Positions 1 to 61,111 of a DNA stretch of 61,111 bases are shown in pieces. The stretch lies in NCBI GenBank assembly GCA_022340745.1, contig JAJDNL010000019.1:1-61111 (forward strand). Direction: 5' to 3'. The position numbers were made by a program, and so were the translations under genes. Every line of letters starts with the position of its first letter. Position 1 is the first letter of the stretch. Source of the DNA: Deltaproteobacteria bacterium (lineage in GTDB: Bacteria; Desulfobacterota; Syntrophobacteria; BM002). The notes under the pieces were generated by a model. It did no database searches. It was not told the DNA's origin and saw only the letters and a list, made by a program, of their open reading frames with translations.

Positions 1-423
1 CTGGTGGACAAGTTGCGGCAAAACTGTGAAGACCTGTTGTCCTTAGTCGCCTTGATGCAAAATCAAGTTGTTGGTCACATTCTTTTCACTCCCATCATGG
101 TTGAAAGTGAGGACAACATTGTCAAAGGAATGGCTTTAGCACCAATGGCCGTCCTGCCTGAGTATCAAAGGCAGGGAATAGGTTCAGAATTGATCCGCAC
201 TGGTATCGAAAAACTGAAGATGAGGCAATGTCCGTTCATCATTGTTCTGGGCCACGCTGAGTACTACCCTCGATTTGGGTTTGAACCTGCTAGTCGCTAT
301 GGAGTTCGGAGCGAGTGGGAAGTGCCAGACGAAGCGTTCATGATCTTGGTAATTGGTGCATTTGAGATGCAAGGCGGGGTGGCTCTAGCTAGATATAGAC
401 CAGAATTTGCCGAATCGATGTGA
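1..423 (+). CDS. GNAT family N-acetyltransferase, 5' end outside the window
   Basis: The visible 140 residues are the C-terminal part of a GNAT acetyltransferase, which moves an acetyl group from acetyl-CoA to an amine; the substrate cannot be told. The acetyl-CoA binding loop is clear (QRQGIGSEL, about residues 55-63), as is the later YYPRFGF segment typical of the YhbS-like (COG3153) branch. Family members run to about 165 residues, so roughly the first 25-30 are missing. The frame is open to base 1, so the GTG at 4 is probably internal. An attC-type site begins three bases after the stop, so the gene looks like the coding part of an integron cassette. Confidence 0.82.
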   Translation: MVDKLRQNCEDLLSLVALMQNQVVGHILFTPIMVESEDNIVKGMALAPMAVLPEYQRQGIGSELIRTGIEKLKMRQCPFIIVLGHAEYYPRFGFEPASRYGVRSEWEVPDEAFMILVIGAFEMQGGVALARYRPEFAESM

Positions 424-426
424 AGC

Positions 427-501
427 GCCTAACCACTCGCTGCAGTCGGACCCCTTCGACGCGCTCCGTTCACTCAGGGCCGTTGAGCTCGACCGTTAGG
501 C
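427..501 (+). other. attC-type integron recombination site
   Basis: A 75-base imperfect palindrome lies between two short genes. It opens with GCCTAAC (427-433) and closes with the exact complement GTTAGGC (495-501), matching the RYYYAAC and GTTRRRY core boxes of attC sites. Inner boxes (CTCGCTGCAGTCGG on the left, GAGCTCGACC on the right) fit the usual L-box layout. It starts three bases after the stop of an acetyltransferase gene and is followed 17 bases later by the next start codon, which is the normal gene-attC-gene spacing. No integrase gene is in the window. Confidence 0.8.
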
Positions 502-518
502 AAAAGACGGAGAATATT

Positions 519-761
519 ATGGATATCGAAATGCTGCAGGGATTTTTCTTCTGGTGCATGTTGGTCAATGTTGGAATATATGCTTGCACTGCTATAGCGG
601 TATTGGTATTGCGTGATTTCGTGTGCAAAATTCATAAAAAGTTGTTTGGTCTAGACGAAGAAACGGTCTACAAATCAATACAAAAATATTTGGCTACCTA
701 CAAGCTGTTGATAACTGTTTTCAACTTCGCACCCTGGATTGCAATACTGATAATTAAATAA
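519..761 (+). CDS. DUF6868-like small membrane protein
   Basis: An 80-residue protein with two hydrophobic helices (about residues 8-30 and 58-80) around a short basic middle (DFVCKIHKKLFGL). The pattern of an aromatic-rich first helix, a HxKLF-like central motif and a final PWIAILII segment fits the DUF6868 family, whose function is unknown. The ATG at 519 is chosen because GGAG stands seven bases upstream; the frame is open further 5' but that part reads through the attC site. It is probably the gene of the second cassette. A second member of the same family lies at 7883-8167. Confidence 0.7.
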   Translation: MDIEMLQGFFFWCMLVNVGIYACTAIAVLVLRDFVCKIHKKLFGLDEETVYKSIQKYLATYKLLITVFNFAPWIAILIIK

Positions 762-907
762 ATGGAATTATTATTTCTAATATTCCTTGCTATCGCCTTT
801 GCAGCTCCTGCATTCTATCTTGCAACAGCACATATTTCGTGACATCGGCGTGAGGCAACTCCGGGAGCAGCTGTCATCATGGGTTCAATGCCATATGATT
901 TTGTACG

Positions 908-981
908 ACCTAACCACTCGCTGCAGTCGAACTCTGAGCTGCCTGCCCGGCGGCTTGTCTTGCCGAAGTTTTAACGTGGGC
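908..981 (+). other. degenerate attC-like site
   Basis: ACCTAACCACTCGCTGCAGT at 908-927 repeats the left half of the first attC almost base for base. The right half is eroded: TTTTAACGTGGGC (969-981) resembles the expected end CAACGTTAGGC, with GTTAGGC reduced to GTGGGC. The size (74 bases) fits. The site marks the end of the second cassette but may no longer be a good recombination substrate. The 285-base gap that holds it shows no other feature I can support. Confidence 0.5.
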
Positions 982-1046
982 GGAAGGCTGGGTCGAAGGG
1001 CCGCTGGGCGGCCTTCTTAAGAAAGCAATACCGAAGGTGTCGAAAG

Positions 1047-1562
1047 ATGAACTGGGGGCTTGTGAAAACGATTATCGTGTTGCCTGGCACAGTGCTTATT
1101 GTCATCCCGGGAGCTATTCTCCTGGCCACCCAAGACTCGAAATTTGCACCAGAATTGGCATCTCCCACTCAGGTTTGCTTCTGGTTGGCCTCATTGGCCG
1201 CGATCATTGGTCTAGCTTTGAGCGCCTGGACAGTCACACTCTTCATGAAATTCGGCCAAGGAACTCCCGCTCCCTGGGACCCCCCGAAGAGATTGGTTAT
1301 TCAGGGTCCTTACCGCCATGTTAGAAACCCGATGATTACGGGCGCCTTGCTCATGCTTCTTGCTGAGGCAATCTTATTCCGATCTTTGCCGATAGCCACA
1401 TGGATGACGGTTTTCTTTATTGGCAATGCAATCTATTTTCCGCTTATTGAGGAGAACGGGTTAGAGAAAAGATTCGGCGACGAATACCGGGAATATAAAT
1501 CCCATGTTCCCCGCTGGATTCCTCAACTCAGGGCTTGGAAACAGGAAAACGATGGTGGGTAA
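1047..1562 (+). CDS. isoprenylcysteine carboxyl methyltransferase (ICMT/PEMT)-family membrane protein
   Basis: A 171-residue membrane protein with four or five helices. The family signature is in the C-terminal half: GPYRHVRNPMITG (about residues 87-99), the SAM-binding region, followed by the ENGLEKRFGDEYREY and VPRWIP segments (about 133-155). Bacterial members are SAM-dependent methyltransferases of mostly unknown substrate. The gene follows the degenerate attC site, so it is likely cassette-borne. No clean attC follows it, although GAACTCGACCGC after the stop resembles the end of the first site and may be a remnant. Confidence 0.78.
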   Translation: MNWGLVKTIIVLPGTVLIVIPGAILLATQDSKFAPELASPTQVCFWLASLAAIIGLALSAWTVTLFMKFGQGTPAPWDPPKRLVIQGPYRHVRNPMITGALLMLLAEAILFRSLPIATWMTVFFIGNAIYFPLIEENGLEKRFGDEYREYKSHVPRWIPQLRAWKQENDGG

Positions 1563-1606
1563 GCCCTTGAACTCGACCGCTATGAGGCGGTTAAAATGAC
1601 ACTGCG

Positions 1607-1885
1607 ATGATGTTGGCACGGGACATATGGGGAAAGGTAAATAAAGACTTCGAAACTCCTGAGGAGGCAGCTCTTGCGCTGTCAGTCTTGGCTGACTTTG
1701 TGGACCAAAATCAAGAGCTGGCGAGTGACCGCCTATTGAGATGCATTGTGTTCGTCGCGAAGGGAGACCTCAATAGGCTGGAGAAAGCAATAAATTTGGC
1801 CAAAGAAGACTATCGAGATTTGATTGTCTGGGCAGAGTACGATGAGAAAAGTAAACGAGTTCGTGACCTAACGAATCCGTTCTAG
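1607..1885 (+). CDS. hypothetical protein, likely cassette-borne
   Basis: A 92-residue soluble, mainly helical, acidic protein (start at 1607 or at the adjacent ATG at 1610). I do not recognise the family. Its last codons contain GACCTAAC (1865-1872), which has the form of an attC left core box, so the stop codon would lie inside a cassette end. A family A repeat begins about 25 bases further and may have destroyed the rest of that attC. Size, orientation and lack of relatives suit an integron cassette orphan. Confidence 0.5.
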   Translation: MMLARDIWGKVNKDFETPEEAALALSVLADFVDQNQELASDRLLRCIVFVAKGDLNRLEKAINLAKEDYRDLIVWAEYDEKSKRVRDLTNPF

Positions 1886-1896
1886 CCCTGCTGTTA

Positions 1897-2042
1897 TTGA
1901 AGCTCCCTGCAGCAAGACCTGTCGACGAGACTTGTCGATGAGACCTGTCGATGAGACCTGTCGACGAACTCAGGTCGAGTCGCTCAAGTCGTGTCGCTCA
2001 AGTCAAGTCGCTACGGGGAATGCGCTCGCCGCAGCATTTTCA
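1897..2042 (+). repeat. family A palindromic repeat, copy 1 (short form)
   Basis: It starts TTGAAGCTCCCTGCAG and ends GCATTTTCA like the other copies but lacks the central block (ATCTTCGAAATGTAAGG). Its first hairpin tip is expanded into near-tandem 13-mers of the type ACCTGTCGATGAG, followed by an inverted set of the type CTCAAGTCGTGTCG. It separates the cassette-like genes from yaiI and may have interrupted a third attC site. Confidence 0.75.
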
Positions 2043-2073
2043 TGCAACTGACATTTTATCAGGAGAGAAGGGA

Positions 2074-2526
2074 ATGCAGATATGGGTCGATGCTGATGCC
2101 TGCCCCAGAGTGATAAAAAATATTCTCTTTCGTGCAGCCGAGAGATTACAGATATCTTTAACTCTGGTCGCAAATCGGCCTCTACATACCCCTCCGTCAT
2201 GTTATATCAAGGCGATCCAAGTAGATCATGGTCTCGATGTGGCCGACAACCAAATAGTGCAAAAATTACGACAAGGCGACCTCGTCATTACCGCTGATAT
2301 ACCTCTTGCCGCTGAGGTTATAGAGAAAGGTGGCCATGCGCTTGACCCCAGGGGAGAATTCTATACAAAAGGCAATATTGGCGAGCGCCTTGCTGTGCGT
2401 AATTTCATGGATGAGCTGCGCAGTGGTGGCGTGGACACGGGTGGACCATCGTCGTTCAGCCAAAGTGATCGTCAAGCTTTTGCTAATCAATTAGATCGTT
2501 TTTTGGCTAAACACGGCAATACTTAA
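2074..2526 (+). CDS. YaiI/YqxD family protein (UPF0178, DUF188)
   Basis: A 150-residue protein that begins [15 protein letters not shown], the hallmark N-terminus of this family. Its NYN/PIN-like fold carries conserved acidic residues that suggest nuclease activity, which is not proven. [13 protein letters not shown] and [11 protein letters not shown] are further conserved blocks, and the length is normal. The ATG at 2074 is chosen over an upstream in-frame start because AGGAGAG precedes it and the upstream codons read through a repeat. Confidence 0.88.
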
Positions 2527-2538
2527 CCCTGATATTTC

Positions 2539-2811
2539 ATGAATACAGATGCTTCCGAAAAGATGAGAGTGGTGGAGATTGAGGAAGAGCCTATTGAGCT
2601 TTATAAAATTCTAAAGTTCGAAAGCATGGTTCAAAGCGGGGGAGAGGCAAAACACGTTATTGCAGAAGGGCTCGTGCGTGTAAATGGTGGAATTGAAACC
2701 AGAAAAAGAAAAAAAATCATTGCGGGTGATATTATTGAATTTGAGGAAGAGAAGATTCGAATTATTACCAAAGGGAGTGGCTCAAGGCGCAAGGAAAAGG
2801 GCCGATGTTAG
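2539..2811 (+). CDS. S4 domain RNA-binding protein
   Basis: A 90-residue protein with one S4 RNA-binding fold (about residues 20-78): LYKILKFESMVQSGGEAK, then EGLVRVNGGIETRKRKKI and DIIEFEEEKIRII. It resembles the YbcJ/YaaA-like single-domain group, thought to bind structured RNA. The start is uncertain. ATG 2539 lies inside a TGATATTTCATGAAT sequence that looks like a solitary family B repeat end, while ATG 2563 (MRVVEIEEEP) would give an 82-residue product; neither has a strong ribosome binding site. It lies 12 bases after yaiI. Confidence 0.78.
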   Translation: MNTDASEKMRVVEIEEEPIELYKILKFESMVQSGGEAKHVIAEGLVRVNGGIETRKRKKIIAGDIIEFEEEKIRIITKGSGSRRKEKGRC

Positions 2812-2976
2812 ATCGCATGGAGCATAGGGAGGTAATTTCGAATTGCGGATTGCGGATTGCGAATTTGAAAAGACATACGATATGGAATAATTATTCTATA
2901 CAAAATGTCTTTTTGCTGCCTGCTGTCTGCTGCTAGCTAACACCGGCCGTAGGGCCAAGACTTTCAAGGAGCAATC

Positions 2977-3180
2977 ATGCCTTATATAAATATCAAAGTG
3001 ACCGAGGAAGGCGTCACAGCAGCTCAAAAGGCTCAACTTATCAAGGGAGTGACAGACCTCCTCGCTGAAGTTCTGGGAAAGAATCCGGCAACTACAGTCG
3101 TGGTCATAGATGAGGTCCATACAGATAACTGGGGTATTGGTGGTGAAACTGTTACGGTGCGACGCCAACGAGGTCAATAA
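2977..3180 (+). CDS. 4-oxalocrotonate tautomerase family protein
   Basis: A 67-residue protein beginning MPYINIKVTEEGVT. After removal of Met the amino-terminal Pro is the catalytic base of the tautomerase superfamily. The block TTVVVIDEVHTDNWGIGGE matches the 4-OT subfamily, including the conserved NWGIGGE near the C-terminus. These enzymes interconvert keto and enol forms; the in vivo substrate of stand-alone genes is usually unknown. AAGGAG precedes the start. The 165 bases upstream contain word-like repeats (variants of AATTGCGGATTGCGG at 2836-2873). Confidence 0.88.
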   Translation: MPYINIKVTEEGVTAAQKAQLIKGVTDLLAEVLGKNPATTVVVIDEVHTDNWGIGGETVTVRRQRGQ

Positions 3181-3249
3181 GAGATCTCCTGCTTTGGCCT
3201 CATCCTGGGACGAAAATATCGGGTTATTGAACCACCGGTGGAAGGTTCA

Positions 3250-3678
3250 ATGGTGAATGATCTATCCACTAATGCAAAACACCGGCCGAAATGGACTCTT
3301 TTTGCTGCCTTGCTTTTAACCGTGCCGGCTCCCTTCTTCATGCTGGTTGTGGGCGGTATAGTGCCGACATTCTGTATAATCTATCTCGCAGTTCACGGGC
3401 TCATTGTGGCTTTAGCAAAATTCACTGCCGAAGGTTTCTGGATGCTCGGTATATTGTGGACGCATGTCGTAATCCTCGGAGGCCTTCTCTATGTTGCAGC
3501 GGCCGGAATTACCTGGTTGCTGTTCCGCTTCTTACCCTATCGTTACGCTCGCGCGGTGGTGCTTGGGCTGATTGTCGCTCTTTTTGTAGTATCAACCTTT
3601 GAAATCTATCGAGTGCCTGGGCACAACAGTGCTCCACCGGCGAATATATTTCGCATTTATAAGGGCTTCTTTACCTAG
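3250..3678 (+). CDS. hypothetical multi-helix membrane protein
   Basis: A 142-residue protein with a short basic N-terminus and four predicted membrane helices (about residues 15-40, 42-62, 72-95 and 103-122). I do not recognise the family. ATG 3250 is preferred over GTG 3238 because GGAAGG stands just before it. The stop codon is notable: TAG at 3676-3678 is made of a target TA plus the first base of a family B element, and the sequence on the far side of the element (TAA) suggests the original stop was TAA. Confidence 0.6.
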   Translation: MVNDLSTNAKHRPKWTLFAALLLTVPAPFFMLVVGGIVPTFCIIYLAVHGLIVALAKFTAEGFWMLGILWTHVVILGGLLYVAAAGITWLLFRFLPYRYARAVVLGLIVALFVVSTFEIYRVPGHNSAPPANIFRIYKGFFT

Positions 3679-3857
3679 CTCGGAGTATTCATGAAGCTGT
3701 GTCGCGAGACCGTGAAGATGGATGTTCCACCTGGCAACCGCAGGGGCTTGAATCCGAGGCGTACTAGAACAGTACGTCGCAGGTTTCAAGGCCAGAGGAC
3801 GCCAGGAAGGACGGTCATATCCACGGTCGAAGCAGCCGATTCATGAATACTATGGGC
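3678..3857 (+). repeat. family B MITE-like repeat, copy 1
   Basis: A 180-base element flanked by TA on both sides (3676-3677 and 3858-3859). The ends are imperfect inverted repeats that share GTATTCATGAA. Inside are an outer stem GACCGTG/CACGGTC and an inner hairpin GTACT-AGAAC-AGTAC (3761-3775), both present with compensating changes in the other copies. No convincing reading frame is present; the minus-strand ORF across it is a shadow. Confidence 0.8.
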
Positions 3858-3934
3858 TAACATCGGCAACAGCGATTCCGCCACGCGCCCCCTGCGGTGT
3901 AGGCGGGATTGCTATTTTTGCTCTGGGAAAGCTC

Positions 3935-4600
3935 ATGGGACAATCTGTAAAACACCGCATCCTCACCGAACTTTTCGTCCTCGGTGTACTAACCACTGTC
4001 TTTCTGGTTGTTTTTCCAAAACGGCCTATCTACCTTGACGTTCTCCTTGCTCTGTTCGCCCTCGGCCTCATTGCCTGGAACGCGCGGTTCACCAGAAACT
4101 CAATCTGGGCTCAGTTTCCACCGGAAGAGGATCTACAGACTCGAGTAAGACGATCATACCTTCTGGCCTCAGCCTTCACTATTCCCATAATTCTTGCCTT
4201 CGCGGCAATCGGACTTGCGCTCGGTTACAGGGAATCCGGCTGGAATGGAGCCTGGGCGCGATTTTTAAACTACCATCTCCCCCTAGCATTCGTCCTCTAC
4301 CTCCCGTGGGCTCTCCTGCAGCAGTTCCTCTTCCAGTTCTACCTTCTCGGGCGTCTTCTTACGCTTTTTCCTACGCCGGTCTCAGTAGTCGTCACGGGGA
4401 TGGCGTACTCTTTAGTCCACTTACCTGACATCGGCGTCACGCTTGCTGCCGCTGCTGCAGGAATCTTCTGGACTTTTCTCTACCGTCGCTATCGAGTCCT
4501 GCTCCCTCTGGGACTCTCTCATGCCTTCCTCGGGTCCACATTTTACTACTGGGTCTGCGGTCACGATCTTTTGATGGTTTGGAAAGAAATGTTACAGTAA
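3935..4600 (+). CDS. CPBP family (Abi) intramembrane protease-like protein
   Basis: A 221-residue integral membrane protein with about six to seven helices. The CPBP pattern is recognisable: motif 2 (YSLVH, residues 158-162) and motif 4 (LGLSHAFLG with His 196) are intact. Motif 1, normally EExxxR, reads QQFLFQ at residues 129-134, so the glutamate pair is replaced by glutamine. Family members are glutamic-type intramembrane proteases of the Rce1/MroQ kind; loss of the glutamates may mean no peptidase activity, or a variant subgroup. It follows family B copy 1. Confidence 0.7.
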   Translation: MGQSVKHRILTELFVLGVLTTVFLVVFPKRPIYLDVLLALFALGLIAWNARFTRNSIWAQFPPEEDLQTRVRRSYLLASAFTIPIILAFAAIGLALGYRESGWNGAWARFLNYHLPLAFVLYLPWALLQQFLFQFYLLGRLLTLFPTPVSVVVTGMAYSLVHLPDIGVTLAAAAAGIFWTFLYRRYRVLLPLGLSHAFLGSTFYYWVCGHDLLMVWKEMLQ

Positions 4601-4663
4601 TTTATCTATTCGTCCATGGATTGTGAGTCCGAAGATATCCGGGCTAAAAAAGGAGTTAACATA

Positions 4664-4924
4664 ATGAGTAATGTCGATGAACTAACAAAGGCATTAGAGC
4701 TTGACAGAGATGGCCATTGGGATAGTGCTCATACAATTGTACAGGGAATTGAATCGTTAGATTCTTATTGGATCCATGCATACTTGCACCGAAAAGAGGG
4801 GGCTTTAGGAAACTCAAACTACTGGTACAGGAGAGCCAACAAGACAATGCCGGAGTATGATATAGATCAAGAATGGAATGAGTTGTATGAATATATCACC
4901 TCAAAGCAAAAAAACGAGAGCTAG
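4664..4924 (+). CDS. hypothetical small acidic protein
   Basis: An 86-residue soluble protein (MSNVDELTKALELDRDGHWD at the N-terminus) with a helical-hairpin look and TPR-like spacing (ALELDRDGHWDSAHTIV, then WIHAYLHRKEG), followed by NSNYWYRRANKTMP. It may be a single TPR-like unit, but I cannot name a family. ATG 4664 is chosen because AAAGGAG lies about ten bases upstream; the frame stays open 48 bases 5' of that through GATATCCGGGCT, a solitary family B-type end. Confidence 0.6.
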   Translation: MSNVDELTKALELDRDGHWDSAHTIVQGIESLDSYWIHAYLHRKEGALGNSNYWYRRANKTMPEYDIDQEWNELYEYITSKQKNES

Positions 4925-5302
4925 GTTTCAGGTGTCAGGAAAAAGAAGCATAGGAGTTGAAAAAGTGACAAAGGAATTTGCCCATTTGCCATTCCTTGTC
5001 ACCTTCATGTCATATGAGCTATAAATGCAACTTCAAAGCCATAAGGATTTTAGATTTTAGAATGCAGATTTTAGATTGAAGAGCTTAGTACCTCGCCGCA
5101 ATGAAGGCGTTTAGCTCAATCTGCAATCATAGATCATACGAAGACTGGCCCTGGGGACCAAGTTTTCTGGGACCTAACAGAGTATTATGTCACTCAACCT
5201 AAACTCAAGCGATTTAGCAAGAATCGGGTGGCTACTCCATCTGCCATAGGCTACGGTGCCTTGAAACGGTAGTCTATAAATTTTCAATCATGGAGATTAG
5301 CT
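4925..5302. other. gene-free stretch with word-like repeats
   Basis: Starts with TTTCAGGTGTCAGGAAAAAG (the TTTCAGG word family), has TTTTAGATTTTAGAATGCAG at about 5050-5070, and GGACCAAGTTTTCTGGGACC at about 5156-5175, similar to the tails of the family C repeats. The last 100 bases lead into the Ada-like gene. No gene, RNA or clear promoter seen. Confidence 0.5.
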
Positions 5303-6172
5303 ATGAAGTCTGATTATGAGAGAATTGCTGCTGCCATCCGCTTCATTGAACGAAGTGCACCTGAACAGCCTACTCTTGCTGATATTGCATCCGAACTAGG
5401 TCTTAGTACGTTTCATTTTCAACGTCTGTTCCAACGCTGGGCAGGTGTATCGCCGAAGCGTTTTCTGCAGTTTCTCACTGTCCAGCACGCAAAACAGCTT
5501 CTGGAACACTCCAAAAGCGTGCTGGACACAACCTATGAAGTGGGGCTATCGGGTCCGGCGCGTCTCCACGACCACTTCGTCTCCCTGGAGGCTGTCACGC
5601 CTGGCGAATACAAAACACGAGGCGCTGGACTCCGGATTGGCTATGGGATTCAACCAAGCCCTTTCGGCTCAATGTTTCTGGCCACCACCAAACGGGGTGT
5701 CTGTTGGCTTTCCTTCCTTGCAGATGAGTCTGCGGAACGTGAACTGGCTTCACTGCAACGGTTTTGGCAGGGAGCTGAGGTTTATCCGGACAAAGAAGGT
5801 ACCGGCGCCATAGCAAAGAGAATCTTCACTCGCCAAAAAAATGAAAACGGCTCACTGACTTTACTGGTAAAGGGAACGAACTTTCAAATCAACGTTTGGA
5901 AAGCTCTTCTCAGAATACCTCCTGGCCTTCTCTGCTCCTATAGTCAGGTTGCACGGACCATTGGAAACCCTTCTGCCTCCCGTGCGGTGGGTACAGCGAT
6001 CGCTGTCAACCCGGTAGCCTATCTCATCCCCTGTCATCGTGTGATTCGAAAGGTCGGCACCCCGGGTGACTATCGATGGGGTGACGTACGCAAAAAAGCT
6101 CTTATTGGTTGGGAGGCTGCAAACCTTCCCGCCATGCCAAGAGACCGTACTCTAAGCCCGGATATTTCATGA
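5303..6172 (+). CDS. AraC-type HTH fused to O6-methylguanine-DNA methyltransferase (Ada-like)
   Basis: A 289-residue two-domain protein. Residues 1-100 form an AraC-type helix-turn-helix (LADIASELGLSTFHFQRLF). Residues 110-275 form the alkyltransferase, with the active-site motif PCHRVIRK (Cys about 244) preceded by SRAVGTAIAVNPVAYL. The enzyme transfers an alkyl group from O6-alkylguanine to its own Cys. The N-terminal zinc/phosphotriester domain of classic Ada is absent, so any sensing must come from the C-terminal Cys or be lost. The last five codons (SPDIS) and the TGA stop are written by a solitary family B repeat end (AGCCCGGATATTTCATGAAT, 6155-6174), so the native C-terminus may have been replaced. 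Confidence 0.9.
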   Translation: MKSDYERIAAAIRFIERSAPEQPTLADIASELGLSTFHFQRLFQRWAGVSPKRFLQFLTVQHAKQLLEHSKSVLDTTYEVGLSGPARLHDHFVSLEAVTPGEYKTRGAGLRIGYGIQPSPFGSMFLATTKRGVCWLSFLADESAERELASLQRFWQGAEVYPDKEGTGAIAKRIFTRQKNENGSLTLLVKGTNFQINVWKALLRIPPGLLCSYSQVARTIGNPSASRAVGTAIAVNPVAYLIPCHRVIRKVGTPGDYRWGDVRKKALIGWEAANLPAMPRDRTLSPDIS

Positions 6173-6204
6173 ATCACTTGCTTTGATTCTCTATCGGAGA
6201 CTAT

Positions 6205-6765
6205 ATGACAACGAACAGCAATTGTTCTGCCCTGGTCGACCCGAAGCGATTTAGGCCGATTCAGGATCTGCATACATGGTCTCCCGATTGTATGGTGGCA
6301 GTCGATGACAGTTTCGAATTGAAAAACGAATTTCTTTTTATCACCGATCCAATTCATCTCGGTCAGACAAAGAGTGCAAGCACCGACCCATCGGCGAGTT
6401 ATGTGCAAAGGCGTGGTCTGACGGTGACACATTATGGTGGCAAGGCTTCATGCCCGGTGTTGTGGTGCAATCCATACCTCTTGCTTCCACTGTCACAGTC
6501 CTTGGAAGAAAAGTTCTTGTTGCCTGCCAACTCAGAAACGCTGGCGGAAAAGATTTCCTGCCACTCCGGATCACTTCTTTTTTTACCGTTGGCGAATGAC
6601 ATTCCACGGTCTTTGCTTGAACGGGTACATAAGGTTTGCACGGACAAAAACGGGGCAAAGATACAGCTCGCAGTGGGAACGTATCGAGTATTCTATGAGC
6701 AACTCGAATTCCCCTCGGGCTCCCAAGAGGAACTCTACCGAAATATTGTGGCTCAGAAGCAGTAA
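6205..6765 (+). CDS. hypothetical protein
   Basis: A 186-residue soluble protein without signal peptide or membrane helix. I do not recognise it. It has four cysteines in the middle (ASCPVLWCNP, about residues 93-102, and a later C in EKISCHSG) but no obvious metal-site spacing. The C-terminal half looks alpha/beta (GSLLFLPLANDIPRSLLERV, then AKIQLAVGTYRVFYEQLE). It lies 32 bases after the Ada-like gene; the short gap gives no evidence about its role. Confidence 0.55.
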   Translation: MTTNSNCSALVDPKRFRPIQDLHTWSPDCMVAVDDSFELKNEFLFITDPIHLGQTKSASTDPSASYVQRRGLTVTHYGGKASCPVLWCNPYLLLPLSQSLEEKFLLPANSETLAEKISCHSGSLLFLPLANDIPRSLLERVHKVCTDKNGAKIQLAVGTYRVFYEQLEFPSGSQEELYRNIVAQKQ

Positions 6766-6845
6766 GATTGCTTTCTCCAATTTCAGTACAGCTGACCTGG
6801 AAAACAGCTCGTTCGCGCGCTGCGCCCCAACCTCATGGGGGAACA

Positions 6846-7544
6846 ATGATGTACAATATGAAAAAAGGACATATATGGTTCACGGTATGGATGTGCGGTT
6901 TAACGCTCCTGGCGGCGTGCTCTGGCACCTCAGCACAGCAACATGAGAGCAATGAGGTTGATCAACGGCATGGGGCAGTCGCCCCCCAGACATACGTGTA
7001 TGAATGCAGCGACAGCTACAGCTTTGTGGCACGCATAGAGGGCGAAAAAGCCTGGTTGTTTTTGCCGAAGAAGACTGTACCTCTTCCCCATGTTCCATCG
7101 GCTTCCGGGGCGAAGTACAGTGACGGGCAGATTACGTTTTGGAGCAAGGGAGATGAAGCATTGATCGAGGATGGTCAAAAAACGCACCGTGATTGCAAGA
7201 ACAACCGGGCAAGAGCCATCTGGGAACATGCCAAGTTGGGAGGTGTCGATTTCAGGGCCGTTGGCAACGAGCCGGGTTGGTATCTGGAGCTAAGAAAAGG
7301 TGACCGTGTCATATTCGTAGCCGACTACGGCCAGAGACGATATGAGTTTACCACACCTGCGCCTACGCTGGACCAGGAGGCTCGAGTAGCAACCTACAGG
7401 GTTCAGGCCAATGAGCATGAGTTGCTCATTGTGCTTACAGGACAACGCTGCCGTGATTCTATGAGCGGCGAACTGTTTGAGACCAGTGTCACCGTGATCT
7501 TAGACGACATAGAATATCAAGGATGTGGCCGCCCACTGCACTAA
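6846..7544 (+). CDS. lipoprotein with MliC-like and COG3650-like domains
   Basis: A 232-residue protein with a lipoprotein signal peptide ending in LTLLAACSGTS (lipobox LAAC, Cys about 22). Two domains follow. One (residues 47-115) begins YVYECSDSYSFVARI, as in MliC/COG3895 inhibitors of C-type lysozyme. The other (120-232) contains WEHAKLGGVDFRAVGNEPGW and YQGCGRPL, typical of COG3650 lipoprotein domains, with a Cys pair probably disulfide bonded. The fusion suggests an envelope lipoprotein that resists lysozyme-like enzymes. The start is taken at the ATG pair 6846/6849 after GGGGG; the longer frame reaches back into the previous gap without a site. Confidence 0.75.
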   Translation: MMYNMKKGHIWFTVWMCGLTLLAACSGTSAQQHESNEVDQRHGAVAPQTYVYECSDSYSFVARIEGEKAWLFLPKKTVPLPHVPSASGAKYSDGQITFWSKGDEALIEDGQKTHRDCKNNRARAIWEHAKLGGVDFRAVGNEPGWYLELRKGDRVIFVADYGQRRYEFTTPAPTLDQEARVATYRVQANEHELLIVLTGQRCRDSMSGELFETSVTVILDDIEYQGCGRPLH

Positions 7545-7581
7545 TGCTACCCACGCCACAAGGCGATGGAAAATAGAGGAA

Positions 7582-7869
7582 ATGCCTAACTACAGAATAA
7601 CCCACAATGGTCCAATTTCTGGACTCATCACATACTGGATAGGTCGTATTTGGATGAGGGTATTTGGCTGGGATGTTCTGGGCCAGGTTCCGGTTGGTGG
7701 CAAGTTTGTCTTTGTGGGTGCACCACATGCAAGAAACTGGGACTTTCCTTTCATGCTTGCCGCAGTATATATCTTCCGCCTAAGGATCTCTTGGCTGGGA
7801 CAAGATGCACTTTTTAGAAAACCTTTTGGCAGAGTGATGAGATGGTTAGGCCGAAAGAAAAGTTGGTAG
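7582..7869 (+). pseudogene. truncated PlsC-like acyltransferase
   Basis: The 95 residues match only the N-terminal part of a lysophospholipid acyltransferase-like protein: FVFVGAPHARNWDFPF contains the catalytic-type HxxNWD (an NHxxxxD variant), and DALFRKPFGRVMRWLG normally runs on into a GGIPVDR block. Here the frame turns into RKKSW and stops, so the C-terminal half is missing. The break falls at GTTAGGC (7845-7851), the same seven bases as an attC right core; whether that is chance cannot be told. The 38-codon upstream region of the preceding lipoprotein overlaps the longer frame, so ATG 7582 (after AGAGGA) is used. Confidence 0.7.
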
Positions 7870-7882
7870 AAGAGGATCTATT

Positions 7883-8167
7883 ATGAATGCAGATGAGATG
7901 TCAAATGGCCTTGATGTCGTGGCAGAAATCCTGCTGAGGTGCTTTCTCTTTTCTCTTGCTCTCTTAATAGTGTGGTTTATGAGCTATGTGGTCGGAGGTG
8001 ATTGGATATACAGTATGCATGCGAAGTGGTTCAACGTGAGCAAACACGAGTTCGTCCTGATGAATTACTACGGCTTGGCTCTGGTCAAATTGTGCGCTGT
8101 TGTTTTCTTCCTCCTGCCGTACGGTGCCATCAAGCTGATGTCGCGCAAGAAAAAATATAGTATGTAA
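7883..8167 (+). CDS. DUF6868-like small membrane protein, second copy
   Basis: A 94-residue protein with two hydrophobic helices (about residues 16-38 and 62-84) separated by SMHAKWFNVSKHEF. This helix, HxKWF-like linker, helix layout with a final LPYGAIKLM segment matches the DUF6868 pattern and the protein at 519-761, though the two are divergent. Function is unknown. It lies 13 bases after the truncated acyltransferase. Confidence 0.65.
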   Translation: MNADEMSNGLDVVAEILLRCFLFSLALLIVWFMSYVVGGDWIYSMHAKWFNVSKHEFVLMNYYGLALVKLCAVVFFLLPYGAIKLMSRKKKYSM

Positions 8168-8209
8168 CAATTCATTTGAATAAAAGCCCGGAGGTTTCAA
8201 GCAAATAAA

Positions 8210-8707
8210 ATGAAGCTTAAAATTTTTACCGTTGGCGGTACGATAGACAAGATATATTTCGATAAGAAAAGCAAGTATCAGGTTGGGGAGCCGGCTGTAG
8301 ATCAAGTATTAAAAGAGGCAAACATCAATTTTGCATTTCAAATTGAATCCATCTTAAGAAAAGATAGCCTCGACATGACCGATGATGACCGCCAACTCAT
8401 CTTCGACAAAATAGAGGCTGATGATCACAAATATGTAATAGTAACGCACGGAACTGATACTATAATTCAAACGGCAAAAAAAATTATGAGTATTCAGAAT
8501 AAAGTTATCGTGCTTACCGGGGCAATTGAACCTGCCAGGTCTAAATCAAGTGATGCCCCCTTTAATATTGGTTCTGCAGTTGCTGCTGTTCAATTGTTGC
8601 CGGTTGGTGTCTACATCGTTATGAACGGACGCGTTTTTGATCCAAATAGAGTTCAAAAAAATGTGAAACTGAATAGGTTTGAAGAGGCTGGGCATGAAAT
8701 ACTCTGA
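8210..8707 (+). CDS. short asparaginase N-terminal domain protein
   Basis: A 165-residue protein with the two signature sites of type I/II asparaginases: VGGTIDK near the N-terminus (first catalytic Thr, residues 8-14) and THGTDTI at about 79-85 (second Thr-Asp pair). A normal asparaginase has about 330 residues and a C-terminal domain; this one ends after GRVFDPNRVQKN. A recognised group of short asparaginase-domain proteins exists, so the shortness need not be a deletion, but activity on asparagine is uncertain. It overlaps the next gene by 14 bases, suggesting coupled translation. Confidence 0.75.
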   Translation: MKLKIFTVGGTIDKIYFDKKSKYQVGEPAVDQVLKEANINFAFQIESILRKDSLDMTDDDRQLIFDKIEADDHKYVIVTHGTDTIIQTAKKIMSIQNKVIVLTGAIEPARSKSSDAPFNIGSAVAAVQLLPVGVYIVMNGRVFDPNRVQKNVKLNRFEEAGHEIL

Positions 8708-9137
8708 GGCCAAACAGGGACGAATTTTCGTAATACGTCTTGAGGACGGTGACATCGTCCATGCTGAAATTGAACGCTTTGCCCGCAAGAAATCTATTGG
8801 GGCCGCTGGTTTGATCATAGTCGGCGGAGCTGATCAAAAAAGTAAATTTGTCGTTGGCCCTGAAAAAGGTCGGGCAACCCCTGTTGTTCCCATGGAGCAT
8901 GTGTTAAACGAAGTGCACGAGATAGCGGGGGTTGGAACGCTTTTTCCGGACGATGCAGGAAATCCCGTGCTCCACATGCACATGGCATGCGGCAGGAAGT
9001 CATCCACTATAACCGGGTGTATTCGTGAGGGTGTCAGGGTGTGGCATGTCATGGAAGTGATCCTTTTCGAACTGGCTGACACAACTGGGGTACGCACGTA
9101 TGACTCCGAAACGGGATTTAATCTGCTCCAACCGTGA
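8694..9137 (+). CDS. PPC/DUF296 domain protein
   Basis: A 147-residue protein with one PPC (plants and prokaryotes conserved, DUF296) domain: GRIFVIRLEDGDIVHAEIE at the start, LHMHMACGRKSSTITGCI (about residues 92-109) with the conserved histidines, and RVWHVMEVILFEL. Bacterial PPC proteins form trimers and often bind DNA or a small ligand; the function here is unknown. ATG 8694 lies inside the 3' end of the asparaginase-domain gene, and a start five codons earlier is possible. Confidence 0.85.
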   Translation: MKYSEAKQGRIFVIRLEDGDIVHAEIERFARKKSIGAAGLIIVGGADQKSKFVVGPEKGRATPVVPMEHVLNEVHEIAGVGTLFPDDAGNPVLHMHMACGRKSSTITGCIREGVRVWHVMEVILFELADTTGVRTYDSETGFNLLQP

Positions 9138-9212
9138 GCATAATCCGGATTAAAGGAGCACTTTTGTTCTACCACCTTGAAAATCTATCCATCCGTGACT
9201 ATTTTTTCACTA

Positions 9213-9436
9213 CCCCGGATATTTTATGAATTGCTGTCGCGAGGCCACACAGATGGGTGTGCCACCTGGCAACTCGTCCCGCGGTACCGCGGGATTGGGT
9301 CCGAGGCGTACCTGAATGGTACGTCGCAGGGGCCGACACCCGAGGACGCCAGGCTTCCGGCTCGTAGAGCCTACAGCTCGGAGAGAAGGACGGCCATATC
9401 GGTGGCCGCAGCAAGCAATTCATAAAATATCCGGGG
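9213..9436 (+). repeat. family B MITE-like repeat, copy 2 (perfect terminal inverted repeats)
   Basis: The best-preserved copy. The ends are a perfect 23-base inverted repeat (9213-9235 and 9414-9436, beginning CCCCGGATATTTTATGAA) flanked by TA (9211-9212 and 9437-9438), the duplication made by Tc1/mariner/IS630-type transposases. The inside keeps the outer stem GGCCAC/GTGGCC and the hairpin GTACC-TGAAT-GGTAC (about 9309-9323), and carries an extra palindrome CCCGCGGTACCGCGGG. It fills most of the 338-base gap before hsp20. Frames across it are not convincing genes. Confidence 0.88.
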
Positions 9437-9475
9437 TAACAGAGTGAATGACCATTGTAGCGGTCGGAGGATTTT

Positions 9476-9919
9476 ATGAAGTGGTTCGATGATGACATCG
9501 ATAAAGAATTTGAGCGCATGCGTCAGCGCATGGAAAAAATGGTTGGCTCGTTGACGCGTCCTGGGGCTGCCACCCTCTGTGGTGACACTGGTTGGCGGCC
9601 TTCCCTTGATCTTTATGAAACAGACGACGAGCTCACCGTATTGGTGGACGTGGCTGGTATCCAGCCGCAAGATGTTGAAGTGGTGGTAGAGAGTGCGGTT
9701 GTGAGGATTTCTGGTAACAGATGTAGGCCGTTGGACGAGAACGTCAGTCGCGTCCATCGCATGGAAATAGACTTCGGCCCCTTCAAGCAAGCTATTCGCC
9801 TCCCTGTCCCCGTGGACCCGGATGGCGCCAGCTCAGCCTATCGTGATGGTTTCTTAGTCATTCACCTCCCCAAGAAATCCAGGATTTCAACATCCGTATC
9901 TATAAAAGCAGATGAATAG
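9476..9919 (+). CDS. Hsp20/alpha-crystallin family small heat shock protein
   Basis: A 147-residue protein with an alpha-crystallin domain from about residue 40 to 135: RPSLDLYETDDELTVLVD, then VAGIQPQDVEVVVE, and FKQAIRLPVPVDPDG with the DGFLVIHLPK end. It is an ATP-independent holdase that binds unfolding proteins. The N-terminal FDDDIDKEFERMRQRMEKM segment is the usual variable helix. GGAGG lies before ATG. It sits just upstream of lon, a sensible proteostasis pairing; no clear heat-shock promoter can be seen in the 40 bases after the family B element. Confidence 0.92.
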   Translation: MKWFDDDIDKEFERMRQRMEKMVGSLTRPGAATLCGDTGWRPSLDLYETDDELTVLVDVAGIQPQDVEVVVESAVVRISGNRCRPLDENVSRVHRMEIDFGPFKQAIRLPVPVDPDGASSAYRDGFLVIHLPKKSRISTSVSIKADE

Positions 9920-10021
9920 TTGGACTATCAACGGTGCTCCGTCAGCTATTCGCTTTATGATGCAGACGATACTTGAGCGCTGACTGCTAGGGAATGATTG
10001 ATTAGTAAAGGAGTTTTGTTC

Positions 10022-12376
10022 ATGGCCGAAGAAGCTGTCAATCTCACAGATACTGAAGAAGAGCAAGAAATCCCCGAGCGTCTGCCGGTGCTGCCCCTGC
10101 ACCAGGGGGTGCTCTTCCCAGAACTCACCGTTCCGCTCTTGGTGAGCCGCCCTGATCACATCAAGCTGATAGATGAGGCCTTGGTGAAGGATAGAGCGCT
10201 TGTGGCGGTAGCCCAAAGGGACAACACCGTGGAAAAGCCCGGACTCGTGGATTTGTACCGGGTAGGAGTGGCAGCCTTTATCATGAAGATGATGCGATCT
10301 CCCGAAGGCCACTACCACCTCCTGGTTCGCACCTCAAAAAAGGTTCGGCTTACTGAGACAGTCCAGGAAGAACCGTACCTAGTTGCCACGGTGGAAGTTA
10401 TCGAAGAAGCCGTCCAGATGGATAAGCAGATCGAGGCCATGGTCTTAAACATACGCAATCTCTTTCAAAAAGTTGTGGAACTGGCCAACATGCCGGCCGA
10501 GCTAGGCATCGTAGCTGCTAATGTGGAGGGACCTCACCCCCTTATTTCCTTGGTGGCCTCAAATTTAGATCTGACCTTGGCAGAGGCTCAGGAAATTCTC
10601 GAGACTCTGGAAATCCAGACGGTGTTGGAGCGATTGACCGTCAATCTGAACCAGAGACTCGAGACCCTGGAACTCAGCCAAGAAATCCAGAAGAAAATCA
10701 AGGATGGCATGGACAAGACCCAGCGGGACTACATGCTCCGCGAACAGCTCAAGGCCATTCAGAGAGAGCTTGGAGAGGGTGACGAACGAACCGTCGAGAT
10801 CGATGAACTGAAAAAGAAGCTGGAAGAGACACCCATGCCCGATGAGGTGCGAGATGTGGCCGGGAAGGAACTGGACCGGTTGAGTAAAATGCCGCCAGCA
10901 GCAGCCGAGTACACCGTATCGCGCACATATCTGGACTGGCTACTGGAGCTTCCCTGGAAAGTCTCTACCGATGACAACTTGGACATTGCTGCGGCCCAAG
11001 AGACGTTGGATGCTGACCACTATGATCTGGAAAAAGTCAAAAAGCGGGTCATCGAATATCTGGCAGTGAGAAAGCTCAAACAGGATATGAAGGGCCCTAT
11101 TCTCTGTTTTGTGGGTCCTCCAGGTGTTGGCAAAACTTCTTTAGGACAATCCATTGCCCGTACTCTCGGACGTGAGTTTATTCGCATTTCTTTAGGAGGG
11201 GTGCGGGATGAGGCCGAAATTCGGGGCCATAGGCGCACCTATGTGGGCGCCCTGCCCGGGCGCATTGTTCAAGGCCTTCGCAAGGCTGGAGCAAACAACC
11301 CGGTGTTCATGCTCGACGAAATCGACAAGGTGGGCACAGACTTTCGGGGCGATCCGTCCTCGGCACTTCTGGAGGTGCTTGATCCTGAACAAAACCATAC
11401 ATTTTCTGACCATTATCTTGAAGTGCCCATTGATCTTTCTCAGGTAATGTTCATCACCACCGCCAACATATTGGACACTATCCCCCCTGCCCTACGTGAC
11501 CGCATGGAAGTGATTGAACTGCCAGGCTACATCGAGGAAGATAAGTTAATGATAGCAAAGCGTTATCTACTCCCTGAGCAGCTTGAAGCTCATGGGCTGA
11601 AAGCTGATCTTATCGAACTGGAGGATGATGCAATCCGCTCCATCATTCGGTCTTACACACGTGAAGCAGGGGTTCGCAACCTGGAACGGCAGATCGCCGC
11701 CGTCTGCCGAGGTGTCGCCAAAGAGGTTGTCGCCGGGCGCGAGCAGGTGACCAGAATCGGGCCAGACAACCTGGAAGAATTCCTTGGGCCGGTGATGTTT
11801 ATTCCTGAGCTGGCCGCCCGAGCGTGGGGACCTGGGCTGGCCACCGGGCTCGCCTGGACGCCAACCGGCGGTGACATCATTTTCATTGAGGCTGCCCGGA
11901 TGTCAGGAAAGGGCAGCCTCACGCTCACCGGCCAATTGGGCGACGTCATGAAAGAGTCTGCAACCGCCGCCCTCACCTACGTCCGAGCCCATGCCACCGA
12001 ACTGAATATTGACAAGAACTTTCTCGATGGCTCAGATATCCATATCCATGTGCCCGCTGGGGCTATACCCAAGGATGGGCCTTCCGCCGGCATCGCCATG
12101 TTGGTTACCTTAGCCTCTTTGATAAGTGGAAAGCCGGTGCGGAGAGACGTGGCTATGACTGGAGAGATCACCTTGCGGGGCGATGTTCTCCCCGTGGGAG
12201 GGATTAAAGAAAAGGTTCTTGCCGCGCACCGGGCCGGAATAAGGGAAGTGATCTTGCCACACATAAATGACAAGGATCTTCCGGATGTGCCTGAACAGGT
12301 TCGAGAGACAATGCAATTTCACCTGGTTCGCACTATGCCCGATGCCCTGGAGGTGGCCCTGGAACAGACAGAATGA
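10022..12376 (+). CDS. lon: ATP-dependent protease Lon
   Basis: A 784-residue LonA. The substrate-binding LON domain spans about 20-215 ([14 protein letters not shown]), then a coiled coil, then the AAA+ module with Walker [10 protein letters not shown] (about 362-370) and Walker B FMLDEID. The C-terminal protease has the catalytic Ser in PKDGPSAG and the partner Lys in the [14 protein letters not shown] block. It degrades damaged and regulatory proteins in the cytoplasm. ATG 10022 follows AAAGGAG with normal spacing; an in-frame start eight codons earlier lies in front of that site and is rejected. Confidence 0.97.
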
Positions 12377-12660
12377 AAAAGCAACTCCTTACAAGAGATG
12401 GCATTTTCACTAGAGTAGTGCAGTACCGGAGGAATAGAAATTCCAAATCACAAAGAATGAGGTTTCAGGTTTCAGTGTTCAGTTTTCAGTTTTCAGTTTT
12501 TTGGTTGTTCTTCCCTGACACCTGACATCCGACACCTGAAACCCTGAGATTTCTCCTGCGGAGTCCCCACCCTCTGGGCGGGGCCCCAGTTTGGTGCCTG
12601 GAGTTTGGGATTTTATAGACTCAATACTCCAATATTCACCAGGAACGATAGTGCCCTCGC
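12377..12660. other. gap between convergent genes with TTTCAGG-type word repeats
   Basis: Bases 12460-12545 consist of variants of TTTCAGG/TTTCAGT followed by their inverse (CTGACACCTGACATCC and GACACCTGAAACCC), so the block can fold on itself. It lies between lon and a minus-strand membrane gene. No gene seen. Confidence 0.55.
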
Positions 12661-13065
12661 CTACTTAATCAGCCTGAGCCAGAGGGCGGCAGCCACACCC
12701 CAAATGGCGTTAAAGAAGAGCACCAGCACTGGAGTCATATTCCCGAGGGCCAGACCGAACATACCCTTGTTGGCCTTCATGGGAAAAACGATGAAGAACA
12801 TCACCAGGGAGGGCCCCAGACTGTATAACAGACCACGGCTTATCACGGAGCGGCGCAGTATAGGCAGTAAGAAAAGAAACCCCCATATCCCACCCCAGAC
12901 AATGCGGGGATAAAGCCAAGCAGGGGTCAGTTTGGGGGCAATCTTGACTCCCAGGGCTGCATTGACTCCCAGGTGGCCAAAGTTCCAAACCACGAGACTA
13001 TTTAACACTCCCCCCACACATCCCGCCACAAAAACCAAGGAAAGAGTTCGGAAGATGTTGTTCAT
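12661..13065 (-). CDS. hypothetical four-helix membrane protein
   Basis: A 134-residue protein with four likely membrane helices (about 5-28, 55-75, 83-100 and 108-130). Segments such as NFGHLGVNAALGVKIAP and LTPAWLYPRIVWGGIWG look conserved-domain-like, but I cannot name the family. It stands alone between lon (convergent) and trmO (same strand, 145 bases away). The short upstream region shows no clear ribosome binding site. Confidence 0.55.
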   Translation of the reverse strand: MNNIFRTLSLVFVAGCVGGVLNSLVVWNFGHLGVNAALGVKIAPKLTPAWLYPRIVWGGIWGFLFLLPILRRSVISRGLLYSLGPSLVMFFIVFPMKANKGMFGLALGNMTPVLVLFFNAIWGVAAALWLRLIK

Positions 13066-13210
13066 TGCACGCTCCGCGTTTGTCCGTAGCCCGCCGTCAA
13101 TTCTACCATTTTTTTATTGCTCATTCACTTAAAAGCTATGATTTGGCAGGATAGTATCCTCCATAATTTTAGACATTTTAGTTCATTTTAGGCATTCGGG
13201 TTAACGGACA

Positions 13211-13693
13211 TTACTTGAATCTTTCATCCGCTTCCGCTTCCGCTGATTTTTCTGCCCTGCCGGTGAGCCAACCTATACGTTCAACCTCTCTTGAGTCAAA
13301 TTCCGGCACGTAGGGCTTGATATCCAGCAAGGGAGTGGAGTCGGCAATGTCCAGGTCTTCAATGTGAAGTGTGCACCCCTCTATGTCTACAAGCCGCACA
13401 ACCGAGATTCCGATAGCGTTGGGGCGCCTGGGCGCTCTGGTGGCGAAGATTCCTCGCGGAGAATCATCCAAAAAGGGCTTCACCATCAGCGAGTATCCTT
13501 GGGAGAGATGGAAATGGTAGAGCAGAAAAATATGCGAAAACCCTTCAAGATCTTTCAAACCTTCACCACACTCGGGGATAACCTCTACAGTGCCGGCCAC
13601 TCCCCTGGCTCCAGCAGGTTGAATGGGCATCCCTTTTGTCTCTTTAAAGGGTGAATGAATGACACCAATGGGGCGATATCTGATTTCTTGCAT
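13211..13693 (-). CDS. trmO: tRNA (t6A37)-N6-methyltransferase TrmO
   Basis: A 160-residue YaeB/TsaA-family protein. The N-terminus RYRPIGVIHSPFKETKGMPIQ and the later SPRGIFATRAPRRPNAIGIS block (about 88-107) are the family signatures. Known TrmO uses SAM to methylate N6-threonylcarbamoyl-adenosine 37 of tRNA-Thr. E. coli TrmO has an extra C-terminal domain; this shorter single-domain form is common in archaea and many bacteria and may act on other substrates. Activity is inferred from family only. Confidence 0.85.
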   Translation of the reverse strand: MQEIRYRPIGVIHSPFKETKGMPIQPAGARGVAGTVEVIPECGEGLKDLEGFSHIFLLYHFHLSQGYSLMVKPFLDDSPRGIFATRAPRRPNAIGISVVRLVDIEGCTLHIEDLDIADSTPLLDIKPYVPEFDSREVERIGWLTGRAEKSAEAEADERFK

Positions 13694-13785
13694 GGGTTTT
13701 ACCTCTCATCACTTTTTGTGATCGTATGCAGCCTCCGAGCCGGAGGGAGCTTATTCCTAAAAAGAGAACGGACTGGGAATTCCTC

Positions 13786-15480
13786 TTACCCTTCGTAGGC
13801 AGCTAATTTACGAATACCATATCGCATCGGTAGCCAGACAGCAGCAATATTCACCAGCACCAGGAGAAGGATAGAGCCACTGACATACAACCATTGGAAA
13901 AAACCGAGGGAATGATGGCGGGCCTGGGCCGTGAATAGGATATAAACGGGTCCTGCTTCCAGAATAACTACCAGTGCTATGAAGCCCATAGCCAGGATCA
14001 TGTAGAGCAGCCCGCCAAAACCTGTGGCAACTTGGGTTATGTTCTCGGCCTTAAAGTTTGGGAACACAGCGCCCATACCTACTCCAAGCGCGGTGATGCC
14101 AAAAACCATAGAGAAAATGGTGATGGGTGCCAGCCACCGCATCAAAGCGCTTACTTGAAGCAATTCGTTGGTGGCGATGGTCAGAATCAAACCCAGGAGC
14201 AGCAAAGGCGCCAAATAAAGAAGGAACTTGCTCCACAGTAACCGCCGCATACTCACCGGAGCACTCTGCATAATCCAGAAAGAAAAGCCTTCTCCGCTCA
14301 CCGCCGTGAACACGAAACGCACGCCGATAGAGGCTAGGACAAAACCGGCCAGCCCCACATTCAGAAAAGCAATGAGATTTTGCAAATAAAAAGTGGGCAC
14401 CTTAACACTATCCAAAGGTAAAACGCTGTAATTGTAAAGATAGAGCACAATAAGAGCCAAGATCAGGAGCAGCTGTGACCACTGGGTATTGTCACGGAAG
14501 AAGAACTTCAGGTCTTTGCCCATGAGAGTAAGAGTCTGAGAACGACGCGGTTTCCTAGGCCTGAGTTGTTTGGGAACCAGACCCAGAAATCTGCCAGCCA
14601 ACAGACGTCCGCTTTCCTGAGACTTGGACCAGCCCTCAGGATAAACCCAAATCGCCACAAGAGCACACACCACCAGACTGGCCAACCCGTTCACCCACAA
14701 AAATCCCTGGTAAAAACCACTGGAGATTGGTGAAGGCTTCAAAAGAGGCCAAATCGCCTCACTGGCCCAACTGCTGGGCAGATAAGGCGAAGCCGGAGCA
14801 CTGAGCGCTCGAAAATACGTGATCACGCTAGCGAAAGCGTCTGGGTCCACCAACCTTTCCGGTCGCGAAAACCGGAAGAGAAAGAAAAGGAGAATGATCA
14901 CCAAAAGGGAAAGAAGAAAAAGTATATCCCGGGTGCGTTGGGCTGGAAAAACCTGCACCAAGATCATGGTGAGGGTTATCCCCACAGCTGCTGCCAGGAT
15001 CAGGTAGGGAATCATTACACTGACAAGACCGAGATAATAGACAACGGACGCCTGGTAGACAAGGCCGTAAGCGGTAAAGATGGGAATGCCAAAAAGCAGT
15101 ACCATCCATGAACTCTCAACCAACGTATCCAGAAAACGAGCCGCAAAAATTTCTCCTATGGAAACCGGGGTAGCGTGAATTATTTCTAAATCCTGTGACA
15201 AAAAAAATGTATTGAGAGCTACCAGCACGTTACTGAAGATCAACAACCCGAAAAAGGTAAGATACACCATGGTGAGAAGCTTGTAGGCCAGCAGGTCACC
15301 AAATTCTTCCACCGCCTGAAAATAGCGGAGTACCCGGTAGAATATCACATATATTCCGACCCAGAAGCCAACAGCCACGGCCAACAGAGAACCTGCTTTG
15401 ATAAGGGATCGGCGGCCGCCAAAAACTAAATCGTTTCTGAAGCCCCACCAGCGTGGGCCAAGTAGCGTCAGTACATTCAT
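13786..15480 (-). CDS. ABC-2 type exporter permease
   Basis: A 564-residue integral membrane protein with about twelve to fourteen hydrophobic segments in two halves of six to seven, separated by a basic cytoplasmic stretch (VPKQLRPRKPRRSQTLTLMGKDLKFFFRD, broken here by its own helices). It resembles the large putative ABC exporter permeases found beside ATPases of the CcmA type. It is encoded 293 bases downstream of such an ATPase on the same strand, so the two probably form one exporter of unknown substrate. LGFFQWLYVSGSILLLVLV near the C-terminus is a clear helix. Confidence 0.75.
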   Translation of the reverse strand: MNVLTLLGPRWWGFRNDLVFGGRRSLIKAGSLLAVAVGFWVGIYVIFYRVLRYFQAVEEFGDLLAYKLLTMVYLTFFGLLIFSNVLVALNTFFLSQDLEIIHATPVSIGEIFAARFLDTLVESSWMVLLFGIPIFTAYGLVYQASVVYYLGLVSVMIPYLILAAAVGITLTMILVQVFPAQRTRDILFLLSLLVIILLFFLFRFSRPERLVDPDAFASVITYFRALSAPASPYLPSSWASEAIWPLLKPSPISSGFYQGFLWVNGLASLVVCALVAIWVYPEGWSKSQESGRLLAGRFLGLVPKQLRPRKPRRSQTLTLMGKDLKFFFRDNTQWSQLLLILALIVLYLYNYSVLPLDSVKVPTFYLQNLIAFLNVGLAGFVLASIGVRFVFTAVSGEGFSFWIMQSAPVSMRRLLWSKFLLYLAPLLLLGLILTIATNELLQVSALMRWLAPITIFSMVFGITALGVGMGAVFPNFKAENITQVATGFGGLLYMILAMGFIALVVILEAGPVYILFTAQARHHSLGFFQWLYVSGSILLLVLVNIAAVWLPMRYGIRKLAAYEG

Positions 15481-15773
15481 AACCCAAACCGATCAGTGGA
15501 TGCCGAGCAATCAGCGCTTAAAGAATCCAGTGGTCAGCGGTAAGCAGTAAACAGTGAGCGGTAAACGGTAAACAGTAAGAGATGTGATACGTTATGCATT
15601 ACAGGTCGCTTTCCGACCTCTGCCCGCTGCCCGCTGCCTGCTGCTAGCTGCCTTTTGCTTTTCAAATTCGCAATCCGCAATTCGAAATTCGAAATTGTCT
15701 CCCTATGCTCCATGCCTCCACAATCTGCAATCTAAAATCTCAAATCCTTAAATTCCCCAATCCCTCAATTGTT
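15481..15773. repeat. gap with three families of word-like repeats
   Basis: 15526-15580 holds variants of CAGTAAACGGTAAACAGT; 15610-15650 holds GCCCGCTGCCTGCTGCTAGC; 15660-15700 holds TTCGCAATCCGCAATTCG words; then AATCTGCAATCTAAAATC. It separates the permease from its likely ATPase gene, so read-through transcription is needed if the two are one operon. No gene seen. Confidence 0.55.
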
Positions 15774-16532
15774 TTAGTTAATAAAGCCAATATCCTCGGT
15801 GCTTTCTGTTTCAGCGCCGGTCAGATGCAAGAATATGGACTCCAAGCGTGGTTCTTCCTGGCCAGCCAACTCCTTCAGCTCAGTGACGGTACCCTCTGCT
15901 AGGAGTTCTCCCTTTTGGATGATGCCGATGCGATCGCAAAGCTCTTCTGCAACTTCAAGGGTGTGGGTTGACATGAACACCGTCAGACCGCTCCGTTTCA
16001 ATCTCGTAAAGATTCGCTTAATGAGCCGAGCCCCCTTGGGATCCAAGCCCACAAGAGGCTCATCCACAATGAAAACCCTGGGTGCATGCAGCAGGGCAGC
16101 ACTCATGATTAACCGTTGTTTCATGCCATGGGAATAACTACTCACCAGTTCCTTGGCCCATTCTGCCAGTTCAAAGAGTTCGAGAAACTGCTGGATCCTC
16201 TTTTCTCGTCCCACACCATTGAACCCGTACAGATTGGCCATGAAGGACATGAATTCTGACCCTGTGAGTTTTTCATATAAAAAGGGGCGATCCGGGATAA
16301 ATCCTATCCGTGCCTTCACGTCGATGGGATGTTTTAGCAAATCCAGTCCATCAATAAAGATACTCCCTGAGGTCGGGCGCATGATTCCGGCGAGCATCTT
16401 GATGGTGGTTGTTTTGCCGGCTCCGTTGGGCCCGAGAAAACCATAAATTTCTCCGGGCGCCACCATCAAGCTCACGTTGTCCACCGCAGTGACTTGTTTG
16501 AAGCGTTTTGTCAGTCCTTCCAGGCGAATCAT
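15774..16532 (-). CDS. ABC transporter ATP-binding protein (CcmA type)
   Basis: A 252-residue ABC ATPase. Walker A is GPNGAGKTT (about 34-42), the signature is SYSHGMKQR (about 134-142), Walker B is VFIVDEP, and the switch histidine is in STHTLE. The C-terminal extension after the core (EELAGQEEPRLESIFLHL-type tail) is as in ABC-2 exporters. It should power the permease encoded downstream at 13786-15480. The C-terminus ends in a stop beside word-like repeats. Confidence 0.9.
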   Translation of the reverse strand: MIRLEGLTKRFKQVTAVDNVSLMVAPGEIYGFLGPNGAGKTTTIKMLAGIMRPTSGSIFIDGLDLLKHPIDVKARIGFIPDRPFLYEKLTGSEFMSFMANLYGFNGVGREKRIQQFLELFELAEWAKELVSSYSHGMKQRLIMSAALLHAPRVFIVDEPLVGLDPKGARLIKRIFTRLKRSGLTVFMSTHTLEVAEELCDRIGIIQKGELLAEGTVTELKELAGQEEPRLESIFLHLTGAETESTEDIGFIN

Positions 16533-16700
16533 GTTCTACCCCCGATTGATGGCATTCGTAGTTCCTCCTGCGGCGGATCAGTCCGCCTTCGGCGGATTCG
16601 ACTTAATCCTTTTCTCAGCAACGGACAATGGACGAAGCACAAAAAGCATATCCCGTCGTCTGTCGAGAACGAGCCAATCGCATCAAAGTGACCTAAGGGT

Positions 16701-18194
16701 TCATTCATAGTCTATAACTTTGATGCCTAGCCTACCGAGAGCTCTGACCAGGCGCACCTGGCGATCCAGCCCTCCCGTAATGAGCCGAACATGGGTGGGG
16801 TCAGCAGGCACTTGGTTCAAAAGGGAATCCACCGCAACCCATTCCCCCACGTAGACTTCATTCCAGGCGTGATAATAGAAGCGACCTTTGGTGTACAGGA
16901 GACCCGCAACGATCCTGGTGGGAATACCCACTGATCTAGCCAGGGCAGCAAAGAGCACACTATGCTCATTGCAATCTCCGGCCCGCAGCTTGTAAACTTC
17001 GACCGCGTTTGGAATGGATAGGGTCGGACGCTTTTCAAGATTATGATAAACCCAAGAACTAATGAGCTCAACAGCACGCAAAGCATCCTGTTCCTCACCC
17101 ACAATGGCCGCGGCTTGCTCTTTCAAAATCGGCTCGTCGCTCTGGACTAGCAAGCTTGACTGCAAATCCTGAGCCATCTCGGCAGTGCTCAACGGGATGT
17201 GGACTGCAGGGATTTGCGGCAAAACCTCGCGAACTATTAAGAGCTCTCCCTCTCTCAACTGTTGTCTCCCACCTGTCAAATCCCAACCCTCACCAGTAAT
17301 ACCCGTTAGTTGCAGACGCAAGCTTCTCAACAGCCTGGGATGAGCAATGATGCGATCTGGAACCACAGCCGCCTCGCGCACTAATTCTGCGGGTGTGGCC
17401 TTAGCGAAAGCGGCAAGAGCGTCCTGACGGTCGCTCCTCACCATGGTCAAACCCAGAAACCCTTCTTCTTTGAGCACCTCCCCATATGGGCTAACCCAGG
17501 TCCTGAGCTGAACGCCGTGAAACTCCAATACCACGCGATAAGCCTCCAAATTTCGAGAACCAATCTGGATTGTCTCCATCTCCTCTACTCGCAACGGCAC
17601 CATTGTCTGACTCAAGGTGGAAGGATCAAAGAGCGCCAGCCTATAGGTATTGCCCTCTCGCAAGTGCTGTTGAGCGATGAATGACTTCATCCCACTACCC
17701 AAATAAATGGGATGAGAGAGCGGCAGTTGTTGACTGCGTTCCTGACCCGCCATCTGACTCACAAGTAGCAAGCTTCCGTCTTTTATACCGCCGCTGAGAT
17801 TGTAGTAAATGGGGCCGGCTTGGAGACGAAAAGTAAAGGATTTTAGGGAGAAATCCGGCTCCAACTTAGCTTGAACCCTGGTAAATAGATCCTGGATATC
17901 CCCGAGGAAATCGAGGCGGAGGAAAACCTCTTCGGTAAGCGCGTACTCTTCAGGCAGTGGCCGGATTTCGGTGTGGCTGTACCCGGTTCGATTGCCATGT
18001 TGATAAATGGTAAACCATTCTTCCTGGAGTTCTTGGCCTGCCAGTTGTTGTACTTCCGGGGTGAGGACCTCTCCCCCGCCATAGTTCAGGCGGTGGACGA
18101 AAACGGCCACATAACAAATCCATGCAGCCAAAATCACAATGGCGAGTCCGAAGCCCAACCTTCTTTGCCAGGGTTTTTTGCTAATGGTGCTCAT
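16701..18194 (-). CDS. membrane-anchored transglutaminase-like protein
   Basis: A 497-residue protein: one N-terminal helix (FGLAIVILAAWICYVAVFV, about 15-33), a large extracytoplasmic region rich in beta strands, and a C-terminal transglutaminase core. The triad is visible: Cys in GDCNEHSVLFAALAR, His in FYYHAWNEVYV, Asp in WVAVDSLLNQ. Such domains in bacteria are thiol proteases or transamidases; the substrate is unknown. ATG 18194 is chosen because it overlaps the upstream PHP gene by 14 bases (ATGAGCACCATTAG), a normal coupling arrangement; the longer frame runs well into that gene. Confidence 0.8.
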   Translation of the reverse strand: MSTISKKPWQRRLGFGLAIVILAAWICYVAVFVHRLNYGGGEVLTPEVQQLAGQELQEEWFTIYQHGNRTGYSHTEIRPLPEEYALTEEVFLRLDFLGDIQDLFTRVQAKLEPDFSLKSFTFRLQAGPIYYNLSGGIKDGSLLLVSQMAGQERSQQLPLSHPIYLGSGMKSFIAQQHLREGNTYRLALFDPSTLSQTMVPLRVEEMETIQIGSRNLEAYRVVLEFHGVQLRTWVSPYGEVLKEEGFLGLTMVRSDRQDALAAFAKATPAELVREAAVVPDRIIAHPRLLRSLRLQLTGITGEGWDLTGGRQQLREGELLIVREVLPQIPAVHIPLSTAEMAQDLQSSLLVQSDEPILKEQAAAIVGEEQDALRAVELISSWVYHNLEKRPTLSIPNAVEVYKLRAGDCNEHSVLFAALARSVGIPTRIVAGLLYTKGRFYYHAWNEVYVGEWVAVDSLLNQVPADPTHVRLITGGLDRQVRLVRALGRLGIKVIDYE

Positions 18195-18840
18195 CTTGTC
18201 TGCGCCTGACCAACTCCTCAGCATTTTGGAGCATTTGTTGAAAATCTCTCTGCTCGAGTCCTGCCCCCAAAGCAATCTTTTCGACCATTTCCCCCGTTAA
18301 CAGGTCTCCTGGCGCGTGGGCATCAGAGTTGAGTATCAGGCTAGCCCCTGCTGCCTGGGCAATTCTAGCTACATGTCCATTGGTGAAAGAGTGGCCTTTG
18401 CGGCCTGAAATCTCCAGAAGAATGCCACGCCGTGCCGCCAGGGCTGCCTCCTCTGGCGTCAACAGCCCCGGATGGGCAAGAATGTCAATGTCTGCCTCTA
18501 GCCCAGCCTGATTTGTGCCGGGCAGTACTGGTTCCATTATAGTCTCCCCATGAACAACCACCAACCGCGCTCCCAACTGCCTGGCCTCCACTGCCAAAGA
18601 TGCAATGGTGGGAGGCGGTACGTGGGTGAGTTCTATTCCGGGGACTGCCTGAATGCGATTGTACTGATTGAGTTCTGCCGCAGCTCGCACCACCCGAGGA
18701 ATAATGAGATCTAAATTACTGCGGTCAGCGTGATCGGTGATACCGATGAAACGGTACCCCATTTCCTCAGCGCGGCGCACCAACTCGCTCACCACAAGTT
18801 CACCATCGCTGAATAACGAATGAGTATGCAGGTCAATCAA
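18181..18840 (-). CDS. PHP domain phosphoesterase, TTG start
   Basis: A 219-residue PHP-family protein. Metal ligands are visible in IDLHTHSLFSDGE at the N-terminus, GITDHADRSN, an internal HGE, DILAHPGLL and LNSDAHAPGDL. These form the trinuclear metal site of phosphoesterases such as histidinol phosphatase or RNase/DNase-type PHP enzymes; the substrate is unknown. The TTG at 18840 is proposed because AAAGGAG stands ten bases before it and gives the standard IDLHTHS N-terminus. The ATG 14 codons upstream lies before that site. Confidence 0.82.
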   Translation of the reverse strand: MIDLHTHSLFSDGELVVSELVRRAEEMGYRFIGITDHADRSNLDLIIPRVVRAAAELNQYNRIQAVPGIELTHVPPPTIASLAVEARQLGARLVVVHGETIMEPVLPGTNQAGLEADIDILAHPGLLTPEEAALAARRGILLEISGRKGHSFTNGHVARIAQAAGASLILNSDAHAPGDLLTGEMVEKIALGAGLEQRDFQQMLQNAEELVRRRQDEHH

Positions 18841-19116
18841 AATGTTTCTCCTTTCTTTAAAACACCGGCAGAACATGCACAATTTGTTCCGAACGGTTTC
18901 ATCAAAAGAGCCTGAGAATGAAGTACTTGATCTTAATGGCAGCTGGACAAGATGACAAGGGGATTAGGGGATTTTTGATTTGGGATTGCGGATTGTGGAA
19001 TTGAGGAATTCAGGAATTTAGGGATTGGGGAATTGAGAGATTCGATTCTGCAGCAATCGTTCAGCTAGCTTTAATTCCTAAATCTCTTAATTCCTCAATT
19101 CCTTAATATTGTTGCT
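18841..19116. repeat. gap with a long inverted pair of AATTCC-type words
   Basis: 18960-19045 reads GGGATTAGGGGATTTTTG, GAATTGAGGAATTCAGG and similar; 19070-19110 reads TTTAATTCCTAAATCTC and TTCCTCAATTCC, the inverse. Together they can form one long, imperfect hairpin upstream of the PHP gene and downstream of the bifunctional nuclease gene. Confidence 0.55.
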
Positions 19117-19614
19117 TTACATCTTATATTTGCCGAAGTCCTCCGGTGAGAGATTTTCTAAAATATCAGTCCACTTCTTGGCTTCTTCGTCTTTGATTTC
19201 CACCTTGGCAGTGGGGTCCAGCTTGCCTGATTTCTCTATTACCTGCTCGTCCACATAAATTCGGGCGTTAGCTCTCAGAGCTATGGCAAGAGCGTCACTG
19301 GGTCGAGCGTCTATCCGAGTCTCTTCGCCGTTCACAGTCAGATAGATCCAAGCGTAAAAAGTATTATCCCGCAGGTCGCAGACCTCGACCTTTTCAACCT
19401 TGGCCCCCAAATGGCCCATCAGGTTCTTGATTAGATCATGCGTCATAGGACGGGAAAACTCGACCTTTTCAAGTTCAGTGGCAATGGCAGTAGCCTCTAA
19501 TAAGCCAATCCAGATGGGCAAAGATGTTTCGCTATCAGGATCTTTCAACACAACAATGGGCGTATTCGTTTGCGGGTCCATGGTGAGACCCGATATTATC
19601 ATTTCCCGCACCAT
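19117..19614 (-). CDS. bifunctional nuclease family protein (DUF151)
   Basis: A 165-residue protein whose body matches the BFN/DUF151 domain: TPIVVLKDPDSETSLPIWIG, EATAIATELE, RPMTHDLI and RIDARPSDALAIALRANA. Characterised members show RNase and DNase activity, but the physiological role is not settled. It overlaps the 3' end of miaB by 16 bases, so it is translated from the same message as miaB and the cNMP-binding protein. Confidence 0.9.
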   Translation of the reverse strand: MVREMIISGLTMDPQTNTPIVVLKDPDSETSLPIWIGLLEATAIATELEKVEFSRPMTHDLIKNLMGHLGAKVEKVEVCDLRDNTFYAWIYLTVNGEETRIDARPSDALAIALRANARIYVDEQVIEKSGKLDPTAKVEIKDEEAKKWTDILENLSPEDFGKYKM

Positions 19615-20993
19615 GATCTCTCCTTCACACCTTTCAAGCTCACGTTATCGTCCACACAAACCACAGCCTCCAATGAGTGGGCATGTCCTGCGGTAATGAG
19701 AACAGGTATCTGCTCACCAACAAGCTCTGGTGGTCCCTGAAAATTCACCACCCGGTTCTGTGGGGTTCGCCCGCTGAGTTGGGATCCTCCGACCTGACTC
19801 GGACCCTCCACCAACACCCGAGTGGTTTGCCCCACCTGTGCTTCGTTCTTCTCTAGCGTTATACGCTCTTGCAAACTCTGAAGAGTTTGCAGTCGCTGCA
19901 GTTTAACTTCTTCCTCCACCTTGCCATCCAGACGGCTAGCCGCCGTCTGTGGTCTATCAGAGTACTTGAAAGAGAAAAGCGCATCAAAGCGAACTTCCTC
20001 CAGCAGGCTCAGGCTCCCCTGAAAGTCCCCCTCATTCTCACCGGGAAATCCAACAATCATGTCTGAGGATACCGCCACGTCCTCTCTTATTGCCTTCAAC
20101 TCTTTCACCAGTCGAAGGTAGTGTTCCCGCGTGTACCCCCGCTTCATTCGTTTTAGAATCCGGTCAGACCCTGATTGCACCGGAAGATGGATGTGAGGGC
20201 AAAGTGGCTCGATATCCGCAAAACACTGCATAAGTGACGGCGACAGGTCTTTGGGGTGCGAGGTGGTAAACCGAATCCGCAGCAACCCCTCCACGTGGGC
20301 TACTCGCCTCAGCAATCCAGCAAAATCCAGTTCCTCCGCAACTCCTTGGCCATAGGAGTTCACATTCTGGCCCAAAAGCGTGACCTCCCGTACGCCGCCC
20401 TCAACCAGGCTTGTCACCTCCCGAACAATCTCGTCGCTCGGACGGCTGCGCTCCGCACCACGGACCATTGGCACTATGCAGTAGGTGCAGAAATTATCAC
20501 AACCTCTCATGATAGTTACGTAAGCGCTCACTTCAGGCCTACACAGCTGCGACCGACCGTCAGACTCATCACCAAAATCGTAGGAAAAATCCACAAAGGC
20601 CTGCCGTTCTCCGGTCGTCTCATAACGAGAGAGCATGGCCGGCACTCTACTGACGCCATGTGTCCCTACCACAAGATCCAGGTGCGGAAGCCGTCGCAGC
20701 AGATCCTCGCCATGCTGCTGAGCCACGCAGCCACCGAGAGCCACTACCAGTCCCGGCTGGCTGCGCTTGAGTTGTTTGAGACGGCCCAGGTAGCTGAATG
20801 CCTTTTGCTCGGCTTTGTCGCGAACAGTGCAGGTGTTGATGAAGATAAAATCCGCCTGGCGATAATCATCCACAGGCTGGAAATCTTCCTCACCAAGTAT
20901 TTCCACCAAACGTTCACTGTCGTAACGGTTCATCTGGCAGCCGAACGTTCGGATAAATAGCCGCCTGATCTTTTTATCACCAATTGCGCTCAC
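19599..20993 (-). CDS. miaB: tRNA-2-methylthio-N6-dimethylallyladenosine synthase MiaB
   Basis: A 464-residue methylthiotransferase. The N-terminal UPF0004 domain has the three [4Fe-4S] cysteines (FGCQMNRYDSERL, NTCTVRDKAEQK, GGCVAQQHG). The radical SAM core has RGCDNFCTYCIVP, and a TRAM domain ends the protein. It adds the 2-methylthio group to i6A37 of tRNAs reading UNN codons, after MiaA (encoded here at 42389). The VRG after the radical SAM motif and the total length favour MiaB over MtaB or RimO. Overlaps on both sides show a three-gene operon. Confidence 0.95.
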   Translation of the reverse strand: MSAIGDKKIRRLFIRTFGCQMNRYDSERLVEILGEEDFQPVDDYRQADFIFINTCTVRDKAEQKAFSYLGRLKQLKRSQPGLVVALGGCVAQQHGEDLLRRLPHLDLVVGTHGVSRVPAMLSRYETTGERQAFVDFSYDFGDESDGRSQLCRPEVSAYVTIMRGCDNFCTYCIVPMVRGAERSRPSDEIVREVTSLVEGGVREVTLLGQNVNSYGQGVAEELDFAGLLRRVAHVEGLLRIRFTTSHPKDLSPSLMQCFADIEPLCPHIHLPVQSGSDRILKRMKRGYTREHYLRLVKELKAIREDVAVSSDMIVGFPGENEGDFQGSLSLLEEVRFDALFSFKYSDRPQTAASRLDGKVEEEVKLQRLQTLQSLQERITLEKNEAQVGQTTRVLVEGPSQVGGSQLSGRTPQNRVVNFQGPPELVGEQIPVLITAGHAHSLEAVVCVDDNVSLKGVKERSWCGK

Positions 20994-21781
20994 GAGTCAG
21001 TCCCGGTGTTCTTTTCTAATTCCTTCTTCAGCCTCGCGATCTCCTTTGTGGCCTGAGATAGCCGTTTGGCCAAAGTCCGAATGATCCTTTTTGCGATCTC
21101 CGGATGTTCCTCAATCATATCTTGAATGTTGTCCGCTGAATAGACCTGGACAACACTATTACCTTTGGAAATTATGGTCGCCGAGCGCACCTTGTTCAAC
21201 ACGCTTGCCATTTCGCCAAAAAACTCGCCGGGATTCGTAATGCGCCCGACTTCCCTGCTACCCTTTGAGACCACTAATCCCTGCTCAGTGGATATCAGTT
21301 TGAAGATGTCAGTGTCTTTGCCCCCCTCCTCGATAATGACCTCGTTGTCTCCGTAAAAGCAGACGTCTATATTTTCCGCCTTAGGCCCCGCCTCTTCTTG
21401 ACCCGCAGCTTGGCTGGTCTGTGCAAGCTGCTCGAGTAACGACAGGAGAACCCCCTTACTCATCTGGGGTCGCTCGTACAGTATGAATTCTATCGCTTCT
21501 CTGTCATACATGGCGATTCGGGTCTTATCTATTGAACAAGTGCTGACACTGGAAGGCCTATTGAAAAAACAGCTCTCTAGGCCGAATACATCTCTCTCTC
21601 CAAGAACGGCAAGCTGTCGCCCGTGGCGGGTGACCTTTACGTTACCGCTGAGCACTACATAAAAATGACTGCTGTGCTCACCTTCGGCAATGATTTCCTC
21701 ATCTTCTCCGTAGGTGCGGATCTCCAGGGCTGTTGCCCCATCTTCTAGGTCAACATCTTCCCGCCATTTTTCATCCGCCAC
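20990..21781 (-). CDS. protein with two cyclic-nucleotide-binding domains
   Basis: A 263-residue protein with two cNMP-binding (CRP-like beta-roll) domains, about 20-115 and 140-240, each with a phosphate-binding-cassette-like block (second: NPGEFFGEMASVLNKVRSAT). A short coiled coil ends it (ATKEIARLKKELEKN). No HTH or enzyme domain is present, so it is a likely sensor or adaptor. The first domain is weaker in the cassette (ERDVFGLESCFFNRPSSVS). Its stop overlaps the miaB start by four bases. Confidence 0.85.
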   Translation of the reverse strand: MADEKWREDVDLEDGATALEIRTYGEDEEIIAEGEHSSHFYVVLSGNVKVTRHGRQLAVLGERDVFGLESCFFNRPSSVSTCSIDKTRIAMYDREAIEFILYERPQMSKGVLLSLLEQLAQTSQAAGQEEAGPKAENIDVCFYGDNEVIIEEGGKDTDIFKLISTEQGLVVSKGSREVGRITNPGEFFGEMASVLNKVRSATIISKGNSVVQVYSADNIQDMIEEHPEIAKRIIRTLAKRLSQATKEIARLKKELEKNTGTDS

Positions 21782-21910
21782 GGCATCACCTTGTCAGCCC
21801 CAGCCAGGGAGGCTGTTCTCTGCGGCTCCATGTAAAGACTAGTCACATGGAGGTTAATCTTTATCCCAGCCGCCCGCAATTTTCAAGAGCAAAGCATTGT
21901 TTATTAGGGT

Positions 21911-22156
21911 TTATCCCGCCGGACTGATCCGCTTGAGCTCCAGTTCTTGACCCAAGGCCTCCAGCAAAACCTTCAGGCTTCCATGACGTCCAGGTGGCAC
22001 TGCCATCTGCACAAGTCCTTTTTGAGGATCCAGCGTGGTCAACGTTGTCAGCCCCTCATATGCCTCCAGGATAAATTTCAGATAGTGGATTTCGTGAGGA
22101 TCAACCTGGTATGTCCACAGGGCTGAACGCTGTTGGGGACTGACTTTAACAGCCAT
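21911..22156 (-). CDS. DUF4911 family protein
   Basis: An 81-residue protein containing DPHEIHYLKFILEAYEGL, then TTLDPQKGLVQMAVPPGR, the pattern of DUF4911, a small family of unknown function common in Desulfobacterota. It starts after a GGAGG-type site. It lies 130 bases upstream of the cNMP-binding protein gene on the same strand and may be the first gene of that operon. Confidence 0.75.
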   Translation of the reverse strand: MAVKVSPQQRSALWTYQVDPHEIHYLKFILEAYEGLTTLTTLDPQKGLVQMAVPPGRHGSLKVLLEALGQELELKRISPAG

Positions 22157-22723
22157 TGACCACCTCCTGAAAACGATGCGATCACGTTACCATGTTTACC
22201 CTAACGTTGCAAACCTGAAGGTATAGTCAGGTTTCAGGTGTCGGGTGTCAGGTGTCAGGGAAAAGAAACGTAGAATCCAATAGTCAGTAGCCAGTAGCCC
22301 ACAGTTCGGGTACAGGGTGCAGGGTATAAGGTACAGGGAATTATGTGACTTCTGTTCAGTGCTTTACCCTGTACCTTGCACCTTGTATCTTGTACCGGAA
22401 TTTCCCTGTATTCTGACCTCTAATCTGCGTCTCACCGTTTCTCCGCGTCCCCGCGTCATCTTGTAGTGCTTACTGCCTAGTACAAGTATCTGCCTGCTGC
22501 TAGCCGCCAGCTGCCTTTTGCTTTTCAAATTCGCAATCCGCAATTCGAAATTCGAAATTGTCTCCCCATGCTCTATGCCCCATGCCCCATGCCCTCAATG
22601 ACAGCCGATCTGAGAGCATGGGGAAACTCTTCTTTTGCCTTGACTTGCAGGAACGCTTGGGATTTATTGTGCCGGACAATCATTATCACAAACCCATATA
22701 TTGGCCGTGGGCAGGACAAGTAC
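22157..22723. repeat. 567-base gap between divergent genes packed with word-like repeats
   Basis: 22228-22262 holds TTTCAGGTGTCGGG words. 22308-22350 (GGTACAGGGTGCAGGG type) is inverted by 22370-22410 (CCTGTACCTTGCACC type). 22490-22510 holds GCCTGCTGCTAGCCGCC, 22525-22560 TTCGCAATCCGCAATTCG, and 22566-22605 ATGCTCTATGCCCCATGCC. The last stretch is an in-frame upstream extension of recJ, but its repeat nature argues against being coding. No promoter is clear. Confidence 0.6.
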
Positions 22724-24466
22724 ATGCAGAACACTGAGTCCACTCCAGAGACGATCCAGGGAGTCCGCTACCAGTGGCAGCTAAAAACCCCCTATCACGA
22801 CCTGGCCCAGGAGATTGAAACGGCCCTCGGACTACCCCCTTTGGTTGCCTTGATTCTCACCACTCGGCACATCACTTCTACAACTCAGGCTAACGACTAC
22901 CTCGATTGCCGGCTCGAAAACCTCCACCCTCCAGACAATATGCCAGATCTCGATAAAGCGGTTAGTCGCATCGTCAGAGCTTTAGAGCAAAGAGAGCAGA
23001 TAGCTGTCTACGGCGACTATGACGTGGACGGTATTACTGCCACCGCGCTGCTGGTGCACTTCCTTTCCTCGTTAGATGGGGCAGTACGTTGGTACATACC
23101 GCACCGTCTTCAGGAAGGTTACGGTCTCAACAGGAAAGCTCTTCAAACTATGCATGGCGAGGGCGTCGCTCTGGTCATCACTGTGGACTGCGGCATTACA
23201 AATCATGAGGCTATTGAAGTGGCCGGCAAACTCGGACTGGATGTAATTGTCACCGACCATCACCTGCCTCCACATTCCCTTCCGGCAGCACTCGCCCTAA
23301 TAAATCCCAAACGGAGTGAAAAAACAGAAGAACTCAGGGATCTTACCGGCGTCGGTGTTGCCTTCTATCTAGCCGCCGCGCTTCGAGCCCACTTCCGCCG
23401 CGCGGGCCGGTACGCCACCTCTGAGCAGCCCGACCTTAAAAAATATCTCGCCTGGGTCGCCCTCGGCACATTGGCGGACATGGCCCCTCTTACCGGCACG
23501 AACCGGATTCTTGCACGTTTCGGTCTGATAGAACTTACCCGAACTTCCAACTGCGGGCTGCAAGCTCTCAAGGCAATTTGTGGTCTGGAGAAAAGCACAA
23601 TTAATGACTGGGACGTCTTGTTTCGGTTGGGCCCCCGTCTCAACGCTCCTGGGCGACTGGCGAGTGGGGACCTGGCTGTGCGCTTTCTCCTTAGCACTGA
23701 TTCTGCCGAGACCCGGAATCTGGCCCTTGAAATCGAAGAACTCAACCGGCAGCGCCAGCATGAGGAAAAACAGCTCTTGGCCGAGGCTTTGTACCTTGTG
23801 GAGGCGGATAGCTCTCTTGAGCAGAGCAGTTCGTTGGTTCTTGCCTCACCCGGCTGGCACAAGGGAATATTGGGCCTCGTGGCCTCCCGCCTCGTCGAGC
23901 GTTTCAACAAACCGACCATCCTCCTCACCCAAGTGGACCAGCACTGGGAGGGGTCTGGCCGTAGTTTTGGTACCTTCGATCTTTATCAGGCGTTGTATAG
24001 CTGTAGAGATCACCTGGTGCGCTTCGGCGGCCACAAACAGGCAGCAGGACTGGGTCTCAAAAAAGAGCTACTGACAGAATTCCGTACTGCATTCGAAAGC
24101 ATTGTGGAGGAGCAAATGGACCCAGAAGACATCCGCCGAACAATAAAAGTGGATGCTATGGTTCATCTTGATGAGATTACTCCTGAGTTGATGGCATATC
24201 TGGAACGAATGCAACCTTACGGCGTAGACAATCCAGAACCCGTTTTCTGTTGTTGTGGTTTTCAGGTGGAAAATCTGCAGATACTCAAGGGGCGCCACTT
24301 ACAGTTGCGGTTGCGGCAGGGAAAAGCACGCCTCGGCGCCATTGGCTTCAACTTCATTGAGTCCGATCATCCACCTCCGGTTCCGGAGTGGCTGCTTTTC
24401 AGCCCTCGATGGAATTATTGGCAGGGCCAGAACCGCATTCAGTTGCACTTGCATGATTATAAATAG
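22724..24466 (+). CDS. recJ: single-stranded-DNA-specific exonuclease RecJ
   Basis: A 580-residue DHH-family exonuclease. The phosphoesterase motifs are visible: VYGDYDVDGITATALL, VDCGITNHEAIE and VTDHHLPP. The DHHA1 motif is RFGGHKQAAGLG, preceded by GSGRSFGTFDLYQAL, and an OB-like C-terminal domain follows. RecJ digests single-stranded DNA 5' to 3' in recombination, base excision and mismatch repair. ATG 22724 gives the normal family length and follows GGCAGGAC; the frame is open 52 codons upstream but that part reads through word-like repeats. Confidence 0.95.
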   Translation: MQNTESTPETIQGVRYQWQLKTPYHDLAQEIETALGLPPLVALILTTRHITSTTQANDYLDCRLENLHPPDNMPDLDKAVSRIVRALEQREQIAVYGDYDVDGITATALLVHFLSSLDGAVRWYIPHRLQEGYGLNRKALQTMHGEGVALVITVDCGITNHEAIEVAGKLGLDVIVTDHHLPPHSLPAALALINPKRSEKTEELRDLTGVGVAFYLAAALRAHFRRAGRYATSEQPDLKKYLAWVALGTLADMAPLTGTNRILARFGLIELTRTSNCGLQALKAICGLEKSTINDWDVLFRLGPRLNAPGRLASGDLAVRFLLSTDSAETRNLALEIEELNRQRQHEEKQLLAEALYLVEADSSLEQSSSLVLASPGWHKGILGLVASRLVERFNKPTILLTQVDQHWEGSGRSFGTFDLYQALYSCRDHLVRFGGHKQAAGLGLKKELLTEFRTAFESIVEEQMDPEDIRRTIKVDAMVHLDEITPELMAYLERMQPYGVDNPEPVFCCCGFQVENLQILKGRHLQLRLRQGKARLGAIGFNFIESDHPPPVPEWLLFSPRWNYWQGQNRIQLHLHDYK

Positions 24467-24558
24467 GCATGGAGTTCGGAGCGTACTCCCTGCTGGCTGA
24501 CCGCTGATAGCTGACAGCTGACCTAATAATCCTTGCCAAGCCTCGAACCCTATGCTAA

Positions 24559-24816
24559 TGAAAATGCTACAGCTCGCCCTGTTGAATAGGGTTCCTTTCG
24601 GGAAATTCAACAGGGCGAGCGCATTCCCCGTAGCGACTCGACCTGAGCGACTCGACCTGAGCGACACGACTTGAGCGACTCGACCTGAGCTCGTCGACAG
24701 GTCTCGTCGACAGGTCTTGCTGCGGGGTTAGCGAGCGAACTATAATAAAATGGAATCATTTCCTTACATTTCGAAGATTCCCTGCCCGCCGCAGGCGGAC
24801 TGCAGGGAGCTTCAAT
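24559..24816 (-). repeat. family A palindromic repeat, copy 2 (expanded)
   Basis: The longest copy, minus orientation. It opens TGAAAATGCT and closes GAGCTTCAA. One tip is a perfect hairpin with 13-base arms (CGCCCTGTTGAAT and ATTCAACAGGGCG). Another tip holds near-tandem GACTCGACCTGAGC units inverted into GTCGACAGGTCTCGTCG. A third holds CCCGCCGCAGGCGG. The central block with CTTACATTTCGAAGATT is present. Together with family C copy 1 it fills most of the 661 bases between recJ and the next gene. Confidence 0.8.
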
Positions 24817-24892
24817 TGGAGCCCTGCCATTACCGTTCTACATGCAGTAAAGAATCTGGACCCAAAGGACCTGGCTTTGGACTGCCCTCTTG

Positions 24893-25083
24893 ATGCAAGG
24901 CGCTAAGCGCAGAGCGCAAAGCGTGAGGTAAACAGTAAACGGTCAACGGTAAACCGATTGTGCACTGGCTCCGAGACCGCTCACCGTCTACCATTTGCCG
25001 TTTACTTATTTTTTCGCTATGCGCCATGCGCTATGCCCTATGCGATCTGACCTGGCCATAGGGACCAGGTTTTCCGTGTTGAA
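24893..25083 (+). repeat. family C repeat, copy 1
   Basis: About 190 bases, clearly related to 50575-50757. Order of parts: AGCGCAAAGCGTGAGGTAAA, GTAAACGGTCAACGG, a middle, CCGTTTACTTATTTTTTCGC, CTATGCGCCATGCGC, then CCAGGTTTTCCGTGTTG. GTAAACGG and CCGTTTAC are inverted, as are the GCGCAAAGCG and CTATGCGCC parts in outline, so it folds into nested stems. It lies upstream of a secreted-protein gene. Confidence 0.7.
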
Positions 25084-25127
25084 CAAACAGGACCAGCCAC
25101 AGGGCTCTTCCTAACCACTAGCATTCA

Positions 25128-26333
25128 ATGTTGAAGGGGATGATGAAAGCTCTACTCTATAAGGTTTCTTGGGCCGTATTAGTCTTGTGGTTGTTCGTCT
25201 TCACCCTTTCTTCTTCTGCCCTAGCCCAGGACAGAGATCTGAGCAGACCGCTGGTGGCCTCTGGCACCAGGCCCATGCTGGAGCAGGACTCAGCAGACGC
25301 ACGAAAATTGGCCCTGGAGGAGGCTTTACGCGCTGCTGTGGAAGAGGCTCTCAATTGGCTCCTTCCCTCCGATCGCATTGTCCGTTATTATCCGCTGCTG
25401 TTGGATCATATCCTCAAGGAGCCCATGAGTTACATCCAGGACTATCAGATAGTCCATGAAGGTGTGACCTTTGGGCTCTATAGGGTGACCGTGCTAACAA
25501 CCCTGTACACCGAGGGGCTGACGCGTAAATTGCGCCGTCTTGGTCTATTTCTGGCTGCCAGCGAGCGTCCTCGGATTTTACTCCTGGTTGCTGAGCGCAC
25601 CAGCCCGGAGGACCCCTGGCATTGGTGGTGGCAGACTTCGCTGGTGGAACATCAACAGTTTATATTTTCTCGGGCTCTAGCAAAGCTTATGTCTGACCAA
25701 GGTTTGGTGCCACTTGATCCGAAGCTTTTTTTGGAAAGCTTACCTGAGGATCCGATCTACCAGGAACCTGTGTTGACTGATGAGCAGGGTGGCGCCTTGG
25801 CTAAGGCTCTGGGAGCGGATGTGGCCATACTGGGTCAGGTTACTCACCTACCCGGTAGCACGGATTCAACTGGAATGGCCAGCGGCTCTCTACGAGCAGT
25901 GAGAGTGGAAAGTGATAAGATTCTTGCCCGGGTCTCCGGCACTGTCCAGGTCCAACCTTCCAGCGAGCATGCAGCATTTGACTACGGTTTTACTGCCTTG
26001 GCAGAACGCCTGGCCCCACATCTGGTGAGTGGTGTACTGGCTCCCTTTGTCACCGTATCCCGTGCCCCAAAGGAGATTACCCTCCAGGTTGAAGGAGTGA
26101 GGTCCTATGGTGATCTCATCCTTATCAAGGAGCACCTCCAACGCGCTCCTGCGGTAAAAGAAATCAAACAGATTCAGCTGAAGGCAGACTTGGGATCTTT
26201 TACCCTCGTTTTGGCGGGAAATCTTGAAGATTTGGAGAGTGCACTTGAGGGTCATGACTTCGGCACTTTTGTTACCACCGCCGAAGTGACCGACGAAAAC
26301 ATCATGGCAGTGACTATCCTCAGCAAGAGGTAA
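25128..26333 (+). CDS. secreted protein of unknown function (FlgT/LPP20-like N-terminal pattern)
   Basis: A 401-residue protein with a signal peptide (hydrophobic core LVLWLFVFTLSSSALAQ, cleavage near residue 34). The segment DSADARKLALEEALRAAVEEAL followed by YIQDYQIVHEG and LYRVTVLTTLY has the helix-then-strand pattern of FlgT N-terminal and LPP20-type periplasmic domains. The middle (EQGGALAKALGADVAILGQV) resembles curli or FlgT-type domains that bind in outer-membrane assemblies. I cannot name the family. The start could be 25128, 25140 or 25143, because AAGGGG precedes the latter two closely. pgsA follows 12 bases later. Confidence 0.6.
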   Translation: MLKGMMKALLYKVSWAVLVLWLFVFTLSSSALAQDRDLSRPLVASGTRPMLEQDSADARKLALEEALRAAVEEALNWLLPSDRIVRYYPLLLDHILKEPMSYIQDYQIVHEGVTFGLYRVTVLTTLYTEGLTRKLRRLGLFLAASERPRILLLVAERTSPEDPWHWWWQTSLVEHQQFIFSRALAKLMSDQGLVPLDPKLFLESLPEDPIYQEPVLTDEQGGALAKALGADVAILGQVTHLPGSTDSTGMASGSLRAVRVESDKILARVSGTVQVQPSSEHAAFDYGFTALAERLAPHLVSGVLAPFVTVSRAPKEITLQVEGVRSYGDLILIKEHLQRAPAVKEIKQIQLKADLGSFTLVLAGNLEDLESALEGHDFGTFVTTAEVTDENIMAVTILSKR

Positions 26334-26345
26334 ACCTCTCCTCCC

Positions 26346-26903
26346 ATGACCATCCCGAATTTCCTCACAATCTTGCGCGTTTTGCTGACACCAGTGCTGG
26401 TTATTTTACTCCTCGAAGAACGCCTCAGTGAGGCTCTTCTCGTCTTTATAATAGCAGGAGTCACTGACGGACTCGACGGTCTGATAGCCCGACTGTATAA
26501 GCAGAAATCCAGGTTGGGCGCCTTCCTAGATCCTCTAGCAGACAAGTTGCTTCTGGCTACCACCTACGTAATTTTGGCCGTCCAGAGTCTGGTTCCACGG
26601 TGGCTCACCGTCATTGTTCTCAGCCGGGACGTGCTCATCGTTTTGGGGGTATTCGTTCTCTTCATGCAAGACCTACCTTTCGAAATCAAACCTACCCTTG
26701 CCAGCAAGCTGACCACCTGTGCCCAGATCATTACCGCAATTGTCACCATGGCAACAGCCTTGTGGACACCTCACCCGATTCTCAAACATACCCTTTTTTA
26801 CCTCACTGGCGCGGTTACGATTGTGTCCTGGGGTCAATATATGGTCCGGGGAGTTCGCATTATGCAGGAGGCAGGACATAGCCAGAAAGGCACGAAGCAC
26901 TAA
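26346..26903 (+). CDS. pgsA: CDP-diacylglycerol-glycerol-3-phosphate 3-phosphatidyltransferase
   Basis: A 185-residue CDP-alcohol phosphatidyltransferase with the motif DGLDGLIARLYKQK and GAFLDPLADK (about residues 41-67), which holds the metal-binding aspartates. It makes phosphatidylglycerol phosphate from CDP-diacylglycerol and glycerol-3-phosphate in the inner membrane. Four to five hydrophobic helices are seen and the length is typical. It shares a message with the secreted-protein gene before it. Confidence 0.92.
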   Translation: MTIPNFLTILRVLLTPVLVILLLEERLSEALLVFIIAGVTDGLDGLIARLYKQKSRLGAFLDPLADKLLLATTYVILAVQSLVPRWLTVIVLSRDVLIVLGVFVLFMQDLPFEIKPTLASKLTTCAQIITAIVTMATALWTPHPILKHTLFYLTGAVTIVSWGQYMVRGVRIMQEAGHSQKGTKH

Positions 26904-26993
26904 ACACATTTATCATTTCGCATTTCGCCTCTGGTCTCGCAAATAACACTACTGCCTGCTGCTTGCTGCCCGCTGGTGTAGGGGAAATTTCTC

Positions 26994-27020
26994 TTGACAG
27001 TGACCACCTGTCTTGATACT
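26994..27020 (+). promoter_or_regulatory. sigma70-type promoter for tRNA-Val
   Basis: TTGACA (26994-26999) is a perfect -35 box. GATACT at 27015-27020 is a fair -10 box at 15 bases; TACTTA two bases on gives 17. The tRNA begins 20 bases further. It may also serve the thrS operon by read-through past the hairpin at 27179. Confidence 0.55.
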
Positions 27021-27039
27021 TAGTAGATGCTTTAATCAT

Positions 27040-27114
27040 AGGCACGTAGCTCAGGGGGAGAGCACTACCTTGACGCGGTAGGGGTCTGGGGTTCAAATCC
27101 CCACGTGCCTACCA
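27040..27114 (+). tRNA. tRNA-Val (anticodon GAC)
   Basis: 75 bases including an encoded CCA. The acceptor stem AGGCACG pairs with CGTGCCT, and T8-A9 precede the D stem GCTC/GAGC. The anticodon stem is CTACC/GGTAG with loop TTGACGC, anticodon GAC, reading GUC and GUU. The T arm is TGGGG-TTCAAAT-CCCCA and the discriminator is A73. It is the only tRNA gene I find in the window; valS lies 30 kb away. Confidence 0.95.
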
Positions 27115-27178
27115 GATCTACTCTTCAAAGGTGTTGATAACGACCTTCATGCGAATTAACAAATAGTAGTCAGCTTGA

Positions 27179-27217
27179 GGCATCGGCGAGGTAGAACTCG
27201 GGTGCCTTTTCTTATTT
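27179..27217 (+). terminator. hairpin plus U-run before thrS (terminator or attenuator)
   Basis: GGCATC (27179-27184) pairs with GGTGCC (27201-27206) around an inner CGAG/CTCG stem, followed by TTTTCTTATTT. It ends about 20 bases before the thrS start. It can terminate the tRNA transcript or attenuate thrS. The inner GAGGTAGAACTCG loosely recalls a T-box core, but the leader is too short for one. Confidence 0.5.
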
Positions 27218-27234
27218 AGTGAGATGGAAAAGCA

Positions 27235-29163
27235 ATGGACGAAATAAATGTATCGATTGAGGGTGGTGAAAGCCAGCGCTTGCCAAAGGGTATAAGTGCA
27301 GGAGAAGCTCTGGAACGGTTGCGGAAGAAAAAGGGCATCCCCGCAGTTGCTGCTAAGATAAATGGCGAACTTTTTGATCTCAGCAAACCGCTGGAACAGG
27401 ATTGCACCATTGAGCCGCTGAACCAGAATAACGAAAAGGCCCTGGAGATTCTTCGCCACACTGCTTCGCACGTCATGGCCCAGGCGGTGCAAAGCCTGTA
27501 CCCGGAAGCTAAAATCACTATTGGCCCAGCCATCGAAAACGGCTTCTACTATGATTTTGATTACCCTGAAACCTTCAGTGTAGAGGATATTCCCAAAATC
27601 GAAGCTAAAATGCAGGAGATAATCCAGCAAGCTTCGCCTGTGTTGCGCAGGGAACTAGATCGGCAGGAAGCAATCCAAGTCTTCACTGAACGTGACGAGA
27701 CCTACAAGGTCGAAATGCTGGAGGAGATGGAGGAACCGGTGGTGTCGGTCTACGGACAGGATGATTGGCTTGACCTCTGCCGCGGCCCTCACTTGGTTAA
27801 TACCAGTGAGGTCAAAGCCTTCAAGCTCACCGGAGTCGCCGGAGCCTACTGGCGGGGTGACGAACGCAATCCAATGCTGCAGCGCATTTACGGCACAGCC
27901 TTTTTTTCAAAGAAGGATCTCAAGAGACATCTACAGCTTCTTGAGGAAGCAAAAAAACGAGATCACCGTAAGTTGGGGAAACAACTGGATCTCTTCCATG
28001 TAAGTGACGAGGCGGGACCAGGACTGGTCATCTATCATCCCAAAGGAGCTTTGCTCCGCCACATCATAGAGACCTTCGAAAAGGAAGCGCATCTCCGCCG
28101 CGGGTATCAAATGGTCAGCGGGCCGCAACTGCTCAAGACCGAAATGTGGAAACAGTCGGGGCATTTCGAAAATTACCGGGAAAACATGTACTTCACAGAG
28201 GTGGAAGGCCAGTCTTATGGTATCAAACCCATGAACTGTCTGGCCCATATGCTCATCTATAAATCCGCAATTCGTTCTTACCGGGATCTGCCCATACGAT
28301 ATTTTGAGATGGGTCTGGTGCATCGACACGAAAAGTCCGGGGTGCTTCATGGCCTGACCCGAGTGCGTCAATTCACTCAAGATGATGCTCATCTCATCTG
28401 TACTCCGGAACAACTGAACGACGAGATCAAAGGAGTTATTGATTTTGCCCTGGACATGCTGGAGTTATTTGGTTTCGAGTACGAGATTGAACTCAGCACC
28501 CAACCAGAGAAGCGTATCGGCACTGACGAAGATTGGGAAAGGGCCACCGTCGCTCTGGAAAAAGCACTTATTGACAAACAGATCCCGTATACAATTTGTG
28601 CCGGTGAAGGCGCATTTTATGGTCCCAAAATCGACATCCTTCTGAAGGATGCCTTAAATCGTCGCTGGCAGTGCTCCACCATTCAGTGCGACTTCACCCT
28701 GCCGGAGCGTTTTGATCTAACGTACATCGGGCCTGATGGTGGAAAGCACCGTCCGGTGATGCTCCATCGCACCCTTCTTGGCAGTATGGAACGCTTCCTA
28801 GGGGTTCTCATCGAACATTACGCCGGCGCCTTTCCCACCTGGCTGGCACCGGTACAGGCCATCATCCTCACAGTTACCGACCGGCACCAATCGTACGGCG
28901 AGGAACTCTACAAGAAGCTGTTGAATAATGGCATACGAGTGGAAAAGGACTTACGGAACGAAAAATTGGGCTACAAGATCAGAGAAGCACAGCTTCAGAA
29001 GATTCCTTACATGCTCGTAGTGGGAGACCGGGAGGTTGAAGCCGCTGGAGTCTCACCTCGCCGAAGAGACGGTAAGGATTTGAAGCTCATGGAGGTGGCG
29101 GATTTCGTTGAACTGGTTCGAGAAGAAAACGCGGTAGCTGATTCGATTTTTGCAATAGCATAG
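27235..29163 (+). CDS. thrS: threonine-tRNA ligase
   Basis: A 642-residue class II synthetase with the full domain order: TGS (1-62), the SAD editing domain with HTASHVMAQAV and later DLCRGPHL (about 62-225), the catalytic core with zinc-site Cys in MNCLAHMLIYK and motif 2 RYFEMGLVHRHEKSG, and the anticodon-binding domain from about 535. It joins threonine to tRNA-Thr and edits mischarged serine. First gene of the thrS-infC-rpmI-rplT-pheS-pheT-merR row, with the normal length. Confidence 0.97.
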   Translation: MDEINVSIEGGESQRLPKGISAGEALERLRKKKGIPAVAAKINGELFDLSKPLEQDCTIEPLNQNNEKALEILRHTASHVMAQAVQSLYPEAKITIGPAIENGFYYDFDYPETFSVEDIPKIEAKMQEIIQQASPVLRRELDRQEAIQVFTERDETYKVEMLEEMEEPVVSVYGQDDWLDLCRGPHLVNTSEVKAFKLTGVAGAYWRGDERNPMLQRIYGTAFFSKKDLKRHLQLLEEAKKRDHRKLGKQLDLFHVSDEAGPGLVIYHPKGALLRHIIETFEKEAHLRRGYQMVSGPQLLKTEMWKQSGHFENYRENMYFTEVEGQSYGIKPMNCLAHMLIYKSAIRSYRDLPIRYFEMGLVHRHEKSGVLHGLTRVRQFTQDDAHLICTPEQLNDEIKGVIDFALDMLELFGFEYEIELSTQPEKRIGTDEDWERATVALEKALIDKQIPYTICAGEGAFYGPKIDILLKDALNRRWQCSTIQCDFTLPERFDLTYIGPDGGKHRPVMLHRTLLGSMERFLGVLIEHYAGAFPTWLAPVQAIILTVTDRHQSYGEELYKKLLNNGIRVEKDLRNEKLGYKIREAQLQKIPYMLVVGDREVEAAGVSPRRRDGKDLKLMEVADFVELVREENAVADSIFAIA

Positions 29164-29359
29164 TGTTTTTCGGCATATAAAATGCTAGATATTTACTACC
29201 GAGCATTGGATAGAGCCCAGCAAAGAAATTTGACACAGGTAGCATGAAACAGAATTACCTTGTCGCTGTGGGATATGAGATCTGGGATGTGAGATTCTAA
29301 CGCGAAAGAGAACCGTCCACCCATCGCATAGCTGTTTTCCAAGAAAGGAGGGAAGTAAA

Positions 29360-29869
29360 ATAAACAAGCACGTTAACGTAAACCAAAGGATTAGAGCTCC
29401 CCAAGTCCGTCTTATAGGTGTAGACGGCACACAACTGGGGATAGTGCCGCTGGAAGAAGCACTGGAGCGTGCAATTGAAGAAAAATTGGACCTGGTGGAA
29501 GTGGCGCCCAAAGCAACGCCTCCGGTATGCAAGATAATGGATTATGGTAAGTACAAATACTTGCAGAGCAAGAAACTCCAGGAGGCGAAAAAGAAGCAGA
29601 CCATAATCCAGATAAAGGAAGTGAAAATCCGCCCGAAAACCGAAGATCATGATTATCAGTTTAAACTGCGGCACATCAAACGTTTCCTCGGGGAGAACAA
29701 TAAGGCCAAGATAACTATCATGTTCCGCGGGCGAGAAATAGCCCATTCTGAACTAGGATTGAAAGTCCTCGAGCGTATCATAGCTGACACTGAAGAAGAA
29801 GGCGTTGTGGAACAATCGCCCAAGCTCGAGGGAAGAAACATGACCATGATACTCGCTCCCCGATCGTAG
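29360..29869 (+). CDS. infC: translation initiation factor IF-3, AUA start
   Basis: A 169-residue IF-3. The N-domain begins VNVNQRIRAPQVRLIG and the C-domain has KEVKIRPKTEDHDY and the later EDNNKAKITIMFRGRE-like block (here LGENNKAKITIMFRGRE). The reading frame up to the first GTG (29444) has no ATG, GTG or TTG, yet the conserved N-domain lies upstream of it. The only sensible start is ATA at 29360, eight bases after AAAGGAGGG. infC starting with a rare codon (AUU in E. coli) is known and lets IF-3 repress its own translation by rejecting non-AUG starts. Confidence 0.93.
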   Translation: MNKHVNVNQRIRAPQVRLIGVDGTQLGIVPLEEALERAIEEKLDLVEVAPKATPPVCKIMDYGKYKYLQSKKLQEAKKKQTIIQIKEVKIRPKTEDHDYQFKLRHIKRFLGENNKAKITIMFRGREIAHSELGLKVLERIIADTEEEGVVEQSPKLEGRNMTMILAPRS

Positions 29870-30033
29870 CTTTTCTGGAGGAGCTTGAGACCTTCCCTTT
29901 GACAGGGAAAATTCCTTCCCGTATTGAGAGCTGCGGCGAGAGCCCGTAGTGAGCACCCACGCCGCTTTAGGTTTGCAAGCAGGAAGCCATGCTTGCGGGC
30001 TGCTGTTGCCGTATTCCTCTACCTAAAAATATC

Positions 30034-30062
30034 TTGACAATTTCTGAACTTAAAGATATGGT
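30034..30062 (+). promoter_or_regulatory. sigma70-type promoter upstream of rpmI
   Basis: TTGACA (30034-30039), a 17-base spacer, and TATGGT (30057-30062). The rpmI start is 42 bases downstream of the -10 box. It would express rpmI-rplT-pheST without thrS-infC. The 234-base gap before rpmI also has a hairpin GCAAGC/GCTTGC at about 29975-29996, a possible leader element. Confidence 0.6.
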
Positions 30063-30103
30063 TTTTGATTCCTTTTTGGTACTGAGACCACACGGGAGTT
30101 ACA

Positions 30104-30301
30104 ATGCCTAAGATGAAAAGCAATCGCGGCGCAGCCAAGCGTTTTAAAACCACTGGCAGCGGAAAGCTCCGCCGCGCTAAAGCGTTTAGAAGCCACATCT
30201 TGACGAAGAAATCAGCAAAGAGGAAGCGAAACCTGCGGAAGTCTGGTCTTGTTGACTCCACAAATGCCCGGGGAGTTCGGCGACTGCTGCCCTATGCTTA
30301 A
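30104..30301 (+). CDS. rpmI: large ribosomal subunit protein bL35
   Basis: A 65-residue basic protein: [20 protein letters not shown] at the N-terminus, then [20 protein letters not shown] and RKSG, the complete L35 pattern. It is a component of the 50S subunit. In other bacteria L20 represses rpmI-rplT through the rpmI leader; the gap of 104 bases before rplT here holds GGCGT/ACGCC and a run of Ts, but I cannot show an L20 site. Confidence 0.97.
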
Positions 30302-30405
30302 GCGCAGGGAAATGGCTGGCTGATGGGCGTAAAACCCCGGAAAGACGCCAGGACGGCTTCTCTTTTTTTGACAAAATTTTATTTTTATCCGAATAGGGGT
30401 GAATC

Positions 30406-30759
30406 ATGGCACGCGCCACCAACGCAGTTGCTTCCAGAAAACGACGCAAGAAAATACTGAAACAGGCGAAGGGATATCGCGGGGCTCGAAGCAAGTCGCT
30501 ACGCTCCGCCCGCTTGAATGTGGAAAGGGCGCTCCAGTACGCCTATCGTGATCGACGTGTTCGCAAACGTCAGTTTCGTTCACTTTGGATCACCCGGATA
30601 AACGCGGCCGCCCGTATGCATGGCCTCTCTTACAGCAGGTTTATGGATGGTCTCAAGAAGGCCGGAATAGGCCTGGATCGTAAGGTGCTGGCCGACCTCG
30701 CCGTCAACGATCCCCAAGGCTTTGCTCAGATCGCGGAACTAGCCCGCCGGGACGCCTAG
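30406..30759 (+). CDS. rplT: large ribosomal subunit protein bL20
   Basis: A 117-residue basic protein with [33 protein letters not shown] and [19 protein letters not shown], the full L20 sequence. It binds 23S rRNA early in 50S assembly and is the usual autoregulator of the infC-rpmI-rplT operon. pheS starts 19 bases after it. Confidence 0.97.
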
Positions 30760-30778
30760 ATCTACTCCTCCCAAAACA

Positions 30779-31783
30779 ATGAAACAAGAAATTGATACCC
30801 TCCTTCAGGAAACCATTGAGCGATTGGCAACCATCGATAAAGCGAAGGATGTGGAACGACTGCGCATCGCTGTGCTGGGGCGCAAGGGAACACTCTCCCA
30901 CCTGTTTAAAAAACTGGGGGAGAGCCCCGCAGAAGAGCGTCCTGTTCTTGGCAAGATACTGAATGAGACACGCGTACGGTTGGAAAGCGCTTTTGAAGAG
31001 GCTAAATCTCGCACCACCTCCGTCTCCGCTCACAGTACTGCTTTGGATATTTCCCTGCCGGGCAGGTTGCCGTACCTAGGTCACCTGCATCCCATCACCC
31101 AAGTTAGCATGGAGATCGCAGAAATCTTTCAGCGACTGGGATTCGAGGTGGTTGAGGGCCCAGATGTGGAGTTGGACTACTACAATTTTGAGGCCCTCAA
31201 TATCCCCAAAGACCATCCTGCCCGTGACATGCAAGATACTTTCTACGTCACGGACAATATCGTTCTGCGTACCCACACATCCCCCATTCAAGTGCGGGTT
31301 ATGGAAAAACAACCACCACCCGTGCGAATCATCGCACCTGGCAAGGCCTACCGGTGCGATTCAGACGTGACTCACACCCCCATGTTCCATCAGGTCGAGG
31401 GCCTCATGGTGGACAAGGACGTCTCCTTCGGTGATCTCAAAGGTGTGCTCACCGTTTTCGTGCACCAGATGTTTGGAGCGGATGTGGATCTGCGCTTCCG
31501 CCCCAGTTTTTTTCCTTTTACCGAGCCCAGCGCAGAGGTGGACATCCAGTGTGTCATGTGCCGGGGTGAGGGGTGCCGGGTTTGTTCGGAAACTGGTTGG
31601 CTGGAGATTCTGGGCTCCGGCATGGTCGATCCAGAAGTGTTTAAAATGGTTGGCTATGATCCAGAAGAGGTTACCGGCTATGCTTTTGGCATGGGCATCG
31701 AACGCATTGCCATGCTCAAGTACGGAATCAACGACCTCCGGTTGTTTTTTGATAACGACCTGAGGTTCTTGGAACAGTTCTAG
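30779..31783 (+). CDS. pheS: phenylalanine-tRNA ligase alpha subunit
   Basis: A 334-residue class II synthetase subunit. It has the N-terminal coiled coil, then [37 protein letters not shown], motif 2 [19 protein letters not shown], and the C-terminal [18 protein letters not shown] (motif 3). Together with PheT it forms an alpha2-beta2 enzyme. The length is typical. 145 bases with a folded TTTCAGG-type repeat separate it from pheT. Confidence 0.97.
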
Positions 31784-31787
31784 CACT

Positions 31788-31853
31788 GAGGTTTCAGTGT
31801 TCAGGTTTCAGTTTTTTCCTGACACCTGAAACCCGACACCTGAAACCCCGAGA
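31788..31853. repeat. TTTCAGG-type inverted word repeat between pheS and pheT
   Basis: GGTTTCAGTGTTCAGGTTTC is followed by CTGACACCTGAAACCC and GACACCTGAAACCCC, so the two halves pair. It interrupts what is normally a tight pheS-pheT junction and could act as a processing or attenuation hairpin. Confidence 0.6.
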
Positions 31854-31928
31854 CTTGGTGCCTAGTCCATAGTGCTTAGTGCCTAGTTGGTGCAGCTGCT
31901 GGAACCTTAACGACCGCAGGAACAAATT

Positions 31929-34337
31929 ATGCTCATCAGCCTCAAATGGCTTCGCTCTTTAATCAGCTGTGATGCTTCACCTGATGAGATTGCCCACCGG
32001 CTTACCATGGCCGGCTTGGAAGTGGAAGCCATTGAGCCTTTCCACTTCGGCCTGGAGCGGGTTGTGGTGGGGAGCATCCAAAGCATACAGCAACATCCCG
32101 CTGCTGAGCATCTCCAAGTCTGCAAGGTGCAGGGCTCTGGAGGTATCCTGGATGTGGTCTGCGGCGCTCCCAATGTGGCGGCGGGACAGATGGTGCCTCT
32201 TGCCCTGGATGGCGCCCGTCTGGCTGACGGTGCTGAGATTGGCTCAGCTGAAATTCATGGCGTATTCTCCCAGGGCATGCTTTGTTCGGAAAAAGAACTC
32301 GGTCTGGGAGAAGACGCGAGCGGCATAATGGTCCTGGATTCCAACTTGTCCCCCGGAACCCCCCTGGCCGAAGCTCTCGAACTGGACGACTTAGTTCTGG
32401 ATATAGGCATTACACCAAACAGGGCCGATTGTCTGAGCCTCGTGGGCATCGCCAGGGAGGTGGCGGCCCTCTTTGACCTCCCGTGGTCTCTCCCTCCCAT
32501 TAGCCTCAAGGAGAGCGGCCCGCCAGTAGAAACTTTGACCTCGGTAACTATTGAGGATCCGGACCTCTGCCCTCGCTATGCCGCCCGGGTGGTTCAAAAT
32601 ATTACCATTAAACCTTCTCCTCTTTGGCTGCGACAGCGTTTGGAGGCGCAGGGTATCCGGGCCATCAATAACATTGTGGATGTTACCAACTATGTTATGC
32701 TGGAGTTGGGCCAACCCTTGCACGCCTTCGACTTCCACCGTCTGGACGGCAACCGTATTGTGGTGCGTCGGGCGCAAGCCAATGAAACGTTCGTAACCTT
32801 GGACGGCCAGAAGCATGAGTTGCAGCAAGATATGCTGCTTATCTGTGATGCCAGCCACGGCGTAGCCCTGGCCGGCATCATGGGCGGCCTTGACTCGGAG
32901 ATTGCTCCCGATACTAACACCGTTCTTATCGAAAGTGCCCATTTTCAACCAACTGGCACCAGGCGGACCGCCAAAGCCCTTGGAATGAGCACCGAATCAT
33001 CTTATCGCTTTGAGCGGAGGGTAGACCCTGAGGGTGTGCTTACCGCATTGGATCGGGCCGCCCAGCTTATGGTGGAACTGGGCGATGGTGAGTTGGCCGC
33101 CGGCTGCATTGATGTCTATCCAGTTCCAATTGGGCAGGAATCGATACAACTCAAGGTGTCTAAAACCAATCGCTTCCTGGGCACGGATCTCACCAGAGAA
33201 GAGATCTGTAAACATCTGGAGTCGATTCAGTTGAAGGTCAGCACTGCCGAAGAAGACCTCCTCGTGGTAGATCCACCATCTTTTCGCGCCGACCTCAGCC
33301 GCGAAGTGGATCTCATGGAGGAAGTGGCCCGGTTGGCAGGATACGATCGTATCCCCAGTGCTTCACCCATGGCTCGCCTGGCTTCAGCCAAGCCGGCTCA
33401 AGATCAGGTCATCAGACAGCAGAGCAAACAGCTCCTTGCAACCCACGGTTTTTGCGAAATTGTCTCCTACTCATTCATCAGCGCCCAATCTGTTGATCTG
33501 CTGAGACTTGAAGAGGACGACCCGCGGAGGCGGCTCCTTCCCCTTCGCAACCCCTTGAGCGAGGAGCAGGCAGTAATGCGCACTTCACTTGTTCCAGGTA
33601 TGCTAGAAACTGCCGCCCGCAACCAGCGCCAAAACAACTTCAATTTGAGACTCGTTGAAATCAGCAAGGTCTTTTTCTCCAGAGGAGCGGAGGAACTTCC
33701 TGAAGAGCGATTCAACCTTTGTGGCCTGCTCTCTGGTACGCGTCGGCCGCTAGGATGGAACGAGCCAGCTGAGAGCGTTGATTTCTTCGATATCAAAGGT
33801 GCGCTCGAGGCTCTCTTTCTGGGTCTCGGAGTCGCAGATATTCGTTGGGCCGATACGAATCCAGCTCCTTACTTAAAGCCAGATGCCGCTGCGTGCCTCT
33901 TCTTGGCCGACTCTTGTTTGGGGGATCTGGGGGAGGTCCATCCCAGGGTTCTAGAGGACTTCGACCTCAAAGGCCCCATATATATTTTTGACATCGACTT
34001 CGACCTCCTCATGGAAAACACGGTATCTCTGAAAAAGTTCAAGCCCTTGCCAAGATTCCCCGCGGTCAACCGTGACCTGGCCATTGTCGTTTCTGGTACT
34101 GTCGCCGCCCAAGATTTGCTCGATTATCTAGAAAAACATCGACCGCAGTACTCTGAATCCATCACCCTCTTCGATCAGTATCACGGCAAACAGCTAGAAG
34201 AAGGTAAAAAGAGTCTTGCCTTCCGCATCACCTACAGATCCGGAAAACGTAGTCTCACTGACCTGGAGGTCAATGAAATCCATACGGCATTTGGCCAAAA
34301 GGTCATCGCCGCATTCCAGGCTGAAATACGCTCTTGA
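31929..34337 (+). CDS. pheT: phenylalanine-tRNA ligase beta subunit
   Basis: An 802-residue PheT of the standard long bacterial type: N-terminal tRNA-binding domain (HPAAEHLQVCKV, about 55-66), B3/B4 editing domain (NNIVDVTNYVMLELGQPLHAFD), B5 (about 400-480), the catalytic-like core (LMEEVARLAGYDRIP), and the ferredoxin-fold anticodon-binding domain at the C-terminus (FPAVNRDLAIVV). It provides tRNA binding and editing of mischarged Tyr. Confidence 0.97.
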   Translation: MLISLKWLRSLISCDASPDEIAHRLTMAGLEVEAIEPFHFGLERVVVGSIQSIQQHPAAEHLQVCKVQGSGGILDVVCGAPNVAAGQMVPLALDGARLADGAEIGSAEIHGVFSQGMLCSEKELGLGEDASGIMVLDSNLSPGTPLAEALELDDLVLDIGITPNRADCLSLVGIAREVAALFDLPWSLPPISLKESGPPVETLTSVTIEDPDLCPRYAARVVQNITIKPSPLWLRQRLEAQGIRAINNIVDVTNYVMLELGQPLHAFDFHRLDGNRIVVRRAQANETFVTLDGQKHELQQDMLLICDASHGVALAGIMGGLDSEIAPDTNTVLIESAHFQPTGTRRTAKALGMSTESSYRFERRVDPEGVLTALDRAAQLMVELGDGELAAGCIDVYPVPIGQESIQLKVSKTNRFLGTDLTREEICKHLESIQLKVSTAEEDLLVVDPPSFRADLSREVDLMEEVARLAGYDRIPSASPMARLASAKPAQDQVIRQQSKQLLATHGFCEIVSYSFISAQSVDLLRLEEDDPRRRLLPLRNPLSEEQAVMRTSLVPGMLETAARNQRQNNFNLRLVEISKVFFSRGAEELPEERFNLCGLLSGTRRPLGWNEPAESVDFFDIKGALEALFLGLGVADIRWADTNPAPYLKPDAAACLFLADSCLGDLGEVHPRVLEDFDLKGPIYIFDIDFDLLMENTVSLKKFKPLPRFPAVNRDLAIVVSGTVAAQDLLDYLEKHRPQYSESITLFDQYHGKQLEEGKKSLAFRITYRSGKRSLTDLEVNEIHTAFGQKVIAAFQAEIRS

Positions 34338-34489
34338 AATTTAATCGATGGTGTTGCATATTACACAGCAGACAGTGCAAGCTTCTATACGAAGCAATCA
34401 GTGAACGGTATACAAGCAGTTGGGACGAAAACCTTAACCCTTTTCCTTTTCGCTGTTGACCGCTTTTTGAAACGGCATGTGCCTCGATT

Positions 34490-34810
34490 ATGACAGACTT
34501 CATTCCCAGTAAGCGGTTTTTCAAGATTGGCGAGGTGAGCCGGATTGTAGGCGTTCCCACTCATGTGCTTCGCTATTGGGAGCGAGAGTTTTCCCTTGTC
34601 CGACCCCGACGCGCCCCTTCAAAGCAGCGGGTTTACCGTCGTAAAGATGTGGAGATGCTCCTGCACATCAAGAATTTGCTTCACGACGAGCAGTACACCA
34701 TCGCTGGCGCCCGCAAGAAATTAAAACTCCCCTCAGATCACTCTTCACACCACCCAACCTTGGATGAAATCAAACAAGAACTGATCGCCCTTCGACGCAT
34801 GTTAGATTGA
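34490..34810 (+). CDS. MerR family transcriptional regulator
   Basis: A 106-residue protein with a MerR winged helix at residues 10-75: [20 protein letters not shown], then [12 protein letters not shown] and [18 protein letters not shown]. The C-terminal part is short and has no metal-binding cysteines, so it belongs to the small pheT-linked MerR group seen in many Desulfobacterota; its target is unknown. The ihfA gene often found at this place is absent. 152 bases separate it from pheT. Confidence 0.88.
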
Positions 34811-34863
34811 CAGTTCGATTGATGAGCTGAACACGGCATGATTCCTGCAGGCATGCGACATTA

Positions 34864-34926
34864 CTACAAAAAAGTATTTGCATTTTTATAGCAATGCTGC
34901 TATAGATACCGAGATCTTTTTTGTAG
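34864..34926. terminator. nested inverted repeat, possible bidirectional terminator
   Basis: Outer arms CTACAAAAAAG (34864-34874) and CTTTTTTGTAG (34916-34926) are perfect complements. Inside, TATAGCA and TGCTATA form a second hairpin around ATGC. The run of six Ts on either strand fits a terminator, and its place between merR and the next operon supports that. Confidence 0.5.
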
Positions 34927-34996
34927 CGAAATTGAAAGCATACGTGTTTAATCGCTGCTCTCACCTAGTGCGGAGCCAGTAAAAGTGAGGGGGGGT

Positions 34997-35392
34997 ATGG
35001 ATCTCGTCTTATCCAAAGAATCGATAGATAACATCATTAGCGTTCTGGATGAAGACCTTCTCCGGGCCGGGGCTGACTGTGTCCTCTTGGTTGACCGTTC
35101 TGGTAATCTTATTGTCAATCGAGGCGATCCTGCCAATCTGGATGTTGTAGCCTTAGCTGCACTCTCTGCGGCCAATTTCGGCGCAACCGCCGAGATTGCT
35201 AAACTCATTGGCGAAGATGACTTCGCTCTTCTTTTCCACAAAGGCAAAAATGAAAGCATCCACTTCACCAAAGTGGGAAAGGGGTTCATTCTTATTACCC
35301 TTTTCGGCAAGGATGTTTCCTTGGGGCTGATCAGGTTAAATACCGCGAGAGTGACTGATACACTGGTACCTATTCTGGGCGGAGAGCAGTAA
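34997..35392 (+). CDS. roadblock/LC7 domain protein (MglB-like)
   Basis: A 131-residue protein that is all one roadblock/LC7 domain: SIDNIISVLDEDLLRAGADC, VLLVDRSGNLIVNRGD, LAALSAANFGATAEIAKLIG and FILITLFGKDVSLGLIRLN. In MglB this fold is the GTPase-activating partner of MglA. The GTPase gene begins two bases after its stop, so the pair is surely co-translated. The ATG at 34997 follows GAGGGGGG directly; the in-frame GTG at 34985 lies before that site. Confidence 0.9.
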   Translation: MDLVLSKESIDNIISVLDEDLLRAGADCVLLVDRSGNLIVNRGDPANLDVVALAALSAANFGATAEIAKLIGEDDFALLFHKGKNESIHFTKVGKGFILITLFGKDVSLGLIRLNTARVTDTLVPILGGEQ

Positions 35393-35394
35393 CT

Positions 35395-36006
35395 GTGTCG
35401 TTTATTGATCTTAGTAAAAACGAGGTCCAATGTAAGATCGTCTACTACGGACCTGGGCGAGGGGGCAAGACTACCAACCTGCTCTACTTGCACCAGGCCA
35501 TGACCGACTCTGTTCGTGGCAAGATGGTTACCATCGATACCAAGGGTGACCGCACGCTCTTTTTTGATTTTCTCCCTTTGGCCCTCGGTCAGATTCAGGG
35601 ATTGAGTATAAAAATCCAGCTTTACACCGTCCCTGGCCAGGTCATGTACAATGCGACCCGCAAACTGGTTCTCAAAGGTGTGGATGGCATTGTATTCGTT
35701 GCTGATTCCCTGAAGGTTCAGAAAGAGAAGAACATTGAGAGTCTGGAAAATCTGAGACTGAATCTTGCTGAAGATAACATCGACATTAAGGAAATTCCTC
35801 TCGTCCTTCAGTACAATAAGAGAGACCTCGGCGGTTCTAATATCCCCATCCTCTCTGTTGAGGAGATGCAGGAAGACCTGAACAAGGAACTCCAGGTTCC
35901 CTATTTCAGTGGCAGCGCACTCAAGGGCGACGGTGTGTTTGAGACGCTGAGAGAGATCAGCAAGGGGACAGTAAAATATGTGAGCCGTAAGCTTTTATCT
36001 CGTTAA
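35395..36006 (+). CDS. MglA-like Ras-superfamily GTPase
   Basis: A 203-residue small GTPase. The P-loop is GPGRGGKTTN (residues 19-28), the switch II-type segment is TVPGQVMYNATRKLVLKGVD, the hydrophobic strand GIVFVADS follows, and the G4 motif is NKRD (in LQYNKRDLGG). The TVPGQ with no DxxG Asp and the GKTTN P-loop are MglA hallmarks. MglA-GTP marks a cell pole and directs motility or secretion machinery; MglB stimulates hydrolysis. The GTG start is two bases after the roadblock stop. No lipidation Cys is at the C-terminus. Confidence 0.92.
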   Translation: MSFIDLSKNEVQCKIVYYGPGRGGKTTNLLYLHQAMTDSVRGKMVTIDTKGDRTLFFDFLPLALGQIQGLSIKIQLYTVPGQVMYNATRKLVLKGVDGIVFVADSLKVQKEKNIESLENLRLNLAEDNIDIKEIPLVLQYNKRDLGGSNIPILSVEEMQEDLNKELQVPYFSGSALKGDGVFETLREISKGTVKYVSRKLLSR

Positions 36007-36035
36007 CAATCGCCAGTTGCCATAAGGAGGGGGAA

Positions 36036-38282
36036 ATGGATTTGACCGACGACCCCTTGGCAGGAGTTGATGCCAGCGAATTAGAGGCCGACATTGACAA
36101 GGCCATAGACGAACTCTTCGTAAAAAAAACCGAGGGGAAGGAACCTTCGCGAGCTGAGGAAGCCCCACCCGAAGAGCCCGACAAAGAACCGGCAGAGAAA
36201 CCAGTGGAAGAATCTGTCCCGGCTCCGCCGGCTGAAGCCGCAGATGATCCTTTAGCTCAATTGAAGGAGAGTCTTCTCACTCTGGATTGGGAAATTACTC
36301 CGGAGTCCATACAGGATTTTGAAAAAGAGCTCCAGGCCGTTAGCGACAAGCACGGTGATGATCGTCACTGCATGGCAGTGATTAAAATGTCCCTGGGCGT
36401 GCTCACATATCTACGGGCTGCAAAGGCTGATGCAGCGCCGATCTCCGTCCAGTTTTTACATGGAGCTACCCGCGGTCTTGATCTCTTCCTGCGGGAGTCA
36501 GAACCCACAGAGGCTGAGCGCAGCGAGGTAATGGACCAATTGCTCGGTCAATTTAGGCGGGTGAAGGCTGAGATCCAGCGGATGAAACCGTCGGCAGAAA
36601 GACCTCCAGCAGTTGAGCCCGAACCAGCCGTCGAGCCTCCGCCAGATGATGAGCCGATTTTGGAAGAAATGGTCGCGGAAGAACCAGCGCTGGAGGAGAT
36701 AATCGAGGAAGAGCCGATTCTGGAGGAGGCTGCCGCAGAGGAACCAATACTGGCGGCTACCCCTGAAGACGAACCAGTTCTAGACGAACTATTTGGGGAA
36801 GAACCGGTATTAGAAGAAGCGCTCGAGGAAGAGCCGATTCTGGAGGAGGCTGCCGCAGAGGAACCAACACTGGCGGCTACCCCTGAAGAAGAACCAGTGC
36901 TGGACGAATTATTCGGAGAGGAACCGGTATTAGAGGAAGCGCTCGAAGAAGAGCCGACTCTGATCGCTCCTGCAGAAGAAGAACCCTTGCTGGAAGAACC
37001 TCCGGAAGAAGAACCGACACTGGAAGCACTCACCGCAGAGGAACCAACACTGGCGGCTACCTCTGAAGAAGAACCAGTGCTGGACGAGCTTTTGGAAGAA
37101 GAACTTGTCGCTGAAGACATACCCGGGGCAGAGCCAACTCCGGAGGCACCTCCCGAGGAGGAACCAGTTTTTGAGGAGCTTTTCGACGAAGAACCGGTTC
37201 TGGAGCCAGCGGCAGAGCCAGCGGAAATGGCTCCGCCACCTGAGATGGTCCCGGCTGATACTCCTGCATCCCAGCAGCCCTTCATCCAAGAAGCCAGAGC
37301 CCTGAGTGGTCAACTTTCCAATGCTTTGCAGGTCCTTGACCAGGAGACCACCACCTTTTTTGCTCGCATTTTGCAAGCAATGGCAGGCAAGCCTGCTCTC
37401 CAGAAATTAGAGAGACATTTTGGCTCCGTGCATAAGACTGTAGGAGCTAAACTGACAGACGCCCAGGAACTGTCCGGCAATCTGAGTGCAGCGCTGAGCA
37501 AACTTGAGCAAAATTTAGACCAGCAGCAAGAGGGAGCCCTTGCCCCGAAAGCCCAGGCTGCAATTGATTCGCAGGTTACAACTATCCGTAATGCTGTTCA
37601 GAGTCTAAGTCAGGCCGCTTCCAACCTGCAGCACAGTCTTGCCGGTAAGGGTGTGGCATCCGAAGGGATAGCATTCAAAGATGCGCAATTGGAAACTGAA
37701 GAGTTCTCCTTGGATTCTGATGAGTTCATGGAGTCTCTAGATTCCGAACCAGTATTGGACCTGGTCGAGGAGATACCTTCCGAGTCCCCTGGTATGACTC
37801 CCGATGCACAGGCTAGCATTTACCTGGCCGACGTGGTCAACAACACCCTGGGTATTCCTGCGGAGGCCGTCGTCAATATCTACAAGGTTTCCAAGGGCAA
37901 AGTGAAGAGTTTGCGCAAGAGAGGTTACCTTAGACTGACCGATTTCAAGGGGGCATTTCGCAGCATCAAGCGGGGAATTACTGGTCCTCTCGCCAACCTC
38001 AAACCGAAAGACTTGAAGAAAATCCAATTCCCCATTATCACTCTTGGTGCGGAAATCCTTGGCAGCGATGACACCGAGGCCGTAGCCCCCGTCAGAGGTA
38101 TTGTTCTGCTCAGCACTGGTGAGCGCCACGGTGCCTTACTGACTGATGAGGTCATGCAAAGGACGCCCTATGACGTCAAAGGCTTCCGCAAAGCTGGGGT
38201 ACCAGGAAAGGTGAGCGGCACGGCCACCATTGAAGGAGATTTTGAGATTAACGTTATTGATCCGAACTACGTGCTCTCGTAA
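36036..38282 (+). CDS. large acidic-repeat protein, possible CheW-like C-terminal domain
   Basis: A 748-residue acidic protein encoded 29 bases after the MglA-like gene. N-terminal region (1-190): acidic, then a helical domain (DWEITPESIQDFEKELQAVS). Region 205-400: Glu/Pro repeats of EEPxLEE type, with 40-residue higher-order units. Region 410-550: heptad-rich helices (QLSNALQVLDQETTTFFARI). Region about 588-748: a globular domain with FPIITLGAEILG, GIVLLSTGERHGALLTDEVM and GTATIEGDFEINVIDPNYVL, which reads like a CheW/CheA-P5 fold (inner strand, ligand-face strand, final strand). That last call is by pattern only. It could be a scaffold that ties the GTPase pair to a signalling partner. Confidence 0.72.
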   Translation: MDLTDDPLAGVDASELEADIDKAIDELFVKKTEGKEPSRAEEAPPEEPDKEPAEKPVEESVPAPPAEAADDPLAQLKESLLTLDWEITPESIQDFEKELQAVSDKHGDDRHCMAVIKMSLGVLTYLRAAKADAAPISVQFLHGATRGLDLFLRESEPTEAERSEVMDQLLGQFRRVKAEIQRMKPSAERPPAVEPEPAVEPPPDDEPILEEMVAEEPALEEIIEEEPILEEAAAEEPILAATPEDEPVLDELFGEEPVLEEALEEEPILEEAAAEEPTLAATPEEEPVLDELFGEEPVLEEALEEEPTLIAPAEEEPLLEEPPEEEPTLEALTAEEPTLAATSEEEPVLDELLEEELVAEDIPGAEPTPEAPPEEEPVFEELFDEEPVLEPAAEPAEMAPPPEMVPADTPASQQPFIQEARALSGQLSNALQVLDQETTTFFARILQAMAGKPALQKLERHFGSVHKTVGAKLTDAQELSGNLSAALSKLEQNLDQQQEGALAPKAQAAIDSQVTTIRNAVQSLSQAASNLQHSLAGKGVASEGIAFKDAQLETEEFSLDSDEFMESLDSEPVLDLVEEIPSESPGMTPDAQASIYLADVVNNTLGIPAEAVVNIYKVSKGKVKSLRKRGYLRLTDFKGAFRSIKRGITGPLANLKPKDLKKIQFPIITLGAEILGSDDTEAVAPVRGIVLLSTGERHGALLTDEVMQRTPYDVKGFRKAGVPGKVSGTATIEGDFEINVIDPNYVLS
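36711..37090 (+). repeat. in-frame 120-base tandem repeat in the acidic protein gene
   Basis: GAGCCGATTCTGGAGGAGG recurs at 36711 and 36831 and in altered form at 36951, exactly 120 bases (40 codons) apart, with long identical stretches between. A further copy of the GAGGAACCAACACTGGCGG part occurs at about 37037. Near identity at silent positions points to recent duplication, so copy number may vary between strains. Confidence 0.85.
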
Positions 38283-38353
38283 ATCGCCACCGGCCTAGAC
38301 TGATTGACCGCCTCCCAGGTTAGCAGGACAGTTGCCCGGGGTCTTCCCTGACC

Positions 38354-40510
38354 ATGCAATCAGACAATATTAACCATTCCAGCGCCGATGGCCTCTCTGA
38401 GATCCAAGAAAAGATACATGAGGCTGAACTCTACCTTTCTCAGGGTCTTTTCGACGAAGCCCGCCAGGTCTATCAACAGCTCCTGGAAGAATTAGGATCC
38501 CTCTCGCAAAAAGCCTCTACCGATCCAGCCTTTCGTCAAACCTACGAAAGCCGTCGCGGATTTATTCGGGAACAACTGGCTCTCATTGAACGCCAGGAAG
38601 CCGAATTCCACGGCCAACCCTCGGAGGCCAAACCCGAAGAGCATATCGATGCCCAAGAAGGGGAAGGAAGTGCTGCCTTCAATCGAGGGCAAGCGTTTCT
38701 GGACATCGGTCTCTACGCCGAGGCAATCCAGGAGTTTCAAAGCGCTGCCAGCCTAGGATTCCAGCCGATTGAATGTTCTCTGCAGATTGGCAAGGCTCAT
38801 ATTCAGCTCGGGCAGCACAGAGAAGGTCTCCGGATCTTGGAGAAGACCTATAGACAGAAAGGTTTGGATGATACCGACCGCAATGTGCTCTTGGGGCAGA
38901 TGGCGGTAGGGTATGAAACAGCTGGGGACATGGAAAAGGCCCTAGAGTTCTACCAGCAGCTGGCGGCGAGCGACCCGACGCATCGAACTGCGGCCAAGAA
39001 GGTCAAAAGCTTGGCCAAAGATAGCGATCGCTATGAGCTAAACGTGGTGAAGCTTCACCTCAAGAACGAGCAGTTCTCGAAAGCCATCAAAACGCTGCGG
39101 CACATGGAGAGCGAGCAGCAGGTCCCGGTTGACCGATTAGTGCCCTTATATGAGCAAGTACTGGAGAAAGATCCGGGTAACGCTGATGCCATGGAGCGAG
39201 TCGCGGCCATTTACCAAGAGATGCTTGACAACGGAAGTGAGAAGACCGACATTCGCTTGAAGCTTGCCAGACACCTTCTCCGTGCGGGCGAATTCGACAG
39301 TGCTGCCAATGAATATCTGCACGTAATGCTGGAGGACACCCCTTACAAATTGACTGCCCTGACCGAATTCGGCGAGGCTTTGCTAAAAAGACAGGACTAT
39401 GATCGAACTCTTGAGGTCTTGGAAGATGCTCTTCCCTGGATAGAGTCCATCAAGCCCGGACCTGAAACGTTGAAGTACTATTATCTGATGGGAACTGCCT
39501 GCGAGAGGAAAAATCTATACGACCGGGCGCAAACCTACTTCCAGCGTGCTGCCTCTATTGATCCCACTCACAAGGTAATCCGCTCCAAGGTGCAGACGCA
39601 GACCCAGGGACCCCTCTTGTCCACTGGCAAGGGTTTGCTTGGCCTCCAGGTGGACCCTAATCTCAAGTACGAAATTCAGGCAGAACTTGGTCAGGATGAG
39701 ATCCATCAGATTGTCCGAGTGCGCGAGGTTCCGAGTGGAACCTTTCGTGTCGCCAAGACCCTTCTCCCTCAACTGTCTGGTGGGGCTAAGGTCAAAGATT
39801 TCATTGTGAAGTGGGCCTACGAGCAACTGAATATGGAAAACCGCAACATCACTCGAGTCCTGGATGTAGCCGAACATGAGGGCCACTATTACCTAATCAT
39901 GGAAAATTTTGACAGCACCCTGGAGGATCTGCTAAAAGAGAAACCTCACCTGTCCATAGCCGAGGCCCTCAGCTTGGCCAGAGCCCTCCTCAACGCTCTT
40001 GCCTATGCCCATTCGCATCGAGGCGCTGACGATACCCTCAGGAAGATATTCCACCTTGCTCTCAACTCCAAACGGGTGATTGTCAGCGACCAGGTTAGCA
40101 ACGCCAAAATTACCGATTTTGGTCTTGTCTACCAGCTCAGTAACATGCTGGATTTGACAACGAACTATGAGAAACTCTCCGCTTTTGAATTAGCCTATAT
40201 GGCGCCCGAGCTGTTCAACCGCGCTCCGGCGCGAATGCCGGATAAGATGAAGCAGGCCGCAGATCTCTACTCTTTCGGCCTCGTATTCTATCAAGCTCTC
40301 ACAGGGAAATTGCCGTTTGAAGGGCCATCACCGGAGGACTTCAAGAAACAGCACAATGAGAAATACCCCGTGCCTCCCCGGGTGCATATTTCCAGCATTC
40401 CTGCCAAACTGGATGAAGCCATTTTGAAATGTCTGCACAAAGATCCTAAGAAGCGCTGGCGTACGCCCACAGAGTTAGATCTTGCCCTTGAGAAAATTCC
40501 TACCAAGTAG
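38354..40510 (+). CDS. TPR protein fused to a protein pseudokinase
   Basis: A 718-residue protein. Residues about 20-415 are TPR-like helical repeats (KIHEAELYLSQGLFDEARQV, AQTYFQRAASIDPTHK). Residues about 430-715 have a protein kinase fold: beta3 Lys in FRVAKTLL (K468), a DFG motif in KITDFGL (D588), YMAPELFNRAP, and DLYSFGLVFYQALTGKLPF. The catalytic loop is altered: the HRDLKPxN segment reads HLALNSKR (567-574), so the catalytic Asp is Ala and the Asn is lost. No Gly-rich loop is visible before K468. It is therefore probably a pseudokinase acting as a binding platform. It lies 71 bases after the acidic-repeat gene on the same strand. Confidence 0.85.
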   Translation: MQSDNINHSSADGLSEIQEKIHEAELYLSQGLFDEARQVYQQLLEELGSLSQKASTDPAFRQTYESRRGFIREQLALIERQEAEFHGQPSEAKPEEHIDAQEGEGSAAFNRGQAFLDIGLYAEAIQEFQSAASLGFQPIECSLQIGKAHIQLGQHREGLRILEKTYRQKGLDDTDRNVLLGQMAVGYETAGDMEKALEFYQQLAASDPTHRTAAKKVKSLAKDSDRYELNVVKLHLKNEQFSKAIKTLRHMESEQQVPVDRLVPLYEQVLEKDPGNADAMERVAAIYQEMLDNGSEKTDIRLKLARHLLRAGEFDSAANEYLHVMLEDTPYKLTALTEFGEALLKRQDYDRTLEVLEDALPWIESIKPGPETLKYYYLMGTACERKNLYDRAQTYFQRAASIDPTHKVIRSKVQTQTQGPLLSTGKGLLGLQVDPNLKYEIQAELGQDEIHQIVRVREVPSGTFRVAKTLLPQLSGGAKVKDFIVKWAYEQLNMENRNITRVLDVAEHEGHYYLIMENFDSTLEDLLKEKPHLSIAEALSLARALLNALAYAHSHRGADDTLRKIFHLALNSKRVIVSDQVSNAKITDFGLVYQLSNMLDLTTNYEKLSAFELAYMAPELFNRAPARMPDKMKQAADLYSFGLVFYQALTGKLPFEGPSPEDFKKQHNEKYPVPPRVHISSIPAKLDEAILKCLHKDPKKRWRTPTELDLALEKIPTK

Positions 40511-40559
40511 CTCGCATTCCTCATTTTTCATTTCTCAAGAGGCATCGTCATAAGTATTT

Positions 40560-40653
40560 AGTGTCCACCCGGAAAACACAAGAATACCTCCTCTTTGTCG
40601 AAGATCCCGTTGCAGTCTCGTGGTGAGTACGGGGGGATTTTTGGATGGACACT
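40560..40653. repeat. element E, short inverted-repeat element
   Basis: The ends AGTGTCCACCC (40560-40570) and GGATGGACACT (40643-40653) are complementary apart from one base. The 94-base span has no ORF. It lies in the 269-base gap between the convergent pseudokinase and DUF4388 genes and could be a MITE remnant or a terminator-like structure. Confidence 0.5.
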
Positions 40654-40779
40654 CGTAAGGATGGCTCTGGGTTGCGGGCGAGGGGGAGAGGCCTCAGAGT
40701 ATCGCATGGAATGAGCCTAAGTAATGAATGAGCAAGGACAAATTGCCACGGACGATGGACGATAGACAACGGCCTATAT

Positions 40780-42003
40780 TTACTTCCGTTTAAGAAAGGA
40801 GAGAATTCCTTTTCCCTTGCCCTTCGCACCCTGGTTCACTTCTTGCTGAAATTGCTCCACCGTTTGGATGATGGTGCTCAGGATGGCTCCTTTGAGGTTG
40901 GACTTGCCGGCAAGCTGTTGCCAGGCGGCGTCGGGTCTGGTCAATTCCTGGAGGTTAGTTACCATGGCCTCTTCACTCAAAATTCCTTTCTGTTTGTGCA
41001 GGATGGCAAGGATCCAGGCATTGAACGCGTACAGTAGTTCCTCATTGCCGGGAGGAGAATTAGGAGCAGCCTCCAGGACCAGCTTCAGGTTTTTCTTGGC
41101 ATCACTTCGGCAATCATAGGTTCTGAGTAATTTCGAGTATTGGGCCGGCACCTGGGCTTTGGCTTCTTCCAAAAGATTGTAGGCTCGATCGCCGACGGCT
41201 TTTTCTGTGATCTTCAGTATGCCCAGGAGTACATGGTGATAAATGTGGATGATAGTAGGAGCTTCACTCTTGCCCCCGGAAGTCACCGCAGCAGCACCTC
41301 CGCTTGGTTCAATAAGGCCCGAGGAAATCAGAGAGTTGATCATGCGATAGACAACGAACTCATCGTGGCCGCTGTCGTCGACGATTTGTTCTACTGTCCG
41401 CCTTCCATCAACGAGTGAGATTACCCGCCACTCATTTGCTGTCAGGTTAACTGTGTCGCGCTGTTTCTCCACACTTTTGTTAATTTTGAAAACCACGTGG
41501 GGATTTGGAATATTCTTACTGAGAATTTCCCACTCATCCACACGCCGGGTTCCCTCTAAAATTACCTCCATGTGATTTAGCTCAGTGACAAACTCCTCGT
41601 CCAGGTCGAAATCCTGGTCCACGTACTCGAAGTCCCCTTTTTTCCACAAGAACAAATCGTAGAGGATGTCGCGCACCTGCTGATGAATAAACTTCTTCAG
41701 GGTCTCGAGGGAAATATAGCTCTTTTCCACCAGGATCTTACCCAATCGCTCTTTTCTCTGTTTCGCCAAGGTTAAGGCCTTCTGGAGTTCCTCGGCTGAG
41801 ATGATGCCTTTGGTGCGCAGAAGATAACCCAGTCTTACCTCCTTTTGGGTGCCTACCGCATAAATAATGTTGCCATTCTTGATGTACACCCGCACCATTC
41901 GCCCTTTATCGGCGATGGTGAGAATGCCTGTCTTCTTATCTTGGGCAAGCAACTGCAGCATGCTGGACAGATAAAATGTCTCAATGTTTCCCTTCAATGC
42001 CAT
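40780..42003 (-). CDS. DUF4388 domain protein
   Basis: A 407-residue protein. The N-terminal DUF4388 domain (about 1-100) begins MALKGNIETFYLSSMLQLLA and has KTGILTIADKGRMVRVYIKN. A type IV pilus PilB/T2SS N-terminal-like part follows (GYLLRTKGIISAEELQKAL, LGKILVEKSYIS), then a winged-helix-like segment (NEWRVISLVDGRRTVEQIVD) and a helical C-terminus. DUF4388 proteins are common near MglA-like GTPases and roadblock proteins in Desulfobacterota and Myxococcota; their role is taken to be signalling. It converges on the pseudokinase gene, so it is a neighbour but not in that operon. Confidence 0.85.
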   Translation of the reverse strand: MALKGNIETFYLSSMLQLLAQDKKTGILTIADKGRMVRVYIKNGNIIYAVGTQKEVRLGYLLRTKGIISAEELQKALTLAKQRKERLGKILVEKSYISLETLKKFIHQQVRDILYDLFLWKKGDFEYVDQDFDLDEEFVTELNHMEVILEGTRRVDEWEILSKNIPNPHVVFKINKSVEKQRDTVNLTANEWRVISLVDGRRTVEQIVDDSGHDEFVVYRMINSLISSGLIEPSGGAAAVTSGGKSEAPTIIHIYHHVLLGILKITEKAVGDRAYNLLEEAKAQVPAQYSKLLRTYDCRSDAKKNLKLVLEAAPNSPPGNEELLYAFNAWILAILHKQKGILSEEAMVTNLQELTRPDAAWQQLAGKSNLKGAILSTIIQTVEQFQQEVNQGAKGKGKGILSFLKRK

Positions 42004-42213
42004 GCGTAATCGCCACCTATAGTTTCACAGTATTTTACTGAAGTGTTTTTGATATGCCAGTTTGTATAGATACTTAGGGGTTTTGTCAACTCTTTTGTCC
42101 GCGCGCAGAACGTTCAGCGCAGGAACCGCTAAGCACGAAGAACCAGGCACCAGTTATCTATTAGCAATTAGTATTCCGTTTTGTGATCAATGTTGATTTT
42201 TGTTTGCTCGCGG

Positions 42214-42391
42214 TTGAAGCTCCCTGCAGCAAGACCTGTCGACGAGACTTGTCGACGAGCTCAATTCGTGTCGCTCAGGTCGAGTCGCTGCAGGGAATCT
42301 TCGAAATGTAAGGTATTTATACCATTTTATTGTAGTTCGCTCGCTAACCCCGCCGCAAGCTGCGGGGAATGCGCTCGCTGAAGCATTTTCA
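42214..42391 (+). repeat. family A palindromic repeat, copy 3
   Basis: A full-length copy from TTGAAGCTCCCTGCAG to GAAGCATTTTCA. The first tip holds GACGAGACTTGTCGACGAGC; the second is CCCCGCCGCAAGCTGCGGGG. Its last three bases (TCA, 42389-42391) are the complement of the miaA stop codon TGA. Together with an older gap it fills 42004-42388, which otherwise shows nothing. Confidence 0.82.
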
Positions 42392-43333
42392 GCTGGCGTC
42401 CCGATTGAGGCCGCACAAGAACCGCCCAGCGAGCCTGACAATATCCTCCTTTTGGCTCGGGTGAAACCAGTTGATCTCCTGGTCGCGTCGAAACCACGTC
42501 ATTTGTCTTTTGGCATACCGGCGAGTATCTCGCTTCATGGTCCTCACAGCCTCAGTGATAGCCACACCATGTATCAGATGTTGCACCATGTGCCGGTAAC
42601 CCAATGCCTGCATGCTTTTGAGGTGTGGTCCATAGCCTCGGCTCAGCAGTTCTCTAACCTCCTCCAGAAGTCCCAGGCTCATCATTTTTTCCACTCTGCT
42701 GTTAATGCGCTCATACAGTTCGGGGCGAGGACGTCGCAATCCTATTTTCAGCGGCAGAAATGGCCGATCGCTAAAATCGTGATCACTTTGGAGGACAGAG
42801 ATCGGTTGTCCCCTACATTCCCACACTTCCAGGGCCCGGATAATTCTAAAAAGGTCGTGTGGATGGACTCGCTGGGCGGTGACTGGATCTAGCCGTTGAA
42901 GCCGCTGGTAAAGCTCGCCCCTACCCTTTTTCGCTGCTTCTCGACGCAAACGTTGTCTTACTATAGGATCTGAAGGAGCTCCGGGGAAAAGCCCGTGAAA
43001 AATCGCTTTGAGGTACAGGCCGGTTCCACCTACCACTAGGGCGGGCTTGCCCTGTCGGGCCAGACGTGCGATCACCTCTCTTGCCAGTTGGCTGTACCGA
43101 CTGGCATCGAAGTCCTGGTCAGGATCCACAATGTCCACAAGATGATGGACCACCTCAGCCCTATCAGCCATTGTGGGTTTAGCGGTGCCAATGTCCATGA
43201 AACGATAAATCTGCACCGAATCCGCGTTTACAATCTCACCGCCCAAATTTTTGGTCAACTGTGAAGTCAGCCAGGTTTTCCCCACTGCAGTGGGACCCAT
43301 TACAGCGATGACACGTGGCCGCTCGTCACTCAT
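42389..43333 (-). CDS. miaA: tRNA dimethylallyltransferase MiaA
   Basis: A 314-residue enzyme. The P-loop is GPTAVGKTWL (about 14-23), with VNADSVQIYRFMDIGTAKP, a DxxRY-type HHLVDIVDPDQDFDASRY block, and VVGGTGLYLKAI. It adds dimethylallyl to A37 of tRNAs reading UNN codons, the substrate of MiaB (19599). ATG 43333 follows a TTG in frame. Its stop codon is formed by the end of a family A repeat, so the C-terminus (FLCGLNRDAS) may be altered. Next to mutL, a common pairing. Confidence 0.96.
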   Translation of the reverse strand: MSDERPRVIAVMGPTAVGKTWLTSQLTKNLGGEIVNADSVQIYRFMDIGTAKPTMADRAEVVHHLVDIVDPDQDFDASRYSQLAREVIARLARQGKPALVVGGTGLYLKAIFHGLFPGAPSDPIVRQRLRREAAKKGRGELYQRLQRLDPVTAQRVHPHDLFRIIRALEVWECRGQPISVLQSDHDFSDRPFLPLKIGLRRPRPELYERINSRVEKMMSLGLLEEVRELLSRGYGPHLKSMQALGYRHMVQHLIHGVAITEAVRTMKRDTRRYAKRQMTWFRRDQEINWFHPSQKEDIVRLAGRFLCGLNRDAS

Positions 43334-43624
43334 CAATCTTGTGGTTCCTCCAACACTTTAGAAGCCCTCGTCTCTATTCGCCACGCCTGCTGTGTAGCGG
43401 CCACTGCATGGCGCCTGCGCATGCAGATAAATCCGAAATCCGAAACAAATCTAAGACAATCGATGTGGGATGTGAGATGTGCGATGTGGGAAGGAGAAAT
43501 ACGTCTACCATAATCTCACATCTCATATCTCATATCTCACATCACAATCAAAATTTGTTTCGTGCTTCGTGCTTCGGATTTCGGATTTGGTTTTGAACGT
43601 GCTCTATGCCCCATGCCCTATGCT
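43334..43624. repeat. gap between mutL and miaA with word-like repeats
   Basis: 43460-43500 (GATGTGGGATGTGAGATGTG type) is inverted by 43510-43545 (ATCTCACATCTCATATC type). Further words: CGAAATCCGAAACAAATC at about 43430, TTCGGATTTCGGATTTGG at about 43573 and TGCCCCATGCCCTATGC at about 43605. No gene seen, although mutL and miaA are on the same strand and could be co-transcribed through it. Confidence 0.55.
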
Positions 43625-45412
43625 CTATGCCCTCCCAAACATCCTTTCTACCTCACCCATAGTGAGTTTCCACCAGAGAGGACGGCCGTGTGGGCAGGTT
43701 GAGCAACGATCTAGTCCATCGAGCTGCTGCAAGAGTGCCGCAATCTCCTCCCTCCCCAACCTCTGGCCAGCCTTTATGGCGACCTGGCACGCCATTGATT
43801 GCAGTAGTTTCTCAAGCAGAGTCTCCGGTCCGAGAGAGCCTGCCCCCTTACAGCCGGCTGCCACCAACTCCTGAAGCAGTTCTAATGGCTCTTGGCGGAG
43901 GACCACTGCCGGAACCGCACGTACTACGAAGGTATAGCTACCAAATGGCTCCAACCTAAACCCCAACTTTGAAAAGAGAGGCAAGGAGTCCTCCAGCCAG
44001 GCGCTCTCCTCAGCAGTGAGCTCTACAGTCTCAGTAATCATCAAAATCTGACTTGACAGTTGCCCTTCAATCGCCTCTTTATGAAAAGCCTCGAAAAAAA
44101 CACGCTCGTGAGCCGCGTGCTGATCAATAAGAATCAGACCGTCCGGCGCTTCGCAGAGAATATAGGTGTTGTGGAATTGACCTATGACATTCAGTTCGCC
44201 AAACAACAGCCCGAGTTCCTGGTGCAATTTTTCCGGTGGTCGCCTGCTTTCTTCATCCGTGGAAAAACCTCTCTGGGGAAAATCGAGCGCCTCATAGGTT
44301 TGAATCCTTGGCTCGGATACTGCTGCCCCCGCAGGTGAGAGAGGCGCCAATTTACCTTGAATCAGAGCCTCGGCAGCTCGCAGCCCAGAGCCTGCAACCA
44401 GAGGCCGAGCCCATCTCTGCCTCTCCATAGTGGCCAGCGCGGCTTGCGCCGCAGACGTTACTGTTGCACAGAGAGTCCGCGGATCTTGGAAACGCACCTC
44501 CGCTTTCGTTGGGTGCACATTTACATCCACTTGCTGGGCAGGCAATTCCAGAAAAAGCACCCCGAGAGGATATTTACCCTTTGGCAGCAATGTTCTGTAG
44601 GCCTCCAGAAGGGCAAACCTCAGCTGGCGATCCCAAACCGGTCTGCCATTGACGTAAAGGAAAAGCATGCGGCTGTCAGATCGGTAAAGCTCTGGGGGGC
44701 TTAGAAATCCTTCAAAATTCAAGACCCCTTGTCTGTGGGATACTGCCAACCAGGATTGTGTTGATCTCTTGGGGAAGATTTGTGCCAGCCGCTGCTGCAG
44801 ATTTATCGCTGCGGGCCAGTCATGAATCTGGCGATTTTTCTGCCTCAGGGAGAAATGGGTTTCCGGTCGTCCCAGGGCCAGCCTGGTCAGCGTATCTACC
44901 ACCTGTCCGAACTCGGTCTTCTCACTTTTCAGAAATTTACGTCGCGCTGGTTGATTAAAAAAAAGATCACGAACCCACACTTGGGTACCAGGTGGACAGC
45001 CGCACTCGTTCACTCCTTTCACCACCCCTGCAGAGGCACTAATACGAGTACCCGCGGTGGAGTCCCTCGTTCTCGTTGTGAGCTCAAATTTCGACACCGC
45101 CGCCAGGCTCGGGAGGGCTTCACCGCGAAATCCGAGGGTTTGGATGGCAGCGAGGTCTGCATCGCTGCTGATCTTACTGGTAGCATGCCGCTCAAGGGCC
45201 AGAATGGCGTCGTCCTCTTCCATACCGACACCATTATCAACCACCCGTATGGAACGGCAGCCTGAACCATGGATTTCGATGCTTATCTGGCGAGCTTCCG
45301 CATCTATGGCATTCTCAACCAGTTCTTTTACCGCTGAAGCAGGCCTTTCAACTACCTCACCGGCGGCAATCTTGTTGGCCAGCTGTTCTGACATCACACG
45401 AATCGTGGCCAT
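43625..45412 (-). CDS. mutL: DNA mismatch repair protein MutL
   Basis: A 595-residue MutL. The GHKL ATPase has ANKIAAGEVVERPASAVKEL, the VDNGVGME segment, ATSKISS and TLGFRGEALPS. The C-terminal dimerisation domain has IDQHAAHERVFFEAF (DQHAxxE endonuclease motif), ACQVAIKAGQRL and CPHGRPLWW, so the latent nickase is present, as expected where no MutH is used. It links MutS recognition to repair. AAAGGAGG precedes ATG. Somewhat shorter than average (about 600-650). Confidence 0.96.
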   Translation of the reverse strand: MATIRVMSEQLANKIAAGEVVERPASAVKELVENAIDAEARQISIEIHGSGCRSIRVVDNGVGMEEDDAILALERHATSKISSDADLAAIQTLGFRGEALPSLAAVSKFELTTRTRDSTAGTRISASAGVVKGVNECGCPPGTQVWVRDLFFNQPARRKFLKSEKTEFGQVVDTLTRLALGRPETHFSLRQKNRQIHDWPAAINLQQRLAQIFPKRSTQSWLAVSHRQGVLNFEGFLSPPELYRSDSRMLFLYVNGRPVWDRQLRFALLEAYRTLLPKGKYPLGVLFLELPAQQVDVNVHPTKAEVRFQDPRTLCATVTSAAQAALATMERQRWARPLVAGSGLRAAEALIQGKLAPLSPAGAAVSEPRIQTYEALDFPQRGFSTDEESRRPPEKLHQELGLLFGELNVIGQFHNTYILCEAPDGLILIDQHAAHERVFFEAFHKEAIEGQLSSQILMITETVELTAEESAWLEDSLPLFSKLGFRLEPFGSYTFVVRAVPAVVLRQEPLELLQELVAAGCKGAGSLGPETLLEKLLQSMACQVAIKAGQRLGREEIAALLQQLDGLDRCSTCPHGRPLWWKLTMGEVERMFGRA

Positions 45413-45979
45413 CCAATCCTCCTTTTGTCAACATCCCCCTATCCTAATCCTATTCAGTACGATTTGACAACCGTCACCGAATGAATTGGAGCGCTGATCA
45501 TTGAAGATTTTAGAATGCAGATTGCAGATTTAATTTTGAAATTTCCAAAACACCCATCCATTTAGCTCTGCATACTGTGGATGCTAGATTTCGATATGCA
45601 CTTTTATTTTCTAACCACAGAGACACGGAGGCATGTAATTTCAGATTGCAGAATGCAGAATGCAGAATGCGAAATTTAGTAAGATCAGATTTGTTTATAT
45701 CTACAATCTTAAATCTAAAATACTCGTTTATTCCCTCCGTGGTAAATCCTCACTCAGGTTTCCTCAGGGCGCTACAATAAGGACTAGGTTAATATGGTCG
45801 TATTTCAATTTCGGAGTTTTCAATCTGCAATCCAAAATCTGAAATCTGAAATTGGAAATTGGTTGACACAACTTCCTAAATAGGCTATTCATGGACCGAA
45901 CCGTGGCCCGGCATGAGATAACATGTGGTAACAATTAATAATATTGGTCAGAGTACGGTGAGATAGCACCCGAACGGGC
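45413..45979. other. 567-base gap between divergent mutL and a GAF protein gene
   Basis: Mostly variants of GATTGCAGATTTAG and AGAATGCAGAATGCAG (45505-45545, 45640-45690), their inverse (AATCTGCAATCCAAAATC, 45825-45850) and TAAATCTAAAATACTCG. A short in-frame ORF across it consists of these words and is not counted as a gene. Promoters for both genes should lie here, but none is clear. Confidence 0.55.
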
Positions 45980-47488
45980 ATGTCTATCGAGCCGCTTCAT
46001 TTATATCCTTCTGTGCCCCACCTGCAGGTCCATATGTCAGTTGATCGACAACTCGACGACATCACTGCTCTGCTGAGTAACTGCCTGGATGCTTACACGG
46101 CGGCCCTGTTTCTTTGGGATGACAGTAGCAAACACCTTACCTTGAGAGCATTTCATAGCTTGAGCAAGCACATCAACCCCGACGCTCGATTTTCTCTCGA
46201 GGAAGGGGGCCTGGTGGGCTGGGTGGCAAAGAATAACGAACCACTAAGTATCGATCACTTTGACCGCGACACCAAGATTCTTCCCTACTATCAAAGCGAC
46301 GAAAACATCAAATCCTTCCTGGCTTTTCCCCTTGAGCAGCCCAAAGGCGTGCTTTGTGTGGACAGTAAGCGCCAGTACGTCTTTACCAATAAAGCCCAGA
46401 AGCTTCTTTCGGGCTTTGCAACTGTTGTCGGTAATGCCCTCGGTGCTGAGCGGGCCAGTCACCTCCATCAGCGCCAGCGTCAACTCTTGACTCTGTGGCG
46501 CCGTGCTGACGCACTGCCGGCAGACACTGACGATCCGGTACCATATCTAACCCGCTTGATGGACGCCGCTTGTCAATATCTGCAAGCGGACAGCGCTTTA
46601 GTTGCTGTGCCCATCAAAGAGGGCCAATTCTTGCAATTAGTCGCCGCTTCGGGCGGCATGGTTTCATCTCTTCTCAGAAGTTCACATCCAGCTGACCAGG
46701 GTATTATTGGTTGGATCTTCCAGAATCGTAAGTCTTTAGTTATTCCCAAGTTTCGCTCTCGCACTCGTATTCCTTTTCTTTTTGGCCCGAAAGACTCCAT
46801 CGGTAGAATTGGTGCCCTGGTCGGTATGCCCCTGGCCTGGGAAGCGGCTGAAATGGGAGGTGTGATGGCTTTTATCAGCCGCACCGAAGCTGACTGGAGT
46901 AAGGAAGAACTAGGTGCAATAACTGCCCTGGTAAGGCGTGCCACTCTCGTCCTGCAAAATTTTACCTTTAAGCGTGAACTGGCTCTTGTTCGCAATTTGG
47001 ACCCCATCACCGAAGTGTGCAACACTGAGGCTTTTGACCGGATTCTCAAGAAAAGACTGGAAAGGTGTCGGCAAAACGGTGTCAGTCTGGGACTAGGTAT
47101 CATTGCCGTCGAGGGTTTTGAGGCACTGAGCACTCGAGTAGCTTTGCCAGATCTGGCAATCATACGCCAGCGCATCGCCTCAACACTGCTCCAGCGACTC
47201 AGAGACAAACAACTCATTGGTTGTCTAGATCAAGCCCGTTTTGCCGTATTGTTTGAGGACGAATCGGGAAGAGCCATGCATGACCAACTCGTGTCCAGTA
47301 CCGCCGCTATACACCAAGAGGTGCTGGCATCATTGGATGACCTGCCCCGGCTGGAGGTTAGTTTTGGTTCTGCACTCTATCCCCGAGATGCGGCTTCATC
47401 CCGTGAACTGTGGACCATGGCTTTTCAAGCCTTAACCGATCAAGCAGCGAACGCTTCCAATCGAGACACAAAAGTAAAATCTGCTTGA
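45980..47488 (+). CDS. two-GAF protein with degenerate GGDEF-like domain
   Basis: A 502-residue soluble protein. First GAF about 30-165 (LSNCLDAYTAALFLW, GLVGWVAKNNEPLSI), second about 190-330 (DSALVAVPIKEGQ, GIIGWIFQNRKSLVI). The last part (about 340-495) has the GGDEF fold order: DPITEVCNTEAFDRILKKRL in place of DPLTGLxNRR, and LDQARFAVLFED (about 415-426) in place of GGDEFAVLL. The GGDEF residues are lost, so it should not make c-di-GMP; it may bind a nucleotide or another GGDEF protein. mreB follows 113 bases later. The start is ATG 45980. Confidence 0.82.
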   Translation: MSIEPLHLYPSVPHLQVHMSVDRQLDDITALLSNCLDAYTAALFLWDDSSKHLTLRAFHSLSKHINPDARFSLEEGGLVGWVAKNNEPLSIDHFDRDTKILPYYQSDENIKSFLAFPLEQPKGVLCVDSKRQYVFTNKAQKLLSGFATVVGNALGAERASHLHQRQRQLLTLWRRADALPADTDDPVPYLTRLMDAACQYLQADSALVAVPIKEGQFLQLVAASGGMVSSLLRSSHPADQGIIGWIFQNRKSLVIPKFRSRTRIPFLFGPKDSIGRIGALVGMPLAWEAAEMGGVMAFISRTEADWSKEELGAITALVRRATLVLQNFTFKRELALVRNLDPITEVCNTEAFDRILKKRLERCRQNGVSLGLGIIAVEGFEALSTRVALPDLAIIRQRIASTLLQRLRDKQLIGCLDQARFAVLFEDESGRAMHDQLVSSTAAIHQEVLASLDDLPRLEVSFGSALYPRDAASSRELWTMAFQALTDQAANASNRDTKVKSA

Positions 47489-47601
47489 ATGTGCGTCTGG
47501 ATCGGTTTCGCCCAGATACCATCACCGCTGAAAATTAGATCGAGATTATGGTTGGACGGATTAACTTGTCGCCAGAGAAGACTCCCGTTAGGTAGGTAAT
47601 T

Positions 47602-48630
47602 ATGAGGTTGCTGCACGGACTTGCTGGACTTTTCGCCAAAGATTTGGCCATGGACCTTGGTACAGCCAATACCCTCATTTACGTGAAGGGTGAGGGAATT
47701 GTGCTCAATGAACCTTCAGTGGTGGCCCTGAGCCGCGACACAGGAAAGGTAATTGCCGTGGGTAGTGAGGCCAAAGAATATTTGGGCCGCACTCCCCAGA
47801 AAATCGTCGCCATTCGTCCCATGAAGGACGGAGTGATTGCTGATTTTGAAGTAACCAGTGTAATGATCAAATACTTTCTCAAGAAGATCCAAAGACACTC
47901 TTTTCTTTTTCGACCACGGCTCATTGTGGCCGTCCCCACCGGCATTACCCAGGTGGAAAAACGTGCGGTCATTGAATCAGCAGAGCAAGCAGGTGCGCGC
48001 CAGGTGCACCTGGTCGAGGAACCCATGGCGGCAGCTATTGGCGCTGACCTACCCATCGACAAGCCGGTAGGCAGCATGGTGGTGGATATCGGCGGGGGGA
48101 CCACGGAGGTGGCGGTGATTTCGCTTTCGGCCGTGGCCTACTCAGAATCAGTGCGAGTGGCCGGCGACGAGGCTAATGATGCCATAATCCGCCACGTTCA
48201 AAACCACCACCAAATCGCCATCGGTGAAAATGAGGCGGAGCGGGTCAAGCTGGCAATCGGCTCTGCCTGTCCACTTTCCCAGCCCATGACGACTGAAGTC
48301 GCAGGGAAGGAAATACTCACAGGAATACCCAGATCTCTCCAGGTAGACGACCAAGAAATCAGGCGCGCCCTGACGGAGCCGGTGAATGTAATAATTGAAA
48401 GTATCAAGCGGACTTTCGAAAAGACACCGCCGGAACTCGCATCAGACATCACACACAATGGAGTCTGGCTGGCGGGAGGTGGAGCACTTCTCAGGGGCTT
48501 GGACACTCTGCTGACTGACATGTTGAAACTTCCGGTCCATGTGGAAGCAGATGCGCTCACTACCGTCACCCGTGGCGCTGGCAAGGTAATGGAATCCATC
48601 GATACGTACCGACAGGTATTCTTGAACTAA
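47602..48630 (+). CDS. mreB: rod shape-determining protein MreB
   Basis: A 342-residue bacterial actin: MDLGTANTLIYVKGEGIVLN, VAVPTGITQVEKRAV, MVVDIGGGTTEVAVIS and NGVWLAGGGALLRGLD are the phosphate and adenosine binding segments. It forms membrane-bound filaments that orient peptidoglycan synthesis. mreC and mreD do not follow; the next gene is on the other strand. In Myxococcus MglA works with MreB, so its presence 12 kb from an MglA-like module is suggestive only. Confidence 0.96.
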   Translation: MRLLHGLAGLFAKDLAMDLGTANTLIYVKGEGIVLNEPSVVALSRDTGKVIAVGSEAKEYLGRTPQKIVAIRPMKDGVIADFEVTSVMIKYFLKKIQRHSFLFRPRLIVAVPTGITQVEKRAVIESAEQAGARQVHLVEEPMAAAIGADLPIDKPVGSMVVDIGGGTTEVAVISLSAVAYSESVRVAGDEANDAIIRHVQNHHQIAIGENEAERVKLAIGSACPLSQPMTTEVAGKEILTGIPRSLQVDDQEIRRALTEPVNVIIESIKRTFEKTPPELASDITHNGVWLAGGGALLRGLDTLLTDMLKLPVHVEADALTTVTRGAGKVMESIDTYRQVFLN

Positions 48631-48813
48631 AGACAGTAAGCAGTAAGCGGTGAGCAGTAAGCAGTTAGTGGCAAGAATGTAGTAATTAAGGAGCATTGAG
48701 GCAACTCGATTGCGGATTTGGGAATGCGGAATGCGGATTGCTCCATTTAGATTGAGTTTTTGATTTGCAATCTATTTTTTTCAATCCGAGATCCGAAATC
48801 CGAAATCCGAAAT
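48631..48813. repeat. gap between convergent mreB and an ABC gene with word-like repeats
   Basis: 48634-48668 holds AGCAGTAAGCGGTGAGCAG words. 48706-48740 (ATTGCGGATTTGGGAATGCGG) is inverted by 48780-48812 (CAATCCGAGATCCGAAATCC). Could serve as a bidirectional terminator. Confidence 0.55.
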
Positions 48814-49545
48814 TTAGAGAATTTGACTTAGAAATAGTTTCGTTCGGTCATGGGTGGGATTCTTGAAGAAGTGTTCCGGGGTGCCCACTTCAACTATCTG
48901 GCCCTCGTCCATAAAGATGACTCGATCCGCAACTTCCCTGGCAAAGCCCATCTCGTGAGTCACTACTATCATGGTCATCCCCTCCAGGGCCAGGGTCTTC
49001 ATAACATCCAGTACCTCTCCAATCATCTCGGGATCCAGAGCTGAGGTTGGCTCGTCGAAGAGCATCACTTTGGGGTTCATGGCCAGGGCCCTGGCGATGG
49101 CAACCCGCTGCTGCTGCCCACCCGAGAGGTTGTCCGGATAGGAGTCGGCCTTGTCAGGGATGCCCACTTTCTCCAACAGAACCATAGCTTTCTCTTCTGC
49201 CTCTTTTTTGGAGCGTTTGCGCACCACTGTCTGGGCCAGGGTTAAATTGCCCAGCGCCGTTTTATGGCGAAAGAGGTTGAAGGACTGAAATACCATACCC
49301 ATTTCTTCCCTGACCTTGTTAATGTTGGTCTTGGGATCCAGAATATCGACACCGTCTATGTAGATGTGGCCTTCGTCAGCCTTCTCCAACATGTTCAGGC
49401 AGCGCAGTATGGTGCTTTTTCCTGACCCCGAAGGACCGATAATCACCACCACTTCGCCCTTATCTACTCGACAGGAGACATCCACCAGGGCCTCAATCTT
49501 GTGGGTGGTGTAGAAGGTCTTGTAAACGTTTTCTGCTCTAACCAC
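48814..49545 (-). CDS. polar amino acid ABC transporter ATP-binding protein
   Basis: A 243-residue GlnQ/HisP-type ATPase. Walker [10 protein letters not shown], the signature LSGGQQQR, Walker [13 protein letters not shown] and the switch [12 protein letters not shown] are all intact. It drives the importer with the permease and binding protein encoded upstream. The GTG at 49545 is chosen because GGAGAGGAGG lies ten bases before it and the start overlaps the permease stop by eight bases; an upstream ATG adds 11 residues out of the permease gene. Confidence 0.93.
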
Positions 49546-50557
49546 CGATCGCAGTCCTCCTCTCCAAATATTGGACAAACATGGACAGGGAAAAAGTCAG
49601 CACCAGGTAGAGTATGGCGCAGACGAACCAGAGCTCGAAGGGCTGCAAACTGCTGGTAACCACCTCCCTGGTTGCCTTGGTGAGTTCACGAATGGCAATG
49701 ATCCCCAGCAGCGATGAATCCTTGATGAGACTAATAAACTGTCCCGCCAGGGGCGGCAGGATGCGTCGAAAGGCCTGGGGCAGGATGATGTAGTGCATAG
49801 ACTGAGGATACGTCATTCCTAGAGAGCGGGCTGCTTCCATCTGCCCAAAGTGGATAGACTGAATGCCAGCCCGGACTATCTCAGCCACATAAGCCCCAGC
49901 AAAAACCGCCAGGGCTGCCACGCCGTACCACAGGGGTGAAAGTTGGCCCATTCCATTTTGAGCCAGCAGGGTATTGAACATAGTCCCCAGGACAAAATAC
50001 CAGATAAAAATCTGGACCAGGAGAGGTGAACCCCTCACTAGTTCGATGTAAGTGATTGCAGTCCACCTCAAAGCAGGATTCTTGGAGATTCTGGCCAATC
50101 CTGTGAAAAGACCAATTACAATTCCCAAGAACACAGCGATGATACTGACTTCCAGGGTAACCCAAAGCCCTTTAAGCAGGATACCGACTTTCCATTGCTG
50201 GTAGGACCCGAGGATGTCGCCGGGATAAATGTAATCCCCCTCGCTCACCCGCAACGAATCGGCTGGAACAGAATAAACCTCCTCCACATCTGCGCCGCGG
50301 ACCTTCACCTCCACCCGGTCACCCTTGGGGACCAGAGAGGCGACATCACCTCCTATCTCGGCCCGAATTTCAACTCGATCATGGTAATAGAAATATTGGG
50401 GTATTCGGTACCAACGCCAGGTATACTCGACCTTCTGGGTGGCGTAGTAAATTCCGCCGATAACCGCCAATATCATTAGAAAAAAGAGAAAAATGGAGAT
50501 ATGGCGCCAACCTCGGGTTCGGAGATAATCGGTTACAGAAAAACTGCCCTCTGCCAC
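49538..50557 (-). CDS. polar amino acid ABC transporter permease with inserted N-terminal domain
   Basis: A 339-residue permease. The C-terminal 210 residues are a HisM-type membrane domain with the EAA loop [20 protein letters not shown]. The N-terminal part is unusual: one helix ([20 protein letters not shown], about 20-39), then about 90 polar, strand-rich residues ([33 protein letters not shown]) on the outer side before the first core helix. Normal permeases of this class have about 220 residues. The extra domain could help docking of the binding protein. The start (GTG 50557) is uncertain; the frame is open into a family C repeat. Confidence 0.88.
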
Positions 50558-50574
50558 TGTCGTTACCCTTTTGA

Positions 50575-50757
50575 AGCAAAGCGCTAAGCGCAAAGCGTGA
50601 GGTAAATAGTACACAGTAAACGGTCAACAGATTGTGTGCTGGCTTCGCGACAATTCACCGCTTACCATTTACCGTTTACTCTTTTTTTCGCTATGCGCCA
50701 GGCGCTGTGTTCTATGCGATTTGTCCTGGAACCAAAAACCTGGTTTTCAATGTTGCA
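50575..50757 (+). repeat. family C repeat, copy 2
   Basis: Same order of parts as 24893-25083: GCGCTAAGCGCAAAGCGTGA, GTAAACGGTCAAC, CCGTTTACTCTTTTTTTCGC, CTATGCGCCAGGCGC and CCTGGTTTTCAATGTTGC. The two copies differ by many substitutions yet keep the inverted pairs. It lies in the region upstream of the permease gene, between it and the binding-protein gene. Confidence 0.7.
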
Positions 50758-50812
50758 TAAAAGCGGGGCTCGGCGGTCAGAGAATGACCGCCGGCCCCCA
50801 GAATTACTAGTT

Positions 50813-50963
50813 TTGAAGCTCCCTGCAGCAAGACCTGTCGACGAGCTCAGGTCGGGTCGCTGCAGAGAATCTTCGAAATGTAAGGAAGTGATTCCATTTT
50901 ATTGTAGTTCGCTCGCTAACCCCGCAGCAAGCTGCGGGGAATGCGCTCGCTGAAGCATTTTCA
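50813..50963 (+). repeat. family A palindromic repeat, copy 4
   Basis: A compact full copy: TTGAAGCTCCCTGCAG, a tip with ACCTGTCGACGAGCTCAGG, the central ATCTTCGAAATGTAAGG block, CGCTCGCTAACCCC, the tip GCAGCAAGCTGC and GCTGAAGCATTTTCA. With family C copy 2 it fills the 444-base gap between the binding-protein and permease genes. Confidence 0.85.
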
Positions 50964-51001
50964 AGATGAAGCATACCTTACGGTTTCACTGCACCGCCGC
51001 C

Positions 51002-51832
51002 TTACTGCTGAATATTTTCTATCCATTTAGTGCCTTTGATCCACTTGTTGTAGATGCGGTCATAACGGCCGTCATTTTTTATCTGCCTCAGGAAGTTATT
51101 GAGCCAGTTCATGAAGTCCGGGTCACCCTTGTTGATGGCCCAGGCCAGCGGTTCAAAAGTAAAGGGCTTGTCCAGAAACACCAGCTTGCCTTTCCCCTGT
51201 TGCGCATTGAACACCACGCAGTAGGGCAGGTCGTAGACAAAAGCGTCGGCCTTACCGTTGACCACCTCGAGAGCGGCCTCGGGTTCGGTCTCAAAGGACT
51301 TATAGTTGGCCTTCGGGATGAGTCGCTTTACTGCTTGCTCACCGGTGGTTCCCAATTTGGAGGTTACGGTGTACTTCTTGTTGTTCAAATCCTTGTAGGA
51401 ATTCACAATGCCCAGGTGTTTCTTGGCCAGCAGGATGGCCTGCCCCACGATAATGTACGGCTCGGCGAAGTTGATCTTTAGGTTGCGCTCCTGGGTGATG
51501 GTCATACCGCTCATAATGATGTCGAACTTTTTGGTGGTCAGAGCGGGGATAATCCCGTCCCAGGCGGTGTTTACGGGTACAAACTTCACACCCATGGCCT
51601 TGGCCATCTCTTTGGCTATGTCAATGTCGAAGCCGACAAAATTGCCTTTCTTGTCGGTCATCTCGAAGGGCATATAGCCGGATTCAAACCCCACTCGAAG
51701 TTCACCCCGCTTGAGGATGGTCTCCAAGGTTGATTTCTGTGCCAGATCAATATCGGCCGCCAATACATGTGTCTGAGAAAAACAGAGGAAGAGTGCCGCA
51801 AAAATCGCCACAATAATCATAAATCTTTTCAT
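51002..51832 (-). CDS. polar amino acid ABC transporter substrate-binding protein
   Basis: A 276-residue type 2 periplasmic binding protein with a signal peptide (MKRFMIIVAIFAALFLCF, cleavage after HVLA). The mature part starts with LETILKRGELRVGFESGYMP, has NFVGFDIDIAKEMAKAMGV, WDGIIPALTTKKFDIIMSGM and TITQERNLKINFAEPY, the family blocks for polar amino acid ligands. ATG 51832 follows AAAGGAGG. The permease and ATPase follow on the same strand after two repeats, a usual operon order. Confidence 0.93.
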   Translation of the reverse strand: MKRFMIIVAIFAALFLCFSQTHVLAADIDLAQKSTLETILKRGELRVGFESGYMPFEMTDKKGNFVGFDIDIAKEMAKAMGVKFVPVNTAWDGIIPALTTKKFDIIMSGMTITQERNLKINFAEPYIIVGQAILLAKKHLGIVNSYKDLNNKKYTVTSKLGTTGEQAVKRLIPKANYKSFETEPEAALEVVNGKADAFVYDLPYCVVFNAQQGKGKLVFLDKPFTFEPLAWAINKGDPDFMNWLNNFLRQIKNDGRYDRIYNKWIKGTKWIENIQQ

Positions 51833-51906
51833 ACAAGCCTCCTTTGTCACACGGTTCCAATGCAAGGGCAGTTGGATCTTTCCTCCCACCTCTCTTGCCT
51901 ATTTCA

Positions 51907-52059
51907 TTAATACGACTTTCCCTCGTCTAGAAGTTCCTCGATGTTCATCTGGATCTTGCAGTCTGGACATTTGGGAATATCTTCTTGTGGGATGTAGACT
52001 ATTTGCGTTCGTTTACATTTCGGGCATTTGACCTGAACAGCTTCCTTTTTGTCTCGCAT
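51907..52059 (-). CDS. 50-residue zinc-ribbon protein
   Basis: A short gene: MRDKKEAVQVKCPKCKRTQ is followed by IVYIPQEDIPKCPDC and KIQMNIEELLDEGKSY. The two CPxC pairs, separated by 15 residues (CPKC and CPDC), form a rubredoxin-like zinc ribbon. A GGGAG site precedes the ATG. Function is unknown; proteins like this may bind RNA or protein. It is transcribed toward the binding-protein gene, which starts 75 bases further on, and might be co-transcribed with it. Confidence 0.75.
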   Translation of the reverse strand: MRDKKEAVQVKCPKCKRTQIVYIPQEDIPKCPDCKIQMNIEELLDEGKSY

Positions 52060-52308
52060 GGTTGGCTTCTCCCGCTCCCGTACCTATTATCACAAAGTGA
52101 AGGCGAGAACAAGGAAGAAACAAATCGGAGAAATTGCAAATTAAGGAATTAAGGAATTGTATTCGTCCTTCGTATTCATGGTGTGCAATTGTAATTGACT
52201 CTCGAAAATACTTGTCGGTCCCTAGCAATCACCTTCCGAGATTCCTAAATTCCTCAATCCCTAAATACCTCAATTCTGTAATTCCTAAATACCTCAATTC
52301 CTAAATTT

Positions 52309-52599
52309 CTACTTTGTGAGTAGCTGCCGCACCTCTTCTGCTGATATTCCCTCGATAGCAATGCTCTTGGCCCGGGATGTAGCGCCTGAGGCAATACTCA
52401 TGTGACTCCTGGGAACCCTGAGTTTCTTGGCCAGAAATTTGAGCAAGTGTTTGTTGGCCGCCCCTGCAACCGGAGCTGCGGTTATGCGTATCTTGACCGC
52501 ATCTCCATGGGGCCCCGCCACCTCGTCCCGAGAGGCCCGGGGTTGCACCTGCACCCTGAGAATTACCCCATTTTTACTGTCGCTCACAAAAGAAGACAC
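52309..52599 (-). CDS. YggU/DUF167 family protein
   Basis: A 96-residue protein: GVILRVQVQPRASRDEVAG, VKIRITAAPVAGAANKHLLK and SGATSRAKSIAIEGIS are the conserved blocks of DUF167 (UPF0235). Function is unknown. Members are often encoded near proC, yggT and divIVA, as here, although panC and two repeats intervene. Confidence 0.9.
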   Translation of the reverse strand: MSSFVSDSKNGVILRVQVQPRASRDEVAGPHGDAVKIRITAAPVAGAANKHLLKFLAKKLRVPRSHMSIASGATSRAKSIAIEGISAEEVRQLLTK

Positions 52600-52906
52600 A
52601 GTTGATCCCTAATAGGTTTCTCATGGGGTGGAGACGCAAGGCAAAGGTGGTGACAACGAAACCCAAAAAGTCATTACACTGCGCGCATAGGCGCTTCGTT
52701 GTCACTAGGGCTGCGCCCGTCATGAGGCCTTACGGCCGTCATTAAGTTGTTTCAACGCCATAATGACGGTTAACTATGAATCACAGCCTAGCATATTGAC
52801 CTAATGACAATAAATGACGCCGAAGGCATAATGACAGCCACGTCAGTGGCCGAATGACCCAAACTGGTTTGAGCCTGAGTAGTGCCTCGCCTCTAGTATA
52901 AAGCCG
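52600..52906. repeat. gap with a row of REP-like hairpins flanked by AATGAC
   Basis: Between about 52715 and 52858 several small hairpins each stand between GTCATT/AATGAC words: GGCC-TTAC-GGCC, GCC-GAA-GGC and GCCAC-GTCA-GTGGC. Spacing is 20-60 bases. GGCGCTTCGTTGTCAC at 52690 partly inverts GTGACAACGAAACCC at 52652. No gene seen. Confidence 0.6.
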
Positions 52907-53764
52907 CTAATGTTTTTCGTCGATCCACAGCCTCATATTATCTATCAATCTGGCCTGGCCCACGAAGACAGCCATGGCCATCACCGCCTTGGGCGTCACC
53001 TCGTCAATATCCGTAACTGTCTCTTCGTCCACCACCTGAATGTACTGAATGCGAGTGTGCGGCTCGGCCTCAATCACCTCTTTGGCTCTGGCCAGCAAGA
53101 CACTCACCCGTCGTTCACCTTCGGCGACCATGGTGCGAGCAGCCAGAAGAGAGCGTGAGAGGGAAAGAGCTGAGCTGCGCTCTTCTTCTGAGAGGTATTT
53201 GTTACGGCTGCTCATGGCCAGGCCGTCCGGTTCACGCACGGTGGGGTGGGCGACGATCTCCACCCCGAGATTCAAATCTTTGCTCAGTCTCTTGATCACC
53301 ACCAGTTGTTGAAAATCCTTCTCTCCGAAGACGGCCAAATGGGGACGAATCGCGCAAAACAGCTTAGTGACAACCAGTGCCACGCCTGAAAAATGGCCTG
53401 TCCGATACAAGCCGCAGAGATTCTGGGTAAGATGGTCTACCTCAACCCTGGTCTTGAATCCCGACGGATACATCTCTTCAACTTCCGGAGCAAAGATCGC
53501 CTGTACCCCAAGCTCACGGCAGAGCTCAAGATCTCGTTCCCAATCGCGGGGATACTGGTCAAGATCTTCGCCCGGGCTGAACTGGGTCGGGTTAACAAAT
53601 ATGCTCACCACCACCTCATCGGCCCGCCGCAAGGCCTCCTCCACAAGGGCCAGATGTCCCCGGTGCAAGTAACCCATGGTGGGCACAAAGCCCACGATCC
53701 GGCCTTTACGGTAGCGTTCCTCTCGCCATTTGCTCATCTCATTGTTTGTACGGAGTACTTCCAT
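52907..53764 (-). CDS. panC: pantoate-beta-alanine ligase
   Basis: A 285-residue pantothenate synthetase. The nucleotide-binding GFVPTMGYLHRGHLALVEEA (HIGH-like) stands at residues 27-46, followed by SIFVNPTQFSPGEDLDQYPR, LVVTKLFCAIRPHLAVFGEK and a KDLNLG segment (KMSKS-equivalent region later, AMSSRNKYLS). It joins pantoate and beta-alanine with ATP in coenzyme A synthesis. ATG 53764 is preferred to a TTG three codons earlier because AAGGAG stands nine bases before it. The other pan genes are not in the window. Confidence 0.95.
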   Translation of the reverse strand: MEVLRTNNEMSKWREERYRKGRIVGFVPTMGYLHRGHLALVEEALRRADEVVVSIFVNPTQFSPGEDLDQYPRDWERDLELCRELGVQAIFAPEVEEMYPSGFKTRVEVDHLTQNLCGLYRTGHFSGVALVVTKLFCAIRPHLAVFGEKDFQQLVVIKRLSKDLNLGVEIVAHPTVREPDGLAMSSRNKYLSEEERSSALSLSRSLLAARTMVAEGERRVSVLLARAKEVIEAEPHTRIQYIQVVDEETVTDIDEVTPKAVMAMAVFVGQARLIDNMRLWIDEKH

Positions 53765-53906
53765 ACGAGACAACTCCTTGGTGGTTAAAAATTTGGGCCC
53801 GAGGGCTTTGAAGGGTTTCAGGTGTCAGGTGTCAGAGAAAAACCTAAAAATTAGGGTAAAGACTGATTTGAATGTACAAAGGAAAGAAAAACAAACAGCT
53901 TTGCAA

Positions 53907-54232
53907 GCCCGGATGTTTCATGAAAATGCTGCAGCGAGCGCAGTCCCCTGGGCCCGCTTCTCGAGCGGGACGGGGTTAGCGAGCGAACTACAATAAAATG
54001 GAATACCTTCCTTACATTACGAATCCCGCTTCAGCGGGACTGCAGTTTACTGCAGGGAGCTTCAATTGTCGTCGCGAGACCGTGGAGAAGGATGTACCAC
54101 CGGGCAACCGCAGGGGGTTGGATCTGAGGCGTACTTGAAAAGTACGTCGCAAGGTCAGGCACCCGAGGACGCCCGGAAGGACATTGATATCCTCGGTCGT
54201 AGTCACGCCGTGGCGTGATGAAATATTCGGGC
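53907..54232 (+). repeat. family B MITE-like repeat, copy 3, with a family A element inside
   Basis: The left arm GCCCGGATGTTTCATGAA (53907-53924) and the right arm TGATGAAATATTCGGGC (54216-54232) form the terminal inverted repeat. The core (GACCG/CGGTC outer stem, GTACTT-GAA-AAGTAC hairpin at 54131-54145) matches the other copies. A family A repeat lies between the left arm and the core. A TA flanks the right end (54233-54234) and is part of the divIVA stop codon. The 467-base gap holds nothing else. Confidence 0.8.
53921..54067 (-). repeat. family A palindromic repeat, copy 5 (nested in family B)
   Basis: It opens TGAAAATGCTGCAGCGAGCG and closes GAGCTTCAATT. One tip is GGGCCCGCTTCTCGAGCGGG, another GACTGCAGTTTACTGCAG. 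If it is removed, the flanking bases join to CATGAATTGTCGTCGCG, which matches the uninterrupted family B copy 2 (CATGAATTGCTGTCGCG). So A entered an existing B. Confidence 0.82.
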
Positions 54233-54732
54233 TAGGGTTTGGTGAAGAATTTCAGCTTGCTTTCCAGGTCCTCCGCCTCTGCCTCTTCTTCTTTCTGCAT
54301 ATCCAGCATCTTCTGATAGGTTTCTATGGTGGCGCGAATTTTCAGCTCGAACTGAGTCCGCTGCCTCTTGAGCTCGGCTATGTCTTCATGAATTTGGGCT
54401 AAGCGGTTATGCGCATTGTTCAGGATGCGTTCTGCTTTGACCTCAGCCTCTGAGACCAAAAGTTTTGACTCCTTTTGGGCGTTGACCTTCATCTGTTCCA
54501 CCGTTTTCTGCGCACTAATGAGCGTGTTTTTCAGGGTTTGTTCTCGCTCCTTGTGCTCGCCGAGTTGGCGTTCCCTGTTATCCAGTTCCCGCTTGAGTTC
54601 GTCAATCTGTTTGAGATATACGCTCATCTGATCAGCAACCTTTTGCAGAAAGGACTCCACCTCCTTGGCATCCAGACCACGGAACCGATTGGGGAACTGC
54701 TTCTGCTGAATCTCAAGAGGGCTTAGTAGCAT
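54232..54732 (-). CDS. DivIVA domain protein
   Basis: A 166-residue coiled-coil protein. The DivIVA lipid-binding N-domain is MLLSPLEIQQKQFPNRFRGL then DAKEVESFLQKVADQM; the rest is a long coiled coil. DivIVA-type proteins bind curved membrane at poles and division sites. It has no C-terminal targeting motif. Its gene follows yggT with a 52-base gap, a frequent pairing in Desulfobacterota. The TAG stop is formed with the end of a family B element. Confidence 0.9.
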   Translation of the reverse strand: MLLSPLEIQQKQFPNRFRGLDAKEVESFLQKVADQMSVYLKQIDELKRELDNRERQLGEHKEREQTLKNTLISAQKTVEQMKVNAQKESKLLVSEAEVKAERILNNAHNRLAQIHEDIAELKRQRTQFELKIRATIETYQKMLDMQKEEEAEAEDLESKLKFFTKP

Positions 54733-54784
54733 TGGGTTCTCCTGTTCTTTTGCTGTTTAAACCATCCTCCACTTATGGTTCTGG

Positions 54785-55087
54785 TTAGTGGACGAATTGC
54801 ATAGCCAGATCATGAAGTGAAGCGACCAGGAATCTCTGCAAGAATATGATAGCTAGAATTACCACTATGGGCGAAAAATCTATCCCGCCGAAAGCAAGGG
54901 GCAGCCGGCGCCTTATCGCCAATAAAACGGGATCGGTGATACTGTAAAGAACGCGGACAATAGGGTTGTACGGATCCGGGTTAACCCAGGATATAACCGC
55001 TCGGGCGATAATGATCCACATGTAGAGACTGAGCACATAGTAGATGACAGTCGCAATTGCATCCAACAGATGGCCCACAATGAACAT
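54785..55087 (-). CDS. YggT family membrane protein
   Basis: A 100-residue protein with two YggT-type hydrophobic segments: IATVIYYVLSLYMWIIIARA then VISWVNPDPYNPIVRVLYSI, TDPVLLAIRRRLP and FSPIVVILAIIFLQRFL. The family is linked to cell division and ion homeostasis by gene neighbourhood and some mutant data; the mechanism is unknown. It is first in the yggT-divIVA pair, with a good promoter 38 bases upstream. Confidence 0.92.
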   Translation of the reverse strand: MFIVGHLLDAIATVIYYVLSLYMWIIIARAVISWVNPDPYNPIVRVLYSITDPVLLAIRRRLPLAFGGIDFSPIVVILAIIFLQRFLVASLHDLAMQFVH

Positions 55088-55124
55088 TCATTATTCCTTT
55101 CTCTTTTACCCATTTTTCCACGCA

Positions 55125-55153
55125 ACATTATCTTGAATTCCTCAGAGTGTCAA
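55125..55153 (-). promoter_or_regulatory. sigma70-type promoter for yggT-divIVA
   Basis: On the minus strand TTGACA (55153-55148), a 17-base spacer and TAATGT (55130-55125). The start codon of yggT is 38 bases past the -10 box, with a plausible AAAGGAAT site. The best promoter match in the window. Confidence 0.7.
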
Positions 55154-55409
55154 GAAAAATCTTTTTATTATCAAGAGGATAAACCCTAAATGCCCCTTCT
55201 GATCCTCGGGACACATTGACATTTTCCCAACCTTTCCTGATAATGATCCACCTATGTTGATAATTGGCCGAAGCCATTTGTTGTTTGCCGTCGATCATCT
55301 ATCGGCAACCGTTCCTTGAACATGATGCAATTTTCGTACTTGAAATGAAGATTACTCTTCTTTCCTTCAATTCGCACCAACCATTTTGGTTGCGCTACAA
55401 CTGACATTA

Positions 55410-55552
55410 TTGAAGCTCCCTGCAGTCCGCCTGCGGCGGCCAGGGAATCTTCGAAATGTAAGGAAGTGATTCCATTTTATTGTAGTCCGCTCGCTAACCC
55501 CGTCCCGCTCGAGAAGCGGGACCAGGGGAATGCGCTCGCTGGAGCATTTTCA
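55410..55552 (+). repeat. family A palindromic repeat, copy 6
   Basis: It opens TTGAAGCTCCCTGCAG and closes GGAGCATTTTCA. The first tip is TCCGCCTGCGGCGG and the second CGTCCCGCTCGAGAAGCGGG, so the two tips match those of copies 2 and 5 respectively and differ from copies 3 and 4. It lies 19 bases before the proC start, in the 484-base gap between divergent yggT and proC. Confidence 0.85.
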
Positions 55553-55571
55553 CTAGGATAGGGAGACTGTT

Positions 55572-56387
55572 ATGGTTGCCTCCAAGACAATAGGATTTAT
55601 TGGCGGGGGAAATATGGGTGAAGCCCTTATCAAGGGGCTACTGCAATCAGGCCATTTTGATGCAAGCCATATTAGGGTCAGTGACATCAGCCAGGATCGG
55701 CTCCACCACCTCCGGGACACGTATCAGGTTTCTATCTCTTCTGACAACGGAGAAGTGGCTGAGGGCTCCGATGTGATCGTCCTTGCAGTGAAACCCCAAC
55801 AAGTGGGAGATGTACTTGCCGAAACGCATGCGAGCCTTGAACACCTGCCCTTGCTGATTTCCATCGCTGCTGGGGTGCCGATTGCTTCTCTTGAACAGAA
55901 ACTTGATAAGCCGGTACCTGTGGTTCGGGTTATGCCCAATACCCCAGCACTCGTTCTGGCCGGCGTTTCTGCCATTGCCGGCGGCACCCACACCAAGTCC
56001 GAACATTTGGCAGTGGCCAGAGCACTGTTCGAGGCAGTTGGTGTGGTCGTGGAGGTTGATGAGACTCAAATGGATGCAGTCACCGGACTGAGCGGCAGCG
56101 GTCCTGCCTATGTTTTCCTATTCATGGAGGCTCTCATAGACGCTGGGGTCTTGATGGGATTAACCCGGCCGGTGGCACGGGCTCTAGCGGTGCACACCAC
56201 CTTGGGCTCGGCCAAACTTCTGGTTGAGAGTGGAGAACATCCCGGTGTCCTTAAAGACCAAATCACCTCTCCGGGCGGTACAACCATTCACGGTTTGACC
56301 ATCCTGGAAAGTGGGGGATTGCGCGGCATGCTCATGGACGCTGTGGAGGCTGCTACCAGGAGATCAGAGGAACTAGGGAGGAAGTAA
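55572..56387 (+). CDS. proC: pyrroline-5-carboxylate reductase
   Basis: A 271-residue enzyme. The NAD(P)-binding GFIGGGNMGEALIKGLL stands at residues 8-24, then VIVLAVKPQQVGDVL, VRVMPNTPALV and the C-terminal GSGPAYVFLFMEALIDAGV and SPGGTTIHGL (the dimer and substrate site). It makes proline from pyrroline-5-carboxylate in the last step. AGGGAG precedes ATG. The neighbouring yggT is often proC's operon partner but is divergent here. Confidence 0.96.
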   Translation: MVASKTIGFIGGGNMGEALIKGLLQSGHFDASHIRVSDISQDRLHHLRDTYQVSISSDNGEVAEGSDVIVLAVKPQQVGDVLAETHASLEHLPLLISIAAGVPIASLEQKLDKPVPVVRVMPNTPALVLAGVSAIAGGTHTKSEHLAVARALFEAVGVVVEVDETQMDAVTGLSGSGPAYVFLFMEALIDAGVLMGLTRPVARALAVHTTLGSAKLLVESGEHPGVLKDQITSPGGTTIHGLTILESGGLRGMLMDAVEAATRRSEELGRK

Positions 56388-56624
56388 GAACAGGCTCCTT
56401 TCTTCGATTGGAGTCTGTCAAATCCGAAATTCGAAGCACGAAGCACGAAACAAATTCAAAACTCGAATTTTCCAATTTCTCAAACAATACCATACTATTA
56501 AGGCATTTAATGTTTTGGTCATTTGGATTTTGGTAAATCGGATTTGTTTCGGATTTCGGATTTTATTTTTATGCTTCTTCTTTGTGCGACGGACCACGGA
56601 CAACTGACTACGGACGCCGGCCGG
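56388..56624. repeat. gap between convergent proC and nadC with word-like repeats
   Basis: 56420-56455 (AATCCGAAATTCGAAGCACG) is inverted by 56535-56570 (AATCGGATTTGTTTCGG). Then GGACCACGGACAACTGAC words (56590-56615), also present at 60165-60200, and a short CGCCGGCCGGC palindrome (56615-56632) that reaches into nadC's 3' end. Confidence 0.5.
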
Positions 56625-57461
56625 CTAGGCCGGCGTAATTTCCATACTCATATCAACGGCCCGGGCTGAATGAGTCAGGGCACCAACTGAGATCAGATCG
56701 ACTCCCGTAGCAGCCACTTCCCGGACATTGTCCAGGGTAATTCCTCCCGAAGCCTCAAGAGGGACTTTTCCCCCAGTTCGCCGCACAGCCTCTGCCATGG
56801 TTTTCAGATCCATGTTGTCCAACATTATAGCGTCAGCCCCGGCAGCTATGGCTTCAGCTAATTGATCCAGCGTCTCCACTTCCACTTCTACCCTTAAGGA
56901 ATGACGATTGCTCGCCCTTGCCGCCCCCACTGCCTGTTGAATAGACCCTGCCGCCGCTATGTGATTGTCCTTGATTAGAATCCCATCGTAAAGCCCAAAG
57001 CGGTGGTTGTAGCCGCCTCCGGCTCGAACTGCAGCTTTCTCCAACAAACGGTATGCGGGGGTTGTTTTGCGGGTATCTAGAATGTGGGCGGCAGTCCCGG
57101 CTACTTTGTCCACGAAGGCTCGAGTGAGTGTTGCGATACCGGAAAGTTGCTGTAGAAAGTTTAGGGCAGTGCGTTCGCCCATGAGCATGGCAGCCAGATC
57201 CCCTTCTATCTCTAATAGCTTATCTCCTTCCTTTGCTCGGCTGCCGTCCTTCTGAGAAAGAGTGATCGCAAGCCCGTTATCAACCTTCAGAAAGACTTGT
57301 CTGGCGATATCTGTTCCGGCAAGAACCAGTGGTTCTTTGGCAATAATACACCCCTTACCCAAAGCGCCTGGGGCCACTGTGCAGGCAGTGGTGATATCAC
57401 CGTTTCCTATGTCCTCGGCCAGTGCTCTGTTGATCAAATTTTCCACTTCATCGGATAACAA
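56625..57461 (-). CDS. nadC: nicotinate-nucleotide diphosphorylase (carboxylating)
   Basis: A 278-residue quinolinate phosphoribosyltransferase: EDIGNGDITTACTV, RTALNFLQQLSGIATLTR, LDTRKTTPAYRLLEKAAV and GGGYNHRFGLYDGILIKDNH carry the PRPP and quinolinate residues, followed by VEVEVETLDQLAEAIAAGAD. It makes nicotinate mononucleotide for NAD. The TTG start lies three bases after the valS stop with GAGG ten bases upstream, so the two are co-transcribed. Confidence 0.95.
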   Translation of the reverse strand: MLSDEVENLINRALAEDIGNGDITTACTVAPGALGKGCIIAKEPLVLAGTDIARQVFLKVDNGLAITLSQKDGSRAKEGDKLLEIEGDLAAMLMGERTALNFLQQLSGIATLTRAFVDKVAGTAAHILDTRKTTPAYRLLEKAAVRAGGGYNHRFGLYDGILIKDNHIAAAGSIQQAVGAARASNRHSLRVEVEVETLDQLAEAIAAGADAIMLDNMDLKTMAEAVRRTGGKVPLEASGGITLDNVREVAATGVDLISVGALTHSARAVDMSMEITPA

Positions 57462-57464
57462 GCC

Positions 57465-60119
57465 CTATACCTCGCCACTGAGCTTTGTCAGTTTTTCAAG
57501 TTGCGCCTGGAGCTTCTCCAGTTTGCCGCGCAATCTCTCCAGTTTTTCCTTTTCTTTGGCGACAATGTCTGCAGGGGCCTGCGTGAGAAATGCATCGTTG
57601 GTCAGTTTCTTCCGGGTCCTGGCCAGTTCAGGCTCCAGCTTGCCGATTTCCTTCTGCAAGCGCCGATTTTCTTCCTTGAAGTCAAGGACACCCTCGAGTG
57701 GCACGAACAACTCAAGCTCTCGCACCACAGCCGAAGCCGCCACCCGAGGTCGCTCCCCGTCCTGAACCACCTCCAGCGATGACAGCCTGGCCAGATCTTC
57801 TATGTAATGGCTATAAGTCTTGACAATACTGGTGAGGCTATTTGGGCCAAAAACCACGGTGTCCACCTGGGCAGCCGGAGCAACATTCATCTCTCCCCTA
57901 ATGTTTCTGATGGCCGTGGTCACATCCATCATAACTGCCATCTGCTCTTCCCCCGGACGGTCCACCAAAGATTCATCTCGTCTGGGAAACTCTGCCACCA
58001 TAATGCTGCCTTCATGATCTGGTAGATGCTGCCATAATTCCTCGGTAACATAAGGCATAAAGGGATGGAGCAGCCGAAGAACGGAAGAAAGCCCATGAAG
58101 GAGAAACTGTTGGGTTTCTTTGCGATCCGTCTCGTCGTCACCGTAAAGGACTGGTTTGATCATTTCAAGGTACCAGTCGCAGAACTCGTGCCAAGTGAAC
58201 TGATAGAGCACACTGGCAGCCTCATTGAAATGATAAGAATTCAGCGCCTCGTCTACCTGGCGGACAATTTCCTGCAAACGACTCAGCATCCAGCGATCTG
58301 CCAACCTTTTGGGCTCGGGTAACACCCCGGCGGCTTCCACCCCCTCGAGATTCATGAGAGTAAAACGGCTGGCATTCCAGATCTTATTGACAAAATGCCT
58401 GTAACCTTCGATTCGCTCTTCAGAAAGACGAACGTCTCTTCCCTGTGCTGCGAATGCTGCCAAAGTAAACCGAAAAGCATCTGTACCATAACGGTCCATG
58501 ATCACCAGAGGGTCGATAACATTTCCCTTAGACTTGCTCATCTTCTGGCCCTCGGCATCTCTGACAAGAGCGTGAATGTAGACGTCATGGAATGGCACGT
58601 CTTTCATGAAATGCAAGCCCATCATCATCATTCGTGCCACCCAGAAAAAAAGAATATCGAAACCGGTAACCAGAACAGAAGTGGGGTAAAAGATCTCAAG
58701 TTCTGGTGTCTTCTCAGGCCATCCCATGGTGGAGAATGGCCAGAGGGCGGAACTGAACCAGGTATCCAATACGTCGCTCTCTTGGTTCAGGTTGTTGCTG
58801 CTACAGCGATTGCACTGTTTCGGCTCCTCCATGGCAACGATGACTTCATCGCAATCTTGACAGTACCATGCGGGAATACGGTGTCCCCACCAGATCTGTC
58901 GTGAAATGCACCAATCTTCTATGTTTTCTAGCCAGTCGAAGTAGTTCTTCTCCCACATCTCTGGGATTATACGGGTTCTTCCTTCCCGCACCGCTGCCAT
59001 GGAAACTTCGGCCATCTGTTTCACCGCCACAAACCATTGCTTGGAGAGTGTGGGCTCGATGATGGTCTTACAGCGGTAGCAGTGTCCCACTCTATGCTGG
59101 TAGTCCTCAACTTTTACGAGCAAGCCCTGCCCTTGGAGGTCTTCAACTATCTGCTGACGACAACTATCACGGTCCATGCCAGAGTATGGACCAGCCTCTT
59201 CGTTCATCACGCCTTCATCGTCCATCACCCTGATCACTGGCAACCCGTGCCTTTGGCCAATTTCAAAGTCGTGTGGATCGTGGGCTGGGGTTACTTTCAG
59301 CGTGCCAGTGCCGAACTCCCGGTCCACGTATTCATCTGCAATCACCGGCAACTCGCGGTTTAGCAGAGGGAGTAAGACTTTTTTCCCAATGAAATCACGG
59401 TAACGCTCATCTTCAGGGTGTACCGCCACACCGGTGTCTCCAAGCATAGTTTCCGGTCGGGTAGTGGCCACGACCAGACCGTCAGTTCCATCAGGGGCAG
59501 GATAGTGCAGGTGGTAAAGCCGCCCCTCCCTCTCTTCCGCCTCCACCTCCAGATTAGCCAGTGCTGTGACGCATCGCGGGCACCAATTGATAATACGCTG
59601 GCCTCGGTAGATCATGCCCTCATGATAGAGGGAAACGAAAACGCGCCTCACGGCTTCAGAAAGACCTTCGTCCATGGTGAAGCGCTCTCGACTCCAATCG
59701 CAACTTGCACCTAACCTCTTGAGTTGATTGATTATTTTTCCACCGTAAAGTTCGCGCCACTCCCAAACCCTCTTGATGAACTTTTCCCTTCCTAGCTGGT
59801 GCCTGTCCAAGCCTTCTTCTGCAAGCTGACGTTCGACCACATTCTGGGTGGCGATGCCAGCGTGGTCGGTGCCAGGCATCCAGAGCACATTTTCTCCATA
59901 CATGCGCTTGTATCGGCAGAGGATGTCCTGCAGGGTATTGTTGAGGGCATGCCCCATGTGCAGATCACCGGTAACATTCGGTGGAGGGATCACGATGGAA
60001 TAGGCTGGATTGCTGCTGTTTTCGTCAGCTCGAAATAAATTCTGCTTTTCCCAAAATTGATACCACTTTTCCTCTGCAGCTTCTGGTTCGTAGGCTTTGG
60101 GAAGCACTGAGTTCTTCAT
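57465..60119 (-). CDS. valS: valine-tRNA ligase
   Basis: An 884-residue class I synthetase. PPNVTGDLHMGHALN contains the HIGH motif, followed by the editing domain (TTRPETMLGDT), KMSKSKGNVIDP (KMSKS) and the C-terminal coiled coil (LEGVLDFKEENRRLQKEIGK). It charges tRNA-Val and edits Thr. ATG 60119 follows GGAAGAAGG and gives the usual NSVLPKAYEPEAAEEKWY start; an upstream start adds 16 residues of repeat-derived sequence. Confidence 0.97.
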   Translation of the reverse strand: MKNSVLPKAYEPEAAEEKWYQFWEKQNLFRADENSSNPAYSIVIPPPNVTGDLHMGHALNNTLQDILCRYKRMYGENVLWMPGTDHAGIATQNVVERQLAEEGLDRHQLGREKFIKRVWEWRELYGGKIINQLKRLGASCDWSRERFTMDEGLSEAVRRVFVSLYHEGMIYRGQRIINWCPRCVTALANLEVEAEEREGRLYHLHYPAPDGTDGLVVATTRPETMLGDTGVAVHPEDERYRDFIGKKVLLPLLNRELPVIADEYVDREFGTGTLKVTPAHDPHDFEIGQRHGLPVIRVMDDEGVMNEEAGPYSGMDRDSCRQQIVEDLQGQGLLVKVEDYQHRVGHCYRCKTIIEPTLSKQWFVAVKQMAEVSMAAVREGRTRIIPEMWEKNYFDWLENIEDWCISRQIWWGHRIPAWYCQDCDEVIVAMEEPKQCNRCSSNNLNQESDVLDTWFSSALWPFSTMGWPEKTPELEIFYPTSVLVTGFDILFFWVARMMMMGLHFMKDVPFHDVYIHALVRDAEGQKMSKSKGNVIDPLVIMDRYGTDAFRFTLAAFAAQGRDVRLSEERIEGYRHFVNKIWNASRFTLMNLEGVEAAGVLPEPKRLADRWMLSRLQEIVRQVDEALNSYHFNEAASVLYQFTWHEFCDWYLEMIKPVLYGDDETDRKETQQFLLHGLSSVLRLLHPFMPYVTEELWQHLPDHEGSIMVAEFPRRDESLVDRPGEEQMAVMMDVTTAIRNIRGEMNVAPAAQVDTVVFGPNSLTSIVKTYSHYIEDLARLSSLEVVQDGERPRVAASAVVRELELFVPLEGVLDFKEENRRLQKEIGKLEPELARTRKKLTNDAFLTQAPADIVAKEKEKLERLRGKLEKLQAQLEKLTKLSGEV

Positions 60120-60400
60120 TTCCTTCTTCCTTCTCCGTTGTCCGCAATCAGTCGATGAACACCGCACTATCTTTTACCACGGACAACTGACTACGGACAA
60201 CTGTCAGGAGTTTCCCTAAAATGCCATTTGCGATCTTGGCAAAGGGGAAGTCTACTCCACTCCGAGCAGTTCACGCCATTTTATGGCAGTGTTCCCTTGC
60301 ACATAGCACCACATCTTCATGCATGGACTAGCGAGGCTGAGATAGCACAATACAGGTTGCTCAGATGCTCGTTGTTTCGCAGCCTACCCCTTTGCCTTTG

Positions 60401-60576
60401 CTGGTGTCTCTTCTGAGTGACTGCGGAAGGTCTGTGCCACTTCCCCGGCTGCGTCTGGGGGAGCCCCTGGCCCCGTTCTGCAGGAACGGGGAACAGGGAG
60501 GGGGTGCCTTCCCCCGGGCACGGCCTGGTGTGAAGTGACCAGACCGTGAGCCTTGGAACGACAGAAGAGACACCAG
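60401..60576. repeat. element D, inverted-repeat element
   Basis: A perfect 15-base terminal inverted repeat: CTGGTGTCTCTTCTG at 60401-60415 and CAGAAGAGACACCAG at 60562-60576. The 146-base interior is GC-rich and holds a perfect hairpin CCCCGTTC-TGCA-GGAACGGGG and a GGGGGTG/CCTTCCCCC region. There is no TA duplication and no transposase. Only one copy is seen in this window. Confidence 0.65.
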
Positions 60577-60681
60577 ATAAGCATTATGATTCCAAAATCA
60601 GGGCAAGTTACCTCGTGATCTCAGTTGACAAACATCAGTGGTCAATTATGGGGGCAACTCCTGACAACCGACGTTTGAGGC

Positions 60682-60716
60682 AAAAGAAAAATGGGGATTA
60701 TCCAGATAACCCCCAT
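60682..60716 (-). terminator. intrinsic terminator for the right-edge gene
   Basis: On the minus strand ATGGGGGTTATC-TGG-ATAATCCCCAT forms a strong stem followed by TTTTTCTTTT. It lies 44 bases after the stop of the acidic gene and so ends that transcript before valS. Confidence 0.8.
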
Positions 60717-60760
60717 TCATAACCCGCCAATAATCGCGGGAGGTAATCATTTTGAGGTAA

Positions 60761-61111
60761 TCATTTTTCTGATTCTAGAGCACCCTTGATTCTTTCAATC
60801 TCCTGGGAGATGGCGTCCTGTACCATGGAGGGCAAGCGTTCGTCCACCAGACGGGTTACCACGGCCTCCACCTGAGCACTGACGAGCGCTGCTAACTCTT
60901 CGGCTGTATCCGCTGGCAGTTCCCCCACCGAATCCTCCTCGCCTATATCCTTTGTCTCCGCTTCAACGTCTGCACCGATATCTTCGGTGACCTCTTCCTC
61001 GGCAACCATGGCTGACACCCCTTGAACGGCTTGTTCACTCACATCCCCTGATTCTGCCTCAGGATCGGCAAAAAGATCCTCGGATAGATCATCCTCTGAA
61101 TCAGGGCTGAC
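60761..61111 (-). CDS. acidic protein, N-terminus outside the window
   Basis: The last 116 residues of a protein whose frame is open to the right edge. The first part is very acidic and low in complexity (SEDDLSEDLFADPEAESGD); the end is an amphipathic helix (RLPSMVQDAISQEIERIKGA). The GTG at 61042 is likely internal. Similar acidic segments followed by a short helix occur in some Desulfobacterota proteins encoded upstream of valS, but I cannot assign a family. A strong terminator follows. Confidence 0.6.
   Translation of the reverse strand, partial: VSPDSEDDLSEDLFADPEAESGDVSEQAVQGVSAMVAEEEVTEDIGADVEAETKDIGEEDSVGELPADTAEELAALVSAQVEAVVTRLVDERLPSMVQDAISQEIERIKGALESEK

Follow-up and report, generated by a model that had tools for sequence, protein, structure and literature searches.

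In Myxococcus xanthus, the cell poles are defined by MglA and MglB. The TPR protein SgmX of this species is bound by MglA-GTP and is required for polar PilB (PMC7519303, PMC11580455). Even in Myxococcus, a direct contact between SgmX and PilB, as a step from MglA-GTP to the pilus extension motor, has not been detected (PMC11580455). Here, we analysed a window of 61,111 nucleotides (contig JAJDNL010000019.1 of assembly GCA_022340745.1, from a deltaproteobacterium of the phylum Desulfobacterota), in which the genes for a roadblock (RB) protein and a small GTPase are followed by those for an acidic adaptor and for a TPR protein fused to a pseudokinase. Like the MglA/MglB-SgmX-FrzS-SopA-PilB pathway of M. 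xanthus and the MglA-Bd2492 pathway of Bdellovibrio, this locus pairs a Group 1 MglA with an MglB-type partner, and a TPR protein is the likely effector and the pilus extension ATPase the likely target. In contrast to those pathways, the components are encoded here in one operon that includes a CheA-like scaffold, the TPR part is joined to an ATPase or a pseudokinase in one chain, and similarity at the level of SgmX is absent. An identification of the TPR protein of the window as SgmX was rejected, as model NF052243 gave 25.6 bits (E 3.5e-6) against a cut-off of 1800, which reflects generic TPR similarity.

The survey of Group 1 MglA neighbourhoods (PMC4316618) reports, in the part of it covered here, the same GTPase group, the same pairing with MglB and PATAN genes near some loci; these neighbourhoods vary widely, but neither an LDWE/CheW adaptor nor a TPR-PilB or TPR-pseudokinase gene is described in that part. 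In the actinobacterial conservons (CvnA-D), an operon likewise encodes a roadblock protein together with signalling proteins and a GTPase of the MglA family, but the conservons carry a Group 2 GTPase with the motif GTPGQ and the histidine kinase CvnA, whereas the window operon has TVPGQ and no histidine kinase. No description of an MglA/LDWE-adaptor/TPR-effector module was found in the open literature that was searched, in agreement with an earlier sequence-only reading of this DNA, which knew of no described system of the kind. Within the known MglA theme, the module stands out by a new adaptor family and by effectors that can be exchanged.

Operon layout and the MglA/MglB pair

As shown in Table 1, the four genes all lie on the plus strand, with intergenic gaps of 2, 29 and 71 bases, and a DUF4388 gene converges on them; the location and the gaps are those that the sequence-only reading had given. 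The RB gene has an alternative GTG start at 34985, and we placed its start at ATG 34997 because the relatives align from there. Scans for promoters and terminators returned sites that were no more numerous than in shuffled sequence. The MerR gene upstream (34490-34810) was rejected as a part of the module, being flanking only and present just in families f1 and f4. Genes for MreB and for a GAF-GGDEF protein do lie near the operon, as had been pointed out earlier, and the closeness of mreB carries no weight for the interpretation.

The solved structures closest to the first two gene products are those of MglB (1e-22) and MglA (5e-63), and RB is the sole Robl match in the genome. The earlier MglB-like and MglA-like calls were thus confirmed by matches to both Pfam and solved structures. 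In MglA, the arginine finger R53 adjoins the G2 threonine T54, an arrangement that is invariant in 16 sequences, while the G3 motif reads TVPGQ (residues 78-82) and the G4 motif NKRD (residues 141-144), which fits [NT]KxD. By the motif definitions in the part covered here of the Group 1 description (Wuichet and Sogaard-Andersen 2014, PMC4316618), the sequence places this GTPase in Group 1, based on R53-T54, TVPGQ, NKRD and the MglB partner encoded directly 5′. RB is classed as MglB-type, and by homology it is a putative GAP.

Table 1. Genes, domains and motifs of the operon and of the convergent gene (positions are those of the window).
Feature	Position	Strand	Evidence or remark
MglB-type roadblock (RB) protein	34997..35392	+	131 aa; Robl_LC7 7e-11; MglB structure 1.4e-22
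Group 1 MglA small GTPase	35395..36006	+	203 aa; Ras 4e-7 / Arf 7e-7; MglA structure 5e-63
Acidic adaptor / CheA-like scaffold	36036..38282	+	748 aa; homologs 3′ of MglA in 32 families
Short N-terminal motif ELEADIDKAIDELFVKK, IDELF-type	36078..36128	+	other adaptors have e.g. IDDLF, IDSLFVP
'LDWE' five-helix domain, P1/HPt-like without conserved His	36255..36584	+	50-sequence alignment; AF2 pLDDT 89.7
Acidic E/P-rich repeat linker	36621..37280	+	translation
Region with weak coiled-coil and PilJ-type model matches	37293..37670	+	all under curated cut-offs
CheW / CheA-P5-like domain (predicted)	37815..38279	+	AF2 pLDDT 81.6; Foldseek
TPR-pseudokinase	38354..40510	+	718 aa; Pfam TPR, Pkinase 3e-26
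N-terminal TPR module, common to TPR-MshEN-PilB-type proteins elsewhere	38387..39013	+	homology, signature
Pseudokinase domain	39659..40507	+	K468 and D588 kept; HRD Asp is Ala569; catalytic Asn is Arg574
DUF4388 protein, convergent on the operon	40780..42003	-	407 aa; DUF4388 1.7e-33
MshEN-type c-di-GMP-binding motif (predicted) within the DUF4388 domain	41677..41835	-	NF053729 5.4e-13, 48.5 bits, cut-off 38

The acidic adaptor and its possible relation to CheA

No Pfam or NCBIfam family matched the acidic adaptor of the window, and its weak matches to HAUS1, Baculo_PEP and PilJ were rejected as coiled-coil noise. The C-terminal domain is predicted to have a CheW/CheA-P5 fold, since the 18 best PDB matches returned by Foldseek were all CheA or CheW-containing entries (probability 0.99-1.00). 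The CheW-like character that had been proposed from the letters alone was therefore upheld by the profile, by the predicted fold and by Pfam CheW matches in 3 of 19 adaptor relatives (at E <= 0.1; best E 4e-6), but not by Pfam CheW in the window adaptor itself, which gave no match.

The LDWE domain is named after an almost invariant L-[DE]-W-E core, in which only W22 and E23 are invariant among the 50 aligned sequences; no conserved His was present in this alignment. Its best fold match was CheA P1, with a high probability (0.96) and a poor Foldseek E value (0.38). When it was compared once by hhalign with the HPt region at the N-terminus of the CheA from the same genome, 102 columns aligned weakly (E 1.3e-4, probability 54). 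These results weakly suggest that the LDWE domain is P1-like, which falls short of a proven P1. Sequence matches of the LDWE profile in the PDB were mostly to designed helical proteins and were rejected. If the P1-like assignment is right, the adaptor would be a CheA without the kinase core, and the models for that core (H-kinase_dim and HATPase_c, CheA P3/P4) had no match in the adaptor. Compared with the CheA/CheW scaffold, with which it shares the CheW/P5 fold and possibly a P1-like domain, the adaptor has neither the P3/P4 core nor a conserved phospho-His, contains a long acidic linker and is encoded together with a GTPase. The adaptors form an unnamed family that is characterised by the LDWE domain, often with a CheW-like domain in addition; in the adaptors of families f20, f42 and f50, the LDWE domain was found and a CheW-like domain was not detected.

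Gene order across the phylum and the identity of the fourth gene

Among 297 evenly drawn genomes of the Desulfobacterota, MglA was found in 166 (E <= 1e-30), and gene neighbourhoods were inspected around the closest of these matches; a search with a profile of the CheW-like domain revealed further operons. Because the genomes were drawn evenly and the neighbourhoods are those of the closest MglA matches only, the numbers given here are counts, not frequencies. The order RB, MglA, adaptor was present in 64 genomes from 32 families of the phylum. The full order with the TPR-pseudokinase in fourth place is kept in f1, f3, f4 and f6 of the window's class, and the TPR-pseudokinase version occurs only in these four families, its named carriers being MAGs of Syntrophobacteraceae, Syntrophobacterales, Desulfarculales, Desulfobacterales, Desulfobacteraceae and unclassified Deltaproteobacteria. 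Since the order is kept in four families of the class for all four genes and in 32 families of the phylum for the first three, chance grouping is excluded. The conserved module that the sequence-only reading had supposed, with a CheW-like scaffold and a pseudokinase, is thus real; its clustering across the phylum holds for the first three genes but only within the class for all four, and the pseudokinase is a lineage-specific version of an exchangeable effector.

In 13 families outside the window's class, the fourth gene encodes a TPR-MshEN-T2SSE protein, and in f43 such a gene is found further downstream, behind a second adaptor, which brings the fusions with a PilB-type ATPase to 14 families and makes them the commonest recognised fourth gene across the phylum. 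For three representatives of the fused ATPases, the best NCBIfam model was PilB TIGR02538 (1e-150 to 2e-159), ahead of GspE. The fused ATPases score about 503-532 bits, under the PilB equivalog cut-off of 675.65, so that a T2SS or another T4P-like system is possible as their machine. Walker A is intact in all of them (25/25).

Homology between the N-terminal TPR modules of the pseudokinase proteins and those of the ATPase proteins extends over about 190 residues (87 bits for locus L128). In addition, an N-terminal signature of the type E-A-x-[LV]-Y-x-x-Q-G-L was present in 21/22 pseudokinase and 24/25 ATPase proteins, compared with 22 of 2076 other ORFs and none of six TPR-less ATPases from the window's own genome; a first, stricter pattern had matched 12/23 and 9/25, and the signature counts are post hoc because the pattern was widened after the sequences were seen. 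The midpoint root of the MglA tree has the ATPase version on both of its sides, so that this version may be ancestral. Four changes are needed for the pseudokinase version, and a single origin for it is neither shown by the tree nor excluded.

The fourth gene product of the window had been described as a TPR protein with a dead kinase, and this was borne out by the replacement of the HRD Asp with Ala and of the catalytic Asn with Arg. The full catalytic set (VAIK Lys, HRD Asp, catalytic Asn and DFG Asp) was present in none of the 32 kinase-domain sequences, and the catalytic Asn was replaced by Arg in every one of them. In the window's family, the VAIK Lys and the DFG Asp are kept and the HRD Asp is lost; in the other families, the HRD Asp is kept (HLDLRPSR) and the VAIK Lys and the DFG Asp are lost. 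That the kinase domain has degenerated in two ways while His-Leu and Arg stayed conserved speaks, as far as can be judged from sequence, for a preserved function other than catalysis.

Other arrangements were also found. In f13, f16, f76 and f97, the fourth position is held by a histidine kinase/NtrC pair. Such a pair followed RB, MglA and the adaptor at L131 (checked with Pfam) and, by similarity, at L155, L158, L160, L161, L163, L170, L174, L175, L177 and L178. Since some families combine MglA and the adaptor with a histidine kinase/NtrC pair or with no recognised fourth gene, the link to pili is not universal. In the f43 operons (L120, L122, L123), two CheW-like adaptors and two or three DUF4388 genes lie between MglA and the TPR-ATPase, together with a Cache-HAMP protein and a class III-type cytochrome (domains checked in L120). 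In f26 (L154, L166), the gene after RB, MglA and the adaptor encodes a protein of about 475 aa that contains TPRs but lacks the N-terminal signature. Families f6 and f11 have extra MglA paralogs without a recognised adaptor (L145, L146, L147, L149, L179, L180).

A possible route from MglA to the pilus motor

We think it moderately probable that the operon is the class-specific version of a phylum-wide MglA effector module, in which MglA-GTP steers a T4P-type motor via the TPR module, on the model of MglA-SgmX-PilB in Myxococcus. We infer that MglA would bind the TPR module and/or the scaffold in its GTP form, that MglB would end the signal, and that the complex would control the polar placement or the activity of the type IV pilus extension motor. 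In the families with fused ATPases, the motor would be under the direct control of the GTPase. The pseudokinase of the window's class would stand in the motor's place, and a PilB encoded by a separate gene would dock on it under regulation by a nucleotide or a partner. Input from chemosensory arrays could be taken by the CheW-like domain of the adaptor, and the DUF4388/MshEN protein could add a c-di-GMP input. In the simplest account of the swap, the MglA signal would arrive at the shared TPR module and the fused C-terminus would be the output, which is a motor in most families and here a pseudokinase for docking. The adaptor and the TPR-pseudokinase may be output partners of the GTPase, as had been suggested from their order. 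More tentatively, and as a possibility short of a likelihood, the scaffold would be derived from CheA without its kinase core and would couple MglA to an exchangeable TPR effector, and the pseudokinase would have replaced the pilus motor in evolution and would do the motor's docking job. In Synechocystis, PATAN proteins act with PilB1 (PMC7690835, PMC9090330), and in early aggregates of Syntrophobacterium fumaroxidans, an MglA, which may not be that of the operon, is co-expressed with T4P genes (PMC10787695).

The genome of the window encodes PilB and two PilT proteins above cut-off, PilM, and a GspE that is also above cut-off. It has one CheA cluster (CheW-CheW-MCP-CheA-CheB, then a CheR-like gene). 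Directly before this cluster, on contig C94 (8000-25306; L211), lies the gene for a PilB-type ATPase of 739 aa with the architecture MshEN-T2SSE-receiver.

The CheW fold of the adaptor, the single CheA cluster and the histidine kinase/NtrC pairs in four families would suit a mainly chemosensory branch: the adaptor would enter CheA arrays through its CheW-like domain, and what MglA and the pseudokinase modulate would be array signalling or gene expression, not the pilus. We regard this as unlikely, since a PilB-type ATPase is the commonest recognised fourth gene in the phylum and the adaptors of f20, f42 and f50 have the LDWE domain but no detected CheW-like domain. It is quite improbable that the module switches polarity or cell shape in general, for instance by way of MreB, with no motility output: mreB lies about 7 kb from the operon in the window and MglA/MglB set the poles in M. 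xanthus, but a PilB-type ATPase is fused to the TPR module in 14 families. We also give little credence to type II secretion or another T4P-like machine as the target in place of pili. GspE models trail PilB by just 2 to 12 orders of magnitude for the fused ATPases and the genome's own GspE passes its cut-off, but PilB was ahead of GspE in 3/3 representatives, and the known outputs of MglA and of PATAN proteins are pili (PMC7519303, PMC7690835).

That the genes are unrelated neighbours, grouped by chance or by slow rearrangement, has virtually no chance of being correct and is already refuted by the phylum-wide gene order. The operon does adjoin pheST, the same context, in both the window's family and f4, but the same order recurs in other families and other contexts, and the fourth gene swaps its domain yet keeps the TPR module. 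Because the exchangeable effector is most often a PilB-type ATPase, control of pili is indicated over the unspecified spatial role that had been proposed.

Taken together, these results suggest a route by which the GTPase would reach type IV pili directly and which lends itself to testing. The fused system addresses the step from MglA-GTP to the motor, and since an MglA-linked TPR module and a PilB-type ATPase are joined in one chain beside mglA, it offers a short, purifiable system for that step. An adaptor that is possibly a CheA lacking its kinase, together with the swap from motor to pseudokinase, would connect bacterial Ras-like GTPases with chemosensory scaffolds and with pseudokinases.

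The DUF4388 protein matches PF14332, a family that occurs in Synechococcus elongatus, and we take DUF4388 to be the PATAN domain of PatA and PixE. On this assumption, it resembles the cyanobacterial pilus-motor regulators PixE, PixG and LsiR in its domain, but it has an MshEN motif and no receiver domain, and its gene only converges on the operon. This adjacency is kept in the window's family (L003, L005, L034, L036, L136), and DUF4388 genes near mglA stand in other arrangements beyond it. Of the earlier inclusion of the DUF4388 gene in the module, the convergence on the operon holds; outside the window's own family, the adjacency is not kept. A loose link of PATAN proteins with mglA/mglB genes was already noted (PMC4316618, in the part covered). 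In the genome of the window, DUF4388 is found at several further loci, one of them on a contig with GspE and a PilM match. In a second arrangement of mglA, a TPR gene (about 300 aa), mglA and a DUF4388 gene (about 400 aa) follow one another without a roadblock gene, and these loci form one supported MglA clade (n=7: L181, L183, L189, L190, L193, L194, L201).
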